DNA from: an uncultured Opitutia bacterium | GTDB taxonomy: Bacteria; Verrucomicrobiota; Verrucomicrobiia; Opitutales; Opitutaceae | Reading direction: 5' to 3' | NCBI GenBank assembly: GCA_903869665.1 | Contig: CAIPZZ010000103.1 | Coordinates: 1 to 42,580, forward strand | DNA: 42,580 nt | Shown here: in pieces, positions 1 through 42,580 of the stretch | Position numbering within the stretch: position 1 is the stretch's first letter | Layout: every line of letters begins with the position of its first letter | The notes under the pieces: generated by a model | Database searches by the model: none | What the model was told of the DNA's origin: nothing | What the model saw: the letters and a program-made list of their open reading frames with translations, nothing else | Program-made: the position numbers and the translations under genes

Positions 1-1046
1 AGGGCGCCGGAGTCGGCGGCGAAATCGTGAAAAATATCCTCGATGCCGTCGCGCAGGGCGGCGGAGTCGCCGTCTTTGCGGAAACTGTTGAGCAGATCAA
101 TGCGGGGGTAGGGGTTGGCGCGGTCGGTGAGCTTCCGGATCCGGCTGGCGGAGCGGGCCTCGTCGTCGCGGCCGAGCTCCCGGAGCCAGACGACAAGCTG
201 CTGATAAATGTCAGCGGTGTCGCGGACAGTGAGCTGCGGGGCGCGTTCGAGTTCGCGCAGGTGGGGGACAGCGAGCTCGCGATCGCCGCGGTCCCACTCA
301 ATGCGAACGACAAGGAGGAGCCCTTCGCGCCGGCGATCGAGCTCGTAGGTGCGGATGATATCCTCGGCTTGGTCGTAGTTGCCGAGATTAAAGCAGGCCT
401 GGGCCTGGGCGAAGGCGACGATCTGGTTACGCGGGGTGAGCGCGGGCGGGTTGGGCAAGATGGAGCGGGCGACAGCCATGATCTGGTTGTCCATCTGCTG
501 CTGGTTGAGGAAGCTAAGAAGGGAGCGGAGAAAGTCGGTGTTGTCGCGGTTGAACTGGAGACCCTCGTGGAGAATTTTCCAGGCGCGGGCGGGCTGGCGG
601 GATTGCGTGTAAATCTGGGCGAGGAGCACGCGGCCGTCGGCATTGGCGGGGGACTTGGCGGTGCCGACCACGAGATCGAAGATCGCCTCGCGGAACTTGC
701 GTTGCGCGATCTCGTCCTGCGCGCGCTTAACCAAAAAGTCGCCGTAGGCCGTCTGGAAGGCCGTCCAGCGCGATGGCATGAACCACAGCAGCGTGTCCGT
801 ATAGCGCGCGGTCGCAAACCCGCGCTGATATTTCAGAAAGGCCCATGCTCCGCCGGTGAGTGCCGACCACACCAGCGCCATCGTCAGGGCCAGCGCCAGG
901 GTGAGCCGGCCCCACCAGACCTCGACCTCCCAACCTTCGTCCGTGCGCACCCAGAACACCGGGTAGAGCCGGCGCCAGCCCTCGGCGACGCGGATGTCGC
1001 CTTCGGCCTTGAAGTGTTCCGCGCCGGTCGGCTGGTGAGGTTGCAT
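1..1046 (-). CDS. Membrane-anchored TPR-like protein (partial, C-terminus off the left edge)
   Basis: I read an open frame leftward from an ATG at 1046 to the window edge, about 348 codons with no stop. The N-terminus starts MQPHQPTGAEHFKAEGD. One hydrophobic segment at about residues 48-70 (LTLALALTMALVWSALTGGAWAF) suggests a single-pass inner-membrane protein. After it comes a long helical part with phrases such as AREAIFDLVVGTAKSPANADGRVLLAQIY-like, ARAWKILHEGLQFN and ACFNLGNYDQAEDI, which fit tetratricopeptide-like repeats (inferred by eye). It is divergent from the polysaccharide export genes, about 165 bp away, so it may belong to that locus, perhaps as a scaffold. Codon positions look coding in this frame, and the competing rightward frame over the same bases is a low-complexity shadow. 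Function is otherwise unknown. Confidence 0.75.
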   Translation of the reverse strand, partial: MQPHQPTGAEHFKAEGDIRVAEGWRRLYPVFWVRTDEGWEVEVWWGRLTLALALTMALVWSALTGGAWAFLKYQRGFATARYTDTLLWFMPSRWTAFQTAYGDFLVKRAQDEIAQRKFREAIFDLVVGTAKSPANADGRVLLAQIYTQSRQPARAWKILHEGLQFNRDNTDFLRSLLSFLNQQQMDNQIMAVARSILPNPPALTPRNQIVAFAQAQACFNLGNYDQAEDIIRTYELDRRREGLLLVVRIEWDRGDRELAVPHLRELERAPQLTVRDTADIYQQLVVWLRELGRDDEARSASRIRKLTDRANPYPRIDLLNSFRKDGDSAALRDGIEDIFHDFAADSGA

Positions 1047-1212
1047 CGGGAAAATAGCGAAAAAGCTGTTGCACACTTTTGTCCGTGATGCACGCTCAAA
1101 TCCGCCGTAACGCAATTGTAAGAAATAACCCCTTGTTTTCGACGCTGGCTTGCCTCTTGCTTGCCGGCCTCTGCCAGCCCCACGTCATCGTCAACCTCAA
1201 CGCGCCGCTCCC

Positions 1213-2124
1213 ATGAAATCTCGCCGCCTCCTCCTCGCGCTCGGCCTTGCTGCCGCCCTTCCGTTCGCCTCCTTTGCCGCCAACAGTTCCGAATCGCTTT
1301 CGGCCGACCTGCTGAGCCAGGTGCAGACCGCCGCCGCCGCCGGCGACTCCGCCGCGCTCGCCACCATTCGGAATCTGGTCACGGCCAACCCGACACTTGC
1401 CGCCAGCATCGCCGCCGCCGCCGCCGCCGCCAATCCCGCGAAGGCCGCCGATTTCACCACCGCCGTCGTCGGTGCCGCCCCGACCTCCGCGCCCTTGATC
1501 GCCGCCGCTGTCATCAAGGCGATCCCTGCCGCTGACGCCTCCACGCGGGCCGCCGCCATCACTGGCGCCGCCGTCGGCAGCTCCAGCGGTCTTGCGGCCG
1601 AAGTCGCCGCCGCCGTGGTGCAGTCCCTGCCCGCCGCCACCGCCGTGGCGAAGGTCGCCGACATCGCCGCTGCCGCCGCGCAAAACTCCTCCGCCGGCCA
1701 GGCCCCCTCCATCACGGCCGCCGCCATCCTTGCCCTACCCGCGAGTGTCACTGCCGCTGACAAGCAGACCGCCGCCCTTGCCGTGGCCACCCGTGTGACC
1801 GACGCCCAGACCCTCGCCAACAAGGGTGATATCGCCGCCGTCGTGGTGAATCTCCTGACCACGGCTGACACGTCCGCCGCCACTCGCACCCAGCTCATCG
1901 CCTCAGCCGGCGCGGCGACCAACATGGACACCAACGCCGTGACCAACGCGCTGAACGGCGACGCTGCCCGCAACGCCATCACCGCCGGCACCAACGCTGC
2001 GAGCACGGGCAGCGCGGCGGCGACCACCGGCGGCACCCTCGTCGCCAATCTCACCGCGAGCGGCAACAACGGATTTCCGGCCCAACCAAGCGAAAACCTG
2101 CCGAACACCACCACCAACACCTGA
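1213..2124 (+). CDS. Alanine-rich exported protein, first gene of the polysaccharide export locus
   Basis: This encodes 303 residues. The start at 1213 is chosen because it gives a clean signal peptide (MKSRRLLLALGLAAALPFASFA, cleavage after about residue 22); the frame is open further upstream, but that part is not protein-like. The mature chain is extremely rich in alanine, with GCC runs in the DNA around 1410-1432. It looks like repeated amphipathic helices of roughly 20-40 residues separated by Pro or Gly (patterns like AAAVIKAIP, AAAVVQSLP, AAAILALP). The C-terminus turns polar and Gly/Asn/Thr-rich. I recognise no catalytic motif. It precedes the barrel gene by 85 bp in the same direction, so a periplasmic or extracellular role in polysaccharide export or matrix structure is an inference from position only. 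Confidence 0.75.
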   Translation: MKSRRLLLALGLAAALPFASFAANSSESLSADLLSQVQTAAAAGDSAALATIRNLVTANPTLAASIAAAAAAANPAKAADFTTAVVGAAPTSAPLIAAAVIKAIPAADASTRAAAITGAAVGSSSGLAAEVAAAVVQSLPAATAVAKVADIAAAAAQNSSAGQAPSITAAAILALPASVTAADKQTAALAVATRVTDAQTLANKGDIAAVVVNLLTTADTSAATRTQLIASAGAATNMDTNAVTNALNGDAARNAITAGTNAASTGSAAATTGGTLVANLTASGNNGFPAQPSENLPNTTTNT

Positions 2125-2209
2125 CTTTTTCGCAAAAATCACGCAACTTGCGCTTGCATCCTCATCCTGCATCTGATTTCCAACCATACCAAGCTACCCA
2201 TCCAATACC

Positions 2210-3346
2210 ATGAAAAAACTTGCCCTTAGCCTCGCCGTCAGCGCCGTCCTTGCCGGCAATTGCTTCGCCGCGACCAAAATCGGCGACACCGGAGCCTCCC
2301 TCAGCCTGACCGGTAACGTCGGCATCAGCTATGATGACAACCTGCTTCAGGCCGAGACTGCCAAGCTGAACGACACCATCTTCTCGTTTTCCCCCGGCTT
2401 GGAGGTTCAGTTCGACAAGGCGGGCACCACTGTTCTCAGTTTCAAAGAGGAGTTTAAGCGCTACGCCGACACCAGCGGCCTCGACAGCAATCTGGCCACC
2501 GCCTCATTCCGCTCGAACATGACCAGGGGCAGCGACACGGGAAAATTCAACGCCAGCTACACCCAGACTAACAATAACACCCCGGTCTCCGGCGTGCCTG
2601 GTCTGCTGCGCCGCAACAATATCTCGGTCGGCGGCAGTGGTGAGTGGGAGATTGTCCCGGTGAAGCAGAAATTCGGTCTCGGTGTGAGCTATGACGACAC
2701 CGATTACAACCAGACCACGCTCGCTGACAGCAAGACCTACACCGTGCCGGTGAACTACTATTACGAGATCAATCCGAAGCTGTTTCTCAGCCCCGGTTTC
2801 ACCTACCGTAAAACAAATCTTAAGACACCCTCGACCGGGGCCAAGACGGATTACACCGATTACAAATACAGCATCGGTCTCCGTCAGGATGAGCTGACGA
2901 CTGTCAAGCTTACCGGCAATTTTAGCATCGGTCTGAATCACCGCACTCCTGATGTCGGCAAGAGCGAGTCGTCGTTCAACCTTGATTCCAGCCTCAATTA
3001 CGCCGCCAGCGAGAAGACCAGCTACAATCTAACCCTGAGCAACGATTTCGGCCAGTCCTCGGTGGGCGCTTCGCAGAAGACCCTCCGCATCGGCGGCGGC
3101 GTGAACCACGCGATTGACCAGAAATGGAGCACGGCTGCCAAGGCCAGCTACAGCCAGACCGACTACACCGGCGCCCGCAAGGATGACTACTGGGATGCAA
3201 ACCTCTCCCTCGATTGGAAAGGCCTGAGCTCCTATTATGGTCTCACGATCGAGCTCTCTTACGGCTACAAAAACAACTCCTCCAATGTCGCTGGCTCCAG
3301 CTACAATGGCAACACGATCGGTTTGACGGCCAGCGCGCGGTATTGA
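2210..3346 (+). CDS. Outer-membrane beta-barrel protein of an exopolysaccharide locus
   Basis: This encodes 378 residues with a signal peptide (MKKLALSLAVSAVLAGNCFAA). The rest is a succession of alternating polar/hydrophobic strands rich in Tyr, Asn, Ser and Gly, for example GNVGISYDDNLL, FGLGVSYDDTDYNQ and GLTIELSYGYKNN, and it ends in an aromatic residue (SARY), the usual signal for outer-membrane insertion. The N-terminal strand followed by YDDNLL resembles the EpsL/BBP2-type barrels found in exopolysaccharide clusters (family knowledge, not searched). It lies between the Ala-rich gene and the Wza-like gene, so a role as outer-membrane pore or adaptor for polymer release is likely. A strong terminator hairpin follows it. 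The start is the only reasonable one for the signal peptide. Confidence 0.8.
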   Translation: MKKLALSLAVSAVLAGNCFAATKIGDTGASLSLTGNVGISYDDNLLQAETAKLNDTIFSFSPGLEVQFDKAGTTVLSFKEEFKRYADTSGLDSNLATASFRSNMTRGSDTGKFNASYTQTNNNTPVSGVPGLLRRNNISVGGSGEWEIVPVKQKFGLGVSYDDTDYNQTTLADSKTYTVPVNYYYEINPKLFLSPGFTYRKTNLKTPSTGAKTDYTDYKYSIGLRQDELTTVKLTGNFSIGLNHRTPDVGKSESSFNLDSSLNYAASEKTSYNLTLSNDFGQSSVGASQKTLRIGGGVNHAIDQKWSTAAKASYSQTDYTGARKDDYWDANLSLDWKGLSSYYGLTIELSYGYKNNSSNVAGSSYNGNTIGLTASARY

Positions 3347-3422
3347 TCCGCCCGTGCCGTCTGCCTGCTCCGATTGATTCCAACCAGTTTGGAACAAATC
3401 GAAACCGCCAAGGTCGGAACCG

Positions 3423-3458
3423 CCGCCCCGGCCCCTGTTGCCGGGGCGGTTTTGTTTT
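3423..3458 (+). terminator. Rho-independent terminator, just upstream of the export gene
   Basis: A perfect 10-bp stem, CCGCCCCGGC at 3423-3432 pairing with GCCGGGGCGG at 3440-3449, has a 7-base loop and is followed by TTTTGTTTT. It lies 76 bp after the barrel stop and only 13 bases before the start codon of the next co-directional gene, which leaves no room for a separate promoter. It probably ends most transcripts after the barrel gene and lets a fraction read into the export and kinase genes. Confidence 0.9.
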
Positions 3459-3471
3459 CCGCTTTTACCAC

Positions 3472-4125
3472 ATGAGTCCTCTCGCCCTCCCTCTCCGCCT
3501 CGCTGCCTTGTTCGCGCTTCCCTCTCTGCTCGTCGCTGCGGATGTGGCCGCTCTCGCGAAACCCGCCAGCTTGGCAACACCCCCGGCCGAAGGCGCGGCG
3601 TCCTCGGATTACACCTTGCTACCTGGCGACGCCATCTCCGTCACCATCCTCGGGGAGGACGGCTTGAGCAACCAAATGAAGCTTCTGAAGGTCAGCCCCG
3701 AGCACACGATCCGGGTGACCTATTTCGAGGACACCCCGATTAACGTCAGTGGCAAGACCCGCTGGCAGTTGGAGAACATCATCACCAATCTCTACAAGCC
3801 CGACTACCTGAAGCAGCCGAAGGTTTCGGTTCAGATGGTTAGCTACGCGCCGCGCAAGGTGAACGTCATCGGCCAGGTCAACTCCCCCCACGAGGTGCAG
3901 TTTCCCCCGGAGAAGGGGCTTAAGCTCATAGACGCCATTACCCAATGCGGTGGTTTTACCCGCTTGGGCGATGACAAGCATGTGGTGCTCACGCGCGTCA
4001 TGTCCGATGCAACCAAGAAAAACTATACCATTGACGCGAGGAAGCTGACCGGAGCCAAGGAAACCGGCGGGGTGGACGACTGGCCGCTCCAGCCTGACGA
4101 CATTATTTTTGTGCCAGAAATCTGA
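3472..4125 (+). CDS. Polysaccharide export protein, Wza/SLBB type
   Basis: This encodes 217 residues. The start at 3472 gives a signal peptide (MSPLALPLRLAALFALPSLLVAA); the frame is open upstream through the terminator, but that part is not protein-like. After a short linker comes a Poly_export domain (SSDYTLLPGDAISVTILGED at about 44-63), then an SLBB-like domain (KVNVIGQVNSPHEV, with the glycine-rich LIDAITQCGGFTRLGDD), ending in QPDDIIFVPEI as is typical. Family members form the periplasmic/outer-membrane channel for capsule or EPS export with a Wzz-type partner, which is the next gene 12 bp downstream. There is no lipobox cysteine and no C-terminal transmembrane helix, so it may rely on the neighbouring barrel for the outer-membrane passage (inference). 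Confidence 0.9.
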   Translation: MSPLALPLRLAALFALPSLLVAADVAALAKPASLATPPAEGAASSDYTLLPGDAISVTILGEDGLSNQMKLLKVSPEHTIRVTYFEDTPINVSGKTRWQLENIITNLYKPDYLKQPKVSVQMVSYAPRKVNVIGQVNSPHEVQFPPEKGLKLIDAITQCGGFTRLGDDKHVVLTRVMSDATKKNYTIDARKLTGAKETGGVDDWPLQPDDIIFVPEI

Positions 4126-4137
4126 CCACGGACCACC

Positions 4138-6441
4138 ATGAGCTCCAACTCCCCCAAACAATCCCGCTCCGGCGGCGACCACGGCTACGGTTACGGCGGC
4201 GGCTCGTCGGGCTACGGCGGCTATGGCGGTTACGGCGGCTATGGTTACGGGGGCTATGGGTATGGCGGCTACGGCTACGGTTCGAAACGCGAGGGTGGCC
4301 TGCAACGCAGCCTACAGGACTACCTGCTCATCCTACGCGAGCGCATCTGGTATATCATCGTGGTGTTTCTCGTGGTTTTCTCCTCCGCGCTGGTTTATAC
4401 CCTCAGCCAGCAGAAAGTTTACCGGGCGATGACCACGATGCAGGTTTACCGGCGCGCGCTGAGCACGACGGGCAAGCAGGGCGATCAGGTCATGTCCACC
4501 GCCAACGATGTCACCAGCGCCGATGATTTGAACACCATCCTGAGTGTATTCACCAGCGCGAGCGTGCTCGAGCAGGTGGTGCCGCAGATTTCCGGCAACG
4601 ATCTGCGTCAGTTCATGGCCCCTTATGATGTGGGCGGCTCGCCGACCGGCGTGCCCGACATTCTCAACGACAACCGACGCGTGGCGCTCCGCCGCGGCAC
4701 CCTCATGCTCGAGGTGACCTACACCCACCCCGATCCGGTGGTGGCCGCCAAGGTGTCCAACCTGTTCGCGGAATCATACATCGCCTACCGTAAGAAAAAA
4801 AATATCGAGGCGAACGTGCAGAGTGCGGGTGATCTCCAAATCACGGTGAAATCTGAGACGGAGAAAGTGGACCGAAAGAACCAGGAGATCAGCGACTTTC
4901 GCTCGAAACATGGACTTGCCGTGGCAGGCGGGAATTACGACCTCATCAACGCCAACCGGCAAGTGCTCAACACCAATGAGGTGAGTGCCCGAGTGCAGCT
5001 CTCCGCCGCCGAAACCCGCGCCCAGCAGATCGAGAAGCAGCTCAAGGAGGGGAAGAAGCTGACGGATCTCTCGTATTTCTCGAACCACCCGGCCATCGCG
5101 CCTCTGATCCAGAGAATTCGTGAGACCAACATCCTTATCAGCCAGTTGTCGGAAAAATATGGCGACCTCTGGCCTGACCTGAAAACCGCGAAACGCACGC
5201 TGGCGACGACCCAAACGGAACTGGACAGCGCTGTGGACAGCGCCGTGAAGCAATATGATTCGGAGTATGCCACCTATCGGAGCACATGGGAAAAAGCCAA
5301 AAATGCGGTGGATGCTGCCGATACCGAGGCGAAAAATCTCGATGCCTTGAAAAAAGATTACGAGCAGATGACGCGTGACTTTGCGCTCATGAACAAGTCG
5401 TTGGAGGACCACAAGCAACGGCTGGCGGAGATTGTAAACGCTCCGTCCCTTGAACTCGATCAGGTCGTCCTGATGGACACCGCCAAGCCACCGCCGATGG
5501 AGGCCTTCGTCTCCCCCAACTACACCGTCAATCTCAGTCTCGGTGTCGCCGCCGGCCTCGGCCTCGGTCTCGTGTTCGCATTTTTCGTGGCCTACATTGA
5601 CGACCGGGTGAAGAGCTCGTTCGACATCGAGTCCGTCGTCGGCCTGCCGCTGATCGGGATCATCCCGGCGATCAAAAAAATGGAGCAGCCCGACAAGGCG
5701 CAGGTCGTCGCCAACAACGCCGACCGGCAGGTCTCGGAGGCGTTTCTCGCGCTGCACTCCGCGCTCCGGCTCAAGGACGAGAGCAAGAACGCCCAGTGCA
5801 TCCTGACCACCAGCACCATCCCCGGCGAGGGCAAGTCCTTCGTCTCGACCAATCTTGCCCTCACTTTCGCGGCTCACGGTGAGCGCGTGCTCATCATTGA
5901 TTGCGACCTGCGAAAGCCGAACATCCACAAGTCCTTCCGTCAGGAGAATCTTAAGGGCGTCATTGATGTCATCGCCGGTGCCGCGACGATTGACGACGTG
6001 ACGATCAAGCAGCTGCATCCCAACCTCGATGTGATGACCAGCGGTGGTCGCGCGAAGAACCCGACGCAAATCCTCAATAGCAAAAAATTTGAGATCATGG
6101 TCTCCGAGCTCCGCAAGCGTTATGATCGGATTTTCTTCGATACACCGCCGCTCGCCGCGGTGAGCGACGCGCTCATCATCCTACCGCTGATGGACGGCTC
6201 GCTGTTCTCGATCTTCTTCAACAAGGTGCGTCGCAAGGCCGCGCAGTTCGCGGCCAAGAAGCTGCTCGAAGCGAACGTCCCGGTTTACGGCGCCATCCTC
6301 AACGGCCTCAACCTCGCCGTCTCCGGCTACTACTACGCCCAATACTACGACAAATCTTACAAGGATTACTATGTCGTGATGTCCAAGGGCGACGGCAACG
6401 CCCCCGCCGCTGCTGCCAGCAAGCCGCCCGCCGACGAGTGA
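4138..6441 (+). CDS. Chain-length determinant fused to bacterial tyrosine kinase (Wzz/BY-kinase) with Gly/Tyr-rich head
   Basis: This encodes 767 residues. A Wzz domain has TM1 at about 70-89 (IWYIIVVFLVVFSSALVYTL), a long periplasmic coiled-coil region (about 210-420) and TM2 at about 465-487. A cytoplasmic BY-kinase follows: Walker A STIPGEGKSFVSTN near 559, Walker A' IIDCDLRKP near 585 and Walker B IFFDTPPL near 663. The C-terminus has a tyrosine cluster (GYYYAQYYDKSYKDYY, about 731-746), the usual autophosphorylation site. Such proteins control polymer length and export in Wzy-type EPS/capsule systems together with the Wza-like protein encoded 12 bp upstream. The oddity is residues 14-48, an almost pure Gly/Tyr repeat before TM1 that is not part of the normal family layout. 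It is a single polypeptide rather than the split CapA/CapB form. Confidence 0.93.
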   Translation: MSSNSPKQSRSGGDHGYGYGGGSSGYGGYGGYGGYGYGGYGYGGYGYGSKREGGLQRSLQDYLLILRERIWYIIVVFLVVFSSALVYTLSQQKVYRAMTTMQVYRRALSTTGKQGDQVMSTANDVTSADDLNTILSVFTSASVLEQVVPQISGNDLRQFMAPYDVGGSPTGVPDILNDNRRVALRRGTLMLEVTYTHPDPVVAAKVSNLFAESYIAYRKKKNIEANVQSAGDLQITVKSETEKVDRKNQEISDFRSKHGLAVAGGNYDLINANRQVLNTNEVSARVQLSAAETRAQQIEKQLKEGKKLTDLSYFSNHPAIAPLIQRIRETNILISQLSEKYGDLWPDLKTAKRTLATTQTELDSAVDSAVKQYDSEYATYRSTWEKAKNAVDAADTEAKNLDALKKDYEQMTRDFALMNKSLEDHKQRLAEIVNAPSLELDQVVLMDTAKPPPMEAFVSPNYTVNLSLGVAAGLGLGLVFAFFVAYIDDRVKSSFDIESVVGLPLIGIIPAIKKMEQPDKAQVVANNADRQVSEAFLALHSALRLKDESKNAQCILTTSTIPGEGKSFVSTNLALTFAAHGERVLIIDCDLRKPNIHKSFRQENLKGVIDVIAGAATIDDVTIKQLHPNLDVMTSGGRAKNPTQILNSKKFEIMVSELRKRYDRIFFDTPPLAAVSDALIILPLMDGSLFSIFFNKVRRKAAQFAAKKLLEANVPVYGAILNGLNLAVSGYYYAQYYDKSYKDYYVVMSKGDGNAPAAAASKPPADE

Positions 6442-6450
6442 ACCTCGTCG
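6432..6450. terminator. Possible hairpin between converging kinase and feoB genes
   Basis: A 7-bp perfect stem (CGACGAG and CTCGTCG) with a 5-base loop overlaps the kinase stop codon and sits 10 bp from the feoB stop on the other strand. There is no clear T-run on either side, so terminator activity is uncertain. Confidence 0.3.
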
Positions 6451-6459
6451 CGGATTCGC

Positions 6460-8595
6460 TTAAAAGCCCAGCGCGCGGCCCGTCTGGTAAACGATGAAGC
6501 ACACCAGCCAGGCGGTGCCGGTCTGGTAGGCGAGCTGGAACAGCGGCCAGCGCCACGAGTTCGTCTCGCGTTTCACCACAGCGATCGTGCTCATGCACTG
6601 GAGCGCAAAGACGTAAAAAATCATCAGGTTTAGACACACCAGAGGGGTGAACAGCGGGCGGCCGTCGGGCCATCTCGCCTTGGTGATGGAGGTGCGCAGA
6701 CTATCCCGGTCGGTGTCGTCGTTGCCGGTCTGTTCGACGGCGAAGACCACGCCCATGGTGCTATTGAACAGTTCGCGCGCCGCAAACGAGCCGATCAGCC
6801 CGATGCCGATCTGCCAATCGAAGCCGAGCGGCTTGATCACGGGCTCCAGTGCGTGCCCGGCGCGGCCGGCGAAGCTTTGCGCGCGCTGCTCTTGCGGGCT
6901 CGCGCCGTCATGGGCTTTGGGATAAGCGGTGAGAAACCACAGAATGACGCTGAGGCCGAGGATGACAGTGCCGGCGCGCTTCAGAAAAAGTCCCGCGCGC
7001 TGCGCCATGTGCAGCGCGACATCCTTGAGGCGCGGTCGCCGGTAAGGCGGCAGCTCCATGATCATCACCGGCGGCTCGCCCTTGAGCAGCGTGCGCTTGA
7101 AGAGCCAGGCGAAGAAAAATGCGCCGCCCGTGCCGAGTGCATACATCAGCACCATCAGCGCAACCTTGGTCGGGATGGGCATCACCGCATTCGGCAGCAG
7201 CGCCGGGATGAGCAGCAGATACACGGGCAGCCGCGCTGAGCAGCTCATGAACGGTGCGACAAGGATGGTCACGAGCCGGTCCTTAGGGTCCTCGATGGTG
7301 CGCGTCGCCATGATGCCGGGGATGGCGCACGCGTAGGAGCTGAGAAGCGGGATGAAGCTTTTCCCGTTGAGCCCCACCCGGCTCATTAGCCGGTCCATGA
7401 TGAACGCGGCGCGCGCCATGTAGCCGGTGTCCTCCAGCAGCCCGATGAAGAAAAACAGGATCAGGATCTGCGGAAGAAAAATCACTACGCCGCCCACGCC
7501 GGCGATCGCGCCGTCGGTGATGAGGTCGCGCAGGTCGCCGGGCGGCATCGCGGTTGTCACCCAGCTGCCAAGCGCGGACATGGCGTGGTCAATCCAGTCC
7601 ATCGGGTATTGCGCGAGCGTGAAGATGGAGAGGAACAGCGCCGCCGTGATCGCGCCGAGCGTGAGCCAGCCCCACACCGGGTGGGTCACCACGGCGTCTA
7701 TGCGGTCGCTCGCACTCGCGCGGACGGGCGTGGCGCCGCGCTCGGCGAGGCCGGAGCAGAGCCGGGCGATGGCGTCGTAACGCGAGCCGACGAGCGTGCC
7801 GGCCCAGTCCGTGCCGTCGGCAGCCCAGCGCTTTTTCCAGTGCGAGAGAATTTCTGCGGTGCGCGCGTGCAGCGGCGCGGAGCCGGCGACCCGCATCTCG
7901 TCGGAATCGGTCAGCAACAGCAGCGCCTCGGCGCGCGCGACGAGCGGTGGCTTCCCGTCATGGGCGGTGAGCGAGGCCTGCAGCTCGGAGACGGCCGGCG
8001 CGATGGCGGTGGGCACGTCCCACGCGTGGCGCGAGAGCGGCAAGTCGGGGCGGCTCATGGCGAGCCGCAGCTCGACGAGTCCTTTACCATGGATGGCCTC
8101 GCAGGGGATGACCGGCACGCCCAGCTCTTGCTCCAACCGCCCAACGCGCAGACGCAGGCCGGCCTGCGCGGCGAGATCCATCATGTTGAGCACGATGATA
8201 ACCGGCCGGCCGAGATCGAGGATCTGGTGGACGAGGTAGAGGTTGCGCTCGAGATTGGTCGCGTCCACGACGCAGAGAATGCGGTCGGGCACGGGCGTGT
8301 CGGCGCGGCGACCGAGGAGCACGTCGCGGGTGACGGCCTCGTCGGGCGAGCGCGCGGCGAGCGAGTAGGTGCCGGGCAGGTCAATCACCGTCATCGGCTG
8401 GCCGTGCTGCGAATACGCGATGCCGGTCTTTTTTTCGACGGTCACGCCGGGGTAGTTGGCGACCTTTTGCTTCAGACCGGTGAGCGCATTGAAGAGCGTG
8501 CTTTTTCCGCAGTTGGGGTTGCCGACGAGCGCAAACACCGGTTGACGACGCGGCGGTGCGGCGTTGGCGGCGGCGGGCTGGAAATGCGGCGGCAT
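6460..8595 (-). CDS. feoB: Ferrous iron transporter FeoB
   Basis: This encodes 711 residues, normal for FeoB. The N-terminal G domain has G1 GNPNCGKST (25-33), the switch region YPGVTVEKKTG, G3 DLPGTYSL and G4 NMMD. The membrane part contains the two Gate domains and the FeoB core (for example PLLSSYACAIPGIMATRTI and the second Gate region GSFAARELF), with about eight or more transmembrane helices. It imports Fe2+ across the inner membrane. It is the last gene of a leftward feoA-feoA-feoB operon, 73 bp after feoA. There is no extended FeoC-like tail. The start at 8595 fits a short Pro/Ala-rich leader before the G domain. Confidence 0.97.
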   Translation of the reverse strand: MPPHFQPAAANAAPPRRQPVFALVGNPNCGKSTLFNALTGLKQKVANYPGVTVEKKTGIAYSQHGQPMTVIDLPGTYSLAARSPDEAVTRDVLLGRRADTPVPDRILCVVDATNLERNLYLVHQILDLGRPVIIVLNMMDLAAQAGLRLRVGRLEQELGVPVIPCEAIHGKGLVELRLAMSRPDLPLSRHAWDVPTAIAPAVSELQASLTAHDGKPPLVARAEALLLLTDSDEMRVAGSAPLHARTAEILSHWKKRWAADGTDWAGTLVGSRYDAIARLCSGLAERGATPVRASASDRIDAVVTHPVWGWLTLGAITAALFLSIFTLAQYPMDWIDHAMSALGSWVTTAMPPGDLRDLITDGAIAGVGGVVIFLPQILILFFFIGLLEDTGYMARAAFIMDRLMSRVGLNGKSFIPLLSSYACAIPGIMATRTIEDPKDRLVTILVAPFMSCSARLPVYLLLIPALLPNAVMPIPTKVALMVLMYALGTGGAFFFAWLFKRTLLKGEPPVMIMELPPYRRPRLKDVALHMAQRAGLFLKRAGTVILGLSVILWFLTAYPKAHDGASPQEQRAQSFAGRAGHALEPVIKPLGFDWQIGIGLIGSFAARELFNSTMGVVFAVEQTGNDDTDRDSLRTSITKARWPDGRPLFTPLVCLNLMIFYVFALQCMSTIAVVKRETNSWRWPLFQLAYQTGTAWLVCFIVYQTGRALGF

Positions 8596-8668
8596 GGATG
8601 TAGGTCTGATAGACGTAGGGAATTTGGCGCGGGAGAAATCGGCCGGGAACGGGAGGGGTATCAGCCTT

Positions 8669-8911
8669 TCAGCTCGTCGCTATTTCCACCAACACATGCT
8701 CCGCCTCGCTCTTGCGGAGGGTGAGATGGTAGCCGCGCACCTTGATCTCAATCGGGTCACCCAGCGGGGCGGCACGGATGAGCGTGACCGCCGTGCCGGG
8801 CAGCAGCCCCATCTCGCGCAGTCGCAGGAACGCCGCACCGGCCTTCGGATACGAATGCACCACGCCGCTTGTGCCGATGGCGAGTTCCGAGAGTCTGACG
8901 GGCGCGGACAT
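8669..8911 (-). CDS. feoA: FeoA domain protein (second in operon)
   Basis: This encodes 80 residues, a standard single FeoA (SH3-like) domain: MSAPVRLSELAIGTSGVV, then FLRLREMGLLPGTAVTLIRAAPLGDPIEIKVRGYHLTLRKSEAEHVLVE. FeoA is a small cytoplasmic protein that assists FeoB. The ATG at 8911 is chosen because the domain begins immediately after it; the frame is open further upstream but overlaps the neighbouring feoA. It is 20 bp downstream of the other feoA and 73 bp upstream of feoB, so the three genes are almost certainly co-transcribed. Confidence 0.93.
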   Translation of the reverse strand: MSAPVRLSELAIGTSGVVHSYPKAGAAFLRLREMGLLPGTAVTLIRAAPLGDPIEIKVRGYHLTLRKSEAEHVLVEIATS

Positions 8912-8931
8912 GGCGGTGCGTTCGACGCGGC

Positions 8932-9195
8932 TCACGTGCCGCCGGGGATCAGCTCGACCACGATGTGCCGCGCCGCTCGGTCGTTCAGTGCCACACGCGT
9001 GCCGCAAAGTTGGCAGAGCAAGGTGTGCTGGCCGGAGATTTTCTCGATGACCGCCGACTCGCAAAAGCCCATCTCGCGCAGCCGCTGGCAAAAGTCCGCC
9101 CCGCCCTCCAGCGCGCAAACCCGCCCCGTCGCTCCCACCGGCAGATCGGTGAGCGGCATCCGGGGAGGCGGACGATGGCGTTCGGCAACAGGCAT
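8932..9195 (-). CDS. FeoA domain protein with CxxC motif (first in operon)
   Basis: This encodes 87 residues from ATG 9195; a later ATG (MPLTDLPVG) twelve codons in is possible. The FeoA-type sequence is PLTDLPVGATGRVCALEGGADFCQRLREMGFCESAVIEKISG, ending ARHIVVELIPGG. It differs from the second FeoA by several cysteines, including a C-x2-C (LLCQLCG) in the strand where FeoA proteins usually have a Gly-rich turn. Such cysteines could bind metal or be redox active, which is inference. It lies first in the operon, directly behind the promoter/operator at 9223-9252, leaving a short leader of about 20 bases. Confidence 0.88.
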   Translation of the reverse strand: MPVAERHRPPPRMPLTDLPVGATGRVCALEGGADFCQRLREMGFCESAVIEKISGQHTLLCQLCGTRVALNDRAARHIVVELIPGGT

Positions 9196-9222
9196 GGATA
9201 AGTAATGGAAAGCTGGGCAGTC

Positions 9223-9252
9223 AATATGACTGAGACTCAGTTTCAATGTCAA
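9223..9252 (-). promoter_or_regulatory. feo promoter with palindromic Fur-type operator in the spacer
   Basis: Read on the minus strand there is a perfect -35 box TTGACA (9252-9247), an 18-base spacer and a -10-like CATATT (9228-9223). The spacer holds TGAAACTGAGTCTCA (9245-9231), a 7-1-7 inverted repeat with one mismatch, and overlapping it the perfect palindrome ACTGAGTCTCAGT (9241-9229). The geometry matches Fur-family repression of Fe(II) uptake. The regulator itself is not in the window. The assignment is from pattern and context only. Confidence 0.7.
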
Positions 9253-9311
9253 CAGGGGATTGCCGCTTGTCACTTCGGTTGATGGGCGCTGAGTTATGAC
9301 GCCGAAACGCC

Positions 9312-10058
9312 ATGTCCACCGAACAAATCCCTTGGCTCACGGCGGCGGTTTTCGCCGTGGCGTTGCTCTACTCCTCGGTCGGGCACGCGGGGGCGTCGGG
9401 CTACCTGGCGGTCATGGCGTTGTTCGGCTTCGCGCCGGCCGTCATCAAGCCGACCGCGCTCGTGCTTAACCTCCTCGTGGCGTCGGTCGGCGCGTGGCAG
9501 TTCTGGCGGGCGGGGTATTTTTCGTGGCGGTTGTTCTGGCCGTTCGCGGCGCTGGCGGTGCCGTGTGCGTTCGTCGGTGGCCGCCTAAGCCTGCCAGCGG
9601 AGATTTTTCGCCTGCTCGTGGGCGTGGTGCTGCTCGCGTCTGCGGCGCGGTTTTTAGCGCGGTCGGCGGAGAGCGAAAATACCCGCGCGCCTTCGCGACC
9701 CGTCGCGCTCGGCGTGGGCGCGGGGCTGGGTTTGCTTGCGGGGCTGACGGGCACGGGCGGCGGGATTTTTCTCACGCCGCTGCTGCTGCTCATGCGGTGG
9801 GCGCGCACGAAGGAGGCGGCGGCGGTCTCTGCGCTGTTTATCCTGGTCAACTCCGCCGCCGGCCTGCTCGGCAACCTGAGCGCGGCGCGGTCGGTGCCGG
9901 CATTTGTGGTGCCGCTGGCAGTCGCCGCTGTGGCGGGCGGTGCGGCCGGCTCCTATTGCGGCAGCCGACGGTTTCCAGCGGCGGCGGTGAGACGGCTGCT
10001 CGCGGCCGTGCTGCTGGTGGCCGGGGCCGGCCTCGTGCGCGACGCGCTGCTGAAATAG
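9312..10058 (+). CDS. TauE/SafE family membrane exporter
   Basis: This encodes 248 residues with about eight hydrophobic helices in two similar halves. The first half has the family-like signature YSSVGHAGASGYLAVMALFG and the second the matching GLLAGLTGTGGGIFLTPLLLL. These repeated Gly-rich motifs are typical of TauE/SafE (DUF81) transporters, which move sulfite, sulfoacetate or other organosulfur anions across the inner membrane. It is divergent from the feo operon; the next gene downstream encodes a MOSC protein in the same direction 86 bp later, a partner that also suggests sulfur chemistry. The substrate is not deducible. Confidence 0.85.
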   Translation: MSTEQIPWLTAAVFAVALLYSSVGHAGASGYLAVMALFGFAPAVIKPTALVLNLLVASVGAWQFWRAGYFSWRLFWPFAALAVPCAFVGGRLSLPAEIFRLLVGVVLLASAARFLARSAESENTRAPSRPVALGVGAGLGLLAGLTGTGGGIFLTPLLLLMRWARTKEAAAVSALFILVNSAAGLLGNLSAARSVPAFVVPLAVAAVAGGAAGSYCGSRRFPAAAVRRLLAAVLLVAGAGLVRDALLK

Positions 10059-10144
10059 GCCGGCCCACGCGCCGGCTGGGGAGATTTTCTGCACGACGCG
10101 GGTTGAATCCCGCCCGGCGCGAGTGCAGAGTGGACGCAACTATC

Positions 10145-10651
10145 ATGGACGGGCCGCGCATCCTCCACCTCTACGTCTCCGGCGGGCACAATTTTTTTGG
10201 GCATCATGGCCGGGCGCCCGACGCGCACCCGGCGGTGGAACGCGTGGTGGCGCGGTGCGTGGCGGGGCGCGGGCTGGAAGGCGATCGGTTTTTCGCGCAT
10301 GAGCCGGGACACAAGGGGCAGGTCACATTTTTCGCCGACGAAGTTTATGAAGATTTGTGCGCGACGCTTAATGTGCACGACCGGCCGGCGTCGGTTTTCC
10401 GTCGCAACGTCGTCACCCGCGGACTCGACCTCAGTGCGCTCATCGGCGCGGAGTTCGCGCTGCAAGGCGTGCGTTTTCTCGGCGTGAGCGAATGCGCGCC
10501 GTGCCATTGGATGAACGGCGCGTTTCACCCGGAGGCCGAGACACGGCTGAGGGGGAGGGGAGGGCTGCGGGCGAAAATTCTCTCCGACGGTGAGTTGTCG
10601 GTGGGCGCGGTGCGGCTGGAGATTTTAGCTGCGGCGGCGGGCAAACCGTAG
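10145..10651 (+). CDS. MOSC domain protein
   Basis: This encodes 168 residues. The start MDGPRILHLYVSGGHNFFGH at 10145 is chosen over a very long upstream extension that only shadows the exporter gene. It has a MOSC-like core: an N-terminal strand, GRGLEGDRFF (about 40-49), QVTFFADEVYEDLC, FRRNVVTRGLDL, then ALQGVRFLGVSECAPCHWMN with the conserved cysteine region, and RGRGGLRAKILSDGELSVGAVRLEIL at the end. MOSC domains handle sulfur from molybdenum cofactor sulfurase reactions or bind Moco (family knowledge). This is a short, stand-alone form. It likely shares transcription with the upstream TauE-type gene. Confidence 0.85.
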   Translation: MDGPRILHLYVSGGHNFFGHHGRAPDAHPAVERVVARCVAGRGLEGDRFFAHEPGHKGQVTFFADEVYEDLCATLNVHDRPASVFRRNVVTRGLDLSALIGAEFALQGVRFLGVSECAPCHWMNGAFHPEAETRLRGRGGLRAKILSDGELSVGAVRLEILAAAAGKP

Positions 10652-10749
10652 TTCGGTGTGGGTGCGGCGGGATCGGGTCTCGCCACAGCGCTTATCGCTG
10701 GCTCGCTCCCTGCGCTCACGCGGGGCGACGTGACGACGAGCGGCGCGCG

Positions 10750-11094
10750 TCAGTTTTTCCACGATTCGCCGTCGTCGCCCCACTGGCCGAGGCCCGCATG
10801 GACGGGCTCCTCCCTCTCTACCTCCTCATCGGGCAACTCTTCAAGCGGCGCGAACCGTTCCGAGGTGAATCCCAGCTCCTGTTTACCGGCGTGAAATGGA
10901 TCGGGGCCATTGCGCAGCTCCTCGAGCAGCAGACCGACGGTCGCGCTGTCGCCACCTTTCACGACCTTCTCGCGGCCGAGGAACACCTCACGGATGGTGT
11001 AGGTGACGCCCTTCACCGGAAGCTGTTGGTAGAGCGCGCGGATGAGGTCGGGGAAGGTGTCGTTGATGCAGACGACTTTCTGGCCTTTGGTCAT
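10750..11094 (-). CDS. Conserved hypothetical protein (114 aa)
   Basis: This encodes 114 residues starting MTKGQKVVCINDTFPDLIRALYQQLPVKGVTYTIREVFLGREKVVKGG and ending with an acidic tail. The short beta-rich layout (VVCIND.., LPVKGVTYTIREVFLGR.., FTSERFAPLEE) resembles small proteins of unknown function that recur in bacteria and phages; I cannot name the family. Its ATG overlaps the TGA of the upstream gene (ATGA at 11091-11094), so the two are translationally coupled. The longer upstream start is rejected because it would overlap that gene extensively. Confidence 0.7.
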   Translation of the reverse strand: MTKGQKVVCINDTFPDLIRALYQQLPVKGVTYTIREVFLGREKVVKGGDSATVGLLLEELRNGPDPFHAGKQELGFTSERFAPLEELPDEEVEREEPVHAGLGQWGDDGESWKN

Positions 11095-11513
11095 GGGCGG
11101 GAGCGTGAGGAGGACGTGGCGCGTTTCAACTTTCGATTCGGTTGCTTGCGGTCGGAGCCCGGCTCGATGCCGAGGCACGGGTCGCCCGCACGGACGCGGG
11201 CGACGAGCCAGGCGGAGTCGCGCTCAAAGCTCGGGGCCTCCTCCGGGAGATAGAGCCACTTGGGGAGCACCGGGTGCGGGCGCAGCGCAGGCCGGTCGGC
11301 GATAAGCGCGGCGTGGTGCGCGCGCTCGGTGGGCACCAGCACGCCGCGCCACGGCTCGGCCTTGGCCGCGAGGCAGAGCACCATGCGCCCGCGGAGATAG
11401 ACGGCGCGGCAGCCGAACATCGGCCGCACGACGAGCGACGGCTCGCCCGCGAGTGGCTCAATCACCCATGCAAGCGGGTGGAGAATTTTCACGTGGAGCG
11501 GTGGTTCGCGCAT
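11091..11513 (-). CDS. Small hypothetical protein, possibly TfoX-N-like
   Basis: This encodes 140 residues from the ATG at 11513 (MREPPLHVKILHPLAW); a longer open frame exists upstream but begins in low-quality sequence. The middle part, LVVRPMFGCRAVYLRGRMVLCLAAK, followed by HPVLPKWLYLPEEA, resembles the N-terminal domain of TfoX/Sxy-like proteins (a MFG..xVYLxGRMV pattern). The full TfoX C-terminal domain is absent, and the last 20 residues are basic (KQPNRKLKRATSSSRSRP). The likeness is weak and the role unknown. It overlaps the next gene by 4 bases. Confidence 0.55.
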   Translation of the reverse strand: MREPPLHVKILHPLAWVIEPLAGEPSLVVRPMFGCRAVYLRGRMVLCLAAKAEPWRGVLVPTERAHHAALIADRPALRPHPVLPKWLYLPEEAPSFERDSAWLVARVRAGDPCLGIEPGSDRKQPNRKLKRATSSSRSRP

Positions 11514-11616
11514 GGGGAAAGCAGGGCGGTAAAAAATGCTTGGTGGAACCCAGGGAATGGAGGGGCCGGCTGGTTCGTTCCTACTTACCTGATTTCCACT
11601 TTCAATCCGGAGTCCC

Positions 11617-12078
11617 TCACTCGATCCGCCCCTCGTCGAAGTCAATCAGGTCGGGCACGCTTTTGATCTCGCCTGCGCGGTCGGCGCAGCCCATGGCGGT
11701 GAGAGCTTCCTTCAGAAACTCCTGTCCGGCGGGTGTCATGCCCTTCTGGACGAGCTCGCGGTTCCACTTGGCGGCGCACACATCGGCGGGCAGAAGTTTT
11801 TTCAAGCCGGCCTCGACTTCTTCGTCCGTGGCTGAGTCGCGGACGAGTTTCTCCACCGCAGCGGGGTCAATGCCGAGGTGCAGGCAGAGAAAACGGTCGA
11901 GGCCGCGCTTAAAGTTTTTCGCGTAGCTGGCGGGCAGCACGCCGAGCTTTTTCACATAGCGGCACTTTGCGAGGAAGCGCGGCAGGTAGAGCAGCCCGGT
12001 GGCGGGATGCGGCAGGTAGGGCGAGGGCAAGCAGGTGAGCACCTCACCGGTGGAACCGGGAATAGGTTTGGACGGCAT
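11617..12078 (-). CDS. DUF5069 family protein
   Basis: This encodes 153 residues. The pattern GLLYLPRFLAKCRYVKKLG, then NFKRGLDRFLCLHLGIDPAAVEKLVRDSATDEEVEAGLKKLL fits what I know of the DUF5069 family, common in Verrucomicrobiota and Planctomycetota. It is a soluble helical protein without signal peptide or membrane segment; function is unknown. It lies 103 bp upstream of the 140-residue gene in the same direction, so an operon of three small genes is possible. Confidence 0.75.
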   Translation of the reverse strand: MPSKPIPGSTGEVLTCLPSPYLPHPATGLLYLPRFLAKCRYVKKLGVLPASYAKNFKRGLDRFLCLHLGIDPAAVEKLVRDSATDEEVEAGLKKLLPADVCAAKWNRELVQKGMTPAGQEFLKEALTAMGCADRAGEIKSVPDLIDFDEGRIE

Positions 12079-12176
12079 AGGCGCAGCGTGGCGAGACGGC
12101 GCGGGGCGTCAACGCGCGGGTGGGTAGGGTTTCGCAGCTTGCGAGAAGGTGTAGGGCGTGTGAGGGTGGCGGCGTC

Positions 12177-13094
12177 ATGAACTCCGTCATGGAAACGCCC
12201 GCCGCGAATCTCCCGCGTCCTTCAGCTTGGCCGAGATTTTGCGTCTTCTTGGCTGCTCCACCGGTGCTGCTGTTCGTCCTGAGCACCATCATTACCATCG
12301 ATCTGTCGGGGGTGATAGAAGGCATCAAGCGGGCACTCGACGGCAACGCGCTCCGCACCATTGTTCAGGCCCGTTTGGCCGCAGAAATTGACCGTGGCGG
12401 TGAGCTGCCAACAGAGGCGTTGGCTGATGAGCACGCGCTGGCCGCGTATCTGGCCCGATTGGGATTGGATGATGCAAAATCTTGGTTTTCTGTGTTTGAT
12501 CCGTTGCGCGGCACCGGGGAGATGTCGAAGTCCATCTTGGTGTCGGCTGCCAGTGGGGCCGAGCGTTCCATTAATCCCGATTTTCAGCGCCGGCCGTTGG
12601 CCTGGGCGGTGGCACTCGTCCCGAGCATCAGTAAACTGCCGCCGCGAACGCCGGTAGCATGGACGCGCGGCCTGCGGTCGGATGGCCGATGGCGGGCCGA
12701 CAGCCTCTATCCAGAGAAAGGTGGCCATGTGGTTTTTGCCGACGGGCATGTGGTTCGTTTTCGAAAGCTAGCTGATGGCGAATTTTTTAAGTGGGGATCG
12801 AGTGAGCGCACCAGCAATGTCGCCGAGGCACTGCCACCGGGAACGCGCATTGGTGAAACCAATCCGGGCAGCGACCACGCGGTGGTTTCGCTCTGGCAAA
12901 ACTGGCTGGATTGGGTGGACGGCTTGGCGTGGTTGCTGGGCGGGGTGTCCTTGCTGTATGTTACTTGCCGTAGTTCAATCAATCCGCAGTGCAGCAGTCT
13001 GGCGAGGGAACTCAGCACGCTGGTGAGCGTAGCTTGCACTATTGCCGCTTATGCCGGGCTGTTTCGGTTGTTCGGAATCGTGAACGGTTATTGA
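12177..13094 (+). CDS. Membrane protein with a prepilin-like 'FADGHV' segment
   Basis: This encodes 305 residues from ATG 12177 (MNSVMETPAANLPRPSAWPRF). There is one N-terminal transmembrane helix (about 22-45) and two near the C-terminus (LAWLLGGVSLLYVTC and VACTIAAYAGLFRLFGIVNGY). The central soluble part contains GGHVVFADGHVVRF, which resembles the H-X9-DG tail motif of Verrucomicrobia/Planctomycetes prepilin-like (DUF1559-type) proteins, but there is no type IV prepilin N-terminus. The role is unknown. It stands alone between leftward operons and has lower GC than its neighbours. Confidence 0.7.
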   Translation: MNSVMETPAANLPRPSAWPRFCVFLAAPPVLLFVLSTIITIDLSGVIEGIKRALDGNALRTIVQARLAAEIDRGGELPTEALADEHALAAYLARLGLDDAKSWFSVFDPLRGTGEMSKSILVSAASGAERSINPDFQRRPLAWAVALVPSISKLPPRTPVAWTRGLRSDGRWRADSLYPEKGGHVVFADGHVVRFRKLADGEFFKWGSSERTSNVAEALPPGTRIGETNPGSDHAVVSLWQNWLDWVDGLAWLLGGVSLLYVTCRSSINPQCSSLARELSTLVSVACTIAAYAGLFRLFGIVNGY

Positions 13095-13195
13095 TTCCCT
13101 TTCCACTGCGACCGGTTTGACCGAGGTGCTTCCCTGCTTAGCGCTCCATGGATAGGACGAGTTCTGCGGCTTTGCCGTCCGGCCTGAAAGTATTG

Positions 13196-14008
13196 TCACC
13201 CGTGCAGGTTGATGGCCGCGAAGGCGGCGCGGTCGGCCTCGGTCAGGCCGCGCGCGGGTCGGTAGGCGAGCACGTCGGCGTCGCCGATGGCGGCCCAGCC
13301 CTCACGCTTGGCGACGGCGCAGTTCTCAGCCTCGACCACTTCGAAGCCCTCGTGGCGAAGGCGCGCGCAGCAGGCCTCGTGTAGCGCGGGCGTGTGCGTG
13401 GCGAGGACGATTGCGAGTTGCGGCTCGCGCGCGAGCAGGCCGGCCGCGCCTTCGAGCACGTCGAGCTCGGCACCCTCCACGTCAATTTTCATCACGGACG
13501 GGGCGGATGCGGTGCCGGCGGCAATGAGCGCGTCCACATTTTTCACCGGCACACGCAGGCCCTCTCCGCCGAGGTGGCAGGCGAGCGTCGAGCCGCGTTT
13601 TTGCAGCGCGGGCAGCGTGGCGGCGGCGTGATCGCGGTCCCAGCCGAAGGACATCTCGCCCTCCGCCCGGCCCATCGCCCAGGGGAACACGGTGGCGTTG
13701 GTGACGCGGTTCCATTTCAGGTGCAGCCCGATGAACTCGCGGCTGTCGGGATTGGGCTCGAAGGCGAAGACCTTGCCCGCCGGGCCGACCGCCCGTGACT
13801 CGACGAGCACGGTGAAGCCGCGGTGCGCGCCGACGTCCCACACCGTCTCGCCGGGGCGGATGAGGCGCTGGAGAAACGCGGCCTTGCCGCGCACAAAGTC
13901 ACCGCGCAGGTAGCGTGCGCCGGTGGCGACGCTCCACCAGCGGCCTTGGTTAGCCCCGTGGCGGATGGGCAGGCGGAGGCGGCGCAGGATTTTTTTGAGC
14001 GGTGACAT
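13196..14008 (-). CDS. FkbM family methyltransferase
   Basis: This encodes 270 residues. It has a class I SAM-binding fold with motif I VWDVGAHRGF (56-65), the acidic-loop FEPNP (83-87) and the FkbM-typical KIDVEGAELDVL (174-185). Such enzymes usually O-methylate sugars or related small molecules and are common beside glycosyltransferases. The N-terminus is basic (KKILRRLRLPIRHG), possibly membrane-associating. It follows the GT2 gene with only 3 bp between them, so the two form an operon and probably modify the same glycan. Confidence 0.9.
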   Translation of the reverse strand: MSPLKKILRRLRLPIRHGANQGRWWSVATGARYLRGDFVRGKAAFLQRLIRPGETVWDVGAHRGFTVLVESRAVGPAGKVFAFEPNPDSREFIGLHLKWNRVTNATVFPWAMGRAEGEMSFGWDRDHAAATLPALQKRGSTLACHLGGEGLRVPVKNVDALIAAGTASAPSVMKIDVEGAELDVLEGAAGLLAREPQLAIVLATHTPALHEACCARLRHEGFEVVEAENCAVAKREGWAAIGDADVLAYRPARGLTEADRAAFAAINLHG

Positions 14009-14011
14009 GGT

Positions 14012-14815
14012 TCAAGTTTCGCCAACGTGTTTGGTGTTTTCCGCGCGTTCCCCGGGCGGCAGCAGGTTCTCGTAAAGCCGCGCGTGACGGGCGAAACAAG
14101 CGTAACCTGCGGTCGCGGCCACGAAAAGGCCGGCGAACCCGTCGAGAAAACCGAGTCGCACGACATAGCTGCGGAAAAACCGCCAGCCGCCGCGCAACGC
14201 CGCCGCCCACGCCGCCGAGGCGGGTGACACGGCCCGCCGGTGGCGCGCGAAATAGTCGGCCTGGCGGTTGATGCGTGCGACGAAGCTGCGCGTGTCGGGG
14301 TAGCCGTGGTGCAGCAGGTCGCCGCGCAGGCGGACAACACGGCCCTGCGGTTGGATGACGGTGTGATACGGATCGCCGCCCCAGCGGCCGGCACCGCGCC
14401 GCACGAGCCGGAGCACCCGGTCGGGATACCACTCGCCGTGGCGCACCCAGCGGCCCAAGAGCTTCGTGCAACGTGGAATCTCCGCGCCGGCTACGCCGGC
14501 GGGCGGCGCGGAGAGAAAGAGCTCCAGCTCGGTGCGCAGTGGCGGCGAGACCTCCTCGTCGGCGTCGAGGGCGAGCACCCAGGGCTGTGTGCAGCGGTCG
14601 AGCGCGAGGTTTTTCTGCGTGGCGTAGTCCGTCCACGGGTGCTCGTAGACTAGCGCACCCGCCTCGCGGGCGACGGCCATGGTGCCGTCGCGGCAGTCGT
14701 TGACGACCACGACCGCCTCGGCCGTCCAGCCGGCAACCGACCGCAGGCAACGGCGCAGGTTGGCCTCCTCGTTGCTGGCGATGATGGCGACGCTGAGCGG
14801 CAGTGGCGCGGGCAT
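14012..14815 (-). CDS. Family 2 glycosyltransferase, WaaE/KdtX-like
   Basis: This encodes 267 residues. A GT-A fold begins at the N-terminus (LSVAIIASNEEANLRRCLRSVAGW), has VVVNDCRDGT, then ATQKNLALDRCTQPWVLALDADEEVS with the metal-binding DxD at 84-86. Later parts (RWVRHGEWYPDRVLRLVRRG, HHGYPDTRSFVARINRQADYFA) match the family of LPS-core GT2 enzymes such as WaaE/KdtX. A hydrophobic stretch occurs near the C-terminus (WAAALRGGWRFFRSYVV). It is expected to add a sugar to lipopolysaccharide core or a similar surface glycan at the inner membrane. The acceptor is unknown. Confidence 0.9.
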   Translation of the reverse strand: MPAPLPLSVAIIASNEEANLRRCLRSVAGWTAEAVVVVNDCRDGTMAVAREAGALVYEHPWTDYATQKNLALDRCTQPWVLALDADEEVSPPLRTELELFLSAPPAGVAGAEIPRCTKLLGRWVRHGEWYPDRVLRLVRRGAGRWGGDPYHTVIQPQGRVVRLRGDLLHHGYPDTRSFVARINRQADYFARHRRAVSPASAAWAAALRGGWRFFRSYVVRLGFLDGFAGLFVAATAGYACFARHARLYENLLPPGERAENTKHVGET

Positions 14816-14910
14816 GGCGTGATGGTTGAACGCCCGCCCCGCGTGGCAAGGCGGAAGCGCGGCGCGATGTTGCCTTGGCTCGCCGCCCGGGCCTAGCCTC
14901 GGCCCGACCC

Positions 14911-15873
14911 ATGCGCCTCCGCATCAAATTCGCCGACTTTTATCCCAGCCTGGATCCGCAGGACAATTTTTTCACGCGCCTGCTGCGCCGCCGCCACGAG
15001 GTCGAGGTGCGGCCTGACGCGGAACACCTTATTTTCTCCCGCTATGGCTACGATTTCCTCCGTCATGACGGCATCCGTATCTTTTTCACGGGGGAGAACG
15101 TCCGCCCTAACTTTGATCTCTGCGACTACGCGCTGGGTTTTGATCATCTCGCCTTTGGCGACCGCCACCTGCGCCTGCCGGTCTACCGAATCTATGAGGG
15201 TGCCTACCGCGCCGCGCTCGCGGCCGAGCCGGTCACGTCCGAGGCCGCTCGACGGAAATTTTGCAGCTACGTCGTCTCCAACCGGCGCGCCTCGCGCGCC
15301 GACTCCGCGCGGGTGCAAATGTTCCAAACGCTCTCGGCCCACCGGCGCGTCGAGTCGGGCGGCAAGCAGTTCAACAACGTCGGCGGCCCGGTGGCCGACA
15401 AGCTCGCGTTCCTGCGTGGCTGCAAGTTCAACATTGCCTTCGAGAACGCCAGCACGCCCGGTTACCTGACCGAGAAGATGATCGAGGCCAAGGCCGCCGG
15501 CACGGTGCCCATCTATTGGGGCGACCCGCTCGTCGCGGCGGAGCTGAACCCGCGCGCCTTTGTCAACTGCCACGACTTCCCCGACCTCGACGCCGCCGCT
15601 CGCCGGGTGATCGAGCTCGACGGCGACGACGCGGCCTACCTCGCGATGCTCGCCGAGCCGATTTTTCCCGGCGGCGTCGAGCCGGCGGAGCTGAGGGAGG
15701 AACGGCTACTGGATTTTTTCGAGCACATCTTCGCTCAGCCGGTGGAGCAGGCGTATCGCCGCGTGCGCTCCGGACGTTGGGGCCGCCGTGCGGAGAAGGA
15801 ATACCGCCGCGTCGCGCGCTTTGACCTCAAATACCAGACCGAGCGGCTGAAACGCTGGCTGGGAGGACGGTGA
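14911..15873 (+). CDS. Family 10 glycosyltransferase (alpha-1,3/4-fucosyltransferase-like)
   Basis: This encodes 320 residues from ATG 14911 (MRLRIKFADFYP). The GT10 hallmark is at about 173-206: NIAFENASTPGYLTEKMIEA followed by AAGTVPIYWGDP. The upstream RIFFTGENVRPNFDLCDYALGFD also fits the bacterial GT10 N-terminal half. These enzymes move fucose from GDP-fucose to GlcNAc or Glc residues, but related sugars are possible. The C-terminal tail is basic (RRAEKEYRRVARFDLKYQTERLKRWLGGR), as in bacterial GT10 proteins that associate with membranes. It is divergent from the GT2/FkbM pair by 95 bp. Confidence 0.92.
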   Translation: MRLRIKFADFYPSLDPQDNFFTRLLRRRHEVEVRPDAEHLIFSRYGYDFLRHDGIRIFFTGENVRPNFDLCDYALGFDHLAFGDRHLRLPVYRIYEGAYRAALAAEPVTSEAARRKFCSYVVSNRRASRADSARVQMFQTLSAHRRVESGGKQFNNVGGPVADKLAFLRGCKFNIAFENASTPGYLTEKMIEAKAAGTVPIYWGDPLVAAELNPRAFVNCHDFPDLDAAARRVIELDGDDAAYLAMLAEPIFPGGVEPAELREERLLDFFEHIFAQPVEQAYRRVRSGRWGRRAEKEYRRVARFDLKYQTERLKRWLGGR

Positions 15874-15935
15874 GGCGATCGCGGCCGGAAAAATTTTGTT
15901 TATTCGCGCGGGCGGCTCGGTTGTGCTTCCCGGTC

Positions 15936-17207
15936 ATGATAGACCCGAAACTCCTCCGCGAGACGCCGGAGCTCGTCCGAGCCGCCATCGCCAAGAAACA
16001 TCTCGCCGTTGACCTCGACGCCGTGCTCGCGCTCGACGCCGCGTGGCGCGCGCAGCTGCAGGAGGTCGAGGCCCTCCGCGCCCAGCAGAAGGCCGCCAAC
16101 ACCGCGATGGCCGCGCTGCCAAAGGGATCGCCGGAGTTCCAGGCCAAGGTGGCCGAGATGAAGGCCGTCTCGGCGCAGGCGAAGGAGAAGGACGCTGCGC
16201 TCAAGGACACGGAAGAGAAATGGAAGCAGGCGATGCACACGCTGCCCAATCTCCCGCATGCGACTGTGCCCGAGGGCCGCACGCCCGAGGAGAACGTCGT
16301 ATTCTCGACGCACGGCGACACCGCCGCGCTCTCGCCGGTCGCTGTGCCGCATTGGGAGATCGGCGGCTTCGACCGGCTGTTCGACTTCGCGCGCGGCGCG
16401 AAGGTCACGGGCGCGGGGTTTCCGTTTTACGTCGGCGACGGGGCGCGGCTCGTGCGCGCGTTGCTCCAGTTCTTTTTGGACGAGGATGTGAAAGCCGGCT
16501 ACACCGAGGTCGCGCCGCCGATCTTCGTCAATGCCGCCAGCGCCACCGCCACCGGCCAGCTCCCCGACAAGGAGGGCCAGATGTATGAGACGACGCCTGA
16601 TCGCCTCTATGCCGTGCCGACCGCCGAGGTGCCGCTGACCAACTTTTTCCGCGACGAGATTGTGGACGAGGCCGCGCTGCCGATCAAACGCTGCGCCTAC
16701 ACACCCTGTTTCCGCCGCGAAGCCGGCAGCTACGGCAAGGACGTGCGCGGGCTGAACCGCCTGCACCAATTCGACAAGGTCGAGCTGCTCAAATGGGTCC
16801 ATCCCACGGCCAGCTACGACGAGCTGGACAAGCTACGCGACGACGCCGAGCGCCTGCTCCGCAAACTGGAGCTGCCCTACCGCGTGCTGTTGATGTGCGG
16901 CGGCGACCTCGGTTTCGCACAGACGAAAAAATATGACCTCGAAGTCTGGGCCGCCGGCCAGAAACGCTGGCTGGAGGTGTCGAGCTGCTCGAATTTCGAG
17001 GCCTTCCAAGCCCGCCGCGCGCAGATCCGCTATCGGGCGAAGGAGACCGGCAAACCCGAGCTCGTCCACACGCTTAACGGCAGCGGCCTCGCGGTGCCGC
17101 GGGTGCTGGCCGCATTGCTGGAAAACAATCTCCAACCTGACGGACGCGTAAAAATCCCCGCCGCGCTTGCGCCATATTTTGGCAAAGAGTTTTTGAGCTT
17201 CGGTTGA
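15936..17207 (+). CDS. serS: Seryl-tRNA synthetase
   Basis: This encodes 423 residues, the usual length. The N-terminal coiled-coil arm (about 30-100, MIDPKLLRETPELVRAAIAKKH onward) contacts tRNA-Ser. The class II catalytic domain shows motif 2 as CFRREAGSYGKDVRGLNRLHQFDKVEL and motif 3 as SGLAVPRVLAALLENNLQPDG. The enzyme charges tRNA-Ser with serine in the cytoplasm. The start at 15936 is preferred over an upstream one because MIDPKLLRE is the conserved SerS N-terminus. A palindromic element follows the gene. Confidence 0.97.
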   Translation: MIDPKLLRETPELVRAAIAKKHLAVDLDAVLALDAAWRAQLQEVEALRAQQKAANTAMAALPKGSPEFQAKVAEMKAVSAQAKEKDAALKDTEEKWKQAMHTLPNLPHATVPEGRTPEENVVFSTHGDTAALSPVAVPHWEIGGFDRLFDFARGAKVTGAGFPFYVGDGARLVRALLQFFLDEDVKAGYTEVAPPIFVNAASATATGQLPDKEGQMYETTPDRLYAVPTAEVPLTNFFRDEIVDEAALPIKRCAYTPCFRREAGSYGKDVRGLNRLHQFDKVELLKWVHPTASYDELDKLRDDAERLLRKLELPYRVLLMCGGDLGFAQTKKYDLEVWAAGQKRWLEVSSCSNFEAFQARRAQIRYRAKETGKPELVHTLNGSGLAVPRVLAALLENNLQPDGRVKIPAALAPYFGKEFLSFG

Positions 17208-17258
17208 GGGGAATTCGGAAAATAGAAGCTTCAGGTTTTACCCACCAGAGAATTTTCC

Positions 17259-17454
17259 AATTAAAGCGGTTTAAGTTGAAGTGTAGCCGCCTGCCCGGCC
17301 CTTTGTCATCGCGAGGTGCGCGAAGCGTGCCGTGGCGATGCAGCCGTTCGACCGGCTCAAGGACCTGAGCCCGGCCGAGGGGGTTGGATGGCTTCGTCGC
17401 TGCGTTCCTCGCAATGACGCGATACGTCACACTTTGGTTTGAACCGCTCTAATT
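17259..17454. repeat. Nested inverted-repeat element, MITE-like
   Basis: The outer arms are about 26 bp: the left begins AATTAAAGCGGTTTAA (17259), and the reverse complement of the right begins AATTAGAGCGGTTCAA, both continuing to AAGTGT after four differing bases. An inner pair, GTCATCGCGAGG (17305-17316) and CCTCGCAATGAC (17407-17418), encloses a short palindrome built on TTCGACCGGCTCAAGG and CCTGAGCCCGG. No coding capacity. It fills most of the 328-bp gap between serS and the nadK 3' end. Confidence 0.75.
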
Positions 17455-17535
17455 GCCTCTGCGAAAATTCGGCGGCTGGTGGACCTGGTCGCGGGACTAC
17501 CGATGAGTGCGGTGGTGATTGCGCGCGCGGCTCGT

Positions 17536-18369
17536 TCACCCCGTGACCCCGCCGCTCCACTTGAGCTTGGCCCGGATGATGGCAAAATGCTCGTGGCCTG
17601 GGCGCTGCACCAAGCCTAGCCGGTGACGAGAGAGTAAGATTTCCACCGGTTCGTCGTGGCATGCGCACAGGCTGCGCCGGCCGTCCACCGCGACGATCAG
17701 ACGGGCGCGGCTGGAGCGGTTGAAGACGCGCAGCTTCACGCTCTCGGGAAAAATGATGGCGCGGTTGCTCAGCGTGTGCGGGCAGATGGGTGTCATCGCG
17801 ATGACCGCCGCCTCCGGCTGGATGAGCGGGCCGCCGGCGGAGAGATTGTAGGCGGTCGAGCCGGTGGGCGTGGAGAAGACGAGGCCGTCGCAGGAGTATT
17901 CGGTCACGAGCCGGCCGTTGGCGGTGACCTCCAGCCGCACGAGGCGTGAGCCGCTGGCGTCCTTGAGTAGCACGTCGTTGAGCGCCAGCTCGCGTTTCCC
18001 ATCGGGCAGGCGGCACTCGAGCAGCGAGCGGTCCACCACACGGTGGCGGCCGGCAAGCAGCGCGGCGAAGCCCGCGCGGGCCTCGGCCTCGGAGAAAGTC
18101 GTGAGAAAACCAAGGCTGCCACGGTTGACGCCGATGACGGGCACGCGCGCCGCCGCCGCCTCGCGCACGACGCCGAGCAGGGTGCCGTCGCCGCCGATGA
18201 CGCAGCAAGCGTGCTGCCCGCGCAGCCAGCCGGAGGGCAGGGGAAAGCGCGTGGTGCGCTTGACCGTCGCGCCGGCCGCGCGGGCCTGGGCTGCGAGCGC
18301 AGCAGCTAGCGCGAGCGCGCCCGGTTTCTGGGCGTTGACGACGAAGGCAATTCGGCGGATGGGGCGCAT
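17536..18369 (-). CDS. nadK: NAD kinase
   Basis: This encodes 277 residues from ATG 18369. It has the NAD kinase signature GGDGTLLG (59-66), NRGSLGFLT (82-90) and the nucleotide-binding STPTGSTAYNLSAGGPLI. It phosphorylates NAD to NADP in the cytoplasm. The extended frame upstream to 18432 is not conserved-looking. It is the last of a leftward run (ispD, ABC ATPase, nadK), with 64 bp to the ATPase gene. Confidence 0.95.
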   Translation of the reverse strand: MRPIRRIAFVVNAQKPGALALAAALAAQARAAGATVKRTTRFPLPSGWLRGQHACCVIGGDGTLLGVVREAAAARVPVIGVNRGSLGFLTTFSEAEARAGFAALLAGRHRVVDRSLLECRLPDGKRELALNDVLLKDASGSRLVRLEVTANGRLVTEYSCDGLVFSTPTGSTAYNLSAGGPLIQPEAAVIAMTPICPHTLSNRAIIFPESVKLRVFNRSSRARLIVAVDGRRSLCACHDEPVEILLSRHRLGLVQRPGHEHFAIIRAKLKWSGGVTG

Positions 18370-18433
18370 GGCGGCTCGCGAAAGATCATGCGGGCAGGAC
18401 GCTTTTCCAATCCCAATCTTGGAACCAAGCAAA

Positions 18434-19648
<1,215 letters not shown>

Positions 19649-19664
19649 GGGGCGGGCGGGGGAT

Positions 19665-20375
19665 TTACGCGCGGGGCTTGCGGCGGATGGGCGGGCGGGG
19701 AGTGGCGTTGCTGGCGAGCAGAAACTCGCCCCACGCGAGGTCGGTGGGGGTGGTGAGCTTGGGGTTGGGGTGCGGGTTTTCGAGGAGGGCGATGGGGTGG
19801 CCGAGCGTCTCGACAGCCTGCGCGTCGTCGGTGACGCGGAGTTTTTTTGCGGCCACGCGGGCGTAGGCGCGGGTGATGTGATCGCGGGAGAAAACTTGCG
19901 GGGTTTCCATCGCCCAGAGGTTTTCGCGTGGCACGGTGCGCAGCGTCCCACCTGAGCGCGTTTCCTTGATGGTGTCGGTCACACGGTGGGCGAGGACGGC
20001 GGCGCGGGTGCGGCGGGCGAGTGCGAGCAGCGCGCGGAGCAGTTCCGGGCGGACGAGCGGGCGGGCGCAGTCGTGGATGAAAACGTGCGTGATGTCGGGC
20101 GGGAGCGCGGCGAGGGCGGCGGCCACGGAGTCCTGCCGCTCGCGTCCGCCACGCACGAAGAGTGCGGGCGTGGGCGCGTGGGCGGCGAGCGCGAGCAGCT
20201 GGCGGCGGTCGCGGTGAACGATGACGTAGAGATCGGCCACGCCGCTGGCGGCGAAGGCGGCGACGGAGTGGGCGAAAACGGGCCGGCCGGCGAGCGGCGC
20301 GAGGATTTTGTCGGCGACCGCGCCGGCCATGCGCGTGCCGCGTCCGGCGGCTAGGAGAATTGCGGCGGTTTTCAT
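19665..20375 (-). CDS. ispD: 2-C-methyl-D-erythritol 4-phosphate cytidylyltransferase
   Basis: This encodes 236 residues. The nucleotidyltransferase motif is [10 protein letters not shown] (7-16) with the following lysine K23, then GGRERQDSV (77-85) and HDCARPLV (101-108), and ETPQVFSRD plus [18 protein letters not shown] nearer the end. It makes CDP-methylerythritol in the MEP isoprenoid pathway. ispE, the next enzyme, is 1.7 kb away on the other strand. The stop is 16 bp before the GTG of the ABC ATPase gene, so the two are probably co-transcribed. The C-terminal tail is basic ([11 protein letters not shown]). Confidence 0.96.
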
Positions 20376-20404
20376 GAGGGCTTTAGTTGCACCACATGGC
20401 GTAG

Positions 20405-21202
20405 TTATTTTTTTGGCATATCCACATGCGGCACGGGGGCTAGCGTGATTTTCAATTCATACTCACGCGTAGTCACGTCAGGGACATCTGCCAAAGCATA
20501 GCGGATCCTGTCCGAGATATGTTTTGCGATGATCAGACCTCGCACACGGCGGCTGTTGGCCAGATGGCGTTTTACCCAGCCGAGATAGCGCATGATCTGA
20601 CCGCAAACGGCATCGGGACCATGCTCGACCTTCAACTCCACGATTAGTAGTCCGCCTTCCCTGTCTTCCGCCAGAATGTCGATCCTTCCCATTTCAGTGA
20701 CAAACTCCACCCCAGTGTTGCCGTCGTCATCGACGAACAGTTGAAGTCCTTCTTCAATTACTTCCAGGTTGGAAGCCAGAAAGTCACGGAGGTGATGTTC
20801 CGCTGCAAAAGATTGCCCGTCCGAAGCCGCTGGAGACGTTGGAACCGTGACAAACCGTGTTATTCCGACAGTCTGCACGACTAGGTCGCCTTCGTCATTC
20901 TTTGCGATTTCCCACTGGCCGTGCTTCGCTGGATCGTAGCGTTCCAGCTTGCCCCGTTCTGGACGAAAAAGAAAATCATACTGAGAATCCGCTCTTCGTG
21001 GTTTCTGGTTTTCCGGATAGTGGATGCGCGAGGCGTGGTTGACCGTGCTGACGACAATCTGACACCCAATCGTTCCTTTGTTTGTTTCCGGATATTTTTT
21101 TAGCACCCAATTTCGCACGGCGACGTTCGTGGTGCTTCCACCAAGCTCATCTATTGCTTCGCGGACCATCTTCCAGACCGCTGGCTTTGTGGATATTTTC
21201 AT
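20405..21202 (-). CDS. Winged-helix plus DUF91/NucS-like PD-(D/E)XK nuclease
   Basis: This encodes 265 residues. The N-terminal part (1-75, KPAVWKMVREAIDELGGSTT to CQIVVSTVNHASRIHYPENQK) looks like a winged-helix DNA-binding module. The C-terminal part (about 135-235) has the nuclease-type core: LRDFLASNLEVIEEGLQLF, GRIDILAEDREGGLLIVELK with the D and ExK positions, then GQIMRYLGWVKRHL. This resembles NucS/DUF91-type endonucleases (family knowledge). It may act on mismatched or foreign DNA. Its base composition is clearly lower in GC than the flanking ispD and pyrF, which suggests transfer. No methylase or helicase partner is next to it. Confidence 0.8.
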   Translation of the reverse strand: MKISTKPAVWKMVREAIDELGGSTTNVAVRNWVLKKYPETNKGTIGCQIVVSTVNHASRIHYPENQKPRRADSQYDFLFRPERGKLERYDPAKHGQWEIAKNDEGDLVVQTVGITRFVTVPTSPAASDGQSFAAEHHLRDFLASNLEVIEEGLQLFVDDDGNTGVEFVTEMGRIDILAEDREGGLLIVELKVEHGPDAVCGQIMRYLGWVKRHLANSRRVRGLIIAKHISDRIRYALADVPDVTTREYELKITLAPVPHVDMPKK

Positions 21203-21263
21203 GGGGAGAAAAGTTGGGATAGAAACTTGTTTTTTGGCGTCCGCGCGTTTCGAAATTTCAATT

Positions 21264-21953
21264 TCATAACTCCGCCAAGATCGCCCGCGCGGCGGCGGCA
21301 GGGTCGGGGGCTTTGAGGATGGGGCGGCCGACGACGATATAGCTGGAGCCGGCGGCGGCGGCCTCGGCGGGGGTCATTACGCGTTTTTGGTCGTCGCCAC
21401 CAGAGCCGCCGAGGGGGCGGATTCCGGGGGTAATGAGTTGGACGCCGGGGGGAAGCTGTTTTCGTAGCGCGGCGACCTCAAGGGGCGAACAGACGAGACC
21501 GCTCAGACCGCTGGACGCGGCGAGGCCGGCGAGGCGGGCGACTTGCGCATCGGGCGCGGCGGTGACGCCGGTTTCGGCAAGGGCGGGGGCGTCCATGGAA
21601 GTGAGCACGGTAACACCGAGGAGAAGCAGGTCGGGCTTGTGCTTTTGCTGCGCGGCAAGGGCGGCGGCCATCATCTCGCGTCCGCCGCAGGTGTGGAGCG
21701 TGAGCATGCCGATGGGCAGCGGGGCGAGCGACTCCACGGCGCTGGCGACGGTGTTGGGGATATCGTGGAGCTTGAGGTCGAGAAAGATGTTGAAGCCCAT
21801 GCCGGCGACCTCGCGGACGTAGTTAGGACCGTAGGCGGTGAACATCTGGAGGCCGATCTTCACCCAGCGGAGCGAGCCGCGGAGCTGGCGGAGCATGGGC
21901 GCGGCGGCTTCCCGCGTGGGCACGTCGAGGGCAAGGATGAGGTCGCAGGGCAT
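21264..21953 (-). CDS. pyrF: Orotidine 5'-phosphate decarboxylase
   Basis: This encodes 229 residues from ATG 21953 (MPCDLILALDVPTREAA); a GTG at 21968 within a palindrome arm is the alternative. The catalytic motif FLDLKLHDIPNTV (about 57-69) carries the DxKxxD residues. Later parts are GVTVLTSMDAPAL, GLVCSPLEVAALRK, ITPGIRP and YIVVGRPI near the end, typical of the group 1 enzyme. It makes UMP in the pyrimidine pathway. It is divergent from ispE, with a long inverted repeat between the two genes. Confidence 0.97.
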   Translation of the reverse strand: MPCDLILALDVPTREAAAPMLRQLRGSLRWVKIGLQMFTAYGPNYVREVAGMGFNIFLDLKLHDIPNTVASAVESLAPLPIGMLTLHTCGGREMMAAALAAQQKHKPDLLLLGVTVLTSMDAPALAETGVTAAPDAQVARLAGLAASSGLSGLVCSPLEVAALRKQLPPGVQLITPGIRPLGGSGGDDQKRVMTPAEAAAAGSSYIVVGRPILKAPDPAAAARAILAEL

Positions 21954-21958
21954 GGTGG

Positions 21959-22060
21959 TTGAAACCACTAATGGACACTAATGGGCGCTAATGAAAACCA
22001 AAACCAGCGTATGGGATTTTTCCGTGATTAGTGGCGATTAGTGTGCATTAGTGGTTTCAA
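21959..22060. repeat. 34-bp inverted repeat between pyrF and ispE
   Basis: The arms are 21959-21992 and 22027-22060, identical at 30 of 34 positions when one is reverse-complemented. Each arm is itself about three 10-bp units ending in CTAATG. The outer ends lie a few bases from both start codons, so both transcripts would begin in or cross the structure. Confidence 0.9.
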
Positions 22061-22065
22061 ACTCC

Positions 22066-23046
22066 GTGAGCGCGCTCTCCGTCTTTTCCCCGGCCAAGAT
22101 CAACCTGTTCCTCGCCATTACCGGGCGGCGGGCGGATGGGTTTCATGAGCTGGTGTCGGTAGTGGCACAGGTGGGGTTCGGGGACATGCTGGTCGCCGAA
22201 CCGAGGACAGAGGACGGAGGCCAGAGAACAGGAAATGATTTCACCCTAGAGTGCGATGATTCGGCGGTGCCGGTGGACGGGTCGAACCTCGTGCTGCGGG
22301 CGGCGGCGGCATTTGCGGTGGCGACCCTTCAACTTGGCTCAGGGCGGGCGGCGGGCAGGCCCTTCGACTTGGCTCAGGGCGGGCCCTTCGGCGAAGCTCA
22401 GGGCAGGCACGGCGGGGTGCATTTCCGGCTGGAGAAACGCATACCCATCGGCGCGGGGCTGGGCGGGGGGAGCAGCAACGCGGTCGCGGCACTGCGCTCG
22501 CTCAACCAGCTGGCGGGCGAGCCGCTCGACGTGGCGCGGCTGGCGGAGCTGGCGGCGGGGCTGGGGTCGGACTGCCCGCTGTTTTTGCACAACGGTCCCG
22601 TGGTGATGCGTGGGCGAGGGGAGCGCGTCGAGCCGCTACAGGCGGCGCGGCTGCGCGGGCGGCGGGTGCTGATTTTCAAGCCGCCGTTTGGCATCAGCAC
22701 AGCTTGGGCGTATGCGCGGCTGGCGGCGGAGGCACCCCGCCACTATTTGTCCGTCGCCGAGGCGGAGGCGCGGCTGGGGGCGTGGCTCACTGATAACGCT
22801 CCGGCCGAGGAGCTTTTGTTCAACAGCATGGAGGGCGTGGCTTTCGCCAAATTTCTCGCGCTCCCCGTTCTCCTGGACGCGCTGCGCGAGGAGTTTGGTC
22901 TCTTGGCGCGGATGAGCGGGAGCGGGAGCGCGTGTTTCGCGCTACTGCCGGCGGACACGCCCGCCGCGCAGGTGGTGGCGGTCACGGCGCGCATCCGGGA
23001 GCTGTGGGGCGCGGGGGCGTTTGTGGTGGAAGCGAAAATTATGTGA
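22066..23046 (+). CDS. ispE: 4-diphosphocytidyl-2-C-methyl-D-erythritol kinase
   Basis: This encodes 326 residues from GTG 22066 (MSALSVFSPAKINLFLAITGRR); a GTG at 22051 adds five residues but lies within a palindrome arm. GHMP kinase motifs are SPAKINL at the N-terminus, PIGAGLGGGSSNAVAALRSLN for ATP binding and MSGSGSACFAL near the C-terminus. It phosphorylates CDP-methylerythritol in the MEP pathway. It is about 40 residues longer than the familiar enzymes (around 283). The extra length maps to two in-frame low-complexity segments made of DNA repeats, RTEDGGQRTG (heptamers) and LQLGSGRAAGRPFDLAQGG (palindromic repeat type). Both fall before the ATP-binding loop. Confidence 0.93.
   Translation: MSALSVFSPAKINLFLAITGRRADGFHELVSVVAQVGFGDMLVAEPRTEDGGQRTGNDFTLECDDSAVPVDGSNLVLRAAAAFAVATLQLGSGRAAGRPFDLAQGGPFGEAQGRHGGVHFRLEKRIPIGAGLGGGSSNAVAALRSLNQLAGEPLDVARLAELAAGLGSDCPLFLHNGPVVMRGRGERVEPLQAARLRGRRVLIFKPPFGISTAWAYARLAAEAPRHYLSVAEAEARLGAWLTDNAPAEELLFNSMEGVAFAKFLALPVLLDALREEFGLLARMSGSGSACFALLPADTPAAQVVAVTARIRELWGAGAFVVEAKIM
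22203..22230. repeat. Heptamer tandem repeat inside ispE
   Basis: Four 7-bp units (GAGGACA, GAGGACG, GAGGCCA, GAGAACA) encode EDGGQRT-like sequence in the N-terminal half of IspE. Confidence 0.75.
22325..22408. repeat. Three copies of a 25-bp CTTCGAC..CTCAGGGC repeat inside ispE
   Basis: Copies start at 22325, 22360 and 22384, each CCCTTC, then five variable bases, then GCTCAGGGC and RGGC. They are in frame and encode PFDLAQGG and PFGEAQGR. The unit resembles the dispersed TTCGACAAGCTCAGGGC intergenic repeat; a related piece lies at about 24988-25016. Confidence 0.9.
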
Positions 23047-23151
23047 ACTTGCGCGGTTTTTGGCAAATGCGGGTTGACCCTGCGCGGACGCGCAGCGTTG
23101 ATGGGTGGCGTGCCGGCTGCTTTGCCCCGCGTCTGCCGCCGCGCCCGACCC

Positions 23152-24924
23152 ATGCCCACGGACGAAATCCGCGAAACCACCGAGACCACGCTGCCAGGCA
23201 TCGCCGCCTCGCCGGGGATCGCGCACGGGCAGGTTTTTCTGCATCTACAAAACGATCTGGAGCTACCGGCGCACGACATCGAGCCGGCGCGGCGGGGCGA
23301 GGAAGCGGCGCGGTTCGAGCGTGCGCTTCTCGCCACCCGCCAGCAGGTGCAGAAGACCAAGGCCGAGGTGGAGAAAAACCTCGGCGCGGACGAGGCGCGG
23401 ATCTTTGACGCGCACCTGCTGGTGCTCGAGGACCACGCGCTCATCGGCGAGACGCTGCGCGAGCTGGAAACCACGGGCCACAACATCGAGCGGTGCTTCC
23501 ACCGCGTGGCGCAGCGCTACATCGCGGCGTTTGAGAACATCGAGGATGAATACCTGCGCGAGCGCGCGGGCGACATCCGCGACGTCGCCCAGCGCCTGCT
23601 GCAAAACCTCCTCGGCCAGGCGGCGCAAAGCCTCGGCGACCTGGCGAAGGGCCGGGTGGTCGTGGCCGGCGACATCACGCCCTCCGAGGCCGCGGGGCTC
23701 GATCGTTCTGAGGCGCTCGCCATCGTGACCGACTCGGGGAGCAAGACCAGCCATGCCGTCATCGTCGCGCGCTCGATGCGTGTGCCGGCGGTCGTCGGCA
23801 CCCGCGACCTGACCCGGCGCGTGCGCAACGGTGACTGGGTGCTGGTGGATGGCTACGAGGGCAAGGTCATCCTGCACCCGGCGGAGCAGACGCTTTTCCG
23901 CTACGGCCAGATCCGGTTGGCGAAAAAAAATATCGAGCTGCGCCTGCTTGAGGCGAGCCGCCGGCCGGCGGTCACGCGCGACGGCGCGGCGGTGGCGTTG
24001 CGGGCCAATATCGAGCAGGCCGGCGAGGCGAAGCTCGTGCGCGAGTTTCACGGCGACGGCGTGGGGCTGTTTCGCACGGAGTTCCTGTTTCTCAGCTCGC
24101 CCCGCGTGCCGACGGAGGAGGAGCAGTTTCAGGCCTACCGTGCGGCTGCCGAGGCGCTCGCGCCCGCGCCGGTCGTCATCCGCACGCTTGACCTCGGCGG
24201 CGACAAGCCCATGGCCGGCGGGGCGCATCTCTTCGCCCGCGAGGCCAACCCGTTCCTCGGCCACCGCGCCATTCGCTTCTGCCTCGACCAGCCCGCGATC
24301 TTCAAGGACCAGCTCCGCGCCATCCTGCGCGCCAGCGCGCACGGCAATATCCGCCTGATGTATCCCATGATCAGCGGGCGCGAGGAGCTTGCCCGCGCCA
24401 ATGCCGTGCTCGACGAGTGCCGCGCCGAGCTGAAGGCAAAGGGCGTGCCGTTCAACGCCGACCTGGCCGTCGGCACCATGATCGAGATCCCCAGCGCCGC
24501 GCTCACCGCCGACCTGCTGGCCCAGGACTGCGACTTCTTCAGCATCGGCACCAACGACCTCATCCAATACCTGCTCGCCATTGACCGGGTGAACGACCGC
24601 ATCGCGCACCTCTACGAGCCCACGCACCCCGCTGTGCTGCGGACGCTCAAGCACATCGTCACCCAGGCGCACCGGCGGAAGATCAAGGTCAGCGTCTGCG
24701 GCGAGATGGCCGGCGATCCCGTGTATGCGCCGCTCCTGCTTGGCCTCGGGGTGGACGAGCTGAGCATGACGCCTCCCCTGCTGCCCGCCGTGAAGTTTGC
24801 CGTGCGCGCCATGAAGATGACCGACGCCAAGAAGCTCGCCAAGGACGCGCTCAAACAGGAGTCGGCGAAGGCCGCGCAGGCGCTGTGCGAGAAGTTCCAC
24901 CGCACGCGGGTGAAGGTGGACTGA
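23152..24924 (+). CDS. ptsI: Phosphoenolpyruvate-protein phosphotransferase (enzyme I of the PTS)
   Basis: This encodes 590 residues from ATG 23152; upstream in-frame starts give non-conserved sequence. The N-terminal domain has PGIAASPGIAHGQVF, and the phosphorylated His201 lies in GSKTSHAVIVARSMRVPAVVG. The PEP-binding barrel has GVGLFRTEFLF, TLDLGGDKP, NPFLGHRAIRF, GTMIEIPSAAL, FFSIGTNDLIQY and the catalytic Cys516 in VCGEMAGDP. It moves phosphate from PEP to HPr. HPr and enzyme II genes are not in the window, so whether it drives sugar transport or only regulation cannot be told. It follows ispE by about 105 bp in the same direction. Confidence 0.95.
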   Translation: MPTDEIRETTETTLPGIAASPGIAHGQVFLHLQNDLELPAHDIEPARRGEEAARFERALLATRQQVQKTKAEVEKNLGADEARIFDAHLLVLEDHALIGETLRELETTGHNIERCFHRVAQRYIAAFENIEDEYLRERAGDIRDVAQRLLQNLLGQAAQSLGDLAKGRVVVAGDITPSEAAGLDRSEALAIVTDSGSKTSHAVIVARSMRVPAVVGTRDLTRRVRNGDWVLVDGYEGKVILHPAEQTLFRYGQIRLAKKNIELRLLEASRRPAVTRDGAAVALRANIEQAGEAKLVREFHGDGVGLFRTEFLFLSSPRVPTEEEQFQAYRAAAEALAPAPVVIRTLDLGGDKPMAGGAHLFAREANPFLGHRAIRFCLDQPAIFKDQLRAILRASAHGNIRLMYPMISGREELARANAVLDECRAELKAKGVPFNADLAVGTMIEIPSAALTADLLAQDCDFFSIGTNDLIQYLLAIDRVNDRIAHLYEPTHPAVLRTLKHIVTQAHRRKIKVSVCGEMAGDPVYAPLLLGLGVDELSMTPPLLPAVKFAVRAMKMTDAKKLAKDALKQESAKAAQALCEKFHRTRVKVD

Positions 24925-24959
24925 GCAGCGCGGACGGCAGTGGCTCAGTTAGCCCGGTT

Positions 24960-25115
24960 ATCGCGAGCCCCGCGCAGCCCGTTTCACAAGCTCAGGGCCT
25001 TGAGCCTGTCGAGAGGCCAGTCGGTCGTGGCCGACCCAGCGCAAGGCTGCTTGATGTCCGGCGACCGGCCGGCGGCCTCGGCAGGCTCGTCGCCACGGTT
25101 CCTCGCAAGGCAATT
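24960..25115. repeat. Degenerate intergenic palindromic element
   Basis: The region between ptsI and the DUF1080 gene holds ATCGCGAGCC at the left and GGTTCCTCGCAAGGCAATT at the right, a worn version of the GTCATCGCGAGG/CCTCGCAATGAC pair seen at 17305-17418. In the middle is CAAGCTCAGGGCCTTGAGCC, part of a known type of palindromic repeat. No coding capacity seen. Confidence 0.55.
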
Positions 25116-25197
25116 TTGGATGCCGCACATTTTTCGTGGCATCGGGAAAACCTATTCACCATGTTTGGCCCGCATCCGCACCACCCACCATATTTCC

Positions 25198-25977
25198 ATG
25201 CCCCCCCGCGCCTTTTTCTTCCTGCTCGCCTTTACCGCGTGTGTTTCCGCCGTCCGCGCTGCCGAGAGTGCCGCGCCTTCGCCCGCTCCAACGGCCGCCT
25301 CCCCTGCCGCGTCAGTCGCATCGGCCGCCTCTGCTGCGCCCGCCAACGAGCTCACCGCGGCCGAGAAGGCCGATGGCTGGGTGCTCCTTTTCGACGGCAA
25401 AACCTTCGCCGGCTGGCGCGGCTACCGGCAGCAGAAACCGCCCGCCTCCGGCTGGGAGGTCAAGGACGGCACGCTCAAGACCATGCCGAAAGTTCGCGGC
25501 ACCGAGCTTATCACCGAGAAAAAATTCACCGACTTCGAGCTGGCTTGGGAGTGGCGCGTCGCCGAGGGCGGCAACAACGGCATCAAGTATTTCGTCACCG
25601 AGGACCGCCCCGGCGCGCCCGGCCCCGAATACCAGATGATTGACGACGCCCGCCACTCCGACGCCAAGCGCGGCCCGCTCTACCAGACCGGTGCGTTCTA
25701 CGATGTGCTCCCGCCCGCCGCCGACAAGCCGCTGAAACCCGCCGGCGAGTGGAACACCTCCCGCCTCATCGTGAAGGGCAACCACGTCGAGCATTGGCTG
25801 AATGGCAAAATAATCCTCGCCTACGAGGTCGGCAGCCCCGAGGTAAAGGCTGGCCTCGCCCGGAGCAAGTTCAAGGACCAGCCCGGCTTCGGCGAAAAAA
25901 TCACCGGCCCCATCATGCTCACCTACCACGACGACGAGTGCTGGTTCCGGAGTATCAAGATCCGCGAGCTGCAGTGA
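25198..25977 (+). CDS. DUF1080 (3-keto-disaccharide hydrolase-type) exported protein
   Basis: This encodes 259 residues from ATG 25198. The signal peptide is MPPRAFFFLLAFTACVSAVRA, followed by an Ala/Pro/Ser-rich linker (about 22-50). The DUF1080 domain begins GWVLLFDGKTFAGWRGY and continues with GWEVKDGTLKT, FTDFELAWEWRVAEGGNNGIKYFV, GPEYQMIDD, TGAFYDVLPP, GEWNTSRLIVKGNHVEHWLNG and the terminal SIKIREL. Family members are lectin-fold periplasmic or surface proteins; some hydrolyse 3-keto-glycosides (family knowledge). A role in polysaccharide breakdown is likely but the substrate is unknown. It is abundant in Verrucomicrobiota and Planctomycetota. Confidence 0.92.
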   Translation: MPPRAFFFLLAFTACVSAVRAAESAAPSPAPTAASPAASVASAASAAPANELTAAEKADGWVLLFDGKTFAGWRGYRQQKPPASGWEVKDGTLKTMPKVRGTELITEKKFTDFELAWEWRVAEGGNNGIKYFVTEDRPGAPGPEYQMIDDARHSDAKRGPLYQTGAFYDVLPPAADKPLKPAGEWNTSRLIVKGNHVEHWLNGKIILAYEVGSPEVKAGLARSKFKDQPGFGEKITGPIMLTYHDDECWFRSIKIRELQ

Positions 25978-26022
25978 GGCGAGGCTCGTCGAAACGTGAT
26001 CCGAGGGGCCGAGATTCTCGGT

Positions 26023-26045
26023 AGGGTGGGCGTCTCGCCCGCCCT
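26023..26045. terminator. GC-rich hairpin after the DUF1080 gene
   Basis: A 10-bp stem, AGGGTGGGCG with CGCCCGCCCT (one G-T pair), has a 3-base loop TCT. It lies between converging genes and may act as a terminator although there is no T-run. It looks like a repeat-type unit (GTAGGGTGGGCGTCTCGCCC). Confidence 0.5.
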
Positions 26046-26073
26046 CGCGGAGCGTCCCGCCACACGTCCGTAG

Positions 26074-26661
26074 TCAGGGCGTTTCCCACGGCGGCGTCAG
26101 GTCGGGCGCATGCGGGACTTGTTTCTCACCCAAGAGCTTTACGGCTTGATCGCGGGTGTCGGCGTCGGGCAAAGCCAACGCAACGACATAGGGTTGACCT
26201 TTGTGGGTTCGACTTCTCAAGAGCAGGATCAGCAGCGCACGGCCTCCATACTGAGGCTTGATCACGTCCCAGCCGAAAAGATTTTGATATTTCCAGTTAA
26301 AGGTCTGCTTGCCGTGAAATTGACTGACTCCGCTTTGCAGGAAGCTAATTCTCGTGGTTGCGAGGACAGGATATGCGAAGCCAAGCCAATTGAAAAAAGT
26401 GAACCAAACGGAAATCGGAATGGCCATCCAGAGGTAACTCACCACTGGCATGTGAGGCCAACCGACCAGCCAGAGGAACAGCCACGGTAGAAAAATCACA
26501 CCTAAACAACGGATAAAAAACCAGAAGTTCTTGAGCAGGCGAGGCAGAGTCGGCTTTGACACAACAATGCTTCTCCGGTAGCGGGGCCACTCTTCGGGTT
26601 CCGTCCACCGCAAAAAAATCGGTTCCGAAATCTCGCTGGTTTGTGTTTCAGAGGAACTCAT
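26074..26661 (-). CDS. Hypothetical membrane protein
   Basis: This encodes 195 residues. A soluble N-terminus of about 40 residues (MSSSETQTSEISEPIFLRWTEPEEWPRYRR) is followed by two hydrophobic segments (FWFFIRCLGVIFLPWLFLWLVGW and YLWMAIPISVWFTFFNWLGFAYPV, about 46-95) and a soluble C-terminal domain with RISFLQSGVSQFHGKQTFNWKY and ALLILLLRSRTHKGQPYVVALALPD. The tail looks like a PH-like or YcxB-type domain, but I cannot name it. Composition is lower in GC than the neighbours. It is similar in type, not in sequence, to the small membrane protein at 29899. Confidence 0.75.
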   Translation of the reverse strand: MSSSETQTSEISEPIFLRWTEPEEWPRYRRSIVVSKPTLPRLLKNFWFFIRCLGVIFLPWLFLWLVGWPHMPVVSYLWMAIPISVWFTFFNWLGFAYPVLATTRISFLQSGVSQFHGKQTFNWKYQNLFGWDVIKPQYGGRALLILLLRSRTHKGQPYVVALALPDADTRDQAVKLLGEKQVPHAPDLTPPWETP

Positions 26662-26797
26662 GGGGAGGCATCATAATTAGTATCGGAATCTGAGCCGGTT
26701 TCAAGCCGAGTCTCTCCTTGCGTGCGGCGGGACGTCCACGCTGCCGTAGACGGTTGGAGCCACCCGGTTTGATCCCTGACGCACCGCCATCCTAACT

Positions 26798-26859
26798 CCA
26801 GGTTCACCGGATCCACATCAAGCACCTGCGTGATGTCGTCGGGCCACGCGAAGTTGCGC
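26798..26859 (-). pseudogene. Displaced, diverged copy of the priA 3' end
   Basis: About 62 bp align without gaps to 27612-27673, the last codons of priA, with about seven mismatches. Read leftward it would encode NFAWPDDITQVLDVDPVNLE, against the real KFAWPDDITQVLDVDPVNLA. The copy lies in the same direction as priA, 814 bp away, directly at the end of the toxin gene. The rest of the gap at 26662-26797 shows nothing recognisable. Confidence 0.85.
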
Positions 26860-27281
26860 TACTGCTCCCACGGGTTGACGAGCGCGACTCCGGTAAAGAC
26901 GAAGTCGGCGGTGTTGCGGGTGACGAGCGTCAGGTCGTGGGCGAGCGCCGTGGCCGCGAACAGGCTGTCCATGACCGGGAGCGGTTTGCCGTGCCGCGCC
27001 GCGTCATACTGCAAGCCGGCCCAGGCCCGCGCGACAGCGGTGTCCACGCCAAGGGTGCGGTCGGCAAAGCGCGGCTCGATCTCGGTCTCCAGCCAACGGA
27101 GCAGCGCGCGGCGTTTCTGACCGGCGTCCAGCAGGAGAATGCCCCGGCGCAGCTCCCCGAGCGTGAGCACGCTGATGAAGAGCGTCTCGTCCGGCTGCGC
27201 GGTAAACCATTGCAGCACGCGGGCGTCCGGCCGGCGGCGTGTCGGCTCGCTCACGACGTTGGTGTCGAGCAGGTAGCTCAC
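26859..27281 (-). CDS. VapC-type PIN domain toxin
   Basis: This encodes 140 residues from GTG 27281 (MSYLLDTNVVSEP). PIN-domain acidic residues D6 (LLDTNV), E43 (TLGELRRG), D105 (VMDSLFAATA) and D126 (TRNTADF) are all present, so a ribonuclease activity is expected. Its start overlaps the antitoxin stop (GTGA at 27278-27281), a usual toxin-antitoxin arrangement that couples translation. Its stop codon is at the edge of the displaced priA fragment. A longer upstream frame is rejected because it runs through the antitoxin. Confidence 0.9.
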   Translation of the reverse strand: MSYLLDTNVVSEPTRRRPDARVLQWFTAQPDETLFISVLTLGELRRGILLLDAGQKRRALLRWLETEIEPRFADRTLGVDTAVARAWAGLQYDAARHGKPLPVMDSLFAATALAHDLTLVTRNTADFVFTGVALVNPWEQ

Positions 27282-27529
27282 AGTGATAGGGGGCGGGGCA
27301 GCTCGCGGCTGCGGGCGAGGTCGAGTGCGCCCAAGTCGGCCGGGCAGGCGCGTAGGGCGGCGAGCAGCGTCTTTCGCTGCGGCTCCGCGCCGCGCCAGTC
27401 CTTCATGCTGGCGATGATGACAAAGGGACGCCCGTGCTTGGTGACAAGCTGTGGCCTGCCGCGCACGGCGCGCTCGGCCACGGCGCAGAACTCGCTTTTG
27501 GCCCGTTGCAATTGCCAAGTGTTTTTCAT
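27278..27529 (-). CDS. Phd/YefM-type antitoxin
   Basis: This encodes 83 residues from ATG 27529 (MKNTWQLQRAKSEFCAVAERAV). The pattern W-x-L-x2-AK-x2-F, then GRPQLVTKHGRPFVIIASMKDW is that of Phd/YefM antitoxins, which bind DNA with the N-terminal part and the toxin with the C-terminal tail. It likely represses its own promoter; a 17-bp palindrome lies 20-36 bp upstream. It is 77 bp beyond the priA stop and reads in the same direction. Confidence 0.88.
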   Translation of the reverse strand: MKNTWQLQRAKSEFCAVAERAVRGRPQLVTKHGRPFVIIASMKDWRGAEPQRKTLLAALRACPADLGALDLARSRELPRPLSL

Positions 27530-27548
27530 CAGGCCAAATTCGCCAGAA

Positions 27549-27575
27549 CTGGTCAGTCTGTCCAGAAATATTATC
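27549..27575 (-). promoter_or_regulatory. Candidate antitoxin operator and -10 box
   Basis: On the plus strand CTGGTCAGTCTGTCCAG (27549-27565) is a palindrome at all positions except three evenly spaced T bases. On the minus strand GATAAT lies at 27575-27570, a good -10 box, so the palindrome would cover the start of transcription. I saw no convincing -35 box. Confidence 0.5.
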
Positions 27576-27606
27576 AGGCCGGCCACCCGGCTTCACCACG
27601 GACGGC

Positions 27607-29844
27607 TCACGCCAGATTCACGGGATCCACGTCGAGCACCTGCGTGATGTCGTCGGGCCAGGCGAACTTGGCGCGGAGCTTGGCGAGGTCAGCGGTCACG
27701 CGCGTTACGCCGCTGGTAAAATACCAGAGCTGCCAGCGATACTCGTCTTTGATCTTCTCGATGGGCGATGGCGTCGGGCCGCGCAGCTCGACGCGGCTAC
27801 CCAGCTCCTTTTCGACGTGCCGCGCCCATTGCTCGGCGAAAAACTTCAGCTTCTCCGGGTTCGGCCCGCGAAAGAGGTGGTGGATGAGATGCCGGTAGGG
27901 CGGATAATGGAAGCGCTGGCGCATGCCCAGCTCCTCGGCGGCGAAGCCGTCGTAGTCGGCGTGGCGCGAATACTGGATCGCCCCGGCCTGCGGTGTGAAG
28001 GTCTGCACGACCACCTCGCCCGCGCGGTCGCCCCGGCCCGCGCGACCCGCGACCTGCACAAGGAGCTGAAACGTGCGCTCGTTGGCACGGAAGTCCGGCA
28101 CGTGCATCGAGAGGTCGGCATCCACGAGGCCGACGAGCGTGACATTGGGAAAGTCCAGCCCCTTGCCGATCATCTGCGTGCCGACGAGCACATCAATCTT
28201 GCCTGCGCGAAACTCGGACAGCACCTCCCGAAAGCGGTTTTTCTTCGCCATCGTGTCGGTGTCCATTCGCTCGATGCGGGCGCGCGGGAGCACGCGGCGC
28301 ACGGCCTCCTCGACGCGCTGCGTGCCGAGGCCCTGCCAGCGGATGTCGGGCGCGGCGCATTTTGGACAACGTGCGGGCGCGCCGCGCTGGTCGCCGCAGA
28401 GGTGGCAGCGCAGCGTCTCGTCGGTGCGGTGGTAGGTCATCGCGACACTGCAATGCGTGCATTCGACGGTTTCGCCACACTTCCGGCACTGCATGGAACG
28501 CGAGTAGCCGCGGCGGTTGATGAACAGGATCGTCTGCTCCTTTTTCTCGAAACGATCGTGCATCGCGTCCGCCAGCCGACGCGAGAGCGAGGTTGCCCCG
28601 CGGGTGCGGGCGACCTCGACGCGCATGTCCACCACATCAATGTGCGGGAGCTTGCGGTCGTCCACCCGCTGCGTGAGGCGGAGCAGGCCGTATTTGCCGG
28701 CGGAGGCGTTGGCGAAGCTCTCGAGCGACGGCGTGGCCGAGCCGAGCAGGCAGAACGCGCCGGCCAGCTTAGCGCGCATGACGGCGGTGTCGCGCGCGTG
28801 GTAGCGCGGCGTCTCGTCCTGCTTGTAGGCCGGCTCGTGCTCCTCGTCCACGACGATGAGCCGCAGGTCGCGCACGGGCGCGAACACCGCTGAGCGCGCG
28901 CCCACGACCACGCGCGCCGCGCCCGTCGCGAGCGCGAGCCAGCCGTCAAGCCGCTCGCCCTCGCTCAGGTGGCTGTGCCAAACGACGACCTGATGGCCGG
29001 GCGCGATGGCCTCGAGCCGGCTGCGCAGGCGCGCGACCGTCTGCGGCGTGAGCGCGACCTCGGGCACGAGAAACACCACCCCGCCGCCGTCACGTAGTGC
29101 CGTATGGATGGCGCGCAAATAGACCTCGGTCTTGCCCGAACCGGTGACGCCGTGGAGCAGCGTCACCCCAAATTTCTTCGCGGCGAGGCTAACCGCGAGC
29201 GCGTCGGTCGCGGCCTGCTGTTCGGTGTTGAGCGTGTGCGGCTGGGCGGCCACGAGTTCGCCGCCCGCGAAATCATCCGCATAGGCGACGCGCTCGACGC
29301 GGCGAGTCTCCTCGCGCACGAGGCCACGTTTCACCAGCGCGCTGACAACAGCGGCCGTGAGGCCGAGGCGGGCGAGCACGAGGGATTTTTGCGTTGGCTT
29401 GAACTGCTGGGCGAGAAACGCACAGAGCTTCGCCTGCTGCGGCGCGCGCTTCTCCAGCGCGGTCAGCTCGGCGGCGTCCGGCCGGCGCGTAAGCACGAGG
29501 AGCTTTTCCTGTTTCAACTGCGCGGCCTTGCGGACAGCGGCGGGCAGCATCGTCTCGATCACACCGTCGAGCGGTGCGGCGTAGTAGGCGGCCAGCCAGC
29601 GGGCGAGCCCGAGCAGATCAGACGGCAGCGCAGGAAACGGATACACGACGGCGGCGAGCGGCTTGAGCTTTTCCAGCGGAAAATCCTTCGGCGCGCCCAG
29701 CTCGGCCACGATGCCCAGCGTGAACGAGCCCCGGATGGGAGCGCGCACGAGCGAGCCGATGGTGACCGACGCGCGCAGCGCCTCCGGCACGCGGTAGTGA
29801 AGGAGCTTGTCGAACCCCGCGAGGGGATGCACGCCGACGAACAT
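27607..29844 (-). CDS. priA: Primosomal protein N' (replication restart helicase)
   Basis: This encodes 745 residues from ATG 29844 (MFVGVHPLAGFDKLLHYRVPE). An N-terminal DNA 3'-end binding domain is followed by helicase motif I GVTGSGKTE (232-240), DEEH (333-336), GSATPSLES, then eight cysteines in C-x2-C pairs (CRKCGE, CTHC, CHLCGD, CPKCAA), the zinc-binding part that splits the helicase lobes, and the C-terminal motifs VGTQMIGKGLDFPNV and QVAGRAGRGDRAG. It reloads the replisome at stalled forks. The last roughly 20 codons (27612-27673) are duplicated in diverged form at 26798, beyond the toxin-antitoxin pair. Confidence 0.97.
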   Translation of the reverse strand: MFVGVHPLAGFDKLLHYRVPEALRASVTIGSLVRAPIRGSFTLGIVAELGAPKDFPLEKLKPLAAVVYPFPALPSDLLGLARWLAAYYAAPLDGVIETMLPAAVRKAAQLKQEKLLVLTRRPDAAELTALEKRAPQQAKLCAFLAQQFKPTQKSLVLARLGLTAAVVSALVKRGLVREETRRVERVAYADDFAGGELVAAQPHTLNTEQQAATDALAVSLAAKKFGVTLLHGVTGSGKTEVYLRAIHTALRDGGGVVFLVPEVALTPQTVARLRSRLEAIAPGHQVVVWHSHLSEGERLDGWLALATGAARVVVGARSAVFAPVRDLRLIVVDEEHEPAYKQDETPRYHARDTAVMRAKLAGAFCLLGSATPSLESFANASAGKYGLLRLTQRVDDRKLPHIDVVDMRVEVARTRGATSLSRRLADAMHDRFEKKEQTILFINRRGYSRSMQCRKCGETVECTHCSVAMTYHRTDETLRCHLCGDQRGAPARCPKCAAPDIRWQGLGTQRVEEAVRRVLPRARIERMDTDTMAKKNRFREVLSEFRAGKIDVLVGTQMIGKGLDFPNVTLVGLVDADLSMHVPDFRANERTFQLLVQVAGRAGRGDRAGEVVVQTFTPQAGAIQYSRHADYDGFAAEELGMRQRFHYPPYRHLIHHLFRGPNPEKLKFFAEQWARHVEKELGSRVELRGPTPSPIEKIKDEYRWQLWYFTSGVTRVTADLAKLRAKFAWPDDITQVLDVDPVNLA

Positions 29845-29898
29845 GGGGTGTTGATGCCGTGCACACCGCGCGCGCGCAAGCACTGCCACCGCCGGGAG

Positions 29899-30354
29899 TC
29901 AGGCCGACTTGGGCGGAGCGGCCGCCCTGATTCGCTTCTGTATCTCCTTCACGAAACCCTCGAACTCGGCTTTGTGGGAACCTTTCTTTACCACATCCAG
30001 CAAAACGCTTCCGTTGGTTGAGTAAAAACGCACCAGCTCGATTTTTTGTGCTCCGACCAACATGAAAAAAATTCCCACAAAAATGAGGCCGATCATAAAG
30101 CCGACCCACGTGGTTTTCACCGGCGGTTCGGACAGGATTTGATAGCCAATGCCGGCCAGAGTGCTAAGGAAGACTCCCCCGACGATCCAGTTGTTGGAGC
30201 GAACCCACAGCCGCGCGTATTCGGGCTTAAAATCGGTGTAGGGTAATTCCATCTCGAAATCCTGATTCAGATGGTTCGTGCCGCGCGCCCAAAGTGTGGT
30301 CTCCCGCAGCTCGTAGCTGCGTTTCCCAAGCAGGGAGCTGTCCGTGTATTGCAT
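29899..30354 (-). CDS. Hypothetical membrane protein
   Basis: This encodes 151 residues from ATG 30354 (MQYTDSSLLGKRSYELRETTLWARG). A soluble N-terminus of about 55 residues is followed by two hydrophobic segments (NWIVGGVFLSTLAGIGYQIL and WVGFMIGLIFVGIFFMLVGA) and a soluble tail with KIELVRFYSTNGSVLLDVVKKGSHKAEFEGFVKEIQKRI, a beta-hairpin and helix layout. Function unknown. It is lower in GC than the neighbouring priA. Confidence 0.75.
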   Translation of the reverse strand: MQYTDSSLLGKRSYELRETTLWARGTNHLNQDFEMELPYTDFKPEYARLWVRSNNWIVGGVFLSTLAGIGYQILSEPPVKTTWVGFMIGLIFVGIFFMLVGAQKIELVRFYSTNGSVLLDVVKKGSHKAEFEGFVKEIQKRIRAAAPPKSA

Positions 30355-30509
30355 GGGCGAAACACTCGGGGTTCGCGGTGAGTTATGGCAAGGTGAAACG
30401 TGGCAAATTCCCGTTATGATAATCTTTCCACCGGGTGCGTGACCGGCTTTAAGAACACCGAAAGATGACAAAGCTGTGGCGACCTCTTTTTCCCTGCCTC
30501 CACAGGTAA

Positions 30510-31721
30510 TCAGTTGACCTCCTCGGGCCAGCGGCGGCGGAAGGTGACAATGTTCGAGCTGGCCTTGCCGTGGAGGTAGAGCTGTTTCAGGTCGCCCAGA
30601 CGCGTGATGATCCAGGGCATGACGGTGTTGCCGCCGTTCTTGGAGAACACGAGATCGTCGGCGAGATAGACGACCGAGTGGAACGCGTTGCCCTTCTCGT
30701 CGAGAAAGAACAGGACGTCGCCGAAGGCCGGCGCGCTGGCGACGCGTTCGTAATCCTCAAGCACATGGCTGGCGGCGAGCTTGAGATCGAGGTAGATGTT
30801 CTGGGGGGTGTAATTGAAGAAGTTGAGTGACGTCCAATGGCAGTTGGGGGCCTGGCCGGTGCGGTCGAGCTCGGGGGTGGTGTAGGCGTAGGCGAGGCGG
30901 CGGGGGAGGGGCGGCAGGAGGTGCGAGAGGTCGAGGCGGCCGCCGCCAGGCGTCTCGGCGGTGGCATTGAGCATGGGGAGCGAGTCCTTGCGGTGGTAGT
31001 TGGCGCTCCAGTAGCGGCGGACCGCGGCGAGGTCGTCGGTGTTGTCCACCTTCAGGTAGGCGACGACGGAGCGGGTGCGGGTGAGAAGCTTGATCCACCG
31101 GCGGGCCTCGCCGTCGCTGCCGGCGTGGCTGATGAGCGCGCGGTAGTCGCTGAAGAGTGTGGCGTCGCCGTCCTTCCAGGCGAGCTCGCGGATGAGCGTG
31201 ACGATGTGGTCAGGTAGGCCGGTGCCACGCAGCCAGGCGTCCACGTCGCCATCCGGCACGCAGGTGGGCTCGTTGTGGAAGGCGTTCAGCGCGGATTTGG
31301 CCAGTTCGCGGTAAAGCGCGGTGCGCACAGCGGGCTTGAGCGACTCGATGTCGGCGACGGTGGGGAAGAGCGTGAACACCCCCTCGGCGTCACACCGGGC
31401 GCGGGGGTCGGCGAAGAGCCGGTCGCGCAGGGCGTCGTCCACCCCGGTGTTGCCGAGCAAGCCCCGCACAGCGGTGGCCGTGCTGTCGGGAAAGCACCAA
31501 CGAGGCTGGGGATTGGGGGTGGGGAATTCGTCGAGGACGGCCTCGGGCGTGGTGAGGTAAATGAACTGGTATTCGATGCGCCCCCACGGGCCGGCCTTGA
31601 CCTGGCTCAGCGCGGCGGGCGCCGCCGAAGCCTCGGCCGCACGCGCGAAAAACGGTGTGAGCAGGGCAAGCGCGAGCAGCGCGGGCAATGCCGGGCAGAT
31701 GCGGGCAGGTGAAAAAATCAT
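30510..31721 (-). CDS. Exported protein with possible NlpC/P60-like Cys-His site
   Basis: This encodes 403 residues from ATG 31721, with a signal peptide (MIFSPARICPALPALLALALLTPFFARA). The middle is helical with no recognised motif. Near the C-terminus NCHWTSLNFFNY (cysteine at about 294) is followed by FGDVLFFLDEKGNAFHSVVYLADDLVFSKNG (histidine at about 346). The order Cys, then GD-hydrophobic, then HSVVYL..FSKNG resembles NlpC/P60 amidases or endopeptidases, but the match is distant and the longer N-terminal part is unlike them. A periplasmic cell-wall role is possible. It stands alone. Confidence 0.7.
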   Translation of the reverse strand: MIFSPARICPALPALLALALLTPFFARAAEASAAPAALSQVKAGPWGRIEYQFIYLTTPEAVLDEFPTPNPQPRWCFPDSTATAVRGLLGNTGVDDALRDRLFADPRARCDAEGVFTLFPTVADIESLKPAVRTALYRELAKSALNAFHNEPTCVPDGDVDAWLRGTGLPDHIVTLIRELAWKDGDATLFSDYRALISHAGSDGEARRWIKLLTRTRSVVAYLKVDNTDDLAAVRRYWSANYHRKDSLPMLNATAETPGGGRLDLSHLLPPLPRRLAYAYTTPELDRTGQAPNCHWTSLNFFNYTPQNIYLDLKLAASHVLEDYERVASAPAFGDVLFFLDEKGNAFHSVVYLADDLVFSKNGGNTVMPWIITRLGDLKQLYLHGKASSNIVTFRRRWPEEVN

Positions 31722-31910
31722 TGGCGGCGCGGAGCCTCGGAGGCGAAATGGATCACGCATTGACGCTACCCAAGTCCCGGTGGTTGCAAGAATTAGGCCG
31801 AATTTAACCGATTCTGATGCGCGAAATAAGCTCCGCTCTCACGGCGCAGTTTTTGCTCTCATACCCGGCCCGGCCTGCCCAACCTACCTCGCCCCCTTGC
31901 ACCCACTCCC

Positions 31911-33203
31911 ATGAAAACCCTCCTCCGCACCCTCCTCGTCGCCCTCGCCCTCGCGCCGCTCGCCGCCATCCGCGCCGACAGCCCGTTTGAGGTTTTAGCC
32001 GTCTCATCCTCCCCGGCCTTCAACCACACGCAGGATTACGGCAGCTTTCCCACCCTGGTGTCTGACGTGCTCAAAAATCAGGGCAATTTCTCCGCGCTGG
32101 CCGGCAGCAACAGCTTCTTCGCCGCCATCAAATTTCTGGGCGTGTCCAACGCCCTTCAGGTCAACTTCAACGACTCCGGCATCCCCGGCCCGACCAGGGT
32201 CAGCGTGTCGCTGAACAGCCCCGGCGTGGGCAATGTCATCAACCATTCCTTCTCCGGCCCGGACCGCCCGGACGTTGAGGAGCAGATCAAGAATTTTTTT
32301 CTTAACAACGGCTCTGCGCAGGTCGGCAACTTTCTCGCCGCCATCGCCAAGCAGTCCGCCATCGCCGTGACGGACGGCAATCCCAACTAGTCCACCGCGC
32401 AGCAGTCGAACGGCATGTTTTTCAGCCAGGGCTTCACGCCCTCGGCCGACCTGCCCTTCGAGACCGCCTCGGCCGCCGCCAGCGACGCTGCGGCCAACGG
32501 CTCCTCGTCCGGCGGCTCGCGTTTCTACGGCTACGGCATCGGCTTCAACAGCGGCCAGTTCGAGGCCAAAGGCATCAAGGGCAATGTCTCCGACCTCACG
32601 CTGCCCTTCGGCGTCCGCCTTACCGACCGCGTCTCCCTGGCCGGCGCCCTCGGAGTCAACTACGTCACCATCTCCGACGCCACCATCTATGGCGTCGGCC
32701 TCAACCTCGGCGTTCCGATCCGCATCGAGATCATGGACAAGACCAACCCCTGGAACTGGCGCCTTACCCCGCTGCTCGGCATCTCCGCGCGCGGCTCCAA
32801 GGACCTCGCCGGTGGCGGCGTCATCTGGATGGGCGGCCTCACCAACACCGTGGACTACCGCGTGAACTCCAAGCTCATCCTCGGCCTCGTCAACCAGTTC
32901 ACCACCCATCAGAGCATCGCGGTGAAATACGGCAGCACGAAGTTCGACCCCAAGATTGACCAGCAGATCTTGAAGAACGGCCTCCGCGCCGTCACCCCGC
33001 TTACCAGCCGACTGATCGGCGACGTGTTCGTGATCGAGACCAACTTCCTGCAGGACGCCGCGGTCGAGAGCTTCACCACCTTCGGCGGCTCGCTCTCCTT
33101 CCGCCTCACGCAGAAGCTCAACGTCACCCTCGGCGCGAACTACGACACCGGCGACAACTACAAGTCCTGGTCCGTCGGCCTCTCCTCCGCCTGGCGCTTC
33201 TGA
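31911..33203 (+). pseudogene. Outer-membrane barrel protein gene interrupted by an in-frame TAG
   Basis: The first part (31911-32390) encodes a signal peptide (MKTLLRTLLVALALAPLAAIRA) and 137 further residues. It ends at TAG 32388-32390 (GNPN-stop-STAQQSNGMFFSQGF), and the same frame stays open to 33203. The second part is a beta-barrel (GVRLTDRVSLAGALGVNYV, KLILGLVNQFTTHQS) ending in an aromatic residue (SSAWRF). Neither half works alone: the first has no barrel and the second has no signal peptide. Unbroken it would be 430 codons. A single nonsense mutation, a sequencing error or TAG readthrough could explain it; no TAG-decoding gene is seen. Confidence 0.8.
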
Positions 33204-33257
33204 GCGCGGCGCGTGGCCGGTGGTGGAGCGCGACGTCCCCGGCGCGCTTAATTCCCC

Positions 33258-34666
33258 ATGTCCGGCAAGAAACTCCTGCTCCTCGCCCTCGCCGCGCTCG
33301 CGCTGCTGCTCGGCGGCGCGTTTCTGCTCTGGAACGAGGGCACCAAGGCCGACCTCGAGGCCGCAGGCAGCGACTGCGCGACGCGCACCTGCCAATGACG
33401 GTGGACGACATCCGCCCGCCGCCCGTGCCGGATGCGGACAACGCCGCGCTCGTCCTCGAAAAAATCGCGCCGCTGCTTAGGGCGCTGCCACAGGTTGACG
33501 GCAAAGATTTTCTTATGTGGTTCGGCGATTTCCAATCGAAGCATAAGGAACTGCATCTCGACGCGACCGCGACCAAGGAGTTAGGCGACCAGCTCGACTC
33601 GCCGCCCGTGCAGGCCGTGCTCGCGCTCATCCGCGAGGCGGCGGGCAAGAAGGAGTTCAACAGCAACACAGATTATTCGAGAGGACCGCAGCTGTTCCGT
33701 TACATCAGCCCGTTACAGCAATCAGCCAAACTGCTTGGCGGACACGCCCGCTTGGCTGCCAGCCGGGGGCAGTCTGGCGAGGCCGCAGCCGATGTCTGGG
33801 CCATGACGTCCTTGGCCGAATTTCCGGCCAAAGAGCCACCGGCGCTGATTACTCTGCTCACGCGGGTCGCGATTTGGGGCATCACGACGGCTGAGATGGA
33901 ACGCTTGGCGGTAACCGGCGACCTCGCACCTGAGTGGAACCAAAAATTTTCCGCCCGACTCGCGGGCATCAATCTCAGCGCCGATTTGGTCCGTGCGTTT
34001 GATGTCGAGCGGATCGTGTTTGGGTAACAGACCTTCGACCAGCTGCTCGCGGGAACATATGATTTGGCCAATGATGTTGGTAAACCGGATGGCTGGAGAG
34101 ACTGGAAAAAATGGGTTCGCCTTCAGGCTTACCGCTTGCCGGGTGTGATCAGATCGGAAAATGCCGATTATCTTGATTATATGCGCGTGTTTCGAGCCGC
34201 CGTGGCGGCAGGAGCCCAAAATCGCGAAGCACTGGAGCGCCGGCTTGGAAACGTGGCGTCCAATTCGCCGGGAGGTTTGATCTTAGAGGTTCTCGTTCCC
34301 ACTTTAGAAGCGCTGAGCAAAAATGTCCTGCTGCGGTCGCACGAGAGACTCACTGTTGTCCAAGTCGGCCTCGCGATGGAGCGCTATCGCGCAGCGAAGG
34401 GCGGCTATCCGGCGGCGCTGTCCGACCTGGTGCCGGACTTCATCAAGGAGGTGCCACCTGACGTGTTCACGGGCAAGCCGCTACTCTACCGCACCGAGCC
34501 GGGCGGCGCGGTCATCTACAGCGTCGGCAAAAACCTAAAGGACGACGGCGGTATCGATGATATGGACGCTGACAAAGACGACATCAACTGGGCCTCCGGC
34601 GCGGCGGCCGCGCGCAAGTTCACCCCGCCGCCTCCCAAGCCCTCCGGCGCGGACGACGAGCCGTAG
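33258..34666 (+). pseudogene. Hypothetical exported or membrane protein gene with a frameshift and an in-frame TAA
   Basis: The start at 33258 encodes an N-terminal hydrophobic segment (MSGKKLLLLALAALALLLGGAFLLW). At about 33360-33363 the frame shifts by one base, and the coding sense continues as RRQRLRDAHLPMTVDDIRPPP. It meets TAA at 34025-34027 (RIVFG-stop-QTFDQLLAG) and continues in the same frame to 34666. The last part (SGKPLLYR-like GKPLLYRTEPGGAVIYSVGKN, then DDGGIDDMDADKDDINW) is a type of C-terminus seen in uncharacterised Verrucomicrobia proteins. Function unknown. It lies 54 bp after the broken barrel gene, so the pair may have been an operon. Confidence 0.75.
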
Positions 34667-34712
34667 CGCCTGTCTTTCCCGTGCCACGGCGAGTCACCCC
34701 GGAGCGGTTTCC

Positions 34713-34760
34713 GACCTGCGACCTGCGACCTGCGACCTGCGACCTGCGACCTGCGACCTT
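34713..34760. repeat. Heptamer tandem repeat GACCTGC
   Basis: Six perfect copies of GACCTGC (34713-34754), then GACCTT, between the broken gene and the MATE gene 3' end. Its length may vary between strains. Confidence 0.95.
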
Positions 34761-34771
34761 CAGACTTCTGC

Positions 34772-36166
34772 TCACATCCCCGCGATCTGCGCCGCCTCGG
34801 CCTCGGAGTCCTGCGCGACATGGTCGCGGGCCTTGGTCGCGGTTTTCACCCAATGCCGCTGCTTCCAGCGGCGGCGCATCATCAGGCCGCGTAACCATTC
34901 GTCGAGGGCCATTGTCAGCCAGATGCCATGCAGGCCGAGCGGCGTGTGCAGGCCGAGCAGCCACGCCAGCGGCACCCACACGCACCACATCGAGAACGCG
35001 CCCATCGCGATGGGGAACCACACGTCGCCCGTAGCCCGGAGCGAGTTGATCACGACAATGTTGAACACCCGTCCCGGCTCAATGAGGATGCCCAGCAGCA
35101 TCAGTTGCACGCTGAGACCGCGAATGGCGGGGTCGTCCGTGAACTGCCCGGCGATGACCGGCGCGCACGCGGCCACGATGAGGACCGCGCCGAGCGCGAG
35201 GAGGATGCCGAGGCGGAGATTTTTGAGCAGCGTGTGATACGCCTCCTCCAGCCGCCCCGCGCCGACGAGGTGGCCGATGACGATCTCCGTGCCCAGCCCG
35301 AGGGAGAGGCTGAAGATGATCACGAGGCGCTGCAGGTTTTGTGCGACCGCCTGCGCGGCCTGCGCTTGTCCGCCCAGCTCTTTCACGAAGCTCGTCACCA
35401 CCATAAGCGCGCCGAGGTAGCAGAGGTTCTCCCCCGCCGCCGGCAGGCCGATGCGGAGCACGCGACGGAGCTGGTTCCAGGAGAGCACGAAAAAATCCCG
35501 CACGCGCAGCCGCAGTTGCGTGCGGCGGTCGAGCAGGATCCAGAGCGCCACACACGCGCACGCACGGCTGAACACCCCCGAGAGCGCGACGCCCGTCACG
35601 CCCATGTGTGGCGCGCCAAACAGCCCGAAGAGCACCACGCAGTTTCCCGCGAGGCTCAGCACGCCCTGCCCACCGAGCACGACCATCGTGTCACGCGTAT
35701 GCCGGTGCGCACGGAGTGTGGCGGCGATCGCCATGTTCATCGCGTCGAGGAACAGCATCCCGCCCACGATCCGCAGATAAGGCTCGCCGTGGGCGACGAG
35801 GCTTGCGTGGACGTTGAGCGCCAGCAGCGGCCCCGCGAGCAGCCACAGCGCCAGACTCGTGGCCGCGCCCAACCAGGTGCAGGCGGCGATGGCGGTGGTC
35901 GTGATGCGCGCCGCGCCCGCCCGGTCGCCCGCGCCAAGATGGTGAGTGATGACCACGCTCGCGCCGATGGCGATGAAGTTGAACACCGTCCAACCCGTGT
36001 AGATCCACTGGTTGGCCCCGCTAAGGGCCGCCGCCGCGCCCACCGACACCGCGCGACTGACCATCAGCGCGTCCACGATCACGATGAGCATGCGCAGGCC
36101 CTGCTCGACGAAGATGGGCCACGCGATGGTGAGGAGGCCGGTCTTGGGCTGGGCGGGTGCGCTCAT
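34772..36166 (-). CDS. MATE family efflux transporter
   Basis: This encodes 464 residues from ATG 36166 (MSAPAQPKTGLLTIAWPIFVEQ). About 12 transmembrane helices are arranged in two similar halves. The first half has ITTTAIAACTWLGAATSLALW and GMLFLDAMNMAIAATLRAHRHTRDTM; the second half has GLPAAGENLCYLGALMVVTSFV, SLSLGLGTEIVIGHLVGAGR and NIVVINSLRATGDVWFP, typical of MatE domains. Such proteins export cationic drugs or metabolites using Na+ or H+ gradients. The substrate is unknown. The C-terminus is soluble and charged (RRRWKQRHWVKTATKARDHVAQDSEAEAAQIAGM). Confidence 0.93.
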   Translation of the reverse strand: MSAPAQPKTGLLTIAWPIFVEQGLRMLIVIVDALMVSRAVSVGAAAALSGANQWIYTGWTVFNFIAIGASVVITHHLGAGDRAGAARITTTAIAACTWLGAATSLALWLLAGPLLALNVHASLVAHGEPYLRIVGGMLFLDAMNMAIAATLRAHRHTRDTMVVLGGQGVLSLAGNCVVLFGLFGAPHMGVTGVALSGVFSRACACVALWILLDRRTQLRLRVRDFFVLSWNQLRRVLRIGLPAAGENLCYLGALMVVTSFVKELGGQAQAAQAVAQNLQRLVIIFSLSLGLGTEIVIGHLVGAGRLEEAYHTLLKNLRLGILLALGAVLIVAACAPVIAGQFTDDPAIRGLSVQLMLLGILIEPGRVFNIVVINSLRATGDVWFPIAMGAFSMWCVWVPLAWLLGLHTPLGLHGIWLTMALDEWLRGLMMRRRWKQRHWVKTATKARDHVAQDSEAEAAQIAGM

Positions 36167-36254
36167 GCGGTGCAAAAGCGGTCAGCATACCGCTCGCGCC
36201 CGGCGGGGTGTCAACGGCGGCGCGAACGGAGTGACAGACGGGATACAAATTTTT

Positions 36255-36460
36255 TAACCACGGATTACACGGATAAACACGGATGGCCGAGCGGCTGAGG
36301 TCATGGCCACAAAAAACACAAAAAACCCGAAGGCGAATGAGACTCACAAGGCGCCTTTAGGCGCGCGGAAGATTACCGCCAGCGTTGCGGCCCTTTTGTG
36401 CCTCTTTGTGGCAATCCTGCCTTGGATTGATCCGTGCCCATACGTGCAATCCGTGGTCAA
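36255..36460. repeat. Nested inverted repeat, ACCACGGATTACACGGAT type
   Basis: The outer arms are 36255-36284 (AACCACGGATTACACGGAT and on) and about 36430-36460 (ATCCGTGCCCATACGTGCAA and on), imperfectly complementary over about 30 bp. The inner arms are GGCCACAAAAAACACAAAA (36305) and CTTTTGTGCCTCTTTGTGGC (36392). A third small hairpin lies at the centre near 36350-36365. This fills the 318-bp gap upstream of the MATE gene; no gene is seen in it. Confidence 0.85.
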
Positions 36461-36484
36461 TTCCGGCGGTTGATTTCAACGGCT

Positions 36485-36700
36485 TCACGCCGCGACGCTG
36501 ACCATCCAGCTGACGCCGAATTTGTCCGTGAGCATGCCGAAGCAGGGGGACCAGAGGGTTTTCACAACGGCATGCCGACCTAGCCGCCGCTGGCGAGAGC
36601 GGCGAAGGCGTGCTCGGCCTCGGCGGCGGTCGGCACGGCGAGCGAGAGCGAGAAGCCCTCGAACTTCTGACCGGCCGCGTTGCCGCGGCTCAGGGGCGCA
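36485..36700 (-). pseudogene. Remnant of a VOC/glyoxalase (PhnB-like) gene
   Basis: Read leftward, GQKFEGFSLSLAVPTAAEAEHAFAALASGG meets a TAG stop, then VGMPL; after a one-base frame change KTLWSPCFGMLTDKFGVSWMVSVAA follows. This is the C-terminal half of a PhnB-like VOC protein, with the family's W..FGMLTDKFGVSWM ending. The N-terminal half is absent. It lies next to the nested inverted repeat. Confidence 0.8.
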
Positions 36701-36844
36701 AGGGGCGTTCCTTAATTTCCTGTATTTCCCTGCCAAGGGCTTAGGTCTCTTCAAGAATTGAGGTTAACTGTGCTTGAGAGGTTGTTATATGTGTCTTGCC
36801 AAGCATGATCTGGTCCCATGAGCCTTTCATAACCTTACTCCTGC

Positions 36845-38035
36845 ATGAACACCCGATTGTCCAATGTGCGTTGGCACCGTTCATTGTTGGTCGGACTGAT
36901 GATTCCAACTATATTTGCGACCGGCTGTTGGAAGCGGGGCAAAGGCGGCACCGGTATCTATGCCAATCCCTACTCGTTCACGACGTTGGCAGGACGCACT
37001 GGCATGCGCACTGTTTCCGTCGGAGGTTCGATTGCCTACGCGGATGGGTTCGGTAGCGCAGCCCAATTTGGACAAATGAGCGGCGTGGCTGCGGACAAGG
37101 CAGGCAATATTTACGTGGCCGACCTAGGTCCGGGAGCCATCAGAAAAATCACGCCTGCCGGTGAAGTGACAACCATTGCGAGGACAGGAGGGAAATCCCT
37201 CCGGGGCGTGGCGGTAGATCAGGCGGGCAATGTCTATGCGGCGCATTGGGACGGCTTGATCGAGAAGATCACGCCCGACGGTTTGGTCAGCAGCTTGGCG
37301 GGAACAACCACCGCGACTGGAGCGCCGAAGTTCAGCCGCGCCATGGGCGTGGCGGTGGACCAGGCTGGCAACGTGTATGTGGCGGAAAATGAGACCATCC
37401 AAATAATCACGCCTGAAGGTGCGGTTTCCACGCTGGCCGGCAAGGAAGGCACCGCCGGTTACGTGGATGGGCCGGGATCGGTTGCGCGATTTTCCGTCCC
37501 GGTTGGCGTGGCAGTGGATGCCGGTGGCAATGTCTATGTGGCGGAGGAGGCCAACCACACAGTGAGAAAAATCACCCCGGCAGGCATGGTGACCACCATT
37601 GCCGGACGGGCGGGCGTGGACGGCTATGTGGACGGGCCGGCGGATCGAGCCCTGTTTCATGACCTGCTGGGCGTGGCGGTGGACGGCGAGCGCAACGTCT
37701 ATGTGGTAGACTTCAGCCAGAACACGGTCCGCCGGATCTCACCCGACGGGATGGTGACCACGCTGGCCGGAAACATGGAAAAGCATGGTAACAATGATGG
37801 TGTCGGCCAGGCAGCTGAGTTCACCAATCCTTGGGGCGTGGCGGCGGACAGCGCAGGCAACCTATACATGGCCGAGTCGCAGAAAATCAGAAAAGGAACG
37901 CCTTTTGCCCGCTTGGGGGAGAAGCGGGCGGAAAAGATCCAACAAACCGTGGTCGGGGCACTGTTATTACTGATGGCCGCGGTCATATTCGTCGTGGTCA
38001 GGCACGACCGCCGTAAGGCAACACTGGTAAGATAG
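36845..38035 (+). CDS. NHL-repeat lipoprotein with C-terminal membrane anchor
   Basis: This encodes 396 residues. The N-terminus has a basic region and a lipoprotein-type signal (LLVGLMIPTIFATGC, Cys28). The middle is at least six NHL repeats with the pattern GVAVDQAGNVYVAEN.TI..ITPEG.VSTLAG, starting at about 75, so a beta-propeller is expected. The C-terminus has a hydrophobic helix (VVGALLLLMAAVIFVVV) and a short basic tail. NHL propellers bind proteins, sugars or RNA, or act as lyases; no catalytic role is evident. Composition is lower in GC than its neighbours. The gene stands alone. Confidence 0.9.
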   Translation: MNTRLSNVRWHRSLLVGLMIPTIFATGCWKRGKGGTGIYANPYSFTTLAGRTGMRTVSVGGSIAYADGFGSAAQFGQMSGVAADKAGNIYVADLGPGAIRKITPAGEVTTIARTGGKSLRGVAVDQAGNVYAAHWDGLIEKITPDGLVSSLAGTTTATGAPKFSRAMGVAVDQAGNVYVAENETIQIITPEGAVSTLAGKEGTAGYVDGPGSVARFSVPVGVAVDAGGNVYVAEEANHTVRKITPAGMVTTIAGRAGVDGYVDGPADRALFHDLLGVAVDGERNVYVVDFSQNTVRRISPDGMVTTLAGNMEKHGNNDGVGQAAEFTNPWGVAADSAGNLYMAESQKIRKGTPFARLGEKRAEKIQQTVVGALLLLMAAVIFVVVRHDRRKATLVR

Positions 38036-38071
38036 TCTTTACGCTGCTACAAACATCGGTATCCCACTCGC

Positions 38072-41000
38072 TCACGTCACGCGGGGGGACTTGGCGAGCA
38101 GCGCCGGGTCAAGCCCGAGGGTGCCGGTGAGGCGCGTCAGGTATTCTGACGTTGCCGCGTCCTTGGCGGCGGCTTGGGTGGCGGCGAGGCGGGCACGGAT
38201 GCCGAGCTTGTCCGCGACGTCGGCGTAGTTGGGACGGGCGAGGAATTTTTCGAGGTAGGCGGCCTGCGCGCGGAGCGCGGCGAGGTCGCGCGTCTGCTGC
38301 GCGGCGAGGCGAGCGCGATACCAGTCGCTGGCGAGCAGCGTCTCGCGGGTGAAGAGCGCGCGGAAGGCGGGGTCGGCGGCGTTGCGGCCTTCCCAGGTGC
38401 CGTCGCGCATGAGGTGAAGGAGCGCGCGCAGGGGCGGGACGGCCTGCGCGACGGAGCCGTCGTTGAAATACGCCTCGGCGGCAGCGCGCTGGGCGGCGAC
38501 GATGTTATCCATGCCGTCGGCAAACACGTCGAGATCCTGTTTTTCCGGCTGCAAAAACTCCTCGTCGAACACGGCGCTGGGGTTACCCAGCACGCGGCCG
38601 CAGAAAGTCTGCACGAAGCGCGCGGTGATGCGCCAGCCGAGGCGGCTGGCGAGGACGGGTTTGCCATGGTGCTCGAAATCGGCGCAGCGCTCGAGGTGGC
38701 CCTCCTTAATGAGGCTGGCGGGCTCGCGCTCGGCGGGCGTCATGCGGCACCAGATTTCGGGCACGAGCAGGCTGATGTCGTGGTCCACGCGGTGCTTTGG
38801 GCCGACCCAACCGGCGGCGGTCGAGAAGATCGGCAGACCGGTGAGAACATAGGAGACGAGTGCAGCGTTGAGGTCGTGGACCGGCGGGAGGGCGTTGAAC
38901 GGAGCCTTGGTCAGCGCGCCCTCGGAGCCGGCGCCGGTGGTCGAAGGGGACTTGCCGGTGAGGCTGGCGATAAGGTCCATGAACGCCTCTGGCACCTCCT
39001 GGCAATGGATGGGGCCATAGACGCAGAGCGGGCGCACGCCGGGCTCGGGCGGATTGAGGCGGCGACCCATGAGCACGGAGCCGACGGGAAACGGCGCGGG
39101 CGAGGCGGCGGCGAGGCGGCGGTAGAGGTGGGCGCCGGTGTGGGCGAGATAGGACGCGCGCGGATCCTCGAGGTCGGGGCGGACCTGGAGGTAGCGCGGA
39201 TTTTTCGAGGGCTTGCCGTCCACGAGACGCGGGTGCGAGGGCGAGACGAGGTGCGCGGGCCGGCCGGCGGCGAGGAAGCCCTCGAACATTTGTTGCATCG
39301 GCTCGGTGAACTCCTCGAAGCCGGCGGCGTCCTCCACGATGGCGCGCGCGGCGGCGTGGCTGAGCGGTTCGTAGTTGGAGAAGAAGTGGCCGGCGCCGCC
39401 GAAGTCCCGCTCGGTGCGCCGGTCGTAGCCGCGCACGATGGCGTCATCGGGCCGCTGGAAGAGCTGGGTCTCGCAGTTGTGGACGAATTTCACCGACGGC
39501 TCCCTGACCCACGCGGGCAGGCCGGGCACTTGGGCGGCGGGCGCGACGGCGGAGGCGGTGATGTCATCCTCGGCCTGGATTTTCTCGGCCGGGAAAAAAT
39601 CCGAGCGCAGCGTGAACGTGCGCCAGCCGCCCTCGGCGGTGTAGCCGACGCGCAGGTAGTGGGTGAGAAGTTTTTCCTTGTTGTGCTTCAGCTCGTTGCC
39701 GGGCCGGGCGTTGATGGTGTCCACGCTGAAGTGCGCGCGCCACTGGTCGCCCCAGGCGGGCTGGTGGAGGCGCTTGAGGAGCAGGACGAGGTCGCGGATG
39801 GAGCGCGGGATGGTGCTGAGCCAGGCGTTGTAGTCATCGGTATAGTCGGGGCTGCGGCTGAGCAACTTGATGACGGAACCGAGGGAGCGCTGCGGGCTGA
39901 GGATGGGGCGCGCGGGCTTGCCGGTGAGCAGCGGCCGCTTGAAACGCGCGCTGAAGTCGTGGCGCAGGATGGCCTCGACGGCGTCGAGATCGCGGGCGAG
40001 GTCGCTGACATAAACCGGGCCGGCAAACATGGCGTCGGAGATGGGTTTTGAGATCTCGGACTTGCCGCCGCCAGAGACGGTGCAGGGCTTGTGGCAGAGC
40101 AGGCCCTCGGCGGTGGTTCCGCGCAGGCACCAGCGGTGGCTCTCGCCGGCCTTGGTCATCTCGACCTTGTAGCCCGAGGGGAGGACATAGGTGTGACCGG
40201 GCAGAAGTTTCAACGACTGCTCCGCGCCGGCGGCGTCGCGCCAGGCGATGCGCTGCGTGCGGAGATCAAAGCGCGCGTCGGCCGGCACATAGCTCACGGT
40301 GGGGAACTCGCGGTCGCGCGCCCAGCCGCTAGGCTGCGGCTCGGCGCGGTCGCCGAGCCGCGCGAGCGCCTCGGCGAGCGTGTGGTTCACGCCGGGGAGA
40401 TTGGCGGCGAGCTGGAAAGTCTCGCCGAGATCGTAGCTGGGAAACACGACCGCGCCACCGGCGTGCTCCTCCTCGCAGCGGCCGAGGAGGTTGGCGGCAA
40501 AGCTGAGCTGAGTCTTCACCTCCTTTTTGCAGTAGCCGAAATAGTTGTCGGAGATGACGGTCACGATCACGCCGGAGGCGTCGCGCGCGGTGAGCTTGAA
40601 CGCGCCGCCGTCGTTGTAGCGCTCGGCGGCGTCCTTCCAGCCCATGCCGTCACGGCGCTGGCGTGGCGTGGCGTCGGCCCACGCAGGGAGGCCGAGCTCT
40701 TTTTTGGTGAGCTTATTCAGGTGCGGCGCGAGGATGACGCAGCCCGTGTGGCCGCTCCAGTGGCGCGGGTCGAGTGCGGCGTCGTTTTCGGGCAGATGCG
40801 GGTCGCCGGCGTTGCCAAAAATACGCTCGATGAAGTCGAGGTTGGCGACGAGCGCGCCGGGCACAAAGAAACGCGTCTCCATCGCGCGCTGTGCCGAGAA
40901 CCCTGGCACCGCCGGGCAGACCACTGGCCGCAGGTGAAGCGAGACGAAGCACTCGGCGGGCTTTTCCGCCTGCGCGGTGAACGGCAGCCGCAGCAGCTCC

Positions 41001-41527
41001 GGCGGCGGGGCGAACGCCGCGCGCAGCAGCCGGCCATAGACGGCGGCGGGCACGGCCTTTTTGTCGTCGGGGACGGGCAGGCCGCCCTCGGAGACATGGA
41101 AAATGCCCTGCGTGGTGCGGCGGTCGCTGACTGGATTGTGTAGCACACCCTGGCGGACGCGGTAGGAGGAGAGGATGTCGCTTTGGTGCAGGTCGGCATG
41201 CGGCGGTAGCGAGAGCAGGCGCGCAAGACCGGGGCGGTCGAGGACGAGGGTAGGGGAGGGCAGGCGCGGCGGCTCGGACTCGCCGTCGAGCAGGTCGTAG
41301 AGGAAATTCTGGATGCGCTGGTCCACAGGGCAGAGGTGGCGCGTGAGCGCGCGGTCTTTCTCGCGGCTGAGCGCGAGGAAATGCCCCATGAGCGGCGCGA
41401 GGCCGTCGCCGCCCACGGGCGGCACGCCCGGCTGGCCAAGCTCGGCGAGCTTGAGGTTGAGGTAGGCGGCGAGGCGGAGATCTTCCGCGGCAGGGCCGGA
41501 GGAGGGCGTGGGAGTGGTGTCGGTCAT
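38072..41527 (-). CDS. PPi-type phosphoenolpyruvate carboxykinase-like protein
   Basis: This encodes 1151 residues from ATG 41527 (MTDTTPTPSSGPAAEDLRLAAYLNLKLAELG); the upstream extension to 41746 is not conserved-looking and overlaps the next gene. Segments such as VSDRRTTQGIFHVSEGGLP with DDKKAVP, SDNYFGYCKKEVKTQ (about 325), GGGKSEISKPISDA (about 484), ILSPQRSLGSVIKLL and KSPSTTGAGSEGALTK (about 857) agree with what I recall of the diphosphate-dependent PEPCK of Propionibacterium (EC 4.1.1.38), a family of about 1100-1200 residues unlike ATP- or GTP-PEPCK. The enzyme would interconvert oxaloacetate and PEP using PPi or Pi. I could not check it by search. It stands alone. Confidence 0.78.
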   Translation of the reverse strand: MTDTTPTPSSGPAAEDLRLAAYLNLKLAELGQPGVPPVGGDGLAPLMGHFLALSREKDRALTRHLCPVDQRIQNFLYDLLDGESEPPRLPSPTLVLDRPGLARLLSLPPHADLHQSDILSSYRVRQGVLHNPVSDRRTTQGIFHVSEGGLPVPDDKKAVPAAVYGRLLRAAFAPPPELLRLPFTAQAEKPAECFVSLHLRPVVCPAVPGFSAQRAMETRFFVPGALVANLDFIERIFGNAGDPHLPENDAALDPRHWSGHTGCVILAPHLNKLTKKELGLPAWADATPRQRRDGMGWKDAAERYNDGGAFKLTARDASGVIVTVISDNYFGYCKKEVKTQLSFAANLLGRCEEEHAGGAVVFPSYDLGETFQLAANLPGVNHTLAEALARLGDRAEPQPSGWARDREFPTVSYVPADARFDLRTQRIAWRDAAGAEQSLKLLPGHTYVLPSGYKVEMTKAGESHRWCLRGTTAEGLLCHKPCTVSGGGKSEISKPISDAMFAGPVYVSDLARDLDAVEAILRHDFSARFKRPLLTGKPARPILSPQRSLGSVIKLLSRSPDYTDDYNAWLSTIPRSIRDLVLLLKRLHQPAWGDQWRAHFSVDTINARPGNELKHNKEKLLTHYLRVGYTAEGGWRTFTLRSDFFPAEKIQAEDDITASAVAPAAQVPGLPAWVREPSVKFVHNCETQLFQRPDDAIVRGYDRRTERDFGGAGHFFSNYEPLSHAAARAIVEDAAGFEEFTEPMQQMFEGFLAAGRPAHLVSPSHPRLVDGKPSKNPRYLQVRPDLEDPRASYLAHTGAHLYRRLAAASPAPFPVGSVLMGRRLNPPEPGVRPLCVYGPIHCQEVPEAFMDLIASLTGKSPSTTGAGSEGALTKAPFNALPPVHDLNAALVSYVLTGLPIFSTAAGWVGPKHRVDHDISLLVPEIWCRMTPAEREPASLIKEGHLERCADFEHHGKPVLASRLGWRITARFVQTFCGRVLGNPSAVFDEEFLQPEKQDLDVFADGMDNIVAAQRAAAEAYFNDGSVAQAVPPLRALLHLMRDGTWEGRNAADPAFRALFTRETLLASDWYRARLAAQQTRDLAALRAQAAYLEKFLARPNYADVADKLGIRARLAATQAAAKDAATSEYLTRLTGTLGLDPALLAKSPRVT

Positions 41528-41664
41528 GTGCGCGGTGTGCGGAGACTTCGCGCCTCTGTCAGCAAACTTCGCGCCACCGTCCGGGGTAAACATGGAAGGG
41601 CGGGAGGCGGCGTTTGTCGGCTTGAAACTCTCGACAGCGTTACGAGCATTTTCTTCTAGTCTCG

Positions 41665-42252
41665 TTAACGGCGGCGCAGGAAACGCCAGCCGAGCGCTAT
41701 GGCGGCGAGCGCAGCGACGCCGATCAGTAGCGAGTCGGTAAACCATGGCCCGTATTCGGCGAGCCAGAGAGATTTTTCCTTGAACGTTGTCGCCGCCGGA
41801 AGAGTGATGCCTGCGCGCGCAAAGGCGGCTTTGATTTTGGCTTCGTCGGCCCAGTTGGTTTGAAAACGGCCGTCGTGCAAACGCATCACAATATAGCGGC
41901 CGTTGGCCGAACGGCGATCTTCGTCAATCACGCACGCAGTCATGACCACCAATGCGCCATCAGCAACCATGCCGCTCTCCCACCAAGCGGGGGAATCGTG
42001 TGGAAAATAAGAAAAGTAGTGAGATAACGGTTGATCTAGCTGCTCTACGAAAGAGCCAAGCCCATTCCGTAGCAGGGGATCAAGCTCAGTCCAATCAAGA
42101 GGGAGATTGCCGTCGTGATTTTTGGCGTATGATTCAAGAATCTCGGCAACGCCCTGGGTTGGTCCCTGCCATGTCGCGACAACCGTGTTTCCTTGAATCG
42201 CGCCACAACAGATCAAGGACTGAAACCCAATGAGAATCAGGAAGCGTTTCAT
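41665..42252 (-). CDS. Small exported protein with C-terminal membrane anchor
   Basis: This encodes 195 residues. The signal peptide is MKRFLILIGFQSLICCGAIQG, possibly with a lipoprotein cysteine at position 15 or 16. A soluble domain (VAEILESYAKNHDGNLPLDWTELDPLL, then DEDRRSANGRYIVMRLHDGRFQTNWADE) is followed by a C-terminal helix (SLLIGVAALAAIALGWRFL) and RRR. The AKNHDG..P..W..L phrase resembles the globular part of Verrucomicrobia prepilin-like proteins, but there is no prepilin leader. Function unknown. It lies upstream of the PEPCK-like gene in the same direction, 137 bp away. Confidence 0.75.
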   Translation of the reverse strand: MKRFLILIGFQSLICCGAIQGNTVVATWQGPTQGVAEILESYAKNHDGNLPLDWTELDPLLRNGLGSFVEQLDQPLSHYFSYFPHDSPAWWESGMVADGALVVMTACVIDEDRRSANGRYIVMRLHDGRFQTNWADEAKIKAAFARAGITLPAATTFKEKSLWLAEYGPWFTDSLLIGVAALAAIALGWRFLRRR

Positions 42253-42412
42253 GCGAGAAGATCAATTCGCCCGCAAATTCACCCCGCACAGCCGATGCCG
42301 AGGCCAGCTAGAAAAGACTTAACTTTATCTTCCGATGTTTTCGAGGCGGCCAAATGGCACAATGGCGTGAATATGACCTGCCGGCTCCAGTTTAGTAATT
42401 TGTGATGCGACC

Positions 42413-42580
42413 TCACGGCGTGGCGGCGGCCGGGTTCGGGCCGGGCGTGGTGCGGGCGGCGAGGGGCTGCCATTGCGGGGGCTGCGGGGTGAGGGTCAGA
42501 GCGTCGCCGAGAATACGGAGGGATTCGCGGAGGTTGATGTCCATTTTGGCGTAGCGCTCGTCGGTGCGGTCGTCGGGGTC
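42413..42580 (-). CDS. 3' end of a gene running off the right edge
   Basis: Read leftward from the window edge, 55 codons end at TGA (42415-42413): DPDDRTDERYAKMDINLRES, RILGDALTLTPQPPQWQPL and a Pro/Ala-rich tail. The frame agrees with the edge throughout. The product is unknown. The gap 42253-42412 between it and the 195-residue gene shows no gene. Confidence 0.6.
   Translation of the reverse strand, partial: DPDDRTDERYAKMDINLRESLRILGDALTLTPQPPQWQPLAARTTPGPNPAAATP

Follow-up and report, generated by a model that had tools for sequence, protein, structure and literature searches.

What is a run of almost nothing but glycine and tyrosine doing at the front end of a bacterial tyrosine kinase? 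The question is raised by a gene of an uncultured Opitutia bacterium of the family Opitutaceae (GenBank assembly GCA_903869665.1); the window analysed here is positions 1 to 42,580 of contig CAIPZZ010000103.1, forward strand. A preliminary description of this DNA placed the tract at residues ~14-48 (4180-4284) and offered it as a further kinase substrate, a self-association segment or a contact to partner proteins. The tract is indeed there in frame (Table 1); counted on the translation, it consists of 20 Gly, 11 Tyr and 2 Ser.

The same description called the protein a tyrosine kinase with a C-terminal tyrosine cluster, and both points are borne out. Pfam domains are Wzz (PF02706, residues 58-150, 29.8 bits against a cut-off of 25.5) and AAA_31 (residues 563-672), and TIGR01007, the polysaccharide tyrosine autokinase domain model, scores 148.5 bits against a cut-off of 108.05. 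Walker A, A' and B motifs, the Wzz part between two membrane helices and the C-terminal cluster are further BY-kinase features that it has. An AlphaFold model built with 77 sequences (mean pLDDT 77.4, pTM 0.39) has full-length Escherichia coli Wzc (7nhr) as its top PDB match in Foldseek (E 4.9e-25). Solved kinase domains match it with TM-scores of 0.72-0.86 of target, and the low TM-scores against full-length Wzc reflect relative domain placement. The organism's own genome (assembly 89% complete) yielded a single kinase of this type.

Table 1. Features of the kinase and of the two genes upstream of it, in window coordinates
Feature	Residues	Position	Strand	Basis
BBP2_2 outer-membrane beta-barrel		2210..3346	+	Pfam
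Wza-like outer-membrane polysaccharide export protein (Poly_export + SLBB)		3472..4125	+	Pfam; start 3472 inferred, signal-peptide-like sequence
BY-kinase / Wzc-type polysaccharide co-polymerase	767 aa (stop included)	4138..6441	+	Pfam, NCBIfam, Foldseek
Polar N-terminal leader of head (Ser/Lys/Arg)	1-15	4138..4182	+	Translation
Gly/Tyr head tract (31/33 Gly/Tyr, 11 Tyr)	16-48	4183..4281	+	Translation, predicted disorder, clade conservation
Cytoplasmic helix alpha1, linking head to membrane helix 1	59-68	4312..4341	+	AlphaFold helix
Membrane helix 1	70-90	4345..4407	+	AlphaFold helix, hydrophobic sequence
Membrane helix 2 and cytoplasmic end	462-493	5521..5616	+	AlphaFold helix
Walker A, TIPGEGKS	560-567	5815..5838	+	K566 in 87/87 family proteins
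Walker A', IIDCDLRKP	586-594	5893..5919	+	D588, D590, R592, P594 in 87/87
Walker B, RIFFDTPP	664-671	6127..6150	+	D668-T-P-P in 87/87
C-terminal tyrosine cluster, YYYAQYYDKSYKDYY	731-745	6328..6372	+	Same sequence in 76/87 distinct proteins

The head is part of the protein. Translation starts at the ATG at 4138; the in-frame TGA of the upstream gene lies at 4123, 15 nt upstream, no start codon intervenes, and the first in-frame start after the ATG is a GTG at residue 75, within membrane helix 1. A later start that leaves the repeat untranslated, a possibility raised in the preliminary description, was rejected: starting at residue 75 would wreck the membrane anchor. With no usable alternative, the head must, as the gene reads, be translated. 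The argument rests on this absence of another start because Shine-Dalgarno support is weak, with a purine motif at the expected place in 23/87 relatives against 13% in shuffles. Since the kinase domain follows membrane helix 2, head and kinase are placed on the same cytoplasmic side; the AlphaFold model thus agrees with the earlier placing of the tract in the cytoplasm before the first membrane helix.

In the model the head is disordered: residues 1-60 have pLDDT 32-48 per ten-residue block, and residues 1-56 are below 50. The leaders of relatives are likewise polar, with Lys, Ser and Asp. Behind the tract comes a well-kept region, with D61, Y62, R67 and E68 of alpha1 and the adjoining R69 invariant in 77 kinase sequences. 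The last head tyrosine precedes the position chosen as the start of the core by a mean of 4 residues and never by more than 10; in the window protein this position is eight residues before the helix at 59-68.

The tract is more than chance would give. Of 471 control ORFs (at least 250 aa, from 80 related loci), 3 had a 20-residue stretch holding 10 or more Gly/Tyr and 3 or more Tyr in their first 60 residues, and all three were the same kinase slipping the filter. A partner carrying a matching tract and acting in trans was sought in the own genome with YGGYG- and GYGYG-coding patterns, and none was found: the five YGGYG sites are all in the kinase head, as are four of the six GYGYG sites, and the other two GYGYG sites were rejected, being in unrelated ORFs with signal-peptide-like N-terminal stretches. 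TRF marks the DNA under the tract as a degenerate 9/15-bp tandem repeat (score 74, 81% matches), and the head version of the window's genus is among the longer and most repeat-like ones. A separate repeat in the window, CGACCTG in 6.9 perfect 7-bp tandem copies (34712-34759), lies between an ORF ending at 34666 (+) and an opposite-strand transporter-like ORF (34772-36175) and is probably intergenic.

How widely the head occurs was surveyed in the family, order, class and phylum of the organism. Some relative of the kinase is present in 177/200 family genomes. The named related loci (80, mostly from Opitutaceae and Opitutae assemblies) include those of the cultured relatives Geminisphaera colitermitum TAV2 and IMCC26134, the latter a complete genome. 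From 110 related loci, 107 with an N-terminus gave 87 distinct proteins, and every one of these has 3-12 head tyrosines (mean 6.4) in a head of mean length 36; outside the head, Tyr makes up 3.0% and Gly 4.4% of residues. Heads as short as 28 and as long as about 90 residues occur. In the other families of the same order, 20/20 orthologs have the head. Twenty low-identity family members, 12 of them new, were picked to find exceptions, and here heads shrink, to two tyrosines in L208 and L210 and to three in L211 and L218, the last two of which fail the strict Gly/Tyr rule. L105 is another clade member with three head tyrosines. Over 120 distinct clade members from this one bacterial order, 118 have at least three head tyrosines, which answers the suggestion that relatives might lack the head, and 113 pass the strict Gly/Tyr-rich rule (84/87, 8/12 and 21/21).

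Beyond the clade the head is scarce: it was seen in 2/20 class-level relatives (L152, L168), 0/20 phylum-level relatives and 0/19 members of the sister paralog clade. Among 20 distant family relatives that were read, 19 were such headless paralogs and one (L148) was a headed clade member. To the preliminary description a head of this sort was unfamiliar among standard family members, and in these wider samples that largely stands; it does not stand within the one clade, where the head is the norm. A tree of 105 kinases groups 46 kinases as a single headed clade (SH-aLRT 99) in which no member is without a head. Its neighbour is the headless clade of 19, and L152 and L168 are headed but fall outside; three gains or losses of the head are needed. 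This tree was made by a quick method with no mixture model and left out the low-identity members L208, L210, L211 and L218, whose heads are low. The Gly/Tyr heads of L168 (SSYGSYGAYGTYGGYG) and L152 (SGYGGYGYGYTGAYGY) are possibly independent gains; these two kinases point either to multiple losses or to the head having arisen more than once. Judged from these sequences, the head is an old, retained property of the kinase clade and not a quirk of the window protein.

The tyrosines were followed through 33 independent close pairs of headed kinases. The head as a whole drifts, with identity 0.71 against 0.86 for the core and 130 gap columns against 49, though it makes up ~5% of aligned columns. 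Its tyrosines are kept all the same, 182 of 208 aligned (0.875), compared with 0.871 for core tyrosines. Codons at identical head residues are synonymous in 313 cases and identical in 447; the synonymous fraction is 0.41 in the head and 0.44 in the core, equally free. When a core tyrosine changes it mostly becomes phenylalanine (62/101), whereas only 1/26 head changes do so (Fisher P = 5e-8), a difference that the uncertain alignment of the fast-evolving head may inflate by adding non-Phe changes. The 107 heads together hold 754 Tyr, 13 Phe (one of them inside a tract) and no Trp; the family core has 1977 Tyr to 2190 Phe. Head composition is 29.5% Gly, 18.5% Tyr and 10.4% Ser, with aliphatic residues nearly absent. 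Spacing is uneven as well: compared with within-tract shuffles, Tyr-x-Tyr pairs are enriched (265 against 179, z 9.5) and Tyr-Tyr pairs depleted (34 against 186, z -15), z-scores that are descriptive, as the shuffles ignore the shared ancestry of the sequences. The motif YAGY[SADN] recurs in 31/87 family heads.

A demand for the tyrosine hydroxyl would be the simplest reading of Tyr-not-Phe. On a tyrosine kinase, phosphorylation would be the obvious use of that hydroxyl; hydrogen-bonded self-assembly would use it too. Phe-free Gly/Tyr tracts are also found in self-associating proteins, and for this reason the signal is no proof of phosphorylation. A trade-off between head and tail was looked for and rejected: across 120 clade members the number of head tyrosines is uncorrelated with that of the C-tail, the latter taken as a window count (Spearman -0.09, P = 0.35), and within the family alone the coefficient is 0.19 (P = 0.06, n = 99).

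BBP2_2, the Wza-like gene and the kinase make up a three-gene module in which the kinase comes last. Among the 110 related loci, those that extend far enough to judge have a Wza homolog directly upstream of the kinase in 89/89 cases and the beta-barrel in 60/60. The gene after the kinase is FeoB on the opposite strand, and no glycosyltransferase or phosphatase gene adjoins the kinase in the window. Genes for an FkbM methyltransferase, a GT2 glycosyltransferase and a FucT-like fucosyltransferase occur at 13196-15873, beside seryl-tRNA synthetase and ~7 kb from the export module. No LMW-PTP gene was found in the kinase loci; elsewhere in the own genome there are four Pfam matches, and in two of these the active-site motif is clean. 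L176 and L177, similar LMW-PTP genes from separate contigs of this genome, are candidate eraser phosphatases. The own genome has one Wzy_C match over cut-off and no CpsB-type phosphatase.

E. coli Wzc, a PCP-2 protein (PDB 7nhr; series 9exo, 9exq, 9i2q, 7nib), is the natural comparison. Profile similarity is strong (E 9.8e-50), and both proteins have a Wzz-type periplasmic part, two membrane helices, a kinase domain and a tyrosine-rich tail; the window kinase adds the N-terminal Gly/Tyr head. It is a relative and not a member of the Wzc equivalog, scoring 111.1 of 1068 bits with NF008568. The ring-interface motif known as EX2RX2R corresponds to residues 534-540 (5737-5757), which read E-x-x-L-x-x-H in most family members: E534 is present in 87/87, position 537 is Leu in 82/87 and Arg in 4, and position 540 is His in 85/87, so that the arginines of the motif are mostly replaced. 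E-x-x-R-x-x-H occurs in several kinases from other families of the order, independent of the head. The motif is not taken here as strictly defining for a BY-kinase, because the headless paralogs are also without it. That the head substitutes for a lost EX2RX2R interface was considered and rejected: headless paralogs are without the arginines too, and the headed L152 and L168 keep them.

A cryo-EM study of Wzc (PMC11986026) bears on the head. It describes how each tail reaches into the active site of the neighbouring protomer and how its tyrosines are phosphorylated one after another, with Tyr-x-Tyr proposed as a ratchet pattern. The octamer becomes looser as phosphates accumulate, and alpha1, which directly precedes membrane helix 1, touches the tail-bearing helix and relays the signal to the periplasm. 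The contact includes an ion pair, D28-K701, and a pocket residue, E675, is proposed to reject phosphotyrosine (same study). In one profile alignment E675 falls on Ala701 of the window kinase (6238-6240), invariant in 77 sequences, and K701 on Ala727 (6316-6318), while D28 is matched to E68 through a weak 1.4-bit segment. The tail ratchet or its coupling may differ from that of Wzc in this clade.

CpsD of Streptococcus pneumoniae is, like the window kinase, a BY-kinase with a Gly/Tyr repeat as tyrosine cluster, (YGX)4, to judge by the title of Morona 2003 as cited in PMC4574921. The CpsD repeat is a C-terminal tail; the repeat described here is N-terminal, is spaced mostly YGY and YGGY and not strictly YGX, and accompanies a C-tail of different, Tyr-dense sequence. 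Measured against a CpsD-type (YGX)n cluster, the window kinase thus has the Gly/Tyr repeat at the other end of the protein. The headless paralogs of the same bacterial family (L131-L147, L149, L150) are BY-kinases of ~30% identity; where the headed clade has its head, they mostly have a Pro-rich leader of 15-30 aa with 0-1 Tyr, and most have a C-terminal Tyr cluster like EYYSNYRYYRSYKKYY, a basic tail near the protein end that is little changed across genera. Similarity to the XrtA/PEP-CTERM exopolysaccharide kinases is detectable (TIGR03018, E 1.8e-33; TIGR03007, E 1.3e-18), with scores far under the curated cut-offs (115.7/230.65 and 66.6/278.85 bits). Composition and predicted disorder are what the head offers for an analogy with a FUS-like Gly/Tyr sticker domain, a disordered tract capable of reversible self-assembly. 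No description of such a BY-kinase head was found in the open-licence papers searched, which is not proof of absence; as a second, N-terminal Tyr-rich tract on an otherwise known type of kinase, it is new as far as that literature shows.

We tentatively favour, with a little less than even confidence, the reading that the head is a second tyrosine cluster, at the N-terminus, which adjacent kinases in the ring phosphorylate and which tunes ring assembly. We infer ring assembly, head phosphorylation and its effect as follows. The head would act as a disordered, nearly Phe-free cytoplasmic arm with Tyr-x-Tyr spacing, anchored to alpha1 just under the membrane. In a presumed octameric ring, eight such arms (~88 Tyr in the window protein) would dangle next to the active sites and the C-terminal tails, flexible and within plausible reach of those sites. 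Neighbouring protomers would then phosphorylate head tyrosines in trans, like the C-terminal tail, and the negative charge loaded at the junction of alpha1 and tail would help to time the disassembly and re-formation of the ring; the eraser would be an unlinked low-molecular-weight (Wzb-like) phosphatase. Consistent with this are the retention of the head through the clade while its length and exact sequence drift, its absence from sister and phylum-level relatives, the Tyr-specific constraint and spacing, the ratchet and alpha1-tail contact reported for Wzc in PMC11986026, the CpsD title as precedent for a Gly/Tyr site, the intact Walker motifs and the two good LMW-PTP genes. Other points tell against it. 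The head has neither the Tyr-Tyr runs nor the charged residues typical of the C-tail, and is not simply a copied tail; its tyrosine number does not follow the tail's; clade members with shrunken heads exist; the D28-K701 pair and E675 do not carry over cleanly; and both the alignment and the ancestry caveats given above apply to the constraint and spacing results.

The main rival makes the same arm a self-association head. Arms of different rings would stick through weak Tyr-Tyr and Tyr-Gly contacts and gather export machines into patches on the inner membrane, and phosphorylation would act as a switch that dissolves them. The Gly/Tyr/Ser composition, few aliphatic residues and predicted disorder suit such a role, as does a tract that keeps its tyrosines through wide changes in length and exact sequence. 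Phenylalanine, however, would be expected to serve partly as a sticker and is nearly absent, several heads are short with only 4-5 Tyr, and the tract is unique in its genome, where no second sticky partner was found; we consider this possible but rather unlikely. In a bolder version, which seems to us improbable, export patches under the inner membrane would form as gels of arms from many rings, and the kinase, by phosphorylating its own arms and tail together, would melt the patch and also open the ring; if true, this phospho-dissolvable glue would put clustering and polymer length in a whole bacterial order under one switch.

It is likewise improbable that the head is a docking site for a polymerase, glycosyltransferase, phosphatase or cytoskeletal factor, with tyrosines serving as contacts and phosphorylation unneeded. 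The conserved BBP2-Wza-kinase module and the recurrent YAGY[SADN] motif would fit a dedicated contact, but exact head sequence is poorly kept outside subclades, the kinase loci are without an LMW-PTP gene and the partner is only hypothetical. A neutral low-complexity spacer made by DNA repeat slippage, already disfavoured, is very unlikely. The recognisable 9/15-bp repeat under the window tract and the gap-rich heads speak for slippage, yet most relatives keep Gly/Tyr with no simple protein-level repeat, tyrosines are retained under free synonymous change, and the head persists in nearly all clade members where the sister clade mostly has its Pro-rich leader instead.

On a membrane enzyme that controls sugar-polymer export, the head probably serves the kinase itself as a second target or contact surface. 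Regulation of Wzc is modelled with a single tyrosine-rich tail per subunit, the C-terminal one; an entire clade is now seen to carry another tyrosine arm at the opposite end, attached to alpha1, the helix by which E. coli Wzc relays its phosphorylation state across the membrane (PMC11986026). The headed clade is a natural experiment in how the amount and the location of phosphorylation govern ring stability and polymer length, with the headless paralogs of the same family as ready-made controls.
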